DNA of 52,428 nucleotides, from contig JAFSTA010000152.1 in assembly GCA_017450695.1 (NCBI GenBank), forward strand, positions 1 to 52,428, read 5' to 3'. The stretch comes from Kiritimatiellia bacterium. GTDB lineage: Bacteria > Verrucomicrobiota > Kiritimatiellia > RFP12 > UBA1067. The notes under the pieces were generated by a model. The model made no database searches. It was given only the letters and a program-made list of their open reading frames with translations, and was not told the DNA's origin. Made by a program: the position numbers and the translations under genes. Of this stretch, positions 1-52,428 are shown piece after piece; the first letter of the stretch is position 1, and each line of letters opens with the position of its first letter.

Positions 1-604
1 AGAACCCAAACGAGGAATCTAGATTAAATGGTTCAATTGACGATCCGCCGAAAAGCGGGGATAATTAAATCGCTTCGCTTTAAATAGTTAAATCGCTTCG
101 CTTTAAATAGTTAAATGGTTAAATTGGACCAGAGCGATTCCTGAACCTCCGCGCTTGCGGACGCGACGGTGGATCAGGCCGATTTCAAGCCGCGTCAGCG
201 GCGATTTAACTTTTTAACCATTTAACCTTTTTAAAGGCGCCCGCGCCGATTTCAAGCCGCGTCTGCGGCGATTTAACCATTTAACCATTTCACTTACTCC
301 AACCCCACTTAGACGGCGCAGCCGCCACTTATCCGCTTCCCCGAAAAACCAACGACGAGGGTACCGTCGCTACGCAGCGGACGCGACGGAGCGCGTCCCT
401 CCCGGAACCAGCGGCAGCAGTCCCTCTTTCGTGGTCACGCGAAGCGCACGCAGCGGCATTTAGGTTACATGGTTCAATTGACGAACCGCCGACGAATGGG
501 TCAGGCCGATTTAAAGCCTCAGAAGGAGGCGATTTAAGCATTTAACCATTTCACTTACTCCAGCCGCCACTTGTCAGCCTCTCAGCCGACGCGTAGAGAC
601 TGGC
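1..604. repeat. intergenic mosaic of short repeats
   Basis: No gene is seen here. The stretch is built from modules that recur in other gaps of this window. It opens with GAACCCAAACGAGGAATC, which recurs near 18684 and 34001. AT-rich TTTAACCATTTAACC runs in both orientations lie at about 60-130, 200-290 and 530-552. A GGCGGCGCAGCCGCCACTTA-like module lies near 312-331. A GC-rich block giving GGACGCGACGGAGCGCGTCC lies near 380-400. Short open frames here look like translated repeat. Confidence 0.7.
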
Positions 605-1789
605 TTACGCTCGTACGAGGACGGCGGCGAAGGCGCCGTCGGTTCCGTCTTTCAGCGGCGTCCGATGCCCGGACTCGCAGTTGGTGAATTCGGGATGCGT
701 CTGGCAGAACGAGTTGATCAGCTGGCGGTTTTCCTCCGGTTCGAGACTGCAGGTTGAATAGACGATCTTGCCGTCCGGCGCGAGCAGTTGCGTCGCGGCT
801 TCCAAAAGCCGCGTCTGTGTCGCCACCAGCTGCTTCATGTGCGAGACCGTCCAACGCCATCGGGCATCCACGCGCCGACGCAACACGCCGGAGTTCGAAC
901 AGGGCACATCGAGGAGAATGCGATCCTGAAGTCCGATCTGTTCGCGCAGTTCCGGTTGCAATTGCGTAAGGTCGCCCTGCATGACGCGCACCCAAGTCTG
1001 TCGCGTCCGTTCGAGATTCTCACGGACGGTCTTCAAGCGGTCCTCGTAACGGTCGAGCGCGATCAGACTCCCCTCCCCGCGCATCCGCCAGGCGATCTGG
1101 ATCGTTTTCCCTCCGGGGGCGGAACAGGCGTCCAGCACCCGCATTCCGGGCTTTACGTCCAGCATCGACACGGCAAGGGCAGTCGCCGGATCCTGCACGA
1201 TGAACGAGCCCTCGGCAAAGCCCGGTTGCGCTTCGACACGTTGTCCGTGCGCGAGCTTGACAAACGGCACGTCGGCATCCGGCGGATATGCCAGATAGGT
1301 GTCGGCAGGTTTGTTGTCCCACTCGCAAAGGCGTTTCGCGTCCTCGCCCCCGTAGCGTTCGACCCACCGTTTGACCAGAGCCTCCGGATGAGAAACCCGA
1401 ACGGCGAGCGGCTGGCGTTCCAGCTCGGCGAGCAACTCCGCCTTATGCCGCAGGATGTTTCGCAAGACCGCGTTGACGAGTCCGCCGGCGGCCCTGGAAA
1501 CGAGCTTGGCGGCATCCACCGTTTCGTGGACGGCGGCATATTCCTTGATCTCCGGCATGAAGAGCAGCTGCGCCGCGCCGACGAGCAACGAGGCGTACAT
1601 TTCGCCCTTCGGGACCTTCTGCAGGAAACAGGTCAGCACCCACGCCAGAGTCCCGTATCTCCGCACGGTCGTATAGACCAGATCCATGACAAAGGAACGA
1701 TCCGGCGTATCGGCCAGCATCCGTCCGGGGAACTCCTTGGTCTCCAGCCAACGGGCGATCAGGAAAACGGCTTCTCGACGCGCGTTCAT
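605..1789 (-). CDS. rsmB: 16S rRNA (cytosine-967-C5)-methyltransferase RsmB
   Basis: The 394-residue protein has an N-terminal NusB-like RNA-binding domain (about residues 1-130) followed by a SAM-dependent methyltransferase domain. The SAM-binding motif DACSAPGGKT lies at 220-229, the DVPCS motif at 294-298, and the catalytic-cysteine motif STCSLEPEEN at 345-354. Together these identify the m5C methyltransferases of the RsmB/Fmu family, which modify 16S rRNA at position 967 in the cytoplasm. Length is slightly short of the usual 420-450 residues. The ATG begins one base after the stop of the upstream TRAP permease gene, so translation is probably coupled to it. This is an odd partner for a housekeeping rRNA enzyme. 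No terminator is evident after the gene. Confidence 0.93.
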   Translation of the reverse strand: MNARREAVFLIARWLETKEFPGRMLADTPDRSFVMDLVYTTVRRYGTLAWVLTCFLQKVPKGEMYASLLVGAAQLLFMPEIKEYAAVHETVDAAKLVSRAAGGLVNAVLRNILRHKAELLAELERQPLAVRVSHPEALVKRWVERYGGEDAKRLCEWDNKPADTYLAYPPDADVPFVKLAHGQRVEAQPGFAEGSFIVQDPATALAVSMLDVKPGMRVLDACSAPGGKTIQIAWRMRGEGSLIALDRYEDRLKTVRENLERTRQTWVRVMQGDLTQLQPELREQIGLQDRILLDVPCSNSGVLRRRVDARWRWTVSHMKQLVATQTRLLEAATQLLAPDGKIVYSTCSLEPEENRQLINSFCQTHPEFTNCESGHRTPLKDGTDGAFAAVLVRA

Positions 1790-1790
1790 G

Positions 1791-3116
1791 TCAGTTCCCC
1801 AACAACCCGCAGAGCCGAGGAATCGCCAGCGAGAGCCACGGAATGAACGTGATCAGCATCAGCGCGATTACCATCGCCAGAAAGAACGGAAGCGCCTTGA
1901 CGGTCACTTGCGCGATCGTGGTTTTCCCGACGCCGCATCCGATGAAGAGGCAGGTCCCGACAGGCGGCGTGCAGAGTCCGATGCAAAGGTTGGCGATCAG
2001 GACGATACCGAACTGGATGTCGCTCATGCCGAGCTGCCGGACGACCGGAAGGAGAATCGGCGTGAAGATCAGGATAGCCGGTGTCATATCCATAAACGTG
2101 CCGACCACCAGAAGAAGGAGGTTGATCGTCAGGAGGATCACGATCGGATTGTTCGAGAGACCGAGCAATCCATGCGAAACCGCCTGCGGGATGTTCGCCA
2201 CCGTCATAATCCACGACATCGAACTGGACGCCCCGATCAGAAGCATCACGACAGCCGTTGTCAGTCCCGTCTGCAGACAGATGCCGGGCAGGTCGCGGAA
2301 CGGGATCTCGCGGTAAAACACGCACGAGAGCAGGAAGGCGTACAGCACCGCGATGGCGGCAGCTTCCGTCGCGCTGAAGATACCGGCGAGAATCCCGCCG
2401 ATGATCACGATGACCAGCAGCAGACTGGGAATCGCGCGCCAGCAAATCTGCAAGGGCGTGTACGTAGGCTGTCCCGCTTCCGCCTGCTTGGAGACGGCGG
2501 TACGCTTCTTTCCGTAGCCGTGCTTGAGGCAGAGGATCGCCGCGGCGATGACGATGCACAGCCCCACGAGGATTCCCGGCAGGATGCCGGCCATGAACAT
2601 GGCGGCGATGGAAACCGACCCGGCCGCGACCGAATAGACGATCATGCAGTTCGACGGCGGGATCAGCAGTCCCGTCGTCGCGGCCGTCGCCGTGACAGCC
2701 ACGTTGAAATCGCGGTCATACCCTTCCCTGTTCATCTCGGGAATCATGAACCCGCCGATCGACGAGACGGCGGCGGCGGCGGAACCGGAGATGGAGCCGA
2801 AGAGCATACACGTAAAGACGTTGACGTAACTCAACCCGCCCGACAACTTGCCGACAAACAACGCCGCGAAATCGATCAGGCGCCGCGCCAGTCCGCCCTT
2901 TCCCATCAGGTAGCCGGAGAGGATGAAGAACGGGATCGCGAGCAGCGGGAAACTGTTCACGCCGTTCGCCATGCGCTGCGCGACCGTAAAGCCGGCGTCG
3001 CCGCCGTGTGCGCAGATCGCCAGCAGGGAGGAACCCGCAATCGCGACCGCGACCGGTGTATTCATCACGAGCAGGACAAAGAAAGAAACGACCAAGATCA
3101 AAATGATTCCTGACAT
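1791..3116 (-). CDS. dctM: TRAP transporter large permease subunit DctM
   Basis: This 441-residue, strongly hydrophobic protein matches the DctM family (usual length 425-440, about 12 membrane segments). DctM is the ion-coupled permease of tripartite ATP-independent periplasmic transporters. The N-terminal segment and the repeated glycine/proline-rich hairpins (for example GLLIPPSN and LCTPPVGTCLFIGC) are typical of the family. Its start lies two bases after the dctQ stop. A GGAGG ribosome-binding site sits inside the end of dctQ. The order dctP-dctQ-dctM-rsmB on the minus strand suggests one transcript. The substrate cannot be read from this subunit; an acidic sugar is possible given the sugar-acid enzyme nearby. 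Confidence 0.93.
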   Translation of the reverse strand: MSGIILILVVSFFVLLVMNTPVAVAIAGSSLLAICAHGGDAGFTVAQRMANGVNSFPLLAIPFFILSGYLMGKGGLARRLIDFAALFVGKLSGGLSYVNVFTCMLFGSISGSAAAAVSSIGGFMIPEMNREGYDRDFNVAVTATAATTGLLIPPSNCMIVYSVAAGSVSIAAMFMAGILPGILVGLCIVIAAAILCLKHGYGKKRTAVSKQAEAGQPTYTPLQICWRAIPSLLLVIVIIGGILAGIFSATEAAAIAVLYAFLLSCVFYREIPFRDLPGICLQTGLTTAVVMLLIGASSSMSWIMTVANIPQAVSHGLLGLSNNPIVILLTINLLLLVVGTFMDMTPAILIFTPILLPVVRQLGMSDIQFGIVLIANLCIGLCTPPVGTCLFIGCGVGKTTIAQVTVKALPFFLAMVIALMLITFIPWLSLAIPRLCGLLGN

Positions 3117-3118
3117 GG

Positions 3119-3688
3119 CTATTTGCCTCCTTCCTGTTGCGCGTCGTCACACACTTCCGCTGGTTTCCGGTAAATCTCAACCAGGCTTTCGGTGGCAAAG
3201 AGAATGATGAAAAGTCCGGCAAGGGGCAGAACTAGATACACCTCTCCGCGACTCAACCAGCGCATGGTCGGCAACTCCTGCGACATCTGTGACATCGCCA
3301 GGCTCCAGCCCCCGACCAAAAACACGACAACGGCCAGCGCGATCGTCAGCAGCTGGACGATGATCGCCAATGTCTTACGCGAAGTCGGATGCATCAGCCC
3401 CACGAAGAAATCGACACCGAGGTGCATCTTCTCGCCAAACGCCAGCGCCCCGCCGATCATCGAGATCCAGACGAGCAACACGCACGCCAACTCGTCGGTG
3501 TAGGACGCCTGCCCCAGCCAGCTGTCGGGAACCTTCCCCTGCAACAGCTGATGCGCGAGCGGACTGCCCATGACAAACCGCGTGAAGACACCCCAGATCA
3601 CATCGAGGACCAGCAGGATGACCATCGCGATCACCAGCCACTGGAGGAGTTTCACCAGCCCGTTCCGTACCCGTTTCGCCGCGCTCAT
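3119..3688 (-). CDS. dctQ: TRAP transporter small permease subunit DctQ
   Basis: This 189-residue membrane protein has about four predicted hydrophobic helices: an early one around residues 17-37, two central ones, and one near 150-168. That is the size and layout of DctQ, the small integral subunit that partners DctM in TRAP transporters. The segment DELACVLLVWISMIGGALAF resembles the family's conserved second helix. The ATG overlaps the dctP stop in an ATGA arrangement, which implies coupled translation. The protein has no other recognisable domain. Confidence rests on size, topology and position between clear dctP and dctM genes. Confidence 0.9.
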   Translation of the reverse strand: MSAAKRVRNGLVKLLQWLVIAMVILLVLDVIWGVFTRFVMGSPLAHQLLQGKVPDSWLGQASYTDELACVLLVWISMIGGALAFGEKMHLGVDFFVGLMHPTSRKTLAIIVQLLTIALAVVVFLVGGWSLAMSQMSQELPTMRWLSRGEVYLVLPLAGLFIILFATESLVEIYRKPAEVCDDAQQEGGK

Positions 3689-4713
3689 TCCTTCGTCTCC
3701 TGAATCTGGCGGTAGAGGTCACGGACGTCTTCGTAGTCCTTCTGCTGGAGAATCGGCTCGCAAGCCTTGCGGAAACTCTCGATGTCCGGCGTGATGATCT
3801 CGATCTTCTTCTCCTTCGCGATGCGGATGCATTCCTCGGTCTTTTCCGTCCAGAGTTTACGCTGGAAGGTCTCGGACTCGTCTGCCGCCTGCTGCAACGC
3901 CTTCTGCACATCCTCCGGCAATCCCTGCAGAATCTTGCGGGAGATGATCATCATGTCGGGAATACTCTGGTGTCCGGAACAGGAAAAATACTTGCAGACC
4001 TCAAAGTGACGGCTGGTGATGAAAGACGGCCAGTTGTTCTCCGCCGCATCGACCATTCCCTGCTGCAGGGCGGTGTAGAGTTCTCCCCAGCTCGTCGGAC
4101 AGGGGCTGCCGCCCATCGCGCGCACCATGTCCATCGCCGTGCGGCTGTTCATCACGCGCACCTTCAATCCCTTCACGTCCGCGACGGAGCGGATCGGCTT
4201 TTGCGTGCTGTAAAAGTCGCGTTGCCCGGAATCGTAGTAGCAAAGCCCCTGGAAATTCGCCTTCTGTCCGGCGGCCAGCAGTTGCTTCCCCAGCGGGCTG
4301 TGGAGAACCTTCCAGAAATGGTCGTGGTTCCGAAACGCGAAGGGAACGGAAAAGACCTTCATCTCCGGCAGAAACGCTTCCAACGCCGCCGTCGAAACTT
4401 TCGTCATTCCCAGCTCGCCCTTCTGCACCTGTTCCAGGCATTCCACCTCGTTGCCCAGAACCCCGCCGGAATAGACATCGAGTGAGGCATGTCCACCGGT
4501 CAACTCCTCCAGCCGTTTTTTCATGAAGAGCATCGCCTGGTGCACGGGGTGCTGTTCGTCCAAGCCGTGCGCCAGCTTCAGGACGATCTGTCCCTTTCCG
4601 GCGGCCGTTCCCCCGTCCTTCTTGGGACGAATCACAACCGCGCCTACGATACACGAAACGAGTACACCGACCATCAAGCCGGCCCAAAAGTACGAAACGT
4701 TTTGCTTAGCCAT
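3685..4713 (-). CDS. dctP: TRAP transporter periplasmic substrate-binding protein DctP
   Basis: The 342-residue protein starts with an N-terminal membrane segment (about residues 7-27) that serves as a signal peptide or anchor. A DctP-type solute-binding domain follows. The block beginning LKVRVMNSRT and running to a WGELYTALQQGMVDAAENN segment is the family's signature; its arginine normally grips the substrate carboxylate. I chose the ATG at 4713 because GGGAG lies eight bases upstream. An in-frame TTG four codons earlier has no such site. It heads the dctPQM-rsmB operon and overlaps dctQ by four bases. The ligand is unknown; family members bind C4-dicarboxylates, sialic acid, uronates and similar acids. 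Confidence 0.92.
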   Translation of the reverse strand: MAKQNVSYFWAGLMVGVLVSCIVGAVVIRPKKDGGTAAGKGQIVLKLAHGLDEQHPVHQAMLFMKKRLEELTGGHASLDVYSGGVLGNEVECLEQVQKGELGMTKVSTAALEAFLPEMKVFSVPFAFRNHDHFWKVLHSPLGKQLLAAGQKANFQGLCYYDSGQRDFYSTQKPIRSVADVKGLKVRVMNSRTAMDMVRAMGGSPCPTSWGELYTALQQGMVDAAENNWPSFITSRHFEVCKYFSCSGHQSIPDMMIISRKILQGLPEDVQKALQQAADESETFQRKLWTEKTEECIRIAKEKKIEIITPDIESFRKACEPILQQKDYEDVRDLYRQIQETKE

Positions 4714-5354
4714 AGTTACTCCCAACCAATCAAAAAAAGATTAGTTTCTCTAATTTTCCATCCGTTGTCCAGTCCGAAAACTGGTTTTTAGCTGGTAGGT
4801 GAAACGGTTAAATAGTGAAATGATTCAATCGTCGCTGACGCGACTTGAAATCGGCACACCGGATGAACATGGATGGACGCGGGGCTAAAAGCTAATCGCT
4901 ACAAGCTGACACCTAATAAGCTCAAGGTTGGGCAGTCACGACCAAAACCGACGGCGGGGGCGCCGTCGCTACGCATTACGGACGCGACGGGGCGCGTCCC
5001 TCCCGAAATATGCCTCCCCGCCTCTCTGCTTCTCAGCTGGCGCGAAGCGTCGCCACCCGATCCGGGAGGGTCGTGCCCCGTCACGACCAAAACCGACGGA
5101 ATTGCAACGACGGACGCGACGGGGCGCGTCCCGATTCTCCGAAACTCCGAGACTCCCCGCAACGGAAGCAATATCCCACTGCAGAAGCGGACGCGACGGG
5201 GCGCGTCCCCATGCTTCTCAGCCTCTCAGCTTCTCAGCCTCTCTGCTGGCGCGAAGCGCCCCCGCTTCTCAGCCTCCCCGCCCTCCTGTACATTCCCGTG
5301 CGAGCGCGTCGGGCGAACATAGAATCCAGGTCTCATCATCCAAGCGCTGCACAT
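4714..5354. repeat. intergenic repeat-rich gap
   Basis: No gene is seen. The part next to dctP (4714-4800) is AT-rich and may hold its promoter, but no convincing -35/-10 pair was found. The rest is mosaic repeat. It contains a TTAAATAGTGAAATGATTC-type run near 4809, two or three copies of GGACGCGACGGGGCGCGTCC (about 4980, 5110 and 5189), and a CTCCGAAACTCCGAGACTCC block at 5139-5158 that also occurs inverted near 20830. TTCTCAGCCTCTCAGC modules lie near 5215-5260. Confidence 0.65.
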
Positions 5355-5390
5355 AAAAAAAAAGGGCGACGGCGCAAAGCACGGTCGCCC
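5355..5390 (-). terminator. intrinsic terminator of the DUF1080/SDR operon
   Basis: Read on the minus strand, GGGCGAC (5390-5384) pairs with GTCGCCC (5370-5364) around a 13-base loop. It is followed at once by nine T residues (5363-5355). It lies 22 bases after the stop codon of the DUF1080 gene, so it should end that transcript before the TRAP operon. Confidence 0.88.
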
Positions 5391-5411
5391 ATAGGAGACA
5401 ACAATCACACG

Positions 5412-6725
5412 TTAGAGTTCGCGGATGTAGATGTTCTTGAACTCCAGCGGATCGCCGTGGCACTGCAGCTCGATCTGCTCGACAGCCGGTACCGGCTTAC
5501 TGCGATCCCAGTAGTTCTCCAAGGTCACGTTATCGACGACCAGTTTCTCGTTCAGCCAGACGGAAACCTTCTCGCCGATCATCTTAATCCGGAAGTGGTT
5601 CCAGCTGCCGACCAGGTTGTCGGCGATCAACAGGGCATTGCTCGGATTCTTCTTGTTGTTGTACAATCCGCCGGATCCGATATGCCACTGGTTGTGCGCA
5701 TCCCAAATCTGCACCTGCGGGCAACCGCGCAGATAGAGTCCGCTGTCGCCGCGCACGGAGAGAATCCGCCAATCGACAAGCATTTCAAAGTCCTTGTAGT
5801 CCTTGACTGTGGCGAGGCTGTACCCCTTCTTGTCCCAGTCCTCGAAACGAAGGATGCCATCGCGAACCGACCAGTGTCCGGGCAAGAGCGAATCCGCCTG
5901 CTTCTGAATCTCGGCGCGTTTCTCGGGCGTGGCCGCCTGACGGACGTGGGGATTGTCAAAGCGTTCCAGACGGGTCACGCCCTTCCAGTTCGTCAGGTCT
6001 TTCCCGTTGAAGAGGCAGGTGAACCCTTCCGGCGCACGGTTGTCCTGAGGACCGGTCAACGTGTAATTGGCGGGGACTTCCTTAATGCGGATGTTGCGCC
6101 AGCTGACTTTGTAACCATGACCCAACCAGCCGATGTGACCTTTTTTGTTGTGCAGTCCGGGATGCTCCCGCCCGTCCATCGTCTTGGTGATACCACCGAT
6201 ATCCGCATCAACGATAATCGCGCCGTTCAGCAGAACCGTGATACGGGATCCGATCACGCGGACTTCCTGGAAGTTCCACTCGCCGACGGGTTTCAGGAAG
6301 TTGCGGCGCGCGGGGACGACACCGTAGATCGAGCCGTGGTATTGGTATTCGTGCAGTTTCGTGTATTGCGATCCCGTGTTGTCCAGAATCTGCAGCTCCA
6401 TGCCATTGTAGGCGGCATCTCCCTCGATCGGGCAACGGATTCCCAACCCGTTGTTCGAATTTTCCGCCAGCTGGAACTCGAAACGGAGGATGAAGTTTTC
6501 GTATTCCTTCTCCGTCAGGAGTTTGCCGCTTCCCTTCCCCTTCGGGTCGCAGTAGAGCGTTCCGTCCTCGGCGACCTTGTACGACTCGCCAATCGGGCCG
6601 TTGCCAACCCATCCGGTCAAATCCTTCCCGTTGAACAGAGAGACGAATCCCTCGGCGTCCGTCTCGGCGAACGCGAACATGACTGATGCGGATACCGCAC
6701 AGAAACAACTGAGCATCTTTTTCAT
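5412..6725 (-). CDS. secreted tandem DUF1080 (3-keto-disaccharide hydrolase-like) protein
   Basis: This 437-residue protein has a signal peptide (MKKMLSCFCAVSASVMFAFA). Two DUF1080 concanavalin-like domains follow: about residues 26-214 (opening GFVSLFNGKDLTGW) and 234-437 (opening GFTCLFNGKDLTNW). DUF1080 includes 3-keto-glycoside hydrolases and many uncharacterised periplasmic proteins of Planctomycetes, Verrucomicrobia and Bacteroidetes. Each domain has the usual QILDN/QIWDA-type core strand and a C-terminal WRNIRIKE/FKNIYIREL strand. An AAGGG site precedes the ATG. The gene lies 18 bases after the SDR gene, so the two form an operon that ends at a terminator downstream. A carbohydrate role is expected from the family; the substrate is unknown. 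A paralogue with the same domain layout lies at 26730-27995. Confidence 0.88.
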   Translation of the reverse strand: MKKMLSCFCAVSASVMFAFAETDAEGFVSLFNGKDLTGWVGNGPIGESYKVAEDGTLYCDPKGKGSGKLLTEKEYENFILRFEFQLAENSNNGLGIRCPIEGDAAYNGMELQILDNTGSQYTKLHEYQYHGSIYGVVPARRNFLKPVGEWNFQEVRVIGSRITVLLNGAIIVDADIGGITKTMDGREHPGLHNKKGHIGWLGHGYKVSWRNIRIKEVPANYTLTGPQDNRAPEGFTCLFNGKDLTNWKGVTRLERFDNPHVRQAATPEKRAEIQKQADSLLPGHWSVRDGILRFEDWDKKGYSLATVKDYKDFEMLVDWRILSVRGDSGLYLRGCPQVQIWDAHNQWHIGSGGLYNNKKNPSNALLIADNLVGSWNHFRIKMIGEKVSVWLNEKLVVDNVTLENYWDRSKPVPAVEQIELQCHGDPLEFKNIYIREL

Positions 6726-6743
6726 CTGATTCCCTTTCTTGTG

Positions 6744-7601
6744 TTACACGCCAGAATAGGCGGAAAAACCTCCGTCGATCGGAACGACAATCCCCGTCAC
6801 AAACGAGGACGCCTCATTGCTGACCAGCCAGAGCAACGCGCCGAGCAAATCCTCCGGTTTCCCGTAGTGTCCCATCGGCGTATTGCGGATGATCTTGGCG
6901 GAACGGGGCGTGGGCGAACCGTCCGGGTTCAAGAGCAAACTGCGGTTTTGGTTGGTCAGGAAAAATCCGGGGGCGATTGCGTTCACGCGAATTCCCGCTT
7001 TCGCGAAATGAACGGCGAGCCACTGCGTGAAGTTGCTCACCGCCGCTTTTGCCGCGCTGTACGCGGGAATCTTGGTTAGCGGGCGGTAGGCGTTCATCGA
7101 GGAGACGTTGAGAATCACGCCCCTGCCCGCCAGCGCCATCTTCTTTGTGAAAACCTGTGTGGATAACAAAGCCGCGATCACGTTCAGATCGAAGACAAAC
7201 TGGATGCCCTTCGGATCCAGGTCGTAGAAGGAGAGCTTGCCGGTTTCCGGATTCAGCAGATCCTCCTTGGAGAATTCCTCCATCGAGGTCGTTCCCTTCG
7301 GGCTGTTTCCGCCCGCGCCGTTGATCAAAATCGTCGGTGCCCCCAGCTTCTCCTCAATCTCCTTTTCAGCCTGCTCCAGGCTCTCCCGGTCAAGCGCGTT
7401 GCAAGCCACGGCGATCGCACGTCCGCCGGCCGCAATGATTTCATCCGCTACCTGTTGGGCGGCATCCAACTTGAGATCCGCGACCGCAACAGCCGCGCCG
7501 CATTCGGCAAGAGCCTTCGACATCATGCCGCACAATACACCGCCGCCACCCGTGACGACCGCGATTTCCTTCGACAAATCAACCTTGAACGGAACTTGCA
7601 T
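6744..7601 (-). CDS. SDR-family oxidoreductase, D-mannonate oxidoreductase (fructuronate reductase)-like
   Basis: This 285-residue cytoplasmic enzyme is a short-chain dehydrogenase/reductase. It has a glycine-rich cofactor motif TGGGGVLCG (17-25), NGAGG (94-98), and an active-site serine pair (167-168) with Y181-x3-K185 (YSAAK). The NGAGGNSP stretch and the PGFFLTNQNRSLL segment (about 211-223) resemble the Bacillus YjmF/UxuB-type D-mannonate oxidoreductases. These interconvert fructuronate and mannonate in hexuronate degradation. A strong AAAGGAG site precedes the ATG, and a promoter lies 40 bases upstream. Its operon partner is a secreted DUF1080 protein. I am sure of the SDR family and moderately sure of the uronate role. 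Confidence 0.85.
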   Translation of the reverse strand: MQVPFKVDLSKEIAVVTGGGGVLCGMMSKALAECGAAVAVADLKLDAAQQVADEIIAAGGRAIAVACNALDRESLEQAEKEIEEKLGAPTILINGAGGNSPKGTTSMEEFSKEDLLNPETGKLSFYDLDPKGIQFVFDLNVIAALLSTQVFTKKMALAGRGVILNVSSMNAYRPLTKIPAYSAAKAAVSNFTQWLAVHFAKAGIRVNAIAPGFFLTNQNRSLLLNPDGSPTPRSAKIIRNTPMGHYGKPEDLLGALLWLVSNEASSFVTGIVVPIDGGFSAYSGV

Positions 7602-7640
7602 AGTTCTCCTTTCCTAGACAATGCATCAAGCACGCCTATC

Positions 7641-7668
7641 ATTTTACCAAACTCCAACCCAAAAGCAA
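7641..7668 (-). promoter_or_regulatory. putative promoter of the SDR-DUF1080 operon
   Basis: On the minus strand TTGCTT (-35, 7668-7663) and TAAAAT (-10, 7646-7641) are separated by 16 bases. TTTGG stands directly before the -10 box. The predicted transcript start leaves a leader of about 33 bases before the ATG at 7601. Confidence 0.6.
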
Positions 7669-8009
7669 AGCTCGGCGTTGCCAGGAAAAGGGAGCGGCAG
7701 GGTGTAAGCGTGTGAAGCGTGTTAAGCCGGGTAAGCGTGTTAGGCAGAACAAGCGTGAGAAGCAGGATATGCCGGACAAGCATCATGCGGACGAGACGAA
7801 GCGCGTCCCTCCCGTTTATGCGACTGGGTAAAAGACAAGCGAAACGCGGGACGCCGCTTCTCAGCTTCTCAGCCAGCGCGAAGCGCCACCCTCATTGGCA
7901 TTTCCATACGAAGGGCAGGCGTGTCCTGCGGTGCGGCAGAGATGCCGCACAACCGAACGCGGACCAGCGACACGCGGTACCCACCCCGCGTGTCACGGCT
8001 TGCCTTTCC
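7669..8009. repeat. intergenic gap with repeats and two hairpins
   Basis: No gene is seen. A run of imperfect TAAGCGTG-like units spans about 7700-7780. A GGACGAGACGAAGCGCGTCC block follows near 7789, then a TTCTCAGCTTCTCAGC module near 7857. Two perfect inverted repeats lie downstream of the GH42-like gene: GTGCGGCA/TGCCGCAC at 7931-7950 with a 4-base loop, and GACACGCG/CGCGTGTC at 7969-7994 with a 10-base loop. Neither has a T-tract, so they are weak terminator candidates at best. Confidence 0.6.
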
Positions 8010-10505
8010 TCAACGGTATTCCGTGCGGAAGAGCGTGGTGGACATCCCGTTCGTCCGAGGCGTGAAGAGAATACGGTCGGTGTCCGCGGCGAGTTCGCGA
8101 TGTTCTGGATACAGCATCGTTACCTTGGCGCGTCGCGGCAATTGAATCGTCTTTTCCCCCGGTAATGCGCAATGCAGCGCGACAGACGAAACGCTGGCAT
8201 AAATCGCCGATTGCGGATCCGCATTCCAGATGTGTACGTCGTTCTTGACGAACAGCTCGCGCAACGTCTCGGCAGAAAGAGGCTGTTCAGGAATCAGGAC
8301 GACTTTGCCTTTTGCACGAAGCGACTCCACCGCCTTTTCTTTTGCGGGTGTGCGATAATGGAGGTTGCAGAAGATGTACACCTGATAGTCCTTCAACTTG
8401 CCCGATGCAAGATCGACGATGGATGCCGAATCGAATGGTACGCCCGTATGTCCCAGCGCATTGACGAGATCGGTCGTTCGCGCATCGTTGAAGCGTGAAT
8501 CTCCCGCATTGGTGAGCATGACACTTTCGTAGTCGCCCACCACCAGCACTTCCGAGACGCTACGGCAATCCGTCACCTCCCGCCGAATGGCGTAGATTTT
8601 CTGAAAGAACTCCCTGAACTCCGGCGCGTCATACCAGCCGATGCCGAAATCGAAATACCAGTAGCCGCAACCCCAACACAAGGTCTGCGCAAAGTCCCGC
8701 GCCAGAATCGCAAGATCATCCTCACGGCTGCGCGTGTAATTTCCATGCGCATGACTTTCCTTGAACAAGGTCGTGACATTGTCCGCTTCCAGCAACGCCA
8801 GCTTTCCACGTCTGCGCAGTCCTTCCAGCAGGCAACGGGCATATTGCACATTCCCGGCGTCGCGCGAACCGGGACCGTACACGTAAGGAGAACATTGGAA
8901 ATCGACCCACGGAGAATCGAGGATCGCGTCATTCTCCAAATGGAACCCCTCCGCCGGAAACGGCATTCCAAAGAAGTACCCGCAGTAGTTGCCGACCAAC
9001 GCCCTGCCGCAACACGCCTCCTTCGCGGCGCGGTTGAAGGCGAACAGACAATCGCGCACCTGTTCGGAATGGCACCTCAAATAATCGATTGTCGGGCGGT
9101 CCTTCACAGGATCGCGCAACGAACCGGCCGAAGTACGCAACCTTTCCTCGCGGGACGGCACCTCGGCTGTCGCAAAGGTGACGGACACGCGATTCCATGC
9201 CCGTCGAAGCGCCTCTACATCCCCGTTGTAATTCCGTTCCAGCCAGCGACGGAATGCCGCCGTCATCGCTTTCCCGTTATCCGGCATATATCCCGTCATG
9301 CCGTAGTAATGCCATTCGTGGTGAATGCCGTAGTCGGGACGGTAGGCGTAAATGCGCGAGGCATACGGGGAGGATTCGAGGAATCGAACAAGGCGCGTGA
9401 TGTAGTCACCCGCCTCCCGGCGCCAAAGTGTAGAGGCGAGAGAGGGGGCAACGATATTCTGAATTTGAATGCCGACGGCAGGATCGGCCTTGCCGTTCGC
9501 ATACCCGATCACTTCGTCGGGATGCTTCTGCGACCACCAAGGGGGCGGCGAGGAGGTGTCGATGCAGAACTGGAAACGCGCCTCTGGATCGATGGAGAGA
9601 ACCGACCGGATCTTTTGTATCGCATTGTCAAAGTCGATGGATCCGTCCGCTTTCCAGACACTCGGCGTCTGGACTCCAATTCCGTACAGGTGGACACCCG
9701 CGTCGCGGAAGAAAGCGGTTTGTCGCCGTAGCTTTCGGTTGTCTCCGTTCCATCCCTCGGAACAGTTGTAAAAGGTTGTCTCGTAGCGTTTCCCGCCGAT
9801 ATCGAAATAAGGCTTGCCGTTTTCGTATGCAATCTTGCAGAGGGGCTTCTCCTCCTTCGCCAGCGACTCCATCGCCTTCGCCACCCGGCGATCAAGCGCC
9901 GCCCGGATTGCCGCACGCCGTTGCCTTTCAGGGAACGGCGCGAGCAACGACATATCCCGCAAGTTGATCCAGGGCGGAGAATAGACATCGTCGTAGATTT
10001 TCACCTTCTCCCAACCGGAATCGTCAAAACCGGGCGTTGCCCATTCGGCTGGCACTTCCTTCGCGCACCGCCATTCCGCCGTCGTAAAAACAGAGTCCGA
10101 CTTCCCGTCCGCGTATTGCAGTTCGATGGAGAGGCAGACACCGCCCACCCCAGCCAAGTTCCGTCCCTCCACAGCTAGAACGTGCCGCCCCCTGCCCTTC
10201 AACGCGGCTGTCAGCGTCACGGGATTTTCCACCGCCACCGAACCGCCGATCTTGTGTCCATCGAGAAAGACGGATCCGACATCGTCAATCCACCAACGCC
10301 CCGTCGCACGAACCAGCCCTTCGCGAGTCTCGAACGAGGTACGGTAATACCGCGTTTTCCCGATCGCCGTCGCGAACTCCTCGTTCGGACAAATCCACTT
10401 GACTTCACTCGCCAAAGACTCGTCTGCCCAATCCACCTCCGCATGGACACGCGGCAGAGTCATTCCAAACAATGCAAATGCCGTAAAAAACCTGAACCAC
10501 TTCAT
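8010..10505 (-). CDS. secreted GH42-like glycoside hydrolase
   Basis: The 831-residue protein starts with a signal peptide (MKWFRFFTAFALFGMTLPRVHA). An N-terminal jelly-roll carbohydrate-binding-like domain (about 25-170) resembles galactose-binding domains of beta-galactosidases. A TIM-barrel region with GH42/clan-A features follows. E397 in HHEWHYYG and E573 in LALLEADN lie 176 residues apart, close to the acid/base and nucleophile spacing of GH42. The C-terminal part (about 650-780) resembles a Rossmann-like trimerisation domain. I chose the ATG at 10505 because AAGGGGGGA precedes it and a signal peptide follows; an upstream extension encodes only repeat-derived sequence. It is probably periplasmic or extracellular. 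The exact GH family and substrate are inferred, not certain. Confidence 0.75.
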   Translation of the reverse strand: MKWFRFFTAFALFGMTLPRVHAEVDWADESLASEVKWICPNEEFATAIGKTRYYRTSFETREGLVRATGRWWIDDVGSVFLDGHKIGGSVAVENPVTLTAALKGRGRHVLAVEGRNLAGVGGVCLSIELQYADGKSDSVFTTAEWRCAKEVPAEWATPGFDDSGWEKVKIYDDVYSPPWINLRDMSLLAPFPERQRRAAIRAALDRRVAKAMESLAKEEKPLCKIAYENGKPYFDIGGKRYETTFYNCSEGWNGDNRKLRRQTAFFRDAGVHLYGIGVQTPSVWKADGSIDFDNAIQKIRSVLSIDPEARFQFCIDTSSPPPWWSQKHPDEVIGYANGKADPAVGIQIQNIVAPSLASTLWRREAGDYITRLVRFLESSPYASRIYAYRPDYGIHHEWHYYGMTGYMPDNGKAMTAAFRRWLERNYNGDVEALRRAWNRVSVTFATAEVPSREERLRTSAGSLRDPVKDRPTIDYLRCHSEQVRDCLFAFNRAAKEACCGRALVGNYCGYFFGMPFPAEGFHLENDAILDSPWVDFQCSPYVYGPGSRDAGNVQYARCLLEGLRRRGKLALLEADNVTTLFKESHAHGNYTRSREDDLAILARDFAQTLCWGCGYWYFDFGIGWYDAPEFREFFQKIYAIRREVTDCRSVSEVLVVGDYESVMLTNAGDSRFNDARTTDLVNALGHTGVPFDSASIVDLASGKLKDYQVYIFCNLHYRTPAKEKAVESLRAKGKVVLIPEQPLSAETLRELFVKNDVHIWNADPQSAIYASVSSVALHCALPGEKTIQLPRRAKVTMLYPEHRELAADTDRILFTPRTNGMSTTLFRTEYR

Positions 10506-10757
10506 CGATTCCCCCCTTGTAACAGCTGGTAGCCGGGTAAGCGCGGGAAGCCGGGCAAGCATTGCGGTCGCGACAGGGCGCGACCCGTTCAAAACTCTGA
10601 CCTGAGAACTCGGAACTGGCACGTAGTGCCCCGCCTCTCAGCTTCCCCGCTTACCATACTTTGCTTCTCAGCCTCTCAGCTGGCACATAGTGCCTTCAGC
10701 TGGCGCGAAGCGCCCCGGTGGGTTATCACCTACCAGCCACAAGCTACCTGCTAACAG
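10506..10757. repeat. intergenic repeat mosaic
   Basis: No gene is seen. A GGTAAGC...GGCAAGC run (10534-10560) leads into a block of about 55 bases, GCATTGCGGTCGCGACAGGG and onward through TTCAAAACTCTGACC. The same order recurs at 14258-14311. GCTTCTCAGCCTCTCAGCTG and GGCGCGAAGCGCC modules fill 10630-10720. Confidence 0.65.
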
Positions 10758-11702
10758 CTAATACCTGGTAACAGCCACTAGCATTTTCTCCAATCCCGTC
10801 CGCACCGTTTCCAGCGGTGTGGTCTGACAGTACTCCGCGTGGAAGAGTTCCAGTGACAACCACGGATAACAGGAGTTGCCGCGCAGAATCTCGAAGATCC
10901 GTCGCCACGGTGCAATGCCGTCACCTGGCCAAACCCGATCCGCGTCTTTCAGTTGCCCCCGTTCGGGCGTGGCGGGGTAGTCGTTCATGTGCAACACAGG
11001 CAGCGTCGCGGAGGTAAGGAAACGGAATGCCTCCACCGAGCAACCGCCGCGATACGTGTGGTAAACGTCTGCCAGAACAGCCGCATCCGGATGTTCGCTT
11101 GCCGCAGCCACGGCGATCGCCTCATCCAAACGCGAGAGATTGGCAGAGGCCCCCCAGAATTCCAACAGCGGTCTCACGCCCATTGTTGCGCCCAACTCCA
11201 GGACCGCGCGGTAGCGTTCCGCCAATGCCTCCAGCGGCACCTTCGGTTGCCCCGTGATACCGGCGGGCGGCGCCGCGATTCGCGTGCATCCCAACTCCGC
11301 CACGAGAGCCATGTCACGCTTCATCTCCTCCAGCCCCTTCGCGCGTTCCGTCGCATCGGAGACAGCCCAAGGAGCGAACCCGATCGCGTTGATCAACGCC
11401 AAAGGCGCATCCGCACAGCGGGCGCGTAATTCCGCCAACTCCCCTTTCTCCTTCGCGATCCGAATGTCGCTCACCCACGGTTCGATCCCGTCATACCCGG
11501 CCTCGATCGCGATCCGAATCTGTTCGCGGAACGGGAGCTTATAGGGACGGACGGTGGCGGGATTGAGCGAGAAACGGAAACGCGGCTTACCGTCCGCAGC
11601 TTGTTTTCCCTCTTTCGCAAACGCGCCCGAAACCGCAACGCCCGCTGACATTCCGACGCAGGCTAGAAAGCTGCGCCGCCTCATTTGACTCATGGTTTTC
11701 AT
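10758..11702 (-). CDS. Tat-exported sugar phosphate isomerase/epimerase-like TIM-barrel protein
   Basis: This 314-residue protein starts with a twin-arginine signal (MRRRSFLACVGMSAGVAVSG, about residues 7-26). A xylose-isomerase-like TIM barrel (AP endonuclease 2 superfamily) follows, with typical segments such as AGYDGIEPWV, LGCTRIAAPPAG, LLEFWGASA, HMNDYPA and a final WLSLELFHAEY. Family members isomerise or epimerise sugars using a divalent metal held by Glu/Asp/His; E, D and H residues sit at the expected strand ends. The ATG at 11702 was chosen because GGGGAG lies nine bases upstream; an earlier in-frame TTG-ATG overlaps the preceding stop codon. The gene follows the HzsA-related gene by 23 bases, which suggests co-transcription. 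Export of this fold is common in PVC and Bacteroidetes genomes. Confidence 0.85.
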   Translation of the reverse strand: MKTMSQMRRRSFLACVGMSAGVAVSGAFAKEGKQAADGKPRFRFSLNPATVRPYKLPFREQIRIAIEAGYDGIEPWVSDIRIAKEKGELAELRARCADAPLALINAIGFAPWAVSDATERAKGLEEMKRDMALVAELGCTRIAAPPAGITGQPKVPLEALAERYRAVLELGATMGVRPLLEFWGASANLSRLDEAIAVAAASEHPDAAVLADVYHTYRGGCSVEAFRFLTSATLPVLHMNDYPATPERGQLKDADRVWPGDGIAPWRRIFEILRGNSCYPWLSLELFHAEYCQTTPLETVRTGLEKMLVAVTRY

Positions 11703-11725
11703 GTGCAGATCTCCCCAAAAATCCA

Positions 11726-14194
11726 TCAACGACAGACATTGGCGGCATCCTCGGCATCCGCCAGTTTCCGTTTTTCCATCGTGTAGTCACTCCGCCGTTT
11801 GTCGTCATCCGACCAGATGTTCGCCTCCAGATAATCGCCGCAGAACGGCACCCCCAAATCGACCCACATCGCAAGTTTCCGTTTCTCCGCATCGGTCATG
11901 CCGGGTGCGTGATCCTTGTCCAGCATCTCGAAAAGCTTGCTCTTGGCGGAGCCGAAGGAAAGCGGCGGCAGAAGGGTGGGCACGGAACCGGAAGAAATCC
12001 AGTTCAACACGGGATGATTCGGTTTCCCATGGAAAAACTCGTTTTCGTTGGGACGCGCGGAATGCGTCAATGTCAGGTAGGACTGCAACCAACGGCGTTT
12101 CGCCTTCCGGTCATCTACCGGCGTGGATGTCAGGTCGGAATGCGCTGTCTTGCCGGGCGCGTGGCACGAGACACAACGTGCATCCAGAATCGGCTGGATG
12201 TCGCGGGTGAAGCTCAATCCGCGTGGCGCGTCGAGAATCGGACGCAGCGATTGCGGTCCGGCACGCATCGCCAGCGTCGGCTGGAGTTCCGCAACGGGGG
12301 CGCTGTTCCGCGACTCGTGACAACCGACACACGAGGCGTTTTCGCCGGGCTGGATCGTCACCCAACTGCGCATACTCTGCACCATCCGCCCCTTCTCGTC
12401 AAGCAGCAGGAAGAAGAGCGGACGACGCGCGTCTGCCGTGAAGAAGACGGAACCGTCCTCATGCACCTGGGCATCCCCCAACGGGGCTTTCACGCTCCAC
12501 GATCCGATACCCGTGGAGGGCGGCGAACAGGAGAGTCCGCCACCGCCGTCTCCCCAATTCGCGGTCTGTCCGATTCCGACATGACGGTACTTCAGCTCGA
12601 CCACACGCAACGTCTTCACCTTGCCACGGGGAATCCCGCGCATCGACTCGCCGCGATAGACATCCTGCACGTAGAACGTTCCCGTGCGCTTGCTCCAATC
12701 GACTTGCGAAACACGCTGCGGGGTGAACCGTCGCGCTTGCAGCGGGACGGGACGACCGCAGGGTTTACGGTCTCGACGGGAGACAAGCAACTCGCGTTCC
12801 CCCTGCACGTTCGTCCAATAGAGTCCCATCCGAGCCAAGTGGTGGCGGTACTGTGGATGTCCATCCTTGTTGCGAGGCCATCCCTCCGGGAGAAAGGAAA
12901 GCACGACCTCGTTCTCGTTCACGGGATAGGGATAGGCCGCGATCCTCCCCGCCTGACCATAGGCGTCGATTCGAACCGCCTTCGCTTTACGCAACGGCTC
13001 GACCTGCCAGCATCCCTCCGCCTCCTCGCGTCCCTCCTGCGGATTCACGCGAATCAGCTCGCCGGGCTGGAGACTGTGGTGGCCGGTCGCGATCCCGAAA
13101 CAGAGAGGGGAGCCTGGAACCTGCCGCGCATGGATCAGCGTGGTGGGGAACCAGGAGTTGCCACCGTAGAACGCCTGCTGGGAGGTGCCGTCAGCCGCCA
13201 TCTGGAAGAGCGGTTGCGGGAACATCTGCGAGCGGTCGTTGTATTCCCAGCGCGTGTAGAGAACGCGACCGTCCTCCGTCACGGAAGGATAATTGTCATG
13301 AACCTGATCAAAGGTCATGCGGATGATTTTCGACCCGTCCGCCTCGCAACGGTAGAGGTTGCTCACCTCCGTCCACCAGCAATCGACAATCTGCATACAG
13401 CGTGTGGAATTGAAGAGAATCCGCCCGTCGGGAAGGTAACATCCCTCGTAGTCGGCGACACCTGCACCAAAGGTGAGCTGCCGCGTTTCGCGATTCTCGA
13501 TGGTCAGTTCATACAGGTGGAAATCGTCGTTGCGGTCATGTGCCTTGTAAGAATAGAGAACCCGTTTTCCGTCCGGCGAGACATCGACATCGCGAAAGGT
13601 TCCCGTGTCCGAATGAAGCAAGACCGTTTCATTCCAGCAGCCATTGCTTGCATATTCGGCGAGGCAGAGCTGGCTGCCGACCGAAAAATAGGTACGCTCG
13701 TTCTGCGCGTCGGACAACGCCTCGGTATAGGCGTAGTGCGAACCGCCCATGATGTAATGACGCGCATACACCCACCGGCGCGGGAGATTGCGCAACCTCG
13801 CCTCGCGCCGCGCGAGACAAGCCAGGCGGTAACGGGACAGAGATTCCGCCGCATTCGCAGGATCAAAAGGCGGCAACTTGTGAACGGCGAAGGCATCGGA
13901 GACTCGCTTCCGGCAATCGCCCTCGAAGAACGATTCGCTCGGCTTGAGCTTGGCGTCCTGGGAAAGCCAATCCGCAAGCAGCTCGTCATGGTTTTCCAAG
14001 ATCGACCAAGCCCGTTGTGAGGGGAATCCCTTCTCCTCCGCCGTCAACGTACGACCCAACAACGACTCCACACATGGAACGGTTTCCGGCGGAATCGCGA
14101 CCGCGGAAAGAGAAAAAAACAAGACACCGCCAACAAGCAAGCGGCCCCCAAAGTCTGATACATGCTTCCCTGTTCTCATTTTCATAAGCCACAT
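11726..14194 (-). CDS. secreted HzsA-related (hydrazine synthase alpha middle-domain) haem-binding protein
   Basis: This 822-residue protein has a hydrophobic signal segment (about 17-34). It continues with a WD40/PD40-like propeller (around 190-480; blocks such as DVDVSPDGKRVLYSYKAHD and GCYLPDGRILFNST). A C-terminal cytochrome-like part carries two c-type haem motifs, CVGCH at 622-626 and CVSCH at 674-678. This layout matches proteins annotated as HzsA-related in Planctomycetes and Verrucomicrobia, which resemble the alpha subunit of anammox hydrazine synthase but occur in non-anammox bacteria with unknown function. A TATAAT overlaps the first ATG, so the true start may be the fourth codon (ATG at 14185) on a leaderless message. 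It is probably the first gene of an operon with the Tat-exported TIM-barrel protein. I do not propose hydrazine synthesis. Confidence 0.8.
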   Translation of the reverse strand: MWLMKMRTGKHVSDFGGRLLVGGVLFFSLSAVAIPPETVPCVESLLGRTLTAEEKGFPSQRAWSILENHDELLADWLSQDAKLKPSESFFEGDCRKRVSDAFAVHKLPPFDPANAAESLSRYRLACLARREARLRNLPRRWVYARHYIMGGSHYAYTEALSDAQNERTYFSVGSQLCLAEYASNGCWNETVLLHSDTGTFRDVDVSPDGKRVLYSYKAHDRNDDFHLYELTIENRETRQLTFGAGVADYEGCYLPDGRILFNSTRCMQIVDCWWTEVSNLYRCEADGSKIIRMTFDQVHDNYPSVTEDGRVLYTRWEYNDRSQMFPQPLFQMAADGTSQQAFYGGNSWFPTTLIHARQVPGSPLCFGIATGHHSLQPGELIRVNPQEGREEAEGCWQVEPLRKAKAVRIDAYGQAGRIAAYPYPVNENEVVLSFLPEGWPRNKDGHPQYRHHLARMGLYWTNVQGERELLVSRRDRKPCGRPVPLQARRFTPQRVSQVDWSKRTGTFYVQDVYRGESMRGIPRGKVKTLRVVELKYRHVGIGQTANWGDGGGGLSCSPPSTGIGSWSVKAPLGDAQVHEDGSVFFTADARRPLFFLLLDEKGRMVQSMRSWVTIQPGENASCVGCHESRNSAPVAELQPTLAMRAGPQSLRPILDAPRGLSFTRDIQPILDARCVSCHAPGKTAHSDLTSTPVDDRKAKRRWLQSYLTLTHSARPNENEFFHGKPNHPVLNWISSGSVPTLLPPLSFGSAKSKLFEMLDKDHAPGMTDAEKRKLAMWVDLGVPFCGDYLEANIWSDDDKRRSDYTMEKRKLADAEDAANVCR

Positions 14195-14480
14195 TATATC
14201 ATTTTCCCTGCTCGTTTGAAAGCGCGAAAATTCGGCACCCGGCAGCGTGAAGACAGGTAAGCATTACGGTCACGACAGGGCACGACCCGCTCAAAACTCT
14301 GATCTTAGAACCCGCTTCCCAACCTCTTAGGGGCGTCCGCCCCATTTAGCCCCGCAGGGACACTCAGGCGGCGCCAGCCGCCACTTATCCCCTCCCCACT
14401 TCTCAGCTTTTCAGCCTTTCAGCTGGCGCGTAGCGCCCCCCGCTTCTCAGCTGGCGGCACAGCCCCCCCCAACTCAAAAG
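14195..14480. repeat. intergenic repeat mosaic between divergent genes
   Basis: No gene is seen. The order of modules is GGTAAGCATTACGGTCACG, then TCAAAACTCTGATC (both shared with 10557-10610), then a GGGGCGTCCGCCCCATTTAG / GGCGGCGCCAGCCGCCACTT block (14331-14385), then TTCTCAGC modules up to 14465. Confidence 0.65.
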
Positions 14481-14486
14481 TGAAGA

Positions 14487-14515
14487 TTGCTCTTTTGCCG
14501 GAGACTTGCTATCAT
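14487..14515 (+). promoter_or_regulatory. putative promoter of the L,D-transpeptidase gene (leaderless)
   Basis: TTGCTC (14487-14492) and TATCAT (14510-14515) are spaced by 17 bases. The -10 box ends only seven bases before the ATG at 14523. Transcription should therefore begin at or next to the start codon, which agrees with the absence of a Shine-Dalgarno site. Confidence 0.6.
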
Positions 14516-14522
14516 AACCCAA

Positions 14523-15473
14523 ATGAAACTGATCAAGCTATTTCTACTCGTTTCGGTAACGGCGGCTTTCGCAACCGCCGCGCCCCAAGCAGGCAAGCCC
14601 CGTTTTGCGAATTATCGTCACGGATACAGCGAGGATATTCTTGCCTTGCAGATCCAGCTGGACCGATTGAATTTCTCGTGCAACCGTATCGACGGTTGCT
14701 GGGGATCGCGTACGGAAATCGCCTTCCGTACTTGGCAGTCGGTTAGCGGGTTACCGGAGACGGGAATTCCCACCGTGGAGGCGCTGGACGCGCTGGGCGG
14801 CGGAACGAATGTCCTGACCACGTACATCGTCTCCAAGTCCGACCTTGCCAACTTGGTCGTGATTCCGGAAAGCTGGGAGGCGCGCGCGAGACTCCCCGGA
14901 ATGAAATTCTCGTCGGTCGAGGAGATGCTGGCGGAAAAGGGTCATTGTTCGGAGGCGTTGCTTCGTCGGCTCAACCCACGGGTGAAATGGCCGAACCCGC
15001 CGATGGGAACGATTGTCATCATCCCGGACTGCAAACAGACACGGGCGACCCGCGTCTTGCAGTCGGATGTCTTGCGCATCTCGCTGAGCCGGATGGAGAT
15101 TACGGCATTTGACGCGGATGGAAAACTGATCGCCCTCTTCCCCTGCTCCATCGCGAAACAAAAGAAGCACCGCCCCAACGGGGAACTGTCGGTCCGCAAT
15201 GTCGCGGCGAACCCGCATTACCTTTACGACCCGCAACTTTTCTACCCCGGAACGAAAGAAACGAGAAAGCTGAACATCCCGCCCGGGCCGAACAGCCCCG
15301 TCGGCTCCGCCTGGATCGGGCTCTCCCTTCCGGGATACGGGATTCACGGAACCCCCTACCCCAACCTGATCGGCCAGGCCGCCTCGCACGGCTGCTTCCG
15401 CCTCGCCAACTGGAACGCCGAAAAACTGATGCGCATGGTCTCCGCCGGAATGCCGCTCGTCGTCGAAGAGTAG
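14523..15473 (+). CDS. L,D-transpeptidase with peptidoglycan-binding and LysM-like domains
   Basis: The 316-residue protein has a signal peptide (MKLIKLFLLVSVTAAFATAA) and a PG_binding_1-type helical domain (about 35-92, SEDILALQIQLDRLNF). A LysM-like segment (about 100-168, ending GTIVIIPDC) and a YkuD L,D-transpeptidase domain (about 184-314) follow. The catalytic motif is clear: H275 in GIHGTPYP, then SHGCFRLAN with C291 and R293. Such enzymes form 3-3 peptidoglycan cross-links or attach proteins to the wall in the periplasm. I chose the ATG at 14523 because a good -10 box ends seven bases upstream and a signal peptide begins here. There is no ribosome-binding site, so the message may be leaderless. 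The next gene starts 29 bases later. Confidence 0.92.
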   Translation: MKLIKLFLLVSVTAAFATAAPQAGKPRFANYRHGYSEDILALQIQLDRLNFSCNRIDGCWGSRTEIAFRTWQSVSGLPETGIPTVEALDALGGGTNVLTTYIVSKSDLANLVVIPESWEARARLPGMKFSSVEEMLAEKGHCSEALLRRLNPRVKWPNPPMGTIVIIPDCKQTRATRVLQSDVLRISLSRMEITAFDADGKLIALFPCSIAKQKKHRPNGELSVRNVAANPHYLYDPQLFYPGTKETRKLNIPPGPNSPVGSAWIGLSLPGYGIHGTPYPNLIGQAASHGCFRLANWNAEKLMRMVSAGMPLVVEE

Positions 15474-15502
15474 CATATCGGCGAAAAGACGGAGGGTGAC
15501 AA

Positions 15503-15655
15503 ATGGCTACCAAACAAATCACAGGCACACTCCTCATTCTTGCAGCCGCGATATTCGCGCTTCACGCCCGAGCAGAAGACAACATACCAGACTACGTTTC
15601 CGCAACGAATCGGAATGCCGTGGTGGCAACTCCCGTCGGCTACCAAAAGGAATAG
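15503..15655 (+). pseudogene. N-terminal fragment (signal peptide) of an amber-split secreted protein
   Basis: An ATG with a good GGAGGG site (15491-15496) opens a 50-codon frame. It encodes a signal peptide (MATKQITGTLLILAAAIFAL, cleavage likely after HARA) and about 26 mature residues, then stops at TAG (15653-15655). The same reading frame continues without any further stop through 16930. The distance to the next in-frame ATG (15809) is exactly 306 bases from this start. The gene was therefore originally one secreted protein of about 475 codons, now interrupted by a single nonsense codon, unless the TAG is read through or is a sequence error. Confidence 0.7.
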
Positions 15656-15808
15656 AAGCTGATCACGGGAGAAACCGTCCGCACCTACCCCACGGAGCTT
15701 TCCCGCGAAGACGCGAGCAACTGCACGGCAGTTCTCTTCTGCGTACTGAGTCCCGACCGATACAGAGGACAATATTTCCTAGCCTGGGACAGCGGATGCA
15801 GGTGTTAT

Positions 15809-16930
15809 ATGTGCGACCCTGAGAAACCGTGGACAGACCACTACCAAATCGGGAAACATTATGTCTTTGACATATCGGAACAGGAGCAGAAAGAACTGGT
15901 TTTCGAACTGGGCTATCCGCCAGGATCACGCAACGATCTTTCCATTTGCCTAAACCGTATGTGGGGCGATATTGTTTATCGCAGCACTCGCGAGATTGAC
16001 GAACAACTGCGAAAGCTCGATTTGAAAGAACGGTCCCAAACCATTCAACTGGAAATGCTCAAAGACGAGTTGCGCGCATTACCCGACGTACCTCTCCGCC
16101 CTGTCACCAGTGAAAACGGACTCCAGCATAGCCTGCGCGGACAGATCCGAGAGGTTGGATACTCGATCACGAATGCGATTCCGATGTCTCGTGCAAGACT
16201 TTTAACCGAGCGGGAACGGCTCTCTCATTTTCCGGGAGGCGCCATCACCAACCGCATCGAGCCTCTTCGCCTAACATGGGATGGGCCTATTCGCGAGTTG
16301 GAAAGGGTTCGGCTACCCAACCTGTCGTATCGCGGCAAGACATTCACAGCGATTCTCTCCGACCTGGAAAAACGATCTATTGTCGAATTGAAAAAAATCA
16401 ACCCCGACCGGGAGGATGATTGGTATGATCATCCGTTGATCAACAAGTGTACATGGACCGTAACCGGAAATTATCCGTCGGATATAGAATGGATACGCCC
16501 GCATGATCTCATCCTTCCCGGCGGATCATTGCTGGATGCGCTTCAGGCAGTGGGCAATCTCCCATACGTTACGATGAAAGTTGCCACGGCCCCTCAACTT
16601 ACGTTTTCCTACACCATATCAGACGACGACTCGCAACTGGACTGGAGTCATAGCCTATATGAAAAACCGTTTCCCGATGCAGAGTTGAAAAATGTGACTC
16701 TGGAGGAAGTGACCAAGTGTGTTTATGATTCCTTTCCAAACGGATACAAATGCCTCGATTTCGGAATCGAAGATCAAACGAAGCTGGAACTCCGCCGAAG
16801 TTTCGTCTTTCACGGGAAAACCTTCCGCGAGGTGATCCGAGAAATCGAGACGGCATACGGCGTCTTTTACAATTTCCGCACAGGGAAATGGCTCGACAAG
16901 GCACCGTCCGAAAGCCGCACAAACCACTAG
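15809..16930 (+). CDS. hypothetical protein, C-terminal part of the amber-split gene
   Basis: I do not recognise the family. The 373-residue frame begins at an ATG without a good ribosome-binding site. It is the same frame as the signal-peptide fragment at 15503, so this ATG is probably internal. The codons between the TAG and this ATG encode sensible protein, including a Cys-rich stretch GCRCYMCD. Visible features are a Lys/Glu-rich likely coiled coil (about residues 55-85) and two similar motifs, YRGKTFTAILSDLEKRS (about 170) and FHGKTFREVIREIE (about 340). The motifs hint at repeated small domains like the STN domains of secretins, but this is speculative. The region is richer in A and T than its neighbours. 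It follows the L,D-transpeptidase gene, so both may act in the envelope. Confidence 0.6.
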   Translation: MCDPEKPWTDHYQIGKHYVFDISEQEQKELVFELGYPPGSRNDLSICLNRMWGDIVYRSTREIDEQLRKLDLKERSQTIQLEMLKDELRALPDVPLRPVTSENGLQHSLRGQIREVGYSITNAIPMSRARLLTERERLSHFPGGAITNRIEPLRLTWDGPIRELERVRLPNLSYRGKTFTAILSDLEKRSIVELKKINPDREDDWYDHPLINKCTWTVTGNYPSDIEWIRPHDLILPGGSLLDALQAVGNLPYVTMKVATAPQLTFSYTISDDDSQLDWSHSLYEKPFPDAELKNVTLEEVTKCVYDSFPNGYKCLDFGIEDQTKLELRRSFVFHGKTFREVIREIETAYGVFYNFRTGKWLDKAPSESRTNH

Positions 16931-17000
16931 GGTTTCCCTTCGTCTGCACGGTTCTGTGTCGCGTCATTCTTGGCGCGACCGGCAATAGCGGCACCACCAA

Positions 17001-18008
17001 CTACCGCCTACTCACGGCAGAGACCAGCCAGTGGGGCATCGGCGGGGGAACCGGTTGGGTCCGGCAATCGTCGAACCCGGCCTCGCGCAGCCAGCCATAG
17101 AGTTCGCTATCGGAGAAGACCCAGCCCTCCGGCATGGTCAATGCCATGTTGACACCGAAGAGCGCGGAGAAGGATGGCGACGTGTGCGTGGAGTCCGTCA
17201 TCATGTCGAGCACGAAGATCTTCCCGCCGGATTTCAACGCGCGATTGGCTCGTTTCAGAATGGAGACGATGTGTTCCGGCGATTCCTGATGGAGCGCACC
17301 GAAGATCGTGACCGCGTCGTACGCGTTCTCCTCATAGACATCCGTATGGTAATCGCCGGCGCGGCATTCGACCCGCGACGCCAGCCCAGCCTGTCCGACC
17401 AGTTCTTTCGCGACCTCGGCGATCGCGGGCAGGTCAACCGTCACGAACGACGCCGAAGGATTCGCCTCCGCCATCAGCATGGCGTAGGTGCCGGGACCGC
17501 CCGCGAGATCCAACACGCGACTGCATCCGTTCAGATCCAGTAAAGGGATGACAGACTTGCCGATTCCCATCGCGCGGCCGTGCATGGAGAGGGCGAAGGC
17601 GCGTGTCCGGGTGGGATCGTCGCCGAGGTGCTTGCTGGGCGGCTCGACCGGATCCCCGTTCCTCACCAGTTGCGCGAGTTTCCCCCATAACGGATAGACA
17701 TCGTAATTGTAGCGGATCGCACGGGTCAAATCGTGGGGCGCCCCGGAAACGAGCGAAACGCTTCCCGTCCGGGTGTTCCGATAGCGATCCCCCTCCTTGG
17801 CAAGCAAGCCCACGGCGACACAGGCGTCCATCAGCAACCTAAGCCCACGCGGCGAGAACCCATGTTTCGCGGAAATCTCCGCGACGGTTGCCGCCTCCGC
17901 AGCCCCAACCAGCGAAAACAGATCGATTTCCAACGCCGCGAACAATACGGCGGAACCGTAATAGGCGCTCGCCAACTCCACAATGCCTTGCACACTCAAT
18001 TCCTTCAT
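17001..18008 (-). CDS. SAM-dependent O-methyltransferase (acetylserotonin/CrtF-type)
   Basis: The 335-residue protein has the two-part layout of plant-type and bacterial small-molecule O-methyltransferases. An N-terminal winged-helix dimerisation domain spans about residues 1-90 (FAALEIDLFSLV, HGFSPRGLRLLMDACVAVGL). The SAM-binding Rossmann domain spans about 155-335, with VLDLAGGPGTYAMLMAEANP, VTVDLPA and ALKSGGKIFVLD. Members methylate phenolic or hydroxyl groups of carotenoids, quinone-like or polyketide compounds; no substrate can be assigned here. I chose the ATG at 18008 because GGAGG lies eight bases upstream; an in-frame TTG four codons earlier falls within that site. A consensus promoter lies just upstream. 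The gene converges on the amber-split gene, with a GTCGCG/CGCGAC inverted repeat between them (about 16959-16980). Confidence 0.85.
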   Translation of the reverse strand: MKELSVQGIVELASAYYGSAVLFAALEIDLFSLVGAAEAATVAEISAKHGFSPRGLRLLMDACVAVGLLAKEGDRYRNTRTGSVSLVSGAPHDLTRAIRYNYDVYPLWGKLAQLVRNGDPVEPPSKHLGDDPTRTRAFALSMHGRAMGIGKSVIPLLDLNGCSRVLDLAGGPGTYAMLMAEANPSASFVTVDLPAIAEVAKELVGQAGLASRVECRAGDYHTDVYEENAYDAVTIFGALHQESPEHIVSILKRANRALKSGGKIFVLDMMTDSTHTSPSFSALFGVNMALTMPEGWVFSDSELYGWLREAGFDDCRTQPVPPPMPHWLVSAVSRR

Positions 18009-18035
18009 CCCAACCTCCAATCAAACGGAGACGCA

Positions 18036-18064
18036 AGTATGCAAAACACCTCCCGCCCTGTCAA
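18036..18064 (-). promoter_or_regulatory. putative promoter of the O-methyltransferase gene
   Basis: On the minus strand a perfect TTGACA (18064-18059) is followed after 17 bases by CATACT (18041-18036). The ATG is 28 bases further on. This is one of the strongest -35 boxes in the window. Confidence 0.65.
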
Positions 18065-18778
18065 GGCGATTCGTATCGTTCGGCATGATGAGTCGCCCTG
18101 CGGACCGAGCGAGTGCCCTGAACCGCGAATGGGATGCGCCATCGAAATCGGGGACAAGGATGCGGGGAATCGGCAGCCAAGTGCGGATTGAAAATTCCAA
18201 AACGTGATTATCCCCAAATTCCTCTGTTGGACAATTTGAAAACAACCACGGAATACACGGAATCTGCCGGCGAGGGCGCTTCGCGCGACCACGAAAGGAT
18301 GGTTAAATGAGGTAATTTCAAAACCACGGAATACACGGAACACACGGAATAGCAGGGTTGCGAAACACACGATTTTTCCGTGTATTCCGTGTGTTCCGTG
18401 GTTGAACAATCGATAGGCGGGAGGTTTTGCAATTGGCTCAAATGATTCAACGGTTAAATCGCCGCTGACGCGGCTTTAAATCGACCGAATCCACTCGTCG
18501 CCAGTTCGTCAATTTAACCATTTAACCATTTCAAAGCGAAGCGATTTAACTTTCCCTAGATTCCTCATCTTGGACACTTAGAAAAACCACGGAACACACG
18601 GAAAATCATTCGTTTCTTGGAACGGTGACCCCGTAAGTTCCGTACTTTCTCTGCGTACTCTGCGGCCTCAACGGCTCTGCATGAGAACCCAAACGAGGAA
18701 TCTAGGATTATTCAACCACGGAACCTACGCAACGGATAGATGAAGCTGTGGCTGTTGTTCCTGTATTCCCAGCTGGCC
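18065..18778. repeat. long intergenic repeat array (CCACGGAATACACGG type)
   Basis: No gene is seen. CCACGGAATACACGGAA and its inverse TTCCGTGTATTCCGTG recur at about 18248, 18331, 18375 and 18591. An AATTCCTCTGTTGGACAATT unit lies near 18218-18237. TTTAACCATTTAACCATTTC lies near 18515, and GCTGACGCGGCTTTAAATCG near 18464. GAACCCAAACGAGGAATC lies near 18684. Such arrays are frequent in PVC genomes. Translations rich in TEHTEYTE or HGTHGIHG that arise from them are not genes. Confidence 0.75.
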
Positions 18779-18823
18779 GGTATCACACTTTGCAAAATGT
18801 GATACCAGACAAAATGCAAAGTG
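18779..18823. promoter_or_regulatory. nested palindromes upstream of umuD, candidate operator
   Basis: Positions 18779-18806 form a 28-base palindrome in which 13 of 14 base pairs match. The arms are GGTATCACA and TGTGATACC, with an inner TTTGCAAA. The element CACTTTGCA at 18786-18794 is repeated in perfect inverse, TGCAAAGTG, at 18815-18823. The site ends 57 bases before the -35 box of the umuD promoter. A regulator site is plausible; a cruciform or relic repeat cannot be excluded. It does not match the known E. coli or Bacillus LexA boxes. Confidence 0.5.
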
Positions 18824-18879
18824 GCAAAATCGAAACTGATCATTTTCCGTGTTTTCCGTGTATTCCGCGTTTTTTCAAA

Positions 18880-18908
18880 TTGTCCAACAGAGGAATTTCG
18901 GGTAAACT
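18880..18908 (+). promoter_or_regulatory. putative promoter of umuDC
   Basis: TTGTCC (18880-18885), a 17-base spacer and TAAACT (18903-18908). The -35 box and most of the spacer belong to the dispersed repeat TTGTCCAACAGAGGAATT, so a repeat seems to have supplied half of the promoter. The leader would be about 19 bases. Confidence 0.55.
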
Positions 18909-18933
18909 AGGTTCGTTTCAAGAAATTCAAGCA

Positions 18934-19323
18934 ATGATGACCTCCAAAGCAAAAGTGTCGGGTTCCGTGGTCGCGGGATTCCCCTCGCCCGCGGAACAAT
19001 ATCTGGAGCCACCGCTTGATCTGAACGAGCTTCTGATCAAACGGCCGGCAGCCTCGTTTTTCGTGCGCGTTTCGGGCAATTCGATGATTGGCGAGGGAAT
19101 TCACGACGGCGACCTGTTGGTTGTGGACCGTTCGCTTCGCCCCGCGAGCGGTGACATCATCATCGCCTGTGTTGATGGCGACTTCACCGTGAAGACATAC
19201 CGCCGCGACAAAGCAGGGATCCACCTTGTCTCCGCAAATCCTGACTACCCAACCATCCATCTCTGTCCCGGACAAGAACTGGATTATTTCGGAAAGGTGA
19301 CAGCGTGCATACACAGGTTTTAG
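18934..19323 (+). CDS. umuD: UmuD-like self-cleaving translesion polymerase subunit
   Basis: The 129-residue protein is a LexA/UmuD-type S24 peptidase. The cleavage site is A14-G15 in VVAGFPSPAEQY. The catalytic serine is S50 in VSGNSMIGEGI and the general-base lysine is K87 in DFTVKTY. After RecA-stimulated self-cleavage, UmuD' joins UmuC to form polymerase V. The arm before the cleavage site is only about 14 residues, against 24 in E. coli UmuD. Two adjacent ATGs (18934 and 18937) are possible starts; the upstream in-frame extension is repeat-derived and is rejected. No clear ribosome-binding site is seen. A promoter and striking palindromes lie upstream. umuC follows after 138 bases. Confidence 0.9.
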   Translation: MMTSKAKVSGSVVAGFPSPAEQYLEPPLDLNELLIKRPAASFFVRVSGNSMIGEGIHDGDLLVVDRSLRPASGDIIIACVDGDFTVKTYRRDKAGIHLVSANPDYPTIHLCPGQELDYFGKVTACIHRF

Positions 19324-19461
19324 CCCGTGATCGGGCGGAGAAGCGGAAAGAGGGTAGTAGGGAATCATCGATAGCTATCGAACGCTTTCGACTGCGATCA
19401 ATTGCCGAACCACCCAACCACCCAACTACCCAACCTTGAACTTTAGGAAAGAGATGCCCCG
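19324..19461 (+). promoter_or_regulatory. umuD-umuC gap: perfect palindrome and AACCACCC tract
   Basis: TCGATAGCTATCGA (19368-19381) is a perfect 14-base palindrome. A tract of four to five AACCACCC-like heptamers follows at about 19408-19437. A second such tract precedes the heparinase-like gene at 49869-49912. AGGAAAGAG just before the umuC ATG serves as its ribosome-binding site. The gap is long for a umuDC operon; whether umuC has its own promoter is not clear. Confidence 0.45.
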
Positions 19462-20709
19462 ATGATCGGCCTCGTTGATGGAAACAATTTCTTCGTAAGC
19501 TGCGAACGCGTTTTCAACAGAAGACTCGTCGGAAAGCCCGTCGCCGTTCTCTCGAATAACGACGGCTGCTGCGTGTCTCGTTCGAACGAATTCAAGGCGC
19601 TCGGAATCCCGATGGGGACGCCGTACTTCCAGTTGCGCGAGAGGGAACGTACGGGCGAACTGATGTTCTGTTCCTCAAACTATGAACTGTACGGCGACAT
19701 ATCGCGGCGCATCATCTCGATTCTACGCGAGGAGACGCTGGAGGTGGAACAGTATTCCATTGACGAGGCGTTCATCCATCCGCCGCAAGGCGGGGAGATC
19801 AACCTCATGGAATACGGTACACGTCTTCGCGCCAAAATCCTCCGCTGGGTGGGGATTCCATGCGGGATCGGATTCGCCCCCACCAAAACGCTCGCGAAGA
19901 TCGCCAACCATTTGGCCAAGAAACAACCGGAAGGCGTATTCATCCTCCCCGACGACCCGACCCCAGTCCTTGCCACCCTCCCGGCAGAGGAGGTGTGGGG
20001 TGTCGGGCGACGTCTTTCCGCGAAACTCCACACACACGGCATCCACACGGCGGAACAACTGCGGAATGCGCCGAAGGAACGAATCCGTTCCGTAGGCGGC
20101 ATCACACTCCTGAGAACGGTCGAAGAACTCCGCGGGATTCCTTGTACCGAAGAATGGGAATACGTTGCCGATCCCGACTCGGTGTCCTGCTCGCGTTCCT
20201 TCGGTACTCCCGTCACGACACGCGAAGGAATCGCCGAATCATTGGCCTCGTTCATTACGGAGGCTGCGGCAAAACTCCGACGACACGGAATGCTCGCCGC
20301 CGGATGCAACATCTACGCGCAGACTTTCCAGAGCGGTGGCGGAGGAGAGTTCATCGAACGGACAGTCGTCTTCCACGCGCCAACAGACGCCACGAACGAA
20401 ATGCTCACGGCGGTCAGCCCGAACCTCGACGCCCTTTTCGTCCCTGGATTTCGGTACCGTAAGACGGGTGTGGTTTTCTTCGGTCTGGAGAAGGTCGGAA
20501 CGGCACGACAGCTTGATCTGTTTACCGCATCCGCCCCCTCCGAAGCATCCCCCCTCTTCCAAGCGATTGACAAAATCAACGCGCGATACGGACGCAACCG
20601 GGTGTTTTCCGCCTCATTGGGGATCGGGGAAGCATCCTGGAAGATGAAGCGAGAAAAACTCTCCAAGCGATCCACGACGCGCTGGGACGAACTCATTACC
20701 GTACGCTGA
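19462..20709 (+). CDS. umuC: Y-family DNA polymerase V catalytic subunit UmuC
   Basis: The 415-residue protein matches UmuC in length (E. coli 422) and motifs. DGNNFFVSCERVF lies at the N-terminus (D6 binds metal). LSNNDGCCVSRSNEFKALGI follows at about 30-49, then YSIDEAF with D101-E102, the remaining catalytic acids. GIPCGIGFAPTKTLAKIANH marks the palm domain, and WGVGRRLSAKLHTHGI is the helix-hairpin-helix thumb. The little-finger domain and a C-terminal DUF4113-like tail (KINARYGRNRVFSASLGI) complete the protein. It performs error-prone synthesis past DNA lesions together with UmuD'. It lies downstream of umuD on the same strand, with AGGAAAGAG before the ATG. It appears intact. Confidence 0.95.
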   Translation: MIGLVDGNNFFVSCERVFNRRLVGKPVAVLSNNDGCCVSRSNEFKALGIPMGTPYFQLRERERTGELMFCSSNYELYGDISRRIISILREETLEVEQYSIDEAFIHPPQGGEINLMEYGTRLRAKILRWVGIPCGIGFAPTKTLAKIANHLAKKQPEGVFILPDDPTPVLATLPAEEVWGVGRRLSAKLHTHGIHTAEQLRNAPKERIRSVGGITLLRTVEELRGIPCTEEWEYVADPDSVSCSRSFGTPVTTREGIAESLASFITEAAAKLRRHGMLAAGCNIYAQTFQSGGGGEFIERTVVFHAPTDATNEMLTAVSPNLDALFVPGFRYRKTGVVFFGLEKVGTARQLDLFTASAPSEASPLFQAIDKINARYGRNRVFSASLGIGEASWKMKREKLSKRSTTRWDELITVR

Positions 20710-21190
20710 AATTGACCGGTAGCCGGTTTGGGGCTAACGCCGCCGTTCTGAGTTCCGAGTTCTGAATTCCGAACGATACCTGTCGAGTACAATCGATCGC
20801 AATCGAGTGTGGCAAGTGGAGCGAACATTGCTTTCGCTACGGGGAGTCTCGGAGTTTCGGAGATAAGCCCGCTGTTCTCCAAGCCTCCCCAAGCTCTAGT
20901 AACGAAAGGACCGTTGATCCTGGATTCCTCGATTGGGTTCTCACGCAGAGCCGCTGAGGCCGCAGAGCACACAGAGAAAGTACGGAATATACGAAACTCA
21001 CGGAATTACCGTTCCATGAAACGGATGATTTTCCGTGTGTTCTGTGTATTCCGTGGTTTTTCTAAGTGTCTAAGTGTCGCTTCTCCGAAAGCCGACGGCG
21101 AGGGCGCCGTCGCTACGTAGCGGTCGCGACGGAGCGCGCCCCTCCCGATCGGAATCGCCTCACGCGCGCCGGAGGCTTTCGCTCCGCGAA
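20710..21190. repeat. intergenic repeat mosaic downstream of umuC
   Basis: No gene is seen. The block ATTGCTTTCGCTACGGGGAG, continuing to GGAGATAAG (20827-20865), recurs near 44440-44480 and inverted near 5135-5178. An inverted copy of the GAACCCAAACGAGGAATC element lies at about 20922-20942. TCCGTGTGTTCTGTGTATTC lies near 21033, and GCCGACGGCGAGGGCGCC with GGTCGCGACGGAGCGCGCC at 21092-21140. Confidence 0.65.
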
Positions 21191-21207
21191 CCCGCACTCC
21201 GTGCGGG
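21191..21207 (-). other. GC-rich hairpin after the kinase-FGE gene
   Basis: CCCGCAC (21191-21197) and GTGCGGG (21201-21207) form a perfect 7-base stem with a 3-base loop. The hairpin lies 38 bases after the stop codon and is not followed by a T-tract. Hairpins or cruciforms just downstream of the variable region are known in diversity-generating retroelement targets. It may also simply be a transcript-end structure. Confidence 0.45.
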
Positions 21208-21244
21208 ACGCCTCTCCGTCGCGCGTTTCTGTCGCTCCGCTCCC

Positions 21245-23152
21245 CTAATCGTGCGGTCCTGCGGAGCAAAGGAGGCGGAACCCGACGTAGTAGTTGCCGC
21301 GGTAGTCAGGGTCGAGCCTGCCGCGGGCCGCGGAGCGACAATTCCTCGCGCGGTCGTACCAGCCGCCGCCGCGCAACACACGGCGCGACCCCGTAGAAGG
21401 TCCGGTCGGATCAATCACGCTTTGGGACGGATACTCGCCCCACCAGTCCGCACACCACTCCCATACGTTGCCGTGCATATCGTACAGTCCCCAGTCATTC
21501 GGCTTCTTCTGTCCCACAGGATGCGTCTTATCTCCGCTGTTACCTCTGTACCATCCCATCTCGTCGAGCTTCCCGCTTCCGCCGTAGGCACCGGTCGTCC
21601 CCGCACGGCAGGCGTACTCCCATTCCGCCTCCGTCGGCAACCGCACCCCACAGTTCAACGCCGCCTTCACCTTTTGAATAAATATTTGACAGTCATTCCA
21701 CGAGACTTCCTCCACGGGAAGACTCCCTCCGGAAAACAAGCCGCCTGTGAAGTGCGACGGATTATTCCCCATCACACTTTTCCACTGCTTCTGCGTCACA
21801 GGCGTCTCGCCCATCCAGAATCCATTCGTCAAAATCACGCAGTGCTGCGTCTCGTTGTCATATCGCCCCTCCTCGGATGCGGGGCTTCCCATCGTGAACG
21901 TTCCGGGCGGACACCAGCGGAAGCGCATCTGCGCACCGCCCGGCAGGGTCATCGTCTTCGTCGTCTCCGCCTCCGACCGATTCGCCTTCGCGGTTCTCCG
22001 CTCGCCGTCCAGCTTCGTCAACGCCTCGCAATTTTCCGCATACTCCGCGAACTGGGACTTGGCGTCCGACCACAGCCGCGACTCGAAAAACATCTCGGCT
22101 TTCAGGAAGAGTTCGTTCAAATCCTTTTTCCGTTCGGCGAATCCGTCCTCGTCCGGGATCTGTTCGATGCGCATCTTCCGGATCTTCGCCTCGACACGCG
22201 CCCTTGCCGCGTCCTCTTCGGTCACCGCATTGCGTACTGACGCGGGACGGGAAGGAGGGGGTGCGGCGCCAACTGAACGCGGTCCCTTCACTGGGGCAGT
22301 CGCGCTCCCGGCGGCCAGTCCAAGAACCGCCGCGCAGGATGCGGGGCGCTCTTCCGGCCGCTTGGCTAGCCCCGCCATCACCGACGCGGCGATCCCGATC
22401 CCCTCCGGCAACGGCTCCGGCGGATTGTTCACAATCTGGTATTCGATCTGCCCCCTGAAGAACGGCGGATTCCCCGTCAGGCACTCGTACACCATCGCCG
22501 CGAACGAATAGACGTCCTGCGGGGCCTTCGGCGCGGCGCCGTTCAGCTGCTCCGGGCTCATGTAGGAGAGCGTGCCGCTCGACTGCCTCCCCGTCACCCG
22601 CGTCAGCGTCTCCTGCGCCTCCCGCGCGATCCCGAAGTCCATCACGAACGGCGTGCCGTCCTTCGCCACCATCACATTGCCCGGCTTCACGTCGCGGTGT
22701 ACCACCCTCTTCCCGTGCGCGTAGTCCAGCGCGGCGGCGACCGGCGCGAGGAGCGAAATCGCCTCCGCCTCCGTCAGCGTCCCCTTCTCCGCCAGCAGGT
22801 CTTCGAGCGTCTGCCCCGGCACGTAGTCCATCACCAGGAACGGGTTCCCGTTGTCCTCCTCGAAGGCGCGAAGCGTCACGATGTTCGGATGCGAGAGCTT
22901 CATCGCGACCAGCGCCTCCGACTTCAGCTGGTTGTACGCGCGCTTGTTCGCCACGAGGATGGACGGCAGCATCTTGACCGCGACGGGATGGTTGTCCAGC
23001 TTCTCGTCCTCCGCCAGCCACACCGAACCCATGCCGCCCTGCCCGAGCGGCCGCGTCACGAGGTAGCGCCCGGCGAGGAGTGTCCCCGCCCGTCCGCCGT
23101 CTCGCGTCACCTTGCGTTCCATCGCATCCAGATCTTCAGTCCAGTCATCCAT
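21245..23152 (-). CDS. serine/threonine protein kinase fused to an FGE-sulfatase (SUMF1) domain
   Basis: The 635-residue protein has an N-terminal Hanks-type kinase (about 28-280): GQGGMGSVW, K60 in VAVK, HRDVKPGNV (152-160), DFG (172-174) and SPEQ. A helical linker spans about 310-400. A C-terminal formylglycine-generating-enzyme-like domain (405-630) includes TMGSP, MGNNPSHF, VEEVSWNDC, RLPTEAEWEYACRAGTT and GNVWEWCADW. No signal peptide or membrane segment is seen, so the protein is probably cytosolic. The FGE fold here is likely a binding module, since such domains are common ligand-binding and retroelement-diversified modules. The last part (591-626) is a candidate variable region. I chose the ATG at 23152 because GAGGGA precedes it; an upstream TTG is in frame but has no site. 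A promoter lies 66 bases upstream. Confidence 0.92.
   Translation of the reverse strand: MDDWTEDLDAMERKVTRDGGRAGTLLAGRYLVTRPLGQGGMGSVWLAEDEKLDNHPVAVKMLPSILVANKRAYNQLKSEALVAMKLSHPNIVTLRAFEEDNGNPFLVMDYVPGQTLEDLLAEKGTLTEAEAISLLAPVAAALDYAHGKRVVHRDVKPGNVMVAKDGTPFVMDFGIAREAQETLTRVTGRQSSGTLSYMSPEQLNGAAPKAPQDVYSFAAMVYECLTGNPPFFRGQIEYQIVNNPPEPLPEGIGIAASVMAGLAKRPEERPASCAAVLGLAAGSATAPVKGPRSVGAAPPPSRPASVRNAVTEEDAARARVEAKIRKMRIEQIPDEDGFAERKKDLNELFLKAEMFFESRLWSDAKSQFAEYAENCEALTKLDGERRTAKANRSEAETTKTMTLPGGAQMRFRWCPPGTFTMGSPASEEGRYDNETQHCVILTNGFWMGETPVTQKQWKSVMGNNPSHFTGGLFSGGSLPVEEVSWNDCQIFIQKVKAALNCGVRLPTEAEWEYACRAGTTGAYGGSGKLDEMGWYRGNSGDKTHPVGQKKPNDWGLYDMHGNVWEWCADWWGEYPSQSVIDPTGPSTGSRRVLRGGGWYDRARNCRSAARGRLDPDYRGNYYVGFRLLCSAGPHD
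21275..21382 (-). other. candidate DGR variable region (C-terminus of the FGE domain)
   Basis: Residues 591-626 run from RVLRGGGW to VGFR. Positions that are usually Asn in FGE domains carry codons that could each come from AAC by changing only the A bases: TAC, GAC, CGC, GCC, GGC, CTC, GAC, TAC, GGC, AAC, TAC, TAC. The flanking codons (GCG AGG, CGC TCC GCG, GTC GGG TTC CGC) look conserved. This is the expected footprint of adenine-specific mutagenesis from a template repeat. No template repeat or reverse transcriptase is visible in the window, so it remains a hypothesis. Confidence 0.45.
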
Positions 23153-23217
23153 CTCGTTTCCCTCGGTTGATTCCGCGCGGGGCAACCGTTCCGCCCATGC
23201 CCCGCTAGAAGGTCAAA

Positions 23218-23246
23218 ATGATACCATGCGCGGGCGTTTGGGGCAA
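23218..23246 (-). promoter_or_regulatory. putative promoter of the kinase-FGE gene
   Basis: On the minus strand TTGCCC (23246-23241), a 17-base spacer and TATCAT (23223-23218), with TGG directly before the -10 box (extended -10). Confidence 0.6.
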
Positions 23247-23456
23247 GGCGGATTTGGGCTGGCGGCTCACACCGCCAGCTGAGAAGCGGGCAAGCAGATA
23301 AGCGGCGGCTGCGGCCTACATGGGACTCTCCCCCAAGTTGACTTAACAACTACGAACAGGATATAGGTAAAATATGGGCGTTTTGCACACGAAAATGGCT
23401 AATTTTAGTAAATTTTGAATTTTTCTTTAAATATGCTCCAATTCTTGTCGAAAATT

Positions 23457-23465
23457 TGGTATAAT
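23457..23465 (+). promoter_or_regulatory. extended -10 promoter of rpoD
   Basis: TGGTATAAT combines an extended -10 TGn with a perfect TATAAT (23460-23465). No good -35 box is present at 16-18 bases upstream; the DNA there is very AT-rich. The leader would be about 35 bases. Confidence 0.6.
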
Positions 23466-23506
23466 ATAACTAGCTTCTTTTGGAACTTACAAAAAGGACG
23501 TTGCTC

Positions 23507-25687
23507 ATGGCGACAAAAGACAAGAAAAAAAGCAAAACCACTACCGGTTCTCCTTCGAAAAAATCGACGGAGAAAGTCAAAGACGTAAAAAAGACCAAAA
23601 AACAAGCGGAACCGAAAAAAACCAAGAAACGAAAAGGCAAAAAGGTTACGGACGAAGCGGAAATGGACCAGGCGGATGTTCTGTTCCAGAAAGACATTGC
23701 CCGTGACGACATGATCCACGAAGAGAACATTCTGCCGCTGGACGCGCCGCTCGATCCGAGCGTCCTTGCCGGTGACGACGAGGATGACGTGGATGTCGAT
23801 TTTGACGAAGAGAAGCTGGTTCGCGACGCGACCAATGACGGAATGACCCAGCAGGATGAAGACCTGCAGGACGAGGATGGCTTTGACATCCCGGAAGAAA
23901 CGGACGCAATCGAATACGAGGACGAGACTGAAATCCACCGTTCGGACGAGGGGACCATCTACGATGTGGACGAGAGTTCCGAGTTCAGCGTCAACGGCAG
24001 CAATTTCGGCTCTGCGATGTCCATTGAAAACGCGGAAGCCGCCGCCCAGCGTGAAGTGCGCAGCGAACGGATCAAGGGACTGCTGAAACTGGCGAAGACG
24101 CAAGGCGATTACCTGACTTACGAGCAGGTGAACACGCAGTTGCCGTCCTCGCTCATCAGCGGGGCGGACATCGAGCCTTATCTCGCCATCCTGCGCCGCA
24201 TGAACGTCGAGATTATCGACGAGTCGGACGTGGAGCGCTACAAGAAGGAACACGAGCAGCAGACGGAAGAGCAGAAACGTCAGAACCAGATGGATTTCTT
24301 CGATGACCCCATTCGGATGTACCTGCATCAGATGGGGCAGGTTCCCCTGCTCTCCCGGGATCAGGAGGTGGACATCTGCGTCCGTATCGAGACTGCGGAG
24401 GCGAAAGAGCGCGAAATGTTCAACCAGTTCGCCTTCACTCCCCGGCTCTACATGGAGTTGCTGGACAGGCTGGAGACTGGGGCCGAGCGTTTCGACCGCG
24501 TGGTGACCGACCGTTTTGCGGACAGCCGCGATGCCTACATGGAGGGCGTGGACAAGATCAAGCGTTCCCTGCAGAAGTCCCGCGAGAAAATCCTGCGGGC
24601 CTACGACGCGGTGTGGAAGTGCGATGACTCGGATACGACGAAAAAGCGCCGCGCACAACGGAACTTGGAGAAGGCGCGCCAGGATCTGGTCGCCCTGTTT
24701 GAAACACTCAACTTCAAGCAGAAAATCCTGGAGACACTCTGTACGGAAGCGTACGAGAAGATCTACCGCCCCTACAAGCGTCTTCTTTCGGAACAGGCAC
24801 GGCTTGAGAAGTTGCTGAAGTCCCGCGAAACGAAAAAGCACCGGCAGAGCCTTCAAGATGTCGGCAACCGCCTGGGCGAATTGGAGGTTGAGTTCGGAAT
24901 GTACCCGGAAGAGTTCCTCACAAGGTTCGAGGAACTGCTGAAGGTACTGCGGGATGGACAGAAGGCGAGAACCGAAATGGTCGAGGCGAACCTGCGCCTT
25001 GTCATCAGCATTGTCAAGAAGTACATGAACCGCGGGCTTTCTTTCCTGGACCTCATCCAGGAGGGCAACACAGGCTTGATGAAGGCCGTGGAGAAATTTG
25101 AGTATCGTCGTGGCTATAAGTTCAGCACGTATGCCACGTGGTGGATTCGTCAGGCCGCAACCCGCGCCATCGCGGACCAGGCCCGTACGATCCGGATTCC
25201 GGTACACATGATCGAAACGATCAATAAGTTGCTGCGCATCCAGAAGAAGCTCGTGCAGGAGCTGGGGCGCGAACCGACACCGGAAGAGGCCGCCGAGGAG
25301 ATGGACATTCCCGTCGATCGCGTCCGCGCCGTTTACCGTATGGCCCAGCAGCCCATTTCGCTGCAAAGCCCGGTCGGCGACGGCGACGACGCGCACTTCG
25401 GGGATTTCATCGAAGACAAATCTGCAGAGAATCCTTCCGAGATGACCGCTTACAGCATGCTGAAGGAACGCCTGCAGGAAGTGCTGGAAACCTTGACCGA
25501 CCGTGAGCGACAGGTGTTGGATTACCGCTTCGGGTTGACCGACGGCTATTCCCGCACCTTGGAAGAGGTCGGCAAGCAATTCAATGTGACGCGAGAGCGC
25601 ATCCGCCAGATCGAAGCGAAGGCATTGCGTAAACTGCGCCACCCCACCCGCCTGCGCAAGTTGGAAGGTTTCCTAGAAACGCGCTAG
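23507..25687 (+). CDS. rpoD: RNA polymerase primary sigma factor RpoD (sigma70)
   Basis: The 726-residue protein is a full-length group 1 sigma factor. A region 1.1-like segment (about 186-240, [15 protein letters not shown]) precedes region 1.2 ([17 protein letters not shown], about 266-282). A long non-conserved insert (about 300-485) follows. Region 2 (about 490-560) includes [20 protein letters not shown] and [14 protein letters not shown]. Region 3 starts near 563, and region 4 (about 660-720) includes [15 protein letters not shown] and the [14 protein letters not shown] helix-turn-helix. The first 50 residues are very lysine-rich and the next 100 are very acidic, an unusual extension. 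The ATG at 23507 has AAGGA upstream; an earlier in-frame TTG is rejected. The RRM gene follows 51 bases later, probably in the same transcript. Confidence 0.97.
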
Positions 25688-25738
25688 CGGATTGTTCAAG
25701 ACACGCGGAGTCCCTCTCCGCAGTTTAAGGAGGTACCA

Positions 25739-26236
25739 GTGACACCTACACTGTTCATAGCACAAGCACCAACCACAACGACAACCGAGCAGCCGACGCC
25801 GGCCTGTGAGGGCAAGTGCCCGTTCAAAACCTACCCCGGTTCCTTCGCGGGAGTCTTCGCCGCCGGTTTGATCACCGGCATTCTTCTCGCCAGGATCTTC
25901 TGCAAAGGACGGAAATCCGGATCGACCGTATCCGCCCGCAGCGAGGCGAAGAGGATTTCGCACTACGCGCACTCGAACAGCGGCTGTGTTGAAATCTACG
26001 TCGGGAACCTGAGCTACGACATGACCGAAGACCAGCTCCGCAAGGAATTCGAGAAGTTCGGCAAGGTTGAGATGGCGCGAATCATCCTGAACCGTTTCCA
26101 GAAGTCCAAGGGATTCGGCTTCGTCGAAATGCCGAACCGCGCCGAAGCGGAAGCCGCCATCAACGCCCTGAACGACAAGGACATCATGGGACGCAAGCTC
26201 CGCGTGAACGAAGCGAAGAATAAATCACGCGACTAA
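25739..26236 (+). CDS. RRM-domain RNA-binding protein with N-terminal membrane anchor
   Basis: The 165-residue protein begins at GTG with a very strong AAGGAGG site five bases upstream. The C-terminal part (about 82-160) is an RNA recognition motif with RNP2 IYVGNL and RNP1 KGFGFVEM, like the small bacterial Rbp proteins. Ahead of it lies a Thr/Pro-rich segment, one hydrophobic helix (about 34-52, SFAGVFAAGLITGILLARIF) and basic residues, which would place the RRM domain on the cytoplasmic side of the membrane. Bacterial RRM proteins are usually about 80-100 residues without an anchor. It sits directly after rpoD and is followed by a strong terminator. RNA targets are unknown; a role in localising mRNA at the membrane is only a guess. 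Confidence 0.88.
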   Translation: MTPTLFIAQAPTTTTTEQPTPACEGKCPFKTYPGSFAGVFAAGLITGILLARIFCKGRKSGSTVSARSEAKRISHYAHSNSGCVEIYVGNLSYDMTEDQLRKEFEKFGKVEMARIILNRFQKSKGFGFVEMPNRAEAEAAINALNDKDIMGRKLRVNEAKNKSRD

Positions 26237-26253
26237 CCATTCTCCGTTGTTCC

Positions 26254-26287
26254 AGGCCGGACGGTTTTCCCGTCCGGCCTTTTTTTG
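26254..26287 (+). terminator. intrinsic terminator after rpoD-RRM
   Basis: GGCCGGACGG pairs with CCGTCCGGCC around a short T-rich loop. Seven T residues follow. The stem starts 18 bases after the RRM stop codon. It is the strongest terminator in the window. Confidence 0.95.
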
Positions 26288-26652
26288 TCTTGCCTCGAAG
26301 TCGTCCGGGTATGCGTCTCATGCTGGGTAAACCGGATTTTCCGGACATTCCGGACATGCGGACGCGACACACGAGACGCGAGACATGATGCGTGTCCTGG
26401 GCCACATAGATTCACTCGGATTTCTAGATTGTCGAGCTTTTCTAGAATTCCCTGCCGCTTCGCGGCAAATTCAACATAGGGGCACCAGTCCCATTTAGAC
26501 CGCAAGGCCAGTTAGGCGGCGCAGCCGCCACTGATCTGCCCCCGCTTCCCCGCTAAGTCAACTTAGGGGCGCTAGCCCCATTTAGGCCGCAGGCCACTTA
26601 GGCGGCGCAGCCGCCACTGATCTGCGCCTTCCCAGATACAGGCACGAAAGTA
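26288..26652. repeat. intergenic gap with a duplicated GC-rich module
   Basis: No gene is seen. Two copies of a unit of about 60 bases lie at about 26480-26540 and 26572-26627. Each reads CCCATTTAG...CCGCA...GGCC, then TTAGGCGGCGCAGCCGCCAC and TGATCTGC. The same unit is present near 14331-14390 and, in part, near 312-331. GGCGGCnnnGCCGCC forms a hairpin in each copy. Confidence 0.7.
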
Positions 26653-26681
26653 TTGCATGATTGGCTTGGATGGTATATACT
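26653..26681 (+). promoter_or_regulatory. putative promoter of the second tandem DUF1080 gene
   Basis: TTGCAT (26653-26658), a 17-base spacer and TATACT (26676-26681). The leader is about 40 bases and ends in a strong GGAGG site. Confidence 0.65.
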
Positions 26682-26729
26682 GACCTTGTTGTTTGTTGAA
26701 TTACCAACTGCAAGTTTTGGAGGAAAAAC

Positions 26730-27995
26730 ATGAGAATCATGGCCTTGGCCGTTGTTTGCACATTGTCAATGAATGCGTTCGCAGAAGAGGGATTTACCTC
26801 CCTGTTTGACGGGAAAACGTTAAACGGATGGAAGCTGAACGGGGGAAGCGCAACCTATGCCGTCGAAAATGGGGAGATCGTCGGACGTTGTGCTCCCGGC
26901 ACTCCGGGCAACACATTCCTCTGCACCGAACAGGAGTACGAAAACTTCATCTTCAAAATCGAGTTCAAATGCGAGAACGGCAACTCGGGCGTCCAGTTCC
27001 GTTCCTCCACACGCCCTGACGAAAAACTGAAGAACGGCACTCGCGTATTCGGGTACCAGGCGGAAATCCGTCCCGCCGGCGACAACTGTGCGCGGATCTA
27101 TGACGAGGGTCGCCGTGGCCACCGCCACAAGATCGTCTGGCTGGACATCAACACGCCGCAGGAACGCCAAGAGGCGGCACAGAAGTCCTTCAAGGTCGGA
27201 GATTGGAACGAGATCGAAATCCAGTGTGTCGGGCCTTCCATCAAGACTTGGCTCAACGGCGTGAAGGTCGTGGATATTCTCGACGACTGCCAGCAGAAGG
27301 GATTCTTCGGCTTGCAGATCCATGCGGGCAAGGAGGGCGTCTCGCACTGGCGTAACATTCGCATCAAAACATTGCCCCCCTGCCCGCCGTGGAAGAAGTT
27401 CTTTGTCAAAAAGGCTGACGGGAAATGGACGCTGGACGGTGCGCATTATGTGATTCCCCAAGACTGGAGTTTCGTCGAGGAGAAGGATGGTGCCTATCTG
27501 CGCGGTGTTCACGACAAGACGGAGAAGAAAGACGGACTGGTCATCTCGGATGCCGACTACGATAACTTCATGGCGCGCGTGACCTACCAGATCAACGGCG
27601 GCAACTCGGCGCTCTACTTCCGTGCGGCGGAAGAGGACATTCCGTGGGTACTGAAAGGATTCCAAAACGAGATTGCGGGAAACAACAAGGACTCGGCTCT
27701 CTGGCATACACAAGGAAAGACGACCAAAGGCCGCGGCTGGGTTTCCGCGAACGACGAACTGGTTGAAAAAGTGCGCAACACGTCAGGATGGAATACGGTT
27801 TCAACCATCGCCATCGGTGACCGCATCGTCAATCGGCTCAACGGATTTGAAACCTTCGACATCACAGACCCAATCTGCGAGAAAACCGGAAAGCTCGGCC
27901 TGCAGCTGCACGGCGGCGCAGACAATGAAATGCGGTTCAAAGACTGGGAAGTGATGCCGGTCGAAGCGTGGATGCTTGACGCGATGAAGCGCTAG
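26730..27995 (+). CDS. secreted tandem DUF1080 protein
   Basis: The 421-residue protein has a short signal peptide (MRIMALAVVCTLSMNAFA). Two DUF1080-like domains follow: about 20-215 (opening GFTSLFDGKTLNGW, ending WRNIRIKTL) and about 225-410 (ending MRFKDWEVMP). The second domain is more divergent and lacks the opening LFDGKDL motif. DUF1080 covers 3-keto-disaccharide hydrolases and many periplasmic carbohydrate proteins. A GGAGG site stands nine bases before the ATG. The gene has its own promoter and terminator, so it is a single-gene unit. It shares its layout with the gene at 5412-6725, but sequence similarity is moderate, which suggests an old duplication rather than a recent one. Confidence 0.87.
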   Translation: MRIMALAVVCTLSMNAFAEEGFTSLFDGKTLNGWKLNGGSATYAVENGEIVGRCAPGTPGNTFLCTEQEYENFIFKIEFKCENGNSGVQFRSSTRPDEKLKNGTRVFGYQAEIRPAGDNCARIYDEGRRGHRHKIVWLDINTPQERQEAAQKSFKVGDWNEIEIQCVGPSIKTWLNGVKVVDILDDCQQKGFFGLQIHAGKEGVSHWRNIRIKTLPPCPPWKKFFVKKADGKWTLDGAHYVIPQDWSFVEEKDGAYLRGVHDKTEKKDGLVISDADYDNFMARVTYQINGGNSALYFRAAEEDIPWVLKGFQNEIAGNNKDSALWHTQGKTTKGRGWVSANDELVEKVRNTSGWNTVSTIAIGDRIVNRLNGFETFDITDPICEKTGKLGLQLHGGADNEMRFKDWEVMPVEAWMLDAMKR

Positions 27996-28016
27996 ACAAC
28001 CCTTCTATAACTTTTC

Positions 28017-28055
28017 ATCGTCGCGGACGGTTCTGCCGTGCGCGACGATTTTTTG
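28017..28055 (+). terminator. intrinsic terminator after the DUF1080 gene
   Basis: ATCGTCGCG (28017-28025) pairs with CGCGACGAT (28041-28049). An inner ACGG/CCGT pair extends the stem, and T residues follow. It begins 22 bases after the stop codon. Confidence 0.93.
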
Positions 28056-28134
28056 ACACGACCTCTTCGTACCCTGCGTCCCACTCGCCACCACGAAACT
28101 GCCATCTGGCAACACCCCTCCTTTTCAATTCGCG

Positions 28135-28163
28135 TTGCGGTTTGCCATAAAATGGTGTAAACT
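28135..28163 (+). promoter_or_regulatory. putative promoter of the phosphodiesterase operon
   Basis: TTGCGG (28135-28140), a 17-base spacer and TAAACT (28158-28163). This leaves a long leader of about 160 bases before the ATG at 28330; no known riboswitch was recognised in it. Confidence 0.5.
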
Positions 28164-28329
28164 GATTTTGTTGCTTTTGGATACTGGTTTTTGTTTCACG
28201 CAGGTGCTGGCGCGACACGGAGTGGCATCCACGCACGGCGGATGCGCTTCCAGAACGGCTGGGAAAACGATCGCCGTCATGTCCATGACCGCGTGATGAG
28301 AAAACACGGGCAACTTGAGGAGGTACATC

Positions 28330-29187
28330 ATGAAATCGACACTGATCAAGCTGGCGACAATGGGATCGCTTCTATTTCTTTCATCCGGTGCGGCAAACGC
28401 CGCGACATTGGGATTTGACACGCTCATCGCGCATCGCGGCGAATCGGTGGATGCACCGGAGAACACGCTTCCCGCCTACCAAACAGCGGTCGGGCGCGGG
28501 TTCGGTTTTGAGTGCGATATCTACCTCTCGGCGGACAAGCGTTTGTTCACTTTTCATGACACCAGCTTAACGCGCACAACGGGAGGCGCGAACACGAACA
28601 AGTGTACCGACGTAACATGGGACGAGGTCTCAAAAGTAGATGTCGGCAGCTGGGGCAAGTGGAAAGGCTCGAAATTCGCAGGAACACGCCCCGCCCTTCT
28701 CGAAGAAGTGCTCGAACTTGCCCGCGACGGACGCTGGATCTATGTCGAAGTCAAATCCCGAACTCCGGACATTGTGCCGTACATCAAGGAGATCTTTGCG
28801 AAGCAGACAAAGGCGACGCCCCGCAACACGCTCTTCCTCGCGGGAGGCGCGTGCGGCAGGGCGCTGAAAGAGCAGATGCCCGAGTACAAGGTCCTGGCGT
28901 GTGTGAATTGCCGTCACGGCTGGAAGAAAGATTCCAAGCCTATGACAACCCACGAGATCCTTGCGATTTCACGGGAAATGAAGGCGGACGGAGTGGATAT
29001 CCGCTTCGACAGAGAGGTAACGACATCAGACTTCATCAAGACAATCAAGGATGCGGGGTTTGAGTTGCACGTCTGGACGATTGACAACCTCTCCGATGCG
29101 GTAGAGGCGTTTCGTCGCGGAGCGCAGACCGTGACAAGCAACTGTCCGAAAAAACTGCTGGACAACTACAAGGCAGAGGCGAAATGA
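28330..29187 (+). CDS. secreted glycerophosphodiester phosphodiesterase
   Basis: The 285-residue protein has a signal peptide (to about residue 25, GAANAA) and a GDPD TIM-barrel. H35-R36-G37 and PENT (43-46) open the catalytic core. E61 and D63 in FECDIYLS are the metal ligands, and H76 in FHDTSLTRTT is the second catalytic histidine. YVEVKS and a final LHVWTIDN are also family hallmarks. The enzyme hydrolyses glycerophosphodiesters to glycerol-3-phosphate and an alcohol, probably in the periplasm. The ATG at 28330 was chosen because GAGGAGG lies upstream. The stop overlaps the start of the metallophosphoesterase gene (ATGA), so the two are translated together and may act on successive phosphoesters. 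Confidence 0.93.
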   Translation: MKSTLIKLATMGSLLFLSSGAANAATLGFDTLIAHRGESVDAPENTLPAYQTAVGRGFGFECDIYLSADKRLFTFHDTSLTRTTGGANTNKCTDVTWDEVSKVDVGSWGKWKGSKFAGTRPALLEEVLELARDGRWIYVEVKSRTPDIVPYIKEIFAKQTKATPRNTLFLAGGACGRALKEQMPEYKVLACVNCRHGWKKDSKPMTTHEILAISREMKADGVDIRFDREVTTSDFIKTIKDAGFELHVWTIDNLSDAVEAFRRGAQTVTSNCPKKLLDNYKAEAK

Positions 29188-30692
29188 GCATCACAAGGCG
29201 AGAGTTCTTTCACGAAACTTTGGCGGCGTTGGGCTTCCTGTCGCTACCGGGGGGTGTACTTTTCGCTGCACCGCCCGACTGGAAACCGGACAAGGTACCG
29301 AATCTCGTTTTTGGCATTCTCAGCGACACCCACCTTCGAACGGCCAACAGGGGGAACGGGCATGGCGCGAACTGGCCGGACAAACACTTAGTCGCCGCGT
29401 TGAAATACTTCAAGTCACGGAATGTCGATGCCGTTGCCCACTGTGGCGACATGGCGCATCGTGGTCAGGTGCGAGAACTGGAATTCCACGCCGAAGCATG
29501 GCGTAAGGTGTTCGCGGATGGACACGCACCGGTGAAGCTCTTCGTCACGGGCAACCATGACGTCGAGGGTGCGGGATACGGCGATTTTGTCAAGAAACGG
29601 TATCCAGATCCAGCGGTGCGAGCCAAACATATCCTCTCCACGAACATGGCGGAGAACTGGGAACGCATCTGGGGCGAGAAATACGAACCCGTGTGGCACA
29701 AGGTGGTCAAGGGATATCACTTCTTCGGGCGCAACTGGGACGCCCCTGAATCGGCGGCGGTCGCGAAACTGGGACTGTTTGCGAAAGATACGAACGTCCC
29801 TTCGACCGCAACAGACGAGCGGAAACCTGTTCCGTCTCATCCGTTCTTCTATTTCCAGCACACGCGGCCATCCGGTAACGTGCGGAATGGACTTCTGCAA
29901 CGCGAGGGCGGAGTGGCGTTTTTCGGGCATAACCACTGGAGCATCTCGAACTGGAACATGGCCTATCTCTACAATAACAGACTTCCTGTCATCGAGTGCG
30001 CCTCATGCGAACCGAGGGGATGCAGCGCACTTGTGGGAGATGCCTGGATCACCAAAGTTCCAATCGGAGGACGTGAGGCGACAGGGAAAGGACGACAGGG
30101 GTATGTTGTACGGATCTATGATGACATGATGGTCATCGAACGTCACGAATTCACCAATGAAGAGTCCAGTCTCGGCGAGGATTGGGTGATGCCACTTGGA
30201 AAGTATGATCCTCACCCGTTTTCCAAGGACGAATTGAAGAAAGTCATCGGCGAACCGCAGTTCCGCGCTGGCGCGGAGTTGACGACGGAAATGTTCCAAG
30301 CAGAGACGCAGAAGAATACAGAGGAAAATCCGGGTACCCAAACCAATGAAGATTCCTCGTCTTTGTGCCTCCGTGTGAGAATCCCGTATGCGGATGGCAA
30401 CCAGAAAAGCCGTGTGTATGCGTATGAGATTGTTGTTGCGGGCGAAAGAAAGCAGACATTCCCTACCGTCGAAAACTCCCCACAAGAGAACACACGCCCC
30501 GGCAAGTTGCGCAAGGCCGTCTATGCAGCTGGATGCAACATGGGCATCGGACACAAACCGAACGGCGGCATCACGGAATTGATCATACCGAAATCCGAAC
30601 TCCCGTCAGGAAAGACGCTCACCGTCGCCGTACGCCCGCTCACATCCCTCGGAACATTCGGCAAGGCAATCGCAACCGAGTTCCAAGTGTAA
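29184..30692 (+). CDS. Tat-exported calcineurin-like metallophosphoesterase
   Basis: The 502-residue protein starts with a twin-arginine-like signal (SITRREFFHETLAALGFLSL). A calcineurin-like phosphoesterase domain follows, with D48 and H50 in SDTH, D89 in CGDMAH, GNHD (123-126) and GHNH (248-251), the full set of dimetal ligands. The C-terminal part (about 400-500) looks like a beta-sandwich domain. Between them lies a hydrophilic stretch (about 373-401) encoded by DNA that closely resembles the window's intergenic repeats. That stretch probably is an insertion that kept the frame. The gene overlaps the GDPD gene by four bases. The substrate is unknown; a phosphomonoester or diester released by the partner enzyme is possible. 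Confidence 0.88.
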   Translation: MSITRREFFHETLAALGFLSLPGGVLFAAPPDWKPDKVPNLVFGILSDTHLRTANRGNGHGANWPDKHLVAALKYFKSRNVDAVAHCGDMAHRGQVRELEFHAEAWRKVFADGHAPVKLFVTGNHDVEGAGYGDFVKKRYPDPAVRAKHILSTNMAENWERIWGEKYEPVWHKVVKGYHFFGRNWDAPESAAVAKLGLFAKDTNVPSTATDERKPVPSHPFFYFQHTRPSGNVRNGLLQREGGVAFFGHNHWSISNWNMAYLYNNRLPVIECASCEPRGCSALVGDAWITKVPIGGREATGKGRQGYVVRIYDDMMVIERHEFTNEESSLGEDWVMPLGKYDPHPFSKDELKKVIGEPQFRAGAELTTEMFQAETQKNTEENPGTQTNEDSSSLCLRVRIPYADGNQKSRVYAYEIVVAGERKQTFPTVENSPQENTRPGKLRKAVYAAGCNMGIGHKPNGGITELIIPKSELPSGKTLTVAVRPLTSLGTFGKAIATEFQV

Positions 30693-30959
30693 ACGAGTCG
30701 GATACGCAGAGGGAAATCAACCACGACAAAGCGCGGTCCTCCCGCTGCCCGACAGGACGAGAACCGGCACGAAACCGGCATCCAGGGAGACAGGCTTTGT
30801 CCACAAACGCGAATGGTTTCCTATCCAATCGCCTTGCCCGCTAAACCGCCGCAGGTTCCAAGTTCGAAGTTCTGGGGTCAGGACACGCGACGCAAAAAGG
30901 TCGAGGTGCTTGCCGATTCGAACATGTCACATGCGCAATGACAGGCAGTTGGCTACCAG
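30693..30959. other. convergent intergenic gap
   Basis: The 267 bases between two convergent genes hold no gene, no clear terminator and little of the common repeat modules, apart from a CAAGTTCGAAGTTCTG unit near 30858 that resembles one near 44694. Confidence 0.5.
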
Positions 30960-33419
30960 CTACTTGTATTCGAGGCGAGAGGCATTGAAAGCTGCGGGGT
31001 CTTGGGCGAGGTACGCCTCCGTCATCTTGCGGAAGGATACCTTCTCCGCATCGCCGGGCCAGTCGGGGTGTCCGATCCGCAAGCGGGTTGTGAATTTACC
31101 GACATCGGTTCCAAACTGGAGTCGGGCAATGCGTTTCAGCACCGTCTCATCACCAGCCGCCGCCTTCCGTGCCTTGGCAAGATGGGCATCGAGTACGGCG
31201 AAATCGAGAGCTTCGAGCAGACGATTCTGCCGCCGTACTCGTTGCGTCCATCCGAGGGTCGGTTCACGGTCGGCGGCGTTCGCGACGGCGCCGGCTTCAG
31301 AGGCGCGTTCCACCGCCTCGAAGTAGGCGCGGACTTCCGCCGCCGCCGCACCGAAACCAGTCCGGCAGTAATCGTCGGCGATGGTATCGAAGTCCAGCCG
31401 ATCGGGATTGAAATGCGCCTTGGTCGTCAGGTAGTACACGAACGGCTTGGTCGCCCAGTCACTGGACATCGTGTCGTAATCGAATCCGAAAATTCCATTC
31501 TCCGCGAGCAGGGAAATGTCCGCGAACATCCGCCGCGCGAAGTTGTCCGGCGCATTCACCCCGAATCCCCGGTGCGCATTTGGACGCCACAGCGTCTTGT
31601 TCCCGAAGCTCGACCACGCGGCGAGATTCTTTTCCACCTCACCGAAACTCCGCGCGTTGGAGTAGTTTCCGACCACGGAGAGGATGAGAAGGTTCGGATG
31701 CGGCGCGGTCTTCACGGGCGGCATCGTATAGGTTGAATAGGCGTAGGTCGAAAGCAGCAGATTCGGCTTGACGGCGGCGATACCCGCCGCGACACGGTTC
31801 ATGTAGTCGAAGACGCGGTCGGTGAGCGATACGTACGGAATGGACTTGCGTATCGGAAAGAAAACCGTAAACCGGCTTTTCGGCGCATTGACCGGATCCA
31901 GCTTGCGGCAGTTTTCACACATGCACGGCGAGGAGGTGCCGCCGTCGGGAAGGCAGAGGGAGATCGCCTTTCGGGAGGGATTCTCGTTCGCCTCCTCGAT
32001 TTTGCGCCGCACCGTGATTTCCGCCAGTTCCGGATTGGAGAGACAGAAGGTTGGGCGCTCCATACTCACACCGATGCGGAGGACACGCGTTCCGTCGGGT
32101 TGCAGCGCGAAGAGATGCGGCTTCTGATCCTTGTACGTGGGATAGTAGTCCCCGTAGTAGTGGCCCCATCCGTACCCGTCCGCCGCACCGGGGCGGTCGG
32201 TACTCATGAATTTCATGTCATTGATCCCATGCCAATTCCAGAAATCACGATTGCCCAGATGATCGGGAAACTCCGGCCAACCGTAGAGACGCATCTTACG
32301 GATCACGAACGGCGTAGCATCCTCCACGGCGATTTCAGGCAACACGATCTTCTCTCGCCTCGGTATGATCTTGCCGCTCTCCCCCGGCCAAATGTACCGG
32401 CATCCCAACGCCTCCAGCACATACGTGGTGGCACGGCTCTTCCCCGTATCCTCGCCGCCAAGATACACCTTGTCCCCCTCCCGCCAAATCTTGAAATACG
32501 CTGCGGAACCACGCGCGAATCCATCGGGGCAACGGAGGGTGCGATAGACGAGCGCGGGACCGGTGGCAGGTTCGCCGTCCACGACCTCGAAGCGAACACC
32601 CGACATCTTTTCCAAATGCCACGCCAGTTCAACGGCGAGCTTACGCACCTCCTTCCCGGCGGTACCGAGAGCGATCACGGCTTTCACCGAACCGTCCAGC
32701 AAGGTCAGGCCGTCCTTCCGCGGAGCCGCCTTCCCGAGCTGCGGCCGCTTGGCGAACCGGTCCGGCAACTTCAATTCGCCGGGCGCTCCAAGTGGAACAA
32801 CCTCCCACTTTTCACCTTCCGGACGGATTTCGATGTCCTTCGCTTTCGCAAACGCTGCCTGAAACTCTTCGCGCAACGCCTTCAGCTCACGCCCCGCTTC
32901 CGTAAGGATGTCATTCCCCTCGTCATCGGCGAAAGAAATCGGCGTTCCCGACTTCTCAAAATTCACCCACGTCCGACCGAGGGAACGGGGAATCAAAATC
33001 ACTTTTGCGCGAAGCGGATCGGGATGCTTGGGATCCTGCTTCCCGAAAAGCTCGTTCAACGCGCCGATTGTCGCCACAATTACCGTGCCGCCATCCGCCA
33101 CAAATTTCTCCGCCGCCGCGCGCGCCTCGCCCTCGCGCCAGTTTTTATCTTGCGCCTCGCCCCGCAACTTCTCGCCGAAATAAAGCACCGAGTACTTCCC
33201 GTACTCCGACGGCGCAAGCCAGCGGTCGATGAACTCCTCGGAAGCATAACGGCATGGATCCGTCACTTCCCCCTTGATGGCTTTCACATCGGTGTAAAAC
33301 CCAATCAGCGCGATCGGCTTTCCCGCGAACGCGACACCCGCGCAGCACACGAAAAGAGCAAAAATCGCTCCGTAACGCCAGTTCGAAAACCCGCTCGATT
33401 TCATTTTGAATCGGCACAT
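30960..33419 (-). CDS. secreted DUF4838 (glucuronidase-like) protein
   Basis: The 819-residue protein has an N-terminal signal segment (about residues 16-33, GAIFALFVCCAGVAFAG). An unusual region of about 200 residues follows that looks like a glutamine-amidotransferase or flavodoxin-like fold (IALIGFYTDV, GGTVIVATIG). A GH67-type N-terminal domain comes next (about 235-370, KLAVELAWHLEKMSG, GGEDTGKSRATTYVLE, LGCRYIWPGE). The DUF4838 TIM-barrel-like core completes it (about 375-700, PCMCENCRKLDPVN). DUF4838 proteins are related to alpha-glucuronidases and occur in glycan-degradation loci. An AAGGAG site and a consensus promoter precede the ATG. It is likely periplasmic; the substrate is unknown. 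Confidence 0.85.
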   Translation of the reverse strand: MCRFKMKSSGFSNWRYGAIFALFVCCAGVAFAGKPIALIGFYTDVKAIKGEVTDPCRYASEEFIDRWLAPSEYGKYSVLYFGEKLRGEAQDKNWREGEARAAAEKFVADGGTVIVATIGALNELFGKQDPKHPDPLRAKVILIPRSLGRTWVNFEKSGTPISFADDEGNDILTEAGRELKALREEFQAAFAKAKDIEIRPEGEKWEVVPLGAPGELKLPDRFAKRPQLGKAAPRKDGLTLLDGSVKAVIALGTAGKEVRKLAVELAWHLEKMSGVRFEVVDGEPATGPALVYRTLRCPDGFARGSAAYFKIWREGDKVYLGGEDTGKSRATTYVLEALGCRYIWPGESGKIIPRREKIVLPEIAVEDATPFVIRKMRLYGWPEFPDHLGNRDFWNWHGINDMKFMSTDRPGAADGYGWGHYYGDYYPTYKDQKPHLFALQPDGTRVLRIGVSMERPTFCLSNPELAEITVRRKIEEANENPSRKAISLCLPDGGTSSPCMCENCRKLDPVNAPKSRFTVFFPIRKSIPYVSLTDRVFDYMNRVAAGIAAVKPNLLLSTYAYSTYTMPPVKTAPHPNLLILSVVGNYSNARSFGEVEKNLAAWSSFGNKTLWRPNAHRGFGVNAPDNFARRMFADISLLAENGIFGFDYDTMSSDWATKPFVYYLTTKAHFNPDRLDFDTIADDYCRTGFGAAAAEVRAYFEAVERASEAGAVANAADREPTLGWTQRVRRQNRLLEALDFAVLDAHLAKARKAAAGDETVLKRIARLQFGTDVGKFTTRLRIGHPDWPGDAEKVSFRKMTEAYLAQDPAAFNASRLEYK

Positions 33420-33454
33420 TGCCTATCTCCTTCCGGTATCGTCAAGACACAATG

Positions 33455-33483
33455 ATTCTACCACGTTTCCCACGTGCGCACAA
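33455..33483 (-). promoter_or_regulatory. putative promoter of the DUF4838 gene
   Basis: On the minus strand TTGTGC (33483-33478), a 17-base spacer and TAGAAT (33460-33455) with TGG directly before the -10 box. The spacer contains CACGTGGGAAACGTG, an inverted repeat that could be an operator. Confidence 0.6.
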
Positions 33484-34023
33484 GAAGGATGTCGGGGTGC
33501 GGAAATTCAACAAGTGTGAGGGAAATGGGCGTCCGTGGGAGACGCGCTCCGTCGCATCCGCCTGGCTTGTCGAGACCGCCCCCCCTCTATTTGTCTCACG
33601 CCAAGTTCGCGAAGTCCGCGAAGTTGTTGGGAATGGAGCCACTTGGCGGTCTTTGCGGACGACACTCCCTTCCGGGCGTCAGCAACCTTCACAAAATTAC
33701 TCTGTTCCTTTGATCGGTCGCGGTTTTGATCTCTCGCAGAGACACGGAGATTTTTGCCGATTTCCCGCGCCAGGTTCGATTCCCCTGTTGGACAATTGAA
33801 AAACCACGGAACAAACGGAATACACGGAACTGAATCGGTTTCTAGGAACGGCGATTCCGTGCGTTCCGTATATTCCGTGGTGAATCATGGCGCGTTGGAT
33901 TTTTGCGGACTTTCACCATTTGGGTGAATCGCATTTCTGTTATCGCGTGTGCGTTCAGGGTGCGAAAAGCCTCTGTTTTTCGCACTTGCGGCTCTGCGTG
34001 AGAACCCAAACGAGGAATCTAGG
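33484..34023. repeat. intergenic repeat mosaic
   Basis: No gene is seen. CCCCTGTTGGACAATTG (near 33782), CCACGGAACAAACGGAATAC (near 33803) and CCGTGCGTTCCGTATATTCC (near 33857) are members of the dispersed families. The stretch ends with GAACCCAAACGAGGAATC (about 34002-34019), the same element that opens the window. A tRNA T-arm-like CAGGTTCGATTCCCCTG at 33771 is not part of a tRNA. Confidence 0.7.
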
Positions 34024-34483
34024 CTAACATACAGTTTGAACTGACAGGCAGCGATTTCCTCTTCGGGCGGGACAAACCTCCACTCGTCCGCGAAACCCGT
34101 AGGCGGCAAGCACGGCACGGTTCTTTTGCCGTGAGCGCGGCACGGAGGTCGGGGGGCATCGGGATAGGATCGTAGAGGTGGCAAGAGACGAATCTGGATA
34201 ACGTGCCCGCGCATCGAGGATCGCCAGAGCGGTGGCGGGAGGTGGCAGCATTCGACGGGCGACAATCAAGAACCACTGCGACAGCCGACGCTTCGTTCTG
34301 TCGCTCGCCGGATGTCGTCACGGTTGTCGTCTGTCGGCTGCCGAATGTCCTCTCCCCCCCCGCCCCAGTCGCGCGCCGTAGATTTCGCAACGATGCGCCC
34401 GGCATGCCGGAATCTCCCGCATTCCACGAACTCTCACCCGGTATGACCTTCGTTGTCCGTAGCCTTCCCTTTGAAACAGCATA
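34024..34483. other. unassigned intergenic DNA downstream of the giant surface protein
   Basis: About 460 bases without a recognisable gene and without the common repeats. CAGCCGAC and GTCGGCTG are inverted about 60 bases apart (near 34280-34345). Open frames exist on the minus strand (for example 34024-34269), but they have no ribosome-binding site and no family resemblance. It may be decayed coding DNA. Confidence 0.4.
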
Positions 34484-34505
34484 CCCGCGCCGTTTCCGGC
34501 GCGGG
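34484..34505 (-). terminator. GAAA-tetraloop hairpin after the giant surface protein gene
   Basis: On the minus strand CCCGCGCCG and CGGCGCGGG form a perfect 9-base stem closed by a GAAA tetraloop. The stem begins 18 bases after the stop codon. There is no T-tract, so termination may be weak; transcript-end stabilisation is equally likely. Confidence 0.6.
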
Positions 34506-34523
34506 TTGAAGGCAGCCAGCTTC

Positions 34524-37500
34524 CTACCGGAGGAACAGGATGGTGCCTGTCGGACGGGAGAGGTAAACGGTCTTGCCGTTTTCGCCGTACTGGAGGCGGA
34601 CGCCGGGGATGACGTTGCCGTTCGCATCGACCACCGACCAACCGGTGAAGTCCGCAGGACCGCTCAATGTCTCCGCAGCCGTCACGAGAGCGGTCGTTCC
34701 GGAGAGGCGCGCGCCGCTCGTCGTCGGAACCGCCTGCACCGTCAGGGTGTCGGGCAGCGTGACCGAACCTGCCGCCGTCACCGCGCTGCACTGCCCCGCC
34801 GCAAAGCGGGTACTCAACGTGGCGCCGCTGCCGAGCGCAAGGTCTCCTCCGATCGCCAGCGCACCCACCGCAGTCGCCGTACCGAGCGAAAGGGTACCGC
34901 CGGCGGCCACACCGATTGACCCGCCCGCCGATCCGATTCCGCCGAAGGACGCGCCGGAAGCGATTTTCACAGGCCCCGTGGTGGAGGACGAATTGTTCAG
35001 CGAGATCGCGCCAGCCTCTATGCTCCACGCGCCGGAAGCTACGCCCGTGCCGGTGAAGGTCCAGGTTCCGGTGCCGGTCTTGCGCAGCTCACCGTTGCCG
35101 GAGACAACGCCGGAGAACGCCATGTCCGAATCGACCTGAAGCGTACGGACATTCTCTCCGACCTCCTCGTTACTGAACGCATAGATGTGGAAGCCTTCTA
35201 CCCGTTTGACCCCCTTCAGCGTGAAGCTGGTTCCAGCGGGGGTGTACCGCAGGGCGATGTAACCGTCCGGCGCGGTGTCCTCGTTGAAGGCGAAGGTCTT
35301 GTCGGTCGTGCCGTCGTTGTAGCTCAGGTCGATCGTACGGTTCTGGCCATTCCAGTTCCGGATGTAGAGGCGGAACTCGTAGGTCTTGCCCGCGGTCAGC
35401 CTGTCGAGCGTCAGGGTGACGGTGCCCGCATATTGGAACGCGGTGAAGAAACTCCGGATCGCGTTTGAACTGTCCGTCGTGATGTTATTGTGCTGGGACG
35501 CCCCCGGACTGTTGTGTTGACTTTCGGGAGCTCCCGTGAACGTACCGCCCCGGTGCTGGTCGTAATACAGCGCGGTAGCATTACTCCCGTTCGAACAGAA
35601 GATCGGCACTCCGTTTACCTGTTGGATGGTGGTACTTCCCCAGCCGAGATTGACGAGGTGCGTGTACGTTTTGAATGGAGCAATGCCGCAATCCGCATCC
35701 CCCGTGATATTCACGCGGTGCGGCCATTCCGGTTCCGCGAAGGTTCCGTCCGATTGCAGCGCGCCCCACGGTTCGTTGTCGCCGAGTCCGAGGCGGAGTT
35801 CGCCGTTGCCGGAGATTCCGTTGATCTGCGCACTACCTTGCAGCTCGACCACGGCGCCGTTCGCGGCCGTCACGCCAGACGGGACGGAAGCGCCGTCCTC
35901 CAGCACCAGCTTCCCGTCGTTCACCGCGATCGGCCCCGGCAGCGAGTTGACGCCGCCGAGGATCTGCGTCCCCACGCCGTCGATTGAGACCGAGGCGGAT
36001 CCGGAGATGCCGCCAGCCAACCGCGCGGTCTCACCGTTCGCGGGCGCGAGGGAGACGGTATCCGTCGCGCCGGAGACGTCTGCGACCAGCTCGTTGGAGA
36101 AACCGTATAAGTGGCACTTGTGGCCAGATTGGTGGCTGATCACCCGCACCGTTACAGCCCCTGTCGCATCCGCTACATACCGGCAACCGACCGCCGTGTA
36201 GGGACGCCCTTTTCCGTTCTCGTCCGTATCCGGGTTCCAGTCCACGCTCCCGAGCGTCTTGCCGTTGCGCGAGAAAGTGAACGTGAGTTCCCTCGGATTT
36301 GTGGCATAGTTGCGGAAGTAGAGGCGCCAGTCGTAGAGCTTGCCCGCCGTCAAACCGGAAAGAGTCACGGAGAAATCCTCGCTACCGTGGATGAACCGAT
36401 AGACGAGCCGTCCCAGCCCCGTCTCTGCAGTACCGCTGTCATTGCCCCAAGAGGATCCCGGCGCAGTACCGCCCCATGACCAGGTACCGGTATTACCGAC
36501 GGTCACTCCGTTGATGACCGGAGACTGACTTCCCAGCGGGAAGCAGACGAGGTGGGTGTAGGTCTTCGCCGTCGAGAAACCGCTGTCGGCATCGCCGTTG
36601 ATACGAGAAACCGTATAGGCGTGGCTGCCGAGTCCCGCCTTACCGCCGCCGAAGAGATTCCGGATCGTTCCGCCGAGAATTTGCACCGCGCTGTCATCGG
36701 CGGCATACACCGTATCGAAGGAGGTGGCGCCGTAGAGAGCCAGTTCGCCGCCGCTCGCCGCCACGTCACCGCTGACGTAGCGCGCCACCAGCGTACCGAC
36801 ACCTGTCTTCTGCACCCTGCCGCCGGACTGCCCGGCGACGGAGCCAGTGAAGTTCGTGTTGAATCCGGTCGCCTGACCGACGGAAACCACCGTGTCCGCA
36901 TCCGGAGCCAACGAACCAGAACCGGAAATCTCGGCGGCACCAGCATTCGGAAGGACCCAGGAAGCAGGCAACAACTTGTACGCGGTCTCGCTCGGCTGCA
37001 TGACATAAAGCGAGACGTATGCGTTCCCGGAAATCTCGAGAAGTCCCAAATAGAGAGTATGGATTCCCTTCGCCAGATAGCATCCGCCATACATATCGGT
37101 GCAGCCGCGCGAAGAAAACACCTTGTTACCGTCGATCATCAAGATGATCTCGTCGTCTACCGGGGCGTGGAACTTGTAGAAGCCGGATTCCGGGATGAGG
37201 ATGTTGGCCGTGTAGGCCGCGGCCCAGTAGTTCTGCGAACCGGCAAAGGCGGTGGGGAAGGGATTCTCGCGGGTGTCGCCGATCGCGAACGCCGTGGCAA
37301 GCGGCATGTAAATCTCACCGTGGTCGGTGAGCGTAGCCAGCATCGCCTGAAAATCGGAAAGAGTAAACACCTGGTTCGTATATCCGGTCTGCGTGGTATT
37401 GGTAAAGTACCCGCGGTAGTGTCCCGTCAGTCCGTGCGCGTCGGACGATGATTTCAGCGCCGCGCCGGACGCCAGATACGTCACTCCCGGAAGGGATGCC

Positions 37501-40500
37501 GCGCCGACGGCCAGCGTACCTCCGTTGACGTAGGTGTTGCCGGCGTAGGAGAGAGAGACGCCGTTCAACGTGAGCGTGGAGTTGTTGCCGGTCTTGACGA
37601 GAGAGCCGGAACCGCTGATGCTGCCGCCGTACGTGGAGTTCGCGCCGCCCAGCGTCAAGGTGTCGCCCGCGACGATCTCGGCGGAATCGTCGGTGTTCGC
37701 AATCCGGGTGATGGACGCGGGCGTCTCCGTCACCAGTTTCGCGTTCTGGCCCAGCGTGGCGGTCCCGGAGATGGAGACATCCTCTTCGACCTTGAGCGTA
37801 GCGCCTGTCACGGTAATGTTTCCGGTCAGGTCGATTCCTTCCGAAAGCGTGGCGGAACCCCGTTCGACAAACAGGTCGCCGGTCACATCGCCGGAGAAGC
37901 GGACACTTCCCTCTCCGGTACTCTGCACGGAAATCGGCGTCTCCGCACGGTTCGCCACCGCGCTCTGGATCACATGGTCTCCTACGGAAACGAAGATGGC
38001 CGGTTCGGTTCCGCCGAAGCTCAGCGTGCCCCCCGTGAGGGTATAGCTGTTGTTGTTGTAGAACGTCAATGCGTTCAGCGCAAAGGAATCTCCAAGGGTA
38101 ACGGTGGCAGCCCCCTGCGCGGAGGGGCCGAAATTCGCCGTGACCGTGTCCGCGTTCGGGGCCGTGGTGTGGTCCCAGTTGGCCGCGTCGTTCCAGGCGC
38201 CGCCGGAGGCGTGAATCCACGTATAGACAGGGTTGTCATCCGCCGTGGTGATCGTCAACGTGATGGCGCTGCCCGTATCCGCGAACGTGTAGGAGTAGCC
38301 TTCGACCTTCGAATCCTCGTCGATGGAAAGCGAGGAGACGTCGCCCGTCCGCGTGGTGTAGCGCAACAGTGTGTAGGTGCCAGACTGGGCAAACAGCTGT
38401 CCGTTGACGTCATCCCACAGGGAGATAGCCGTCGGTCCGAGCGCGAGGTTCGCGGCGGTGATACTGTCATAGCCGGACGAACCGAAGCTGACATGCCAGC
38501 CGCCGGAGAGCGAGAGGCCGCCGATGGAGACGGCGAGTGGACGGCGGAATCCGACTTCCAGCATCCGGTCGGAGACGAGCGTCAGTCCGGCGGGATAAGA
38601 AGCCGCGTTCAGGATGGTACGGACGTTGCCGGAACGGGTGACGGTGGCGGCAGCTACGCCGTCCAGCGTCACGTCGGTCAGCATCACGTTCACCTCTTGG
38701 ACGTCTCCTGTCGGGCCGCCGAGTGTCAGGTCGTTGCGCTGGAGAACGACAGTTGCCATCTGGTAGATGCCGTTGGTGACGGCATGGATCACGACCTCCG
38801 CCGGATAGGGCGTGGCGATGTAGTCGCGCGTGGTACAGGCGTGCGCGAGAAAGCTGCCGACGCCGACAACCGCACCCTGCGGCGTAAGCGGGTCGCCCAG
38901 CGTCAACGGAACGCGGGTGTCATGTCCAAGCGAACCGTCGCGGTTGGACGGGAATACCGTGCCGGTATAGATATTGGCAGAGCCGGAACCGTAGCTGAAA
39001 TCATCCGTGCGGAAACGGATGAAACCGTCGCGCACGGTGATACTTCCGTAGATGGAACCGAAGGCACCGTTGAAAGAGGAATTGGTGGCGACAACCGTAC
39101 CGGCTTCCTGAACCTGGAAGACGCCGGGACCGATCTTGAGCAGACTGGTGCGGGAGAACGGATCACGCCAAGTCGCCTGTGTGAGGCTTTTGCACTCCAG
39201 CGTGTCCCCTTCCCCGACATCTACCAAAAGGAAGGGGCTGTAGCAGTTGAACACGCCGGTGAACTGCATCGTGTGGCCGCCGCCGCGCATCCCGACAATC
39301 GGCGTCCCGGAGCCGAATACGTCAACGAAGCGGTCGGTCGTCTTGTCTTCGCTGAGGTTGAAATAGACGGCAGCCGTGCCGTTCGTCGGAGCCTTCAGGA
39401 TGTAATTCAGAAACGTACTGGGAGGATTCCGCAATTCCACCTCGCCCTCGTTCACGTGAAGCCGCGCGACGTTCGTCACGCTGCCGCCCAACGTCAGCCT
39501 GCCGCGGCCCGACTTCTCCAGGCGCGCGCCTTCGCCCAACGCCACATCCAGATTCCCGGCAAGCGTCAGGTCGCCTTCCGTATTCACAAAAAGGTTGGAA
39601 TTCACCGACAGAGGACTGGAAATCGTCAGCGCCCCCGGCGTGTCCAGATAAAGATACGACAGGTATCCGCCGTCGCGGCGACTGGAGAGCTCATTTCCGG
39701 AGAGTGTCGCCGACGCGCCGGAGGCGATCCCGTTGAAATACAGGCCGTTGAAAAGGAACGCACCCGCCAGATCGTTCTGCCACGCCAAGCCACCGCCGGA
39801 CGGGAAAACGAGGGAGAAGTTCGAGCTGCCTCCGGATGCAAGAGCGGTTCCGTCCGACCAAAGGGCGGGCGAAGACCAGTCGCCGGAGACGGCGTTGGCG
39901 ACCTTTGCGGCGCCGCCCTGCGCCAACGTTCCCGCGCCGGAGACCGTCGCGGCGGCAATATCCAGCGTCTGCACATTTGCCGTGCCGCTGAACGAGTTGA
40001 TTACCGAAGCGCCGGAAACTGCGGTCAGAGAAGCACCCGGTCCGGTCAGGGTACGGCAGACACCGAAATCAGATGCGGGGGGGGGTGTCAGACGAATGTT
40101 GTCCACAAAGGTGGCGCGATCCGCCCACCAGCCTTCGCCGGTCAACCGGATCTCATGCGTACCCGCGGGCATCCAGACCAGACCGGTGGAGAAATCGACC
40201 CAGTGGGCCTGCAGACGGTTCGCCAGAACGGAAGCGATGATCACATCGTCCACCGAGATACAGAAACTGTGGTCCTCATAGTTGACTCCGCGTTTGAAAA
40301 AGGTGAAGGAGAGATCGTACCATCCCGCTTCGGAAACGGAAACCTCCTGCATAATCGAGCCGAAACGCTGGAGGATACAGAGCTGGCTGCCGTCCGGAAT
40401 ACCCGTCCCGACGATAGAATCAGCACCGCACCAGGTTTTCACGCCCGCGCTATTGGCCAGCACGACCAAGTCGGAAACCTTCCACGGGGCGACGGCGGTA

Positions 40501-41129
40501 TTCTCCTTGTCCACGATTCCGGTTCCCGCCGTCTGTCCGTTCATATAGACGTAACTGCCGCTGGCCGTCGTCTCCTCGAAGGAACCGTTCAGAAGCAGGT
40601 TACCCGCCGAAGGCGAGTCGCCCAACAGTTCCACCTCCGCGCCGGAAGCCGCCGACACGCGCAGGTTCTCGCAACGCGATCCGGCAAGCAACAGCTTGCC
40701 GGCAGCAACGGAAACCGTGCCTTTCGCACACGAGATCGCCACTGCGCCCGGCCCCAGTTTCGTAAAGGAGTCGTCGCCGACCAACGCCGCGACGATCGAG
40801 TTCGTCGTTCCGGCGGTCGCGGCGGTCACCGCGCCGGAGAGCAGGATGCGCCCGGAGCCGACCAGCGTAGCCCCGTTCCCTGAGAAGGAGATCGAGGCCG
40901 GCTTCACGGTACCTTTGACCTCGACAAACATATCACCGGGAAAGACGGCATCCGCCCCGTCACTCCAGGAGACGGCGTTGTTCCCCGCGTCCAGCCAGTT
41001 CGCGGCAGAGGCATCCCACACCGCGCCGCGCGCGCCGTTCCAGGTCAAGACATCCGCCGACGCGCCAAACGGCAACGCCAGACAACACACAGACAATCCA
41101 ACAAATACAGAAGCGGATACACGTTTCAT
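34524..41129 (-). CDS. giant secreted strand-repeat surface protein (autotransporter-associated repeat type)
   Basis: The 2201-residue protein has a signal peptide (MKRVSASVFVGLSVCCLALP, cleavage near ASA). Many Gly/Thr/Ser-rich beta-strand repeats of the autotransporter-associated type follow, such as GSGSLVKTGNNSTLTLNG and GNGELRKTGTGTWTF. Embedded modules are a DUF642/galactose-binding-like domain (about 177-350, LLNGSFEETT), a PA14-like domain (about 1231-1397), and two related modules (about 1507-1686 and 1805-1990) with TYTHLV, LTAGK and GFSNE motifs. No autotransporter barrel, LPXTG or clear PEP-CTERM tail is seen; the end is TVYLSRPTGTILFLR. GGAG lies eight bases before the ATG at 41129; an in-frame GTG three codons earlier is too close to that site. 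It is probably an adhesin or glycan-binding surface protein. Confidence 0.85.
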   Translation of the reverse strand: MKRVSASVFVGLSVCCLALPFGASADVLTWNGARGAVWDASAANWLDAGNNAVSWSDGADAVFPGDMFVEVKGTVKPASISFSGNGATLVGSGRILLSGAVTAATAGTTNSIVAALVGDDSFTKLGPGAVAISCAKGTVSVAAGKLLLAGSRCENLRVSAASGAEVELLGDSPSAGNLLLNGSFEETTASGSYVYMNGQTAGTGIVDKENTAVAPWKVSDLVVLANSAGVKTWCGADSIVGTGIPDGSQLCILQRFGSIMQEVSVSEAGWYDLSFTFFKRGVNYEDHSFCISVDDVIIASVLANRLQAHWVDFSTGLVWMPAGTHEIRLTGEGWWADRATFVDNIRLTPPPASDFGVCRTLTGPGASLTAVSGASVINSFSGTANVQTLDIAAATVSGAGTLAQGGAAKVANAVSGDWSSPALWSDGTALASGGSSNFSLVFPSGGGLAWQNDLAGAFLFNGLYFNGIASGASATLSGNELSSRRDGGYLSYLYLDTPGALTISSPLSVNSNLFVNTEGDLTLAGNLDVALGEGARLEKSGRGRLTLGGSVTNVARLHVNEGEVELRNPPSTFLNYILKAPTNGTAAVYFNLSEDKTTDRFVDVFGSGTPIVGMRGGGHTMQFTGVFNCYSPFLLVDVGEGDTLECKSLTQATWRDPFSRTSLLKIGPGVFQVQEAGTVVATNSSFNGAFGSIYGSITVRDGFIRFRTDDFSYGSGSANIYTGTVFPSNRDGSLGHDTRVPLTLGDPLTPQGAVVGVGSFLAHACTTRDYIATPYPAEVVIHAVTNGIYQMATVVLQRNDLTLGGPTGDVQEVNVMLTDVTLDGVAAATVTRSGNVRTILNAASYPAGLTLVSDRMLEVGFRRPLAVSIGGLSLSGGWHVSFGSSGYDSITAANLALGPTAISLWDDVNGQLFAQSGTYTLLRYTTRTGDVSSLSIDEDSKVEGYSYTFADTGSAITLTITTADDNPVYTWIHASGGAWNDAANWDHTTAPNADTVTANFGPSAQGAATVTLGDSFALNALTFYNNNSYTLTGGTLSFGGTEPAIFVSVGDHVIQSAVANRAETPISVQSTGEGSVRFSGDVTGDLFVERGSATLSEGIDLTGNITVTGATLKVEEDVSISGTATLGQNAKLVTETPASITRIANTDDSAEIVAGDTLTLGGANSTYGGSISGSGSLVKTGNNSTLTLNGVSLSYAGNTYVNGGTLAVGAASLPGVTYLASGAALKSSSDAHGLTGHYRGYFTNTTQTGYTNQVFTLSDFQAMLATLTDHGEIYMPLATAFAIGDTRENPFPTAFAGSQNYWAAAYTANILIPESGFYKFHAPVDDEIILMIDGNKVFSSRGCTDMYGGCYLAKGIHTLYLGLLEISGNAYVSLYVMQPSETAYKLLPASWVLPNAGAAEISGSGSLAPDADTVVSVGQATGFNTNFTGSVAGQSGGRVQKTGVGTLVARYVSGDVAASGGELALYGATSFDTVYAADDSAVQILGGTIRNLFGGGKAGLGSHAYTVSRINGDADSGFSTAKTYTHLVCFPLGSQSPVINGVTVGNTGTWSWGGTAPGSSWGNDSGTAETGLGRLVYRFIHGSEDFSVTLSGLTAGKLYDWRLYFRNYATNPRELTFTFSRNGKTLGSVDWNPDTDENGKGRPYTAVGCRYVADATGAVTVRVISHQSGHKCHLYGFSNELVADVSGATDTVSLAPANGETARLAGGISGSASVSIDGVGTQILGGVNSLPGPIAVNDGKLVLEDGASVPSGVTAANGAVVELQGSAQINGISGNGELRLGLGDNEPWGALQSDGTFAEPEWPHRVNITGDADCGIAPFKTYTHLVNLGWGSTTIQQVNGVPIFCSNGSNATALYYDQHRGGTFTGAPESQHNSPGASQHNNITTDSSNAIRSFFTAFQYAGTVTLTLDRLTAGKTYEFRLYIRNWNGQNRTIDLSYNDGTTDKTFAFNEDTAPDGYIALRYTPAGTSFTLKGVKRVEGFHIYAFSNEEVGENVRTLQVDSDMAFSGVVSGNGELRKTGTGTWTFTGTGVASGAWSIEAGAISLNNSSSTTGPVKIASGASFGGIGSAGGSIGVAAGGTLSLGTATAVGALAIGGDLALGSGATLSTRFAAGQCSAVTAAGSVTLPDTLTVQAVPTTSGARLSGTTALVTAAETLSGPADFTGWSVVDANGNVIPGVRLQYGENGKTVYLSRPTGTILFLR

Positions 41130-41210
41130 TTGTTTCACTCCATGCTACAAACCGTCTCGGACGAGGCACAACCAAGAAATATGGAAAGCCCCATACGAAA
41201 ATACGAAGTT

Positions 41211-41239
41211 ATTTTAGCAAATAGATGAGACCATAGCAA
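41211..41239 (-). promoter_or_regulatory. putative promoter of the giant surface protein gene
   Basis: On the minus strand TTGCTA (41239-41234), a 17-base spacer and TAAAAT (41216-41211). The leader is about 75 bases and has no obvious structure. Confidence 0.6.
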
Positions 41240-42043
41240 GACGGAAAAATCGCTGTGCAGATGTAGAGCGCATCTGTGTTTTTCGCCGGGATCCAGGAAG
41301 GTATCTGTGATACTGAAACGCGGAGATTCAACCTCACGCAAAGTCCGCCACGTTCGCGAAGGGGGAAGACCCCCAGCTTCCCTCGCTTGGGGTCTCACGC
41401 AGAGCCGCCGCGGGCGCAGAGTACGCGGAGATCAGACCGGGAACAGAGTTTTTTCAAATAAAGAAGCGGGATTGTCGAGCCGAACGGAAGGAGATGATCT
41501 TCACCCAACAGATGAATCGAACCTCGTTCGGAAAACCGCCGGAAATCAACAAAATCTCCGCGACCCCGCGAGAGATCAAAACCACAGACAGATGAAATGA
41601 ACAAGAGGAATAACCGGCAACTTCGCGGACTTGGCGAACTTGGCGTGAGACCAGGACACGAAATTTTCCGGGTTTGGGCACCACAGGCATTTGTTGAATT
41701 ACACAGATGCGCCCACAGATGCGGGGGGCATCCGCGAATCATGCACGCATCCCGAAATCGCTCCCTAACGCGCCGTGCGGCGGCTTACGGATAAGCCGCC
41801 CTACCGGTCCAACGCCAGCATCAACTCAGTCCGGCACAACCAGGAGTGTTCGTCTCGCGGGAGCGGGGCATCTCGCGACCGTTTGCGTAGCGACGGCGCC
41901 CCCGCCGTCGAACCGGGTACGCATTTCGGTCGGGCGGAAGATTGTCTTCCCAACACTTCCCTGCGTCGGCGGATTGGGGACAATCCGCCCTATCACTTCG
42001 CACACGCTTACCCATCCCAAAGTTCTCAGCTAGCGCGTTGCGC
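41240..42043. repeat. intergenic gap with degenerate repeats
   Basis: No gene is seen. TCTCACGCAGAGCCGCCGCG (near 41393) belongs to a dispersed family. GTAGCGACGGCGCCCCCGCC (near 41887) resembles the GC-rich block of other gaps, and AGTTCTCAGCTAGCGCG (near 42021) resembles the TTCTCAGC modules. Open frames here are short and lack ribosome-binding sites. No terminator was found after the histidine kinase gene. Confidence 0.6.
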
Positions 42044-43459
42044 TCATGCGCCGGGCGAAACAGGGAGCATGACCGTGAACTTCGTCCCCTTCCCTTCCTC
42101 GCTCACCAACCGGATTGTACCGTGATGGGCGGCGACGGTCACCTGTACGATGTTCAACCCCAGTCCCAACCCCTTCTCGGACTCGGACGCTTTCTTGCCG
42201 CGGAAGAGACGTTGCCAGATCAGCCCGCGCTCTTCTTCGGGAATACCGATTCCCGTGTCCGCCACACACACGACCACGTTGCCATTTTCCTGGCGGAGCG
42301 AGAGGGATACCTCGCCCCGTCTCGGCGTGTATTTGACCGCGTTGTCCAGCAGGTTCGCAAAGACGCGCATCAACCGCTGGCGGTCTCCCATCCCCGTCAC
42401 CGGGACGTCGGGGAAATCCGTCAGCAGCCGAATCTCTTTCTCCTCGGCGATCAGCGAATACATATCCGCCAAACCGGAGAGCAATTCGCAGTAGTCGATC
42501 GATTCCAAGCTGAGCTGGGAGAAACCAATCTCCATCTCACGCGTGTCCATCAGGTTTTGGAGTTGCATCTTGGCGCGGTCGCAGTCCTCAATCACATCCG
42601 CAAGCGTATCCGCCAACCCCTTCGGCAGATCCCCGCGCGTAATCGCCAGTTCGCACCCGCCGCGAATCCTCGTCAGCGGCGTACGGAAATCGTGCGCCAC
42701 GTTATCCATCGTCAGCCGCATGGCGCGGATCAGGTTGGCGTACTTCTCCGTCATCACGTTGAACAAATGCCCCAGCGTATCCAGCTCGTGAATCATGCTG
42801 TTCACGGGCGGGGCCCCTGTCTCGAACGCGCCCGTGTCGATGATCCGCGACATCTCGTCGGTCATCTTGCGAATCGGGCGCACGGTGATCACCAGCAGGA
42901 CAATCGCGGCGATCACGGAGAACAAAGTGGAGAGAATCGCGAAGATCAACAGCAGCTTGCGCAGCATCGTCCGCTGGTCAACCTCCAAGAACGAACCTTT
43001 CCCGACCTGAAGCGCACGCCCATCTTTCAGGCGCGTCGTCTGGATCTGCACATACCGTTCATACTGCTCGATGTAAAATTCGCGGAATCCTTCTTCGGGC
43101 AGACTTCCCGCCTTGCCGGACCAGCGCGGCAACTGGATCGGTTTCGGCCAACTCGCCGTGTACTCCACCTCGCCCTTCGCGTTGATCACGCGCACGATGA
43201 AGATCGTAGAGGGCGGATAGTGCTTGAGCGTCACGGCCTCCGCAAGCAGCGCCCCGCTCTGGTTCTCCTCCATCATCTGCACCAGATCCTTGCTCTCCGC
43301 CAACACATCCTGCCGATCCAGCCCACGAACGGATTTGGAAATGCCGCGCGCGGAAATCAGGTAAATGGTAATCGAGCAAAGCGCGTAAACCAGCAGATAC
43401 CCCAACGTCAGGTAAAAGACGAAGGAACGGGAAAATTTAGTGATCCGCCCGGAAGACAT
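42044..43459 (-). CDS. two-component sensor histidine kinase (HAMP, HisKA, HATPase)
   Basis: The 471-residue protein has a membrane helix at about 14-34, a periplasmic sensor region (about 35-165), and a second helix (about 168-192). A HAMP domain (about 193-245), HisKA with H256 in NVAHDFRTPLTRI, and a C-terminal ATPase domain follow, with the N box (NLLDNAVKYTP), G1 (DTGIGIPEEE) and G2 (GLGLGLNIV). The architecture is like CusS/QseC-type kinases, but the periplasmic domain gives no ligand clue. The ATG lies inside the end of the response regulator gene (23-base overlap), so they form one operon with regulator first. It should phosphorylate D51 of that regulator. Confidence 0.93.
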   Translation of the reverse strand: MSSGRITKFSRSFVFYLTLGYLLVYALCSITIYLISARGISKSVRGLDRQDVLAESKDLVQMMEENQSGALLAEAVTLKHYPPSTIFIVRVINAKGEVEYTASWPKPIQLPRWSGKAGSLPEEGFREFYIEQYERYVQIQTTRLKDGRALQVGKGSFLEVDQRTMLRKLLLIFAILSTLFSVIAAIVLLVITVRPIRKMTDEMSRIIDTGAFETGAPPVNSMIHELDTLGHLFNVMTEKYANLIRAMRLTMDNVAHDFRTPLTRIRGGCELAITRGDLPKGLADTLADVIEDCDRAKMQLQNLMDTREMEIGFSQLSLESIDYCELLSGLADMYSLIAEEKEIRLLTDFPDVPVTGMGDRQRLMRVFANLLDNAVKYTPRRGEVSLSLRQENGNVVVCVADTGIGIPEEERGLIWQRLFRGKKASESEKGLGLGLNIVQVTVAAHHGTIRLVSEEGKGTKFTVMLPVSPGA

Positions 43460-44120
43460 AGCCCACCCCCCGCATCGTCTGAATCAGCTTGTCGGCAAAT
43501 CCGGTATCGATCTTCGCCCGGAGCTTGCAGACGAGGACATCGACGATATTCGTCTGCGGATCCACACCACAGCCCCAGATCGTCTCCAAAATCAGCGCCT
43601 TCGTCTGCGGGTAGCCCGCATTCCGCATTAACAACTCCAGCAACTTGAACTCGCGTGGTTGCAATTCGATTTTCTTCCCTTCCCGTACACAGGTACGCCC
43701 GAGCAGATCCAGCGTCACGCCAGCGAGGGAAAGTGAGGTCTTGTTCGCCTCTTCCGTGTGAAGCTGCCGCCGCGTGATCGCACGAATACGCGCCTGCAGC
43801 TCGGGGAGTGCGAACGGCTTGACCAGATAATCGTCCGCGCCTGTTTCCAATCCCGCGACCCGGTCATCCAACTTCCCCATCGCGCTCAGGATCAGCACGG
43901 GGGTCTTGTCGCCACGCTGCCGCATCTGTCGCAGAATCTCCATCCCGCCGACCTCCGGCAACATCCGGTCCAGCACCACGGCATCGTACTGGTTCGCCCC
44001 CCACAACGCCAAACCTTCCGAACCCGTCGTCGCGCAATCGACCGTATGCCCCTCCTGCGAAAGTCCCTTGCTGACAACCTCGCAAATCTTTCCGTCATCC
44101 TCTATCACCAGTATGCGCAT
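43437..44120 (-). CDS. OmpR/PhoB-family response regulator
   Basis: The 227-residue protein has a receiver domain (1-115) with acidic D8-D9, phosphorylation site D51 in VVLDRMLP, S79 in the switch position and K101 in VKPFALPEL. A winged-helix DNA-binding domain (about 130-227) follows, with LQPREFKLLELLMRN and a C-terminal TMRGVGYVF hairpin typical of OmpR/PhoB proteins. I chose the ATG at 44120 because the GAGAGGGCAGGAG purine tract lies just upstream; an in-frame TTG six codons earlier is rejected. It leads an operon with the histidine kinase. Targets are unknown. The closest broad resemblance is to CusR/CopR-like regulators, but nothing here shows a metal role. Confidence 0.94.
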   Translation of the reverse strand: MRILVIEDDGKICEVVSKGLSQEGHTVDCATTGSEGLALWGANQYDAVVLDRMLPEVGGMEILRQMRQRGDKTPVLILSAMGKLDDRVAGLETGADDYLVKPFALPELQARIRAITRRQLHTEEANKTSLSLAGVTLDLLGRTCVREGKKIELQPREFKLLELLMRNAGYPQTKALILETIWGCGVDPQTNIVDVLVCKLRAKIDTGFADKLIQTMRGVGYVFRADH

Positions 44121-44149
44121 CTCCTGCCCTCTCAACAAAAGCCGTTCCT

Positions 44150-44178
44150 ATTATCTGCTAATTCTCCAGCCCTGACAA
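44150..44178 (-). promoter_or_regulatory. putative promoter of the two-component operon
   Basis: On the minus strand TTGTCA (44178-44173), a 17-base spacer and GATAAT (44155-44150). The leader is about 23-25 bases. Confidence 0.65.
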
Positions 44179-44900
44179 GAAACAATATCGGAAAAGCGCA
44201 CGGGAATGCACAGGAGTGCAAGTTTAAATTCACACGATGAGAGGGACGCGCCTATCCGTTCTGAGTTCTGCGCGAGCTCTTCGGGGAAGCGGGAACAATT
44301 AAATCGCTGCGCTTTGAAATGGTTAAATGGTTAAATTGACAAGCCACCGAATAGCGACAGGAGTGCCGCTTCACGGAGGTGTAATTGTCTCACACGGAAA
44401 ACGGGTCGCGCCCCGTCGCGACCGCGTAGGCAGGGCGGATATTGCTTTCGCTACGGGGAGTCTCGATTTTCGGAGATAGGGTGGCGCGAAGAATGTGGTC
44501 GCGCTTCAGCGCGACCGCGTAGGCAGGGCGGGAAGGATTGGGAAACAACACAGACAACATAGAGAACAACCTTGAATTGGAACGGTTCGCAACCGCGAGC
44601 CGAATCAACACCGTCGCGCGGTTGCGCGACGACCGCCAGCAAGTTGTCTATCCGTTGTCCAAGTTGTTTCCAAGATAACATGTCTATAAGTTTCAAGTTG
44701 GAAGTTCTGCGCGAGATGCTCACGAAAGCGACAAGTGTCGCTTCCCCGAAAACCGACGGCGAGGGCACTGTCGCTACGCAGCGGACGCGAAACGCCTTTC
44801 TTTCGTGGTCGCGCGAAGTATCCCCGCTGGCAAATTCCGTGTATTCCGTGTGTTCCGTGGTTATTTCAAAGTGTCCAACAGAGGAATTTGGCTTCATTAT
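44179..44900. repeat. intergenic repeat mosaic
   Basis: No gene is seen. AATCGCTGCGCTTTGAAATG and GGTTAAATGGTTAAATTG (about 44305-44338) match the AT-rich family at the start of the window. ATTGCTTTCGCTACGGGGAG (44441-44460) matches 20827. A GACGGCGAGGGCACTGTCG block (near 44756), TTCCGTGTATTCCGTGTG (near 44836) and TGTCCAACAGAGGAATTTG (near 44872) complete it. Confidence 0.7.
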
Positions 44901-45001
44901 TCACAAATCACCAATGTTCACAACTGGCAACAATGTCACAAATCACAATGCAATTCAATTTGTAGTTGTGGCAATAACGACAGTTTTGCCAATTGTGAAC
45001 A
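44901..45001. other. AT-rich island with TTCACAA/TTGTGAA direct and inverted repeats
   Basis: TCACAAATCACCAATG (44901) and TCACAAATCACAATG (44936) are direct repeats. The 23-base arm at 44915-44937 (TGTTCACAACTGGCAACAAT...) pairs with 44979-45001 (GACAGTTTTGCCAATTGTGA...) at 20 of 23 positions, with a 41-base loop. It differs in composition from all other gaps. Positions 45002-45251 hold weak repeat fragments only. Confidence 0.5.
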
Positions 45002-45251
45002 ATCGGAGAAGTTATCCTCATTTTTATTCCCGCGCGAAAAGCGGGCAAGGGGCTTACCCGGCTTAACGCGCCCAGGGCCTGCCGAGGCAACACGGAGATT
45101 TCACGGGGACAAGGAGTTTGATGAAGCATTTACGAGAACACACCTTCCATACCAGCTCCGTGTCACCGCGGCTCCTCCCGATCTCCGTGTTTAGCGCCGC
45201 AGGCAGATATACCACTACCGCTGACCGATTACCCCCGACGATTTTGCGGGG

Positions 45252-45280
45252 TGGACGGCGGGGAAAAGTTTCGGTATAAT
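45252..45280 (+). promoter_or_regulatory. putative promoter of galE
   Basis: A perfect TATAAT (45275-45280) preceded by GG, with a weak TGGACG (45252-45257) 17 bases upstream. The leader is about 25 bases and contains AAAGGAG before the ATG. Confidence 0.6.
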
Positions 45281-45312
45281 AGGGCTTTCTTCAGTTTGGA
45301 AAGGAGTTTCCT

Positions 45313-46332
45313 ATGCGGATTTTGGTAACGGGTGGAGCAGGCTACATCGGCAGTCATACATGCGTGGAGTTGCTGAATGCCGGTTATGAGATTGTCGTGG
45401 TTGACAACCTGAGCAACAGCTCGGCGGAGAGCTTGCGGCGTGTGCAGGAGATTACGGGCAAATCGTTTCCTTTCCGGGAAGTGAATATCTTGGACAAGGC
45501 GGCGATGAATCGCGTGTTCGAGGAAGACGGGCCGTTTGACGCGGTGATTCATTTCGCCGCCTTCAAGGCCGTCGGCGAGTCCGTCGAACATCCCCTCAAA
45601 TATTACTGGAACAACATCACCGGAACGATTTCCCTGTGCGAGGTGATGGACGCGCACAACTGCAAGAACATCGTATTCAGTTCTTCCGCCACGGTTTACG
45701 GCCAGCCGAAGTCGGTCCCCATCCGCGAGGATTTTCCGACGCCGAGCGCAACGAATCCGTACGGTTGGACGAAACTGATGATGGAGCAGATTTTCCGTGA
45801 TGTCTATCACGCGGACAACTCTTGGAACATCATCCTGCTCCGCTATTTCAACCCGATCGGGGCTCATGAATCCGGAAGGATTGGGGAAGATCCCGCCGGG
45901 ATTCCGAACAACCTTGTGCCGTATGTCGCGCAGGTAGCGGTCGGCAAGCTGAAGGAGCTCTCGGTCTTCGGGAACGATTACAACACGCGCGACGGAACCG
46001 GTGTCCGCGACTACATCCACGTGGTCGATCTCGCAAATGGACACGTCAAGGCGATTGAGAAACTTTCCGAAAAGTGCGGGCTGGAGATTTACAATCTGGG
46101 CACAGGGCGCGGCACAAGCGTGCTGGAACTCGTACGCGCCTTCGAGAAGGCTTCGGGGAAACCTGTCCCCTACGTCATCAAACCGCGCCGTCCCGGCGAC
46201 ATCGACGAGTGCTGGGCAGATCCCGCCAAAGCCGAACGCGAGCTTGGCTGGAAGGCGACGCGCGGGATAGAGAAGATGTGCGAGGACACCTGGCGGTGGC
46301 AATCGCAGAACCCGAACGGGTATCGCGGGTAA
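45313..46332 (+). CDS. galE: UDP-glucose 4-epimerase GalE
   Basis: The 339-residue protein is an extended short-chain dehydrogenase with the NAD-binding motif [10 protein letters not shown] at 6-15. VVDNLSNSS, the serine in FSSSATVYG, the catalytic pair Y150/K154 in PYGWTK, and the family-specific [19 protein letters not shown] segment are all present. GalE interconverts UDP-glucose and UDP-galactose for galactose use and for envelope glycans. Length matches the E. coli enzyme (338). AAAGGAG lies seven bases before the ATG. The UDG gene follows 48 bases later on the same strand, perhaps in the same transcript. No odd features are seen. Confidence 0.96.
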
Positions 46333-46380
46333 CGAAGAAGGCGGAATAAACACGGTGACGCCCCGTAGCGTTCCAATGGT

Positions 46381-47250
46381 ATGAGTGAATGGTCTGACAT
46401 CATCGATGCGGTTTCCGCACACGTGACACTCCTCAAGGAATTGGGCGAGAAGTCCATCCCCTTGCGCCCCGACACCCTGGCCGGATTCGACGAGCCGACG
46501 GTTACGGATGCGGGTGGTTCGTCCGCGCCTTCGTCCTCCCCCGCCACGGCAAATGCGGCGGCTACGCAAGCCACACCGGCCGCCTCCCCTGCGCCGGTGA
46601 TAGGCGGCAAGGTCGAACCGAAGGTCGATCCAAACGCAACGCGCGAGCAAAACCTCGCTTCGCTCGCGCAACAGATCGACGCTTGCGCCTGTTGCGTCTT
46701 GCGGGAGAACCGCACGAAGTCCGTTCCGGGACAGGGTAATCCAAACTCGCCAGACGTGCTGTTTATCGGAGAGGCGCCCGGCGCCGATGAAGACCAGCAG
46801 GGACTGGCATTCGTCGGCAGGGCAGGACAATTCCTTACCAAGATGATTGAGGCGATGGGGTATCGCCGGGAAGATGTGTTCATCGCCAACATCTGCAAGT
46901 GCCGTCCGCCCGGAAACCGCACGCCGATGCCCAACGAGATGATGACCTGCTTCCCGTTCCTGCGGGAGCAGATCAAGATCATCCAGCCGAAGACGATCGT
47001 CCTGCTGGGAAACGTCGCGGCGAAGGCCTTGCTCGATACGCAGACGGGCATCACGCGGTTGCAGGGACAGTGGACATCCTACGAGGGAATTCCCGTCATG
47101 CCTACCTACCATCCCTCGTATGTAATCCGCTTCGCAGAAGGAACGGACGACTCGTATCAAGTGAAACGGAAAGTCTGGCATGCGCTTTTGGCGGTTCTCG
47201 AACGACTCGGAAAGAAGCCGCCGGCCCGCAAGAAACAGGAAGGAAAATAA
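46381..47250 (+). CDS. family-4-type uracil-DNA glycosylase with 4Fe-4S cluster
   Basis: The 289-residue protein has a family-4 UDG core (about 92-275). GEAPGADEDQQGLAFVGRAG is the uracil-binding/water-activating motif, and ANICKCRPPGNRTPMPNE and YHPSY complete the active site. Cysteines in DACACCVLR and in ICKC, with a later one in TCFPFL, are placed to hold the 4Fe-4S cluster. The enzyme removes uracil from deaminated DNA. The N-terminal 90 residues are an acidic helix followed by a Ser/Ala/Pro/Thr-rich linker, a disordered extension seen in many family-4 UDGs of this kind. The ribosome-binding site is poor. The UPF0210 gene starts three bases after its stop. Confidence 0.92.
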   Translation: MSEWSDIIDAVSAHVTLLKELGEKSIPLRPDTLAGFDEPTVTDAGGSSAPSSSPATANAAATQATPAASPAPVIGGKVEPKVDPNATREQNLASLAQQIDACACCVLRENRTKSVPGQGNPNSPDVLFIGEAPGADEDQQGLAFVGRAGQFLTKMIEAMGYRREDVFIANICKCRPPGNRTPMPNEMMTCFPFLREQIKIIQPKTIVLLGNVAAKALLDTQTGITRLQGQWTSYEGIPVMPTYHPSYVIRFAEGTDDSYQVKRKVWHALLAVLERLGKKPPARKKQEGK

Positions 47251-47253
47251 CAG

Positions 47254-48627
47254 ATGCTTACGAAACAGGATGTGCTCAGCACGATCCGCATGGTGCGGGA
47301 AGAGAATTTGGATGTCCGCGCAGTCACGCTCGGAATCAATCTGAACGTCTGCTCGAATCCGGATCCGGACGTGCTGGTCAAACAGGTCTATCAGCGCGTC
47401 GTCGAAAAAGCGAAAAACCTCGTGCGTTTCTGCAACGAGGTCAGCGACAAGTACGGTCTGCCGATCGTCAACAAGCGAATCGCAGTCTCTCCCGTGAGCT
47501 TTCTGCTGGACGGCCATTCGGTCGATACCGCCGTGCGCGTTTGCCAAGCTCTCGACAAGGCCGCCGACACGGTTGAGATCGACATCCTCGGGGGATTCTC
47601 GGCGCTGGTGCAGAAAGGCATCACGCCCGGCGACCGCGTGTTGATCGAGTCGCTACCCCGCGCCCTGCACGAGACAAGCCGCGTCTGCGCGTCATTCAAC
47701 GTGGGGACGACCAAGGCTGGCATCAACGTCGATGCCGTCGTGTTGCTTGCGCAGAAGATCGTGGAGACATCGCAGGCGACGAACGATCAGCACGGATTCG
47801 GATGCGCCAAGATCGTGGTCTTCGCGAACCAGCCGGAGGATAACCCGTTCATGGCGGGCGCGATGCTCGGCCCGGGCGAACCGGAGTGCGAAATCAACGT
47901 CGGCGTCAGCGGACCGGGCGTGGTGAAACGCGCCATCGAACGATTGACGAGACTGGAACCGGAAGCACGGCTGGATGAAATCGCCGAAGAGGTAAAGCAC
48001 ACCGCCTTCCGCGTGACCCGGACTGGCGAACTGATCGGGCGCGAAGTGGCGCAACGACTCGGCATTCCTTTCGGCGTGGTCGATCTCTCGCTCGCGCCGA
48101 CACCCAAAGTCGGCGACTCCGTGGGCGAGATCTACCAGGCGATGGGAATCCAGAAGATCGGCGCCCCCGGCACGACGGCGGCGGTGATGTTGCTCAACGA
48201 CGCGGTGAAGAAGGGTGGCTGTTTCGCCTCCTCGTCCGTAGGCGGGCTCTCCGGCGCATTCATCCCCGTGATGGAAGACCAGGCGCTTTCACGCGCGGTG
48301 GCGGACGGTACGCTCTCGCTCGAAAAACTGGAGGCGATGACGGCGGTCTGTTCGGTGGGGTTGGACATGATCCTCCTGCCTGGCGACACCTCGCCGGAAA
48401 CCGTGGCCGGCATCATTCTCGACGAGGCCGCCATCGGAATCACCTCGCGGAAAACCACCGGCGTGCGCGTGATTCCCGTTCCGAATTCGAAACGGGGCGA
48501 CCACTTCGATTTCGGCGGGCTCTTCGGGAGCGGTCACGTGACAGCCCCGCTTTCGCCAGATGGTGCCGAAATCTTTGTTCGTCGCGGCGGACACATTCCC
48601 GCACCGCTCCATTCCATGCTGAACTAA
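47254..48627 (+). CDS. UPF0210/DUF711 (PFL family) protein
   Basis: The 457-residue protein matches the UPF0210 (DUF711) family in length (usually about 450) and in conserved blocks: EENLDVRAVTLGINL at the start, CASFNVGTTKAGIN, GPGEPECEINVGVSGPGVV in the middle, and FGGLFGSGHVTAP near the end. The family resembles the glycyl-radical pyruvate formate-lyase fold in structure but lacks a known reaction, and an ACT-domain protein often accompanies it. No ACT-domain gene is seen next to it here. The start lies three bases after the UDG stop, which suggests coupling. ruvA follows after 13 bases. Its function is unknown; I do not infer a repair role from position alone. Confidence 0.92.
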   Translation: MLTKQDVLSTIRMVREENLDVRAVTLGINLNVCSNPDPDVLVKQVYQRVVEKAKNLVRFCNEVSDKYGLPIVNKRIAVSPVSFLLDGHSVDTAVRVCQALDKAADTVEIDILGGFSALVQKGITPGDRVLIESLPRALHETSRVCASFNVGTTKAGINVDAVVLLAQKIVETSQATNDQHGFGCAKIVVFANQPEDNPFMAGAMLGPGEPECEINVGVSGPGVVKRAIERLTRLEPEARLDEIAEEVKHTAFRVTRTGELIGREVAQRLGIPFGVVDLSLAPTPKVGDSVGEIYQAMGIQKIGAPGTTAAVMLLNDAVKKGGCFASSSVGGLSGAFIPVMEDQALSRAVADGTLSLEKLEAMTAVCSVGLDMILLPGDTSPETVAGIILDEAAIGITSRKTTGVRVIPVPNSKRGDHFDFGGLFGSGHVTAPLSPDGAEIFVRRGGHIPAPLHSMLN

Positions 48628-48640
48628 CTCGGAGGAAGCC

Positions 48641-49237
48641 ATGATTGCATTTCTGAAAGGAACCGTGGAAGATAAAACGCCCGCCGCTGTCTATCTCGAT
48701 GTCGGCGGTGTCGGATACGAGGTCTTCATCTCGCTGAACACCTACGACTTTCTGCCCGCCAAGGGGGAAAGTTGTAAACTGCTTACCTACCACCTGGTGC
48801 GCGAGGACGTGCAGATGCTCTTCGGTTTCGCCCAACCGCAAGAGAAGGATATGTTCGAGCAGTTGATCACGGTAAACGGCGTGGGGCCGCGTTTGGCGCT
48901 GAGTATCCTGAGCGGCATGACAGTTGCCGACCTCGGCATGGCGATCTCGGATGGGAACGCGAAACGCATCTCCTCCATCAAGGGGATCGGCAAAAAGACC
49001 GCCGAGAAGATTGTGGTGGAGCTGCGTGACAGGATCAATCCCGTGGCGGCGCTCGCCGCCGTCGCGGCCGAAGGGAAAGATCGCCACGCGGCCATCGCCC
49101 GCGACACCATCCTCGCGTTACAGTCCCTCGGCTTCCCCGAAGAGGTCGGACGCAAGATGGTGCAGTCCGCGTTGGCGGCATCTCCCGATATCAACAACAC
49201 GCAAGAGTTGTTGCGGAAAGCACTCAACAGCAAGTGA
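48641..49237 (+). CDS. ruvA: Holliday junction branch migration protein RuvA
   Basis: The 198-residue protein has the three RuvA domains. An N-terminal OB fold (about 1-65) opens with MIAFLKGTVEDKTPAAVYLD. Two helix-hairpin-helix motifs follow, ITVNGVGPRLALSILSG (about 73-89) and ISSIKGIGKKTAEKIVVEL (about 108-126). A flexible linker and a C-terminal domain that contacts RuvB (about 150-198) complete it. RuvA tetramers bind Holliday junctions and direct RuvB. Length equals that of typical RuvA (about 200). A strong GGAGGAAGCC site precedes the ATG. ruvB and ruvC are not adjacent in this window. It is co-directional with the UPF0210 gene and thioredoxin. Confidence 0.96.
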   Translation: MIAFLKGTVEDKTPAAVYLDVGGVGYEVFISLNTYDFLPAKGESCKLLTYHLVREDVQMLFGFAQPQEKDMFEQLITVNGVGPRLALSILSGMTVADLGMAISDGNAKRISSIKGIGKKTAEKIVVELRDRINPVAALAAVAAEGKDRHAAIARDTILALQSLGFPEEVGRKMVQSALAASPDINNTQELLRKALNSK

Positions 49238-49298
49238 GGGTTCAGGAAGCTACGAGCTTCCGGTTAACAGTTCAAACGAATCAGGAGGAGAGGAGAGT

Positions 49299-49610
49299 AT
49301 GGCTACGATTACGGATTTCAACGGCGACGATTTTCAAGCGGCGATTGCTTCGGGAACCGTACTGGTGGACTTTTGGGCGCCGTGGTGCGGCCCCTGTAAA
49401 ATGCAAGGTGGCATTCTGGAGACCCATGTCGCGCCAAAAGCGGGCGACGACGTGACGATTCTCAAGGTCAATGTGGACGAGAACCAAGAACTGGCGGCGG
49501 AGTTCGGCATCCAATCCATCCCCGCGTTGCTCGTCTTCAAAAACGGAGAACAGGTCGCAGAATTTCAGGGCGTGACCCGTCCCGACGATCTGCTCGACGT
49601 CCTCGCCTAA
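49299..49610 (+). CDS. trxA: thioredoxin
   Basis: The 103-residue protein is a single-domain cytoplasmic thioredoxin. The redox motif WCGPC is at 29-33, preceded by VLVDFWAP, and the cis-proline lies in QSIPALLVF. It reduces protein disulphides using electrons from thioredoxin reductase. The residues after the active site (KMQGGILETHVAPKAGD) depart from the common KMIAPILEE pattern but keep the helix. The ATG at 49299 has a purine-rich AGGAGGAGAGGAG site; longer frames through ruvA are rejected. It lies 61 bases after ruvA and may share its transcript. No signal peptide is present. The symbol is by family; paralogues elsewhere cannot be excluded. Confidence 0.95.
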   Translation: MATITDFNGDDFQAAIASGTVLVDFWAPWCGPCKMQGGILETHVAPKAGDDVTILKVNVDENQELAAEFGIQSIPALLVFKNGEQVAEFQGVTRPDDLLDVLA

Positions 49611-49935
49611 CCGGAACCGATACCTTTTCGGGGAAAGTCAAGCCACGGAACACCCGGAATTCGGTTCGATAACGGGTAGGTTGCAGGATGCCATCCGGCC
49701 ACCTCGTCAGTAAGTTGGCAGGTTACGCGTATTAAGCCACTTCAGCGTTGAGCATTGCGGACGCGACGCAGCGCGTCCCTCCCTCCGTAGCTCCGCGCCT
49801 CCGTGTGAGGTTAAAGACACGCGACACGCCGCTAATCAGCTGGCGCGAAACGCCCCGGGCGGCGGACAAACCACCTAACCACCCAGCCACCTAACCACCC
49901 AACCACCCAACCGCGAATTCGGAACAGAGGAATCG
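49611..49935. repeat. intergenic repeat mosaic with AACCACCC heptamer tract
   Basis: No gene is seen. GCATTGCGGACGCGACGCAG with CGCGTCC (about 49753-49778) is a copy of the GC-rich block. AATCAGCTGGCGCGAAACGCC lies near 49833. A tract of about six ACCACCTA/ACCACCCA units runs from 49869 to 49912, then GAACAGAGGAATCG gives the ribosome-binding site of the next gene. Confidence 0.65.
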
Positions 49936-51816
49936 ATGATGAAGAAACTACTCGTCTCGGTAGTCGTGTTCGCATTTTTCAACGCTTGCGCGCTGGACGC
50001 TGCCCGCATCGACAAAATTGCTACCTGGCTTCCGGAGAAACCTGCCGCCACTGGTGTACGTATCGGTGATCGCGCCGCATGGGACCGGCTCGCCGCGTTG
50101 CCATCTGCCGCCGTACATATCAAGGACGCGGAGAAGGCACTAGCAGAGCCGATTCCTGACGTACCGGATGAACTCTATCTTGAATTTTCGCGTAACGGAA
50201 ACCGTACAAATTACCAGAAACCTTACTTTATGCGTGTCGAAACTCTCTCCAACCTGTTGCTCGGCGAGTGTCTGGAGAACAAGGGGCGATTCCTGCCGGG
50301 AATCATCGCGCGTGTAAAGGCTATCGCAGCCGAACGCAGCTGGACGATACCCGCGCACGACGGCGGGCTCACGTGTTTCAACGGTACGCCGCACATCGAT
50401 CTCGGCAGCAGCCGCCGCACCATCACGTTCGCGTTCGTTTACGATTGGCTGCGCGACGTACTGCCGCAGGACGTGAAGGACCTCATCATGACCGAATGCG
50501 ACCGGCGCACCTTCCAGCCGTACCTCGCCACCTGCCGCAAGAAGCTAGATCGAATGTCGCCTGTCGCACGCCGCCATCGATGGTACGAGGGTAGAAACAA
50601 CTGGAACTCGGTCTGCAACTCCTGCGTCGTGCGTGCGGCGCTGGCGATGATCGACGACCGCCGTCTGCGTGCCGAGTTCGTCGCGTCTGCCGAACACACC
50701 GTGCCGTTCGCCATGAAGGGCTACACCGATGACGGGTACTGTTCCGAGGGTATGGGTTACTGGAACTACGGTTACGGACACCACCTCTCGCTCGGTCTCG
50801 CCGTGCGTGCGGCTACGGGCGGAAAAGTCAACCTCTTTTCCGCCCCCAAGAACCGTGCCGTCATGCTCTATCCCTACGGCTACCAGCTGACAGACTGGAA
50901 GTCGCCGCACTTCGCAGACGGTGGCGGCAACCCGAACGCGCCCCTGCTCGCCCTCCAGCGTCAGGTTTTTCCGGACATCGTCTGCCGCCGCGCGGCCACG
51001 CAGGATCTTCTCGCGGGCGGCCTGACTGTGATCAGTCTGCGCGCGTTCGGGCAGGACCCCGGTCCCGAGTACACCGGCGGATTCGACACGTTACCGATCC
51101 GTACTTGGTTTCCGGACGCGCAGGTGCTCATCTCGCGTGTTATCCAGCCCCGACATAAAGGCGCGTTGCGCCTCAGCATCGCCATCAAGGGCGGACACAA
51201 CGCCGAACTGCACAACCACAATGATGTCGGCTCCTACGCGATCATGCTCGATGGCGCGGACATGGGCGGCGATCCCGGCGGCGAGGTGTACACGCGCCGA
51301 ACCTTCTCGAAGGATCGTTACGTCTCGAAGGTGCTCAACTCATACGGACATCCCGTACCCGTGGTGGGCGGCCAGCTCCAGAAGGGCGGGCGAGCTGCAG
51401 CCGCCAAGGTACTGCGCACCGCGTTTTCGGACGAGAAAGACGTCATCGAACTCGACTGTACGGCGGCCTACGACGTGCCGGCGTTGAAGTCGCTCGTGCG
51501 CACGATGATCTTCGACCGCGTGAACTATGCCGTCACGATCACGGACCGCGCCGCATTCTCAGAGCTGACGGCGTTTGAGGTGCCGGTGATCACGTACCGA
51601 ACATGGGAGGCGAATGACAACTTCTCTGAATTCACATTCCACAAATCGCCGACAACCCACCGCTGCCTGAAAATGGCCGTGCAGCCCTCCGCGCCCCTCG
51701 CGTTCAAGGACGAAAAGATCGAGAACCCCGGCAAGGCCGACGTGACACGCCTCGCCTTTGCCTTCGAGCAGCCAGTCACCAACGCCACCTTCACCCTCGT
51801 GTACAGTACACACTAA
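49936..51816 (+). CDS. secreted heparinase II/III-like protein
   Basis: The 626-residue protein has a signal peptide (MMKKLLVSVVVFAFFNACAL, about 20-22 residues). An alpha/alpha-barrel domain follows (about 60-330; NNWNSVCNSCVVRAALAM, YTDDGYCSEGMGYWNYGYGH). The beta-sandwich heparinase II/III domain (about 390-620) carries the conserved LHNHNDVGSYAIMLDG block with likely catalytic or metal-binding His/Asn. Such enzymes cleave acidic polysaccharides (heparin/heparan or alginate-like uronans) by beta-elimination. Two ATGs in a row are possible; GAGG sits six bases before the first. It stands alone between repeat gaps. The fold call is firm, the substrate is not. An acidic-glycan role would fit the uronate theme of the window. 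Confidence 0.86.
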   Translation: MMKKLLVSVVVFAFFNACALDAARIDKIATWLPEKPAATGVRIGDRAAWDRLAALPSAAVHIKDAEKALAEPIPDVPDELYLEFSRNGNRTNYQKPYFMRVETLSNLLLGECLENKGRFLPGIIARVKAIAAERSWTIPAHDGGLTCFNGTPHIDLGSSRRTITFAFVYDWLRDVLPQDVKDLIMTECDRRTFQPYLATCRKKLDRMSPVARRHRWYEGRNNWNSVCNSCVVRAALAMIDDRRLRAEFVASAEHTVPFAMKGYTDDGYCSEGMGYWNYGYGHHLSLGLAVRAATGGKVNLFSAPKNRAVMLYPYGYQLTDWKSPHFADGGGNPNAPLLALQRQVFPDIVCRRAATQDLLAGGLTVISLRAFGQDPGPEYTGGFDTLPIRTWFPDAQVLISRVIQPRHKGALRLSIAIKGGHNAELHNHNDVGSYAIMLDGADMGGDPGGEVYTRRTFSKDRYVSKVLNSYGHPVPVVGGQLQKGGRAAAAKVLRTAFSDEKDVIELDCTAAYDVPALKSLVRTMIFDRVNYAVTITDRAAFSELTAFEVPVITYRTWEANDNFSEFTFHKSPTTHRCLKMAVQPSAPLAFKDEKIENPGKADVTRLAFAFEQPVTNATFTLVYSTH

Positions 51817-51894
51817 CAAAATGCTTACCCCTCCCTATCTCTGCGTACTCTGCCCACAGTTATTTTTCGACACCGTCCAGCCCGCTTTCGCCGC

Positions 51895-51924
51895 TTGCGT
51901 GGCGATGAGAATTTTTGGTAGAAT
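51895..51924 (+). promoter_or_regulatory. putative promoter of the broken AAA-ATPase gene
   Basis: TTGCGT (51895-51900), an 18-base spacer and TAGAAT (51919-51924), with TGG before the -10 box. Its good match suggests that the gene was once expressed. Confidence 0.5.
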
Positions 51925-51979
51925 TGCCGCGTATTCGCCAATGGCGTAATGTGCGCATAGGTGGCGGGAGACAACGGTC

Positions 51980-52428
51980 ATGGAAAAGGTAGCGACAGAC
52001 ATTTACACGTTCTCGCAACTGCGGAATGAAGGGTTCACGTATGTCGATAAGACGGACTCCCTTTTCGCGATGGCGTCTGGCGAGATTGGAAAGCAGTTCT
52101 TCATTGCCCGTCCTCGTCGCTTTGGAAAGTCACTGGCCATCTCGTCGGGCAGGATCCCGGCAAGTCCTCCGGCTTCGCGGCCAAGGCTGGCGAGGCCCTC
52201 TGCGCGCACGACGTGCCTGCATTCCTGAAGGCGCTCAGGGCGTTCTTCACGGACATCCCGTACGACCTGACCGACCGGCAGAACGAGCAGATGTGGCAGA
52301 CGATCTGCTACGTCGTGCTGCGCTCCATCGGCGTCAACGTGAACGGCGAGGTGAGGACGCACGACGGCCGCATGGACATGGTGGTGGACCTCCCCGGCGA
52401 CATCTACATCATCGAGTTCAAGCTCGAC
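51980..52428 (+). pseudogene. AAA-ATPase-like/PD-(D/E)XK nuclease (DUF1703) gene with internal deletion and frameshift; truncated by the window
   Basis: The first 54 codons encode the start of an AAA_ATPase-like protein: FSQLRNEGFTYVDKTDSLF and the Walker A-like FIARPRRFGKSLAIS. The frame then runs into unrelated codons and stops at about 52226. In another frame, from about 52150 to the window edge, the DNA encodes the C-terminal part of the same family: FLKALRAFFTDIPYDLTDRQ, then DGRMDMVVDLPGDIYIIEFK, the PD-(D/E)XK nuclease core. Complete members have about 500-550 residues, so roughly 300 are missing between the two parts. The simplest reading is an internal deletion with frameshift. The family is often multi-copy in gut bacteria; recombination between copies or assembly collapse could explain it. 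Confidence 0.8.

Follow-up and report, generated by a model that had tools for sequence, protein, structure and literature searches.

An HzsA-related dihaem protein of Kiritimatiellae whose better-supported candidate partner is a hydrazine synthase beta-gamma-like protein and not the adjacent TIM barrel

The window studied here, a stretch of 52,428 nucleotides from the genome of a Kiritimatiellia bacterium (5.0 Mb in 287 contigs), encodes a protein related to the alpha subunit of hydrazine synthase (HzsA) next to a sugar isomerase-like TIM barrel protein. An earlier note on this stretch took the pairing as a sign that a sugar undergoes a redox step in the periplasm. Our analyses point in another direction: the two genes seem to be neighbours by accident, and the partner of the alpha-like protein that recurs and has the better support is a protein resembling the beta and gamma subunits of hydrazine synthase (HZS), not the TIM barrel. 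The explanation that we prefer, and whose chances we consider to be about even, is that the window gene encodes the alpha-type subunit of an HZS-like alpha/beta-gamma redox enzyme and lies beside a sugar locus by chance.

The HzsA-related gene (11726..14194, minus strand) is an 822-aa frame with an ATG start, characterized by the list of open reading frames, Pfam, a PDB sequence search and a structural model. By reading, its product starts with a probable Sec signal; a TolB-like propeller is followed by an HZS_alpha middle domain and a C-terminal cytochrome c domain. Pfam places the middle domain (PF18582) at aa 524-627 (12314..12625, minus strand), with an E-value of 2.7e-28 and 98.8 bits against a cut-off of 26.6, and the top PDB chain by sequence is hydrazine synthase alpha itself (5c2v_A; phmmer, E 4.6e-12). 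The structural data agree with this. Thus, the AlphaFold2 model, built from a 61-sequence input, has a pLDDT of 90.0 and a pTM of 0.89, and its first structural match is 5c2v_D (Z 30.2, rmsd 3.3, 575 aligned residues, 20% identity), the TolB propellers ranking after it with a Z of about 24-25 for the N-terminal propeller. The ranking by Foldseek is the same (5c2v_A, E 9.9e-31, TM-score 0.56 by query length). The curated NCBIfam model NF052339 (hydrazine_alpha), on the other hand, scores only 52.1 bits against its cut-off of 800, so the equivalog threshold is missed. The window protein is a member of the family by fold, and not a hydrazine synthase.

The residues around the haem sites lead to the same view. 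The first CxxCH motif (CVGCH, aa 622-626; 12317..12331, minus strand) is equivalent to that of haem alpha-I and the second (CVSCH, aa 674-678; 12161..12175, minus strand) to that of haem alpha-II, and each is present in 61/61 homologues. The earlier note was thus right in describing an HzsA relative with two CxxCH motifs. Judged from its motifs, the protein would carry two c-type haems. The phmmer alignment pairs His762 (11909..11911, minus strand), also found in all 61 homologues, with His772, the distal ligand of haem alpha-II; it corresponds to residue 745 of chain 5c2v_A, which becomes His772 with an offset of 27 that was fixed by His587 as given in the available part of PMC12758564. Because the second CxxCH motif and His762 are invariant, the haem-II site looks complete. 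The ligand that makes haem I special, in contrast, appears to be gone. In a profile of the 61 sequences aligned with 5c2v_A, Asn630 (12305..12307, minus strand) stands where hydrazine synthase has its proximal Tyr591, and this column holds Asn in 54 of the 61 homologues and Tyr in none. Both assignments, of Asn/Tyr and of His772, are sequence alignments and not haem-pocket geometry. The haem ligands of hydrazine synthase are given in the part of PMC12607021 available to us. The stretch of the profile around the zinc ligand Cys303 is without residue-level alignment to 5c2v_A; according to the available part of PMC12758564, this cysteine is not conserved across all anammox bacteria.

As no homologue has a tyrosine at the Tyr591 position, the protein probably does not synthesize hydrazine, and to that extent the earlier view that nitrogen chemistry is not involved is probably correct. 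It is true that the HZS_alpha domain, the fold and a beta-gamma-like gene elsewhere in the genome are what would be expected of a genuine hydrazine synthase alpha subunit in a bacterium outside the Brocadiales. However, given the NF052339 score and the replacement of Tyr591 by Asn630, we rejected this identity and regard it as extremely improbable. A search of the window's genome for PF13447 (HAO-type multihaem proteins), run without a positive control, gave no match and therefore carries no weight.

The gene downstream encodes an IolI-like PF01261 TIM barrel with a Tat signal (10758..11726, minus strand; Pfam and PDB search). The Pfam match has an E-value of 9.7e-29 and 101.2 bits against a cut-off of 31.1. 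Its start may be the ATG at 11726 or that at 11702, and the list of open reading frames gives a TTG at 11729 (10758..11729). Since all three possible starts are within about 25 bases of the stop of the HzsA-like gene, it is plausible that both genes are on a common transcript. The twin-arginine motif RRRSFLACVG (11652..11681, minus strand) is kept in 9/10 orthologues with a readable N-terminus, the window included; outside this count are one orthologue running off its contig and one (L197) missed by the gene caller. With this signal and a TatC in the window's genome, export of the barrel is predicted. Further downstream, on the same strand, are genes for a GH42-like protein (8010..10622; Pfam), a short-chain dehydrogenase (SDR; 6744..7601; family search) and a double 3-keto-disaccharide hydrolase (PF06439; 5412..6725; family search) with a signal-like N-terminus by reading, and three TRAP-transporter-like genes (1791..4725) named by reading their translations alone. 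These surroundings are of a carbohydrate type. Two statements of the earlier note, on an export signal of the neighbouring barrel and on a carbohydrate-degradation region, hold. Together with the barrels of loci L191-L200, that of the window (10758-11726) makes up a Kiritimatiellae subfamily of IolI-like PF01261 proteins in which the Tat signal is conserved while the gene surroundings vary.

This arrangement could mean that the dihaem protein and the exported barrel act jointly on a sugar in the periplasm by a redox reaction, for instance an oxidation followed by an isomerisation or elimination. The tight spacing on one strand and the sugar-type locus would fit this idea, and so would the recurrence of the pair in a genome of the same genus, with identities of 91% and 82% to the two window proteins. 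The nearest named relative with the same pair is a Kiritimatiellae MAG from sheep rumen, whose HzsA-like protein is 91% identical. However, the comparison with relatives argues against it. HzsA-like matches at an E-value of 1e-30 or better are present in 36/60 related genomes, and we surveyed the neighbourhoods of 32 HzsA-like genes (from related genomes and the window) as well as 80 GTDB loci. Adjacent orthologues of both genes were found in the window and that one same-genus genome only. Moreover, among the matches listed for eight genomes, a PF01261 gene is within 3 kb of an HZS_alpha gene in 4 of 158 cases, and about 4.2 (4.16) are expected from gene density, an expectation that is somewhat high because contig ends were uncorrected. 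This count covers 150 of 164 HZS_alpha and 150 of 178 PF01261 matches in seven genomes; for the window's own genome it covers eight rough HzsA positions (a fragment on contig C116 was left out) and the 18/20 PF01261 matches above cut-off. In the other three of the four pairs, the HzsA-like proteins are mutually only about 30% identical. With proximity at the rate of chance, the pairing loses the weight that the earlier note gave it as evidence for a sugar redox step.

The view from the barrel is similar. Of 37 genomes, the window's own included, 12 have an orthologue with at least 51% identity (two of the 14 genomes with matches, G039 and G044, had weak ones only and were left out), and none of the ten barrel loci fetched from other genomes holds an HzsA-like gene. 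In the six other genomes with both, the barrel orthologue and the window-type HzsA are on different contigs; in G014, HzsA-like paralogues do occur on the contig of the barrel orthologue (C65), about 9 kb away and further, outside the fetched stretch. Scanning the neighbours of HzsA orthologues (110 of the 116 listed, six long ones being dropped) revealed no dominant Pfam family: the commonest, GFO_IDH_MocA, was found four times, and PF01261 twice, one of these being the window's own barrel. In a control scan of beta-gamma loci, which covered 110 of their 116 genes after four long and two end-of-list genes had been dropped, GFO_IDH_MocA was found three times; its commonest family was DAHP synthase (five), because the control loci are beta-gamma loci. 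As the output of each scan is limited to its 25 commonest families, a lone PF01261 gene in the control would have gone unnoticed. The neighbourhoods in relatives that the earlier note had proposed to survey are thus largely random.

Three further observations could still be taken in favour of a joint sugar reaction. Firstly, in a genome of another genus (G036), a GH42-like gene that is orthologous to the window's and broken into two frames (L040:4660-7288) is near the HzsA orthologue. Secondly, the window-type HzsA and the barrel orthologues tend to share genomes: among 37, both are present in eight, HzsA only in four, the barrel only in four and neither in 21 (Fisher p 0.006, kinship ignored). 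Thirdly, in two Planctomycetota loci (L155 and L158) an HzsA-like gene has as its divergent neighbour a distant homologue of the barrel, the called start of which is closely preceded by a Tat-like motif. Such distant homologues beside HzsA-like genes (L155, L158 and L165, which are one syntenic block, and L189) were set aside: they align well apart from the barrel of the window, and 4/80 loci with such a neighbour is probably not clearly above the density of these genes. None of the three outweighs the chance-level adjacency. We therefore rejected the pair as a conserved system, on the near-chance adjacency, the single same-genus recurrence and the empty barrel loci, and consider a joint sugar reaction rather improbable.

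A different partner emerges from the loci of the relatives. In 7 of the 80 GTDB loci a beta-gamma-like gene is directly downstream of the alpha-like gene. In the one whose domains were scanned (L173), the product combines a propeller of the YNCE type with a dihaem peroxidase domain, and it matches both the beta (5c2v_B, E 2.7e-31) and the gamma subunit (5c2v_C, E 6.6e-23) of hydrazine synthase, which identifies it as a fused beta-gamma type. The alphas of these loci are 43-47% identical to the window's where they could be aligned (6/7). The window's genome has one copy of such a gene, 47% identical to that of L173, on another contig and unlinked to the window gene (G000:C117:51136-52953); no beta-gamma match was found among the genes called in the window. 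Also present is a CcsA-type cytochrome c assembly gene, on contig C59, so cytochrome c maturation, which the earlier note had named as a check, is present.

Beta-gamma-like homologues are present in 22 of 37 genomes, the window's own included. Alpha-like and beta-gamma-like genes occur together in 21, HzsA alone in two, beta-gamma alone in one and neither in 13, fragments in G016 being scored as beta-gamma present. However, the pattern of HzsA against CcsA is nearly equal (both 22, HzsA only one, CcsA only three, neither 11), and the co-occurrence may therefore mark only the possession of c-type cytochromes; within the CcsA-positive genomes it has a p of 0.03, kinship ignored. In the genome counts, the L111 record and a contig of G001, which agree in length and in match, were taken as one genome, and gene calls in fetched loci were made with our own hexamer-based caller.

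Physical linkage was examined as well. Of 20 beta-gamma loci from a draw across the class, 8 have an alpha-like gene within 3 kb on the same strand, against none of ten barrel loci. These 20 loci, from 18 genomes and including three from the window's own order, are part of 27 places; the remaining seven are in genomes already fetched, and one of them is a fusion and one an adjacent pair. The fusion (L226:1497-10832, contig C36 of G014) is a single frame of 3111 aa with an alpha at aa 1024-1667 (E 3e-197) and a beta-gamma at aa 2300-2885 (E 1e-150), besides passenger-repeat, FGE-sulfatase-like (sulfatase-modifying-factor-like) and PKD regions and four CxxCH motifs. From its sequence, it is a natural alpha/beta-gamma fusion, observed in one MAG only; none of the other long beta-gamma frames in the 27 places held an alpha. 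Within the window's family, five loci (L220, L224, L225, L227 and L228) pair an alpha with a second type of beta-gamma, the last four having been chosen after searches had placed the two genes near each other. Those alphas of the family that are linked or fused resemble distant paralogues; two of them are 33-35% identical. In a quick tree with long branches among paralogues, the six beta-gamma-linked alphas that were included are all in the sister group to the window's group. The window-type subfamily itself (58 tree rows) spans, by record names, Kiritimatiellota, Verrucomicrobiota, Planctomycetota, Lentisphaerota and one Armatimonadota.

The loci of the main beta-gamma gene in the window's order (L201-L220) have an organization of their own. 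The gene is followed by a RidA/FkbO-Hyg5 chorismatase-like gene in 15/20 loci, DAHP synthase is upstream in 7/20, and ResB and CcsA are downstream in 7/20, one of each having been domain-scanned; shikimate-pathway genes thus sit with cytochrome biogenesis at these loci. On contig C117 of the window's genome, only a RidA-like gene adjoins the beta-gamma gene.

That the window alpha is unlinked to any beta-gamma gene is the main weakness of the alpha-subunit reading. No beta-gamma gene was found in the 63 clustered loci holding window-type orthologues of the family, whose neighbours are varied, and an alpha-like gene is near the main beta-gamma gene of the order in 1/20 loci only (L220, a second-type copy). 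In addition, alphas far outnumber their candidate partners: seven genomes of the family contain 11-36 HZS_alpha matches each and the six of these seven that were searched have one to three beta-gamma loci, so the alphas cannot each own a partner. A rival reading, which we consider somewhat less probable than the alpha-subunit reading, is that the window protein is a stand-alone periplasmic dihaem protein, such as an electron carrier, a peroxidase-like protein or a sensory propeller, which needs no beta-gamma partner. On the other hand, its fold is that of a complex subunit, and the linkage of alpha and beta-gamma in relatives is recurrent, down to one fusion.

With 36 matches in G014, 30 in G017, 29 in G021 and 26 in G007, the family shows a large expansion of c-type haem proteins. 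In two loci (L058:7572-12014 and L150:4873-9300) an HzsA-like protein begins, within a single frame, with a sodium/bile-acid-symporter (SBF) domain, found by Pfam in L058 and by reading in L150; the contig of L058 is as long as that of L148.

In the explanation that we prefer, the window gene encodes a c-type dihaem protein located outside the cytoplasm and folded into the three domains of hydrazine synthase alpha, with haem site I in the middle and haem II in the C-terminal domain. It would act as the catalytic subunit, in the periplasm, together with the propeller and dihaem-peroxidase protein encoded on C117, and electrons would pass via the peroxidase-type haems of the latter. Haem site I of alpha would be presented to a substrate, without hydrazine chemistry because the special tyrosine ligand is absent. 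The TIM barrel with its Tat signal would belong to the adjacent sugar-degradation genes and be next to alpha by chance. The domains, the fold, the conserved motifs, the beta-gamma-like and CcsA genes of the genome, and the linkage and single fusion in relatives are observed, whereas we infer the complex with this particular alpha, the loading with haem, the substrate and the direction of the electrons. A bolder idea, which we think unlikely, is that sugar-degrading gut Kiritimatiellae have a modular HZS-like enzyme system. In it, a single conserved beta-gamma core of the peroxidase type, often encoded beside genes for cytochrome c maturation, would work with ten to three dozen exchangeable alphas, each of which would offer its haem site to another organic compound, for example one released when glycans are degraded.

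Our literature search found no function for the HzsA-related family outside anammox bacteria, and nothing joining Kiritimatiell-, cytochrome c and hydrazine synthase. The available part of PMC12758564 describes co-located alpha and beta-gamma homologues and the loss of key residues, and that of PMC10732223 suggests that hydrazine-synthase-like enzymes are a wider family with other substrates. To this the present analysis adds how far the family has expanded in this lineage of Kiritimatiellae, the fusion, the finding that the haem-II ligand is kept, and a test of the pairing with the sugar gene. The association of alpha-like with beta-gamma-like proteins, in one case within a single natural chain, gives what was only an annotation label the form of an enzyme complex that can be tested, and it is relevant to the nature of hydrazine synthase before hydrazine became its product. 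The results also call for caution, as one neighbouring gene is no basis for reading either sugar or nitrogen chemistry.

Set against known systems, the window's barrel is like the IolI-type PF01261 sugar isomerases (1i60, E 3.5e-10) but differs from them in bearing a Tat signal. The HzsA-related protein shares its N-terminal propeller with TolB propellers, which to our knowledge have no haem domains. With hydrazine synthase alpha (HzsA, 5C2V) it has in common the three-domain fold, the HZS_alpha domain, the two CxxCH motifs and the distal histidine of haem alpha-II; unlike HzsA, it has an asparagine for the proximal Tyr591, its overall identity is 20%, and there is no adjacent hzsB or hzsC and no fusion. 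The available part of PMC12758564 reports that His772 is absent in clade I and that clades II-III have no haem II site, whereas the second CxxCH and the histidine are invariant in the window homologues (61/61); of the clades in that source, clade IV is possibly the nearest to the window protein. In comparison with the HZS-like clusters reported there, the window gene stands apart from its beta-gamma gene and is one of many alpha paralogues. Its relatives, however, do as the HZS-like alpha/beta-gamma clusters outside anammox bacteria do, as far as the available parts of PMC12758564 and PMC10732223 describe them, and pair an alpha-like gene with a fused beta-gamma-like gene.
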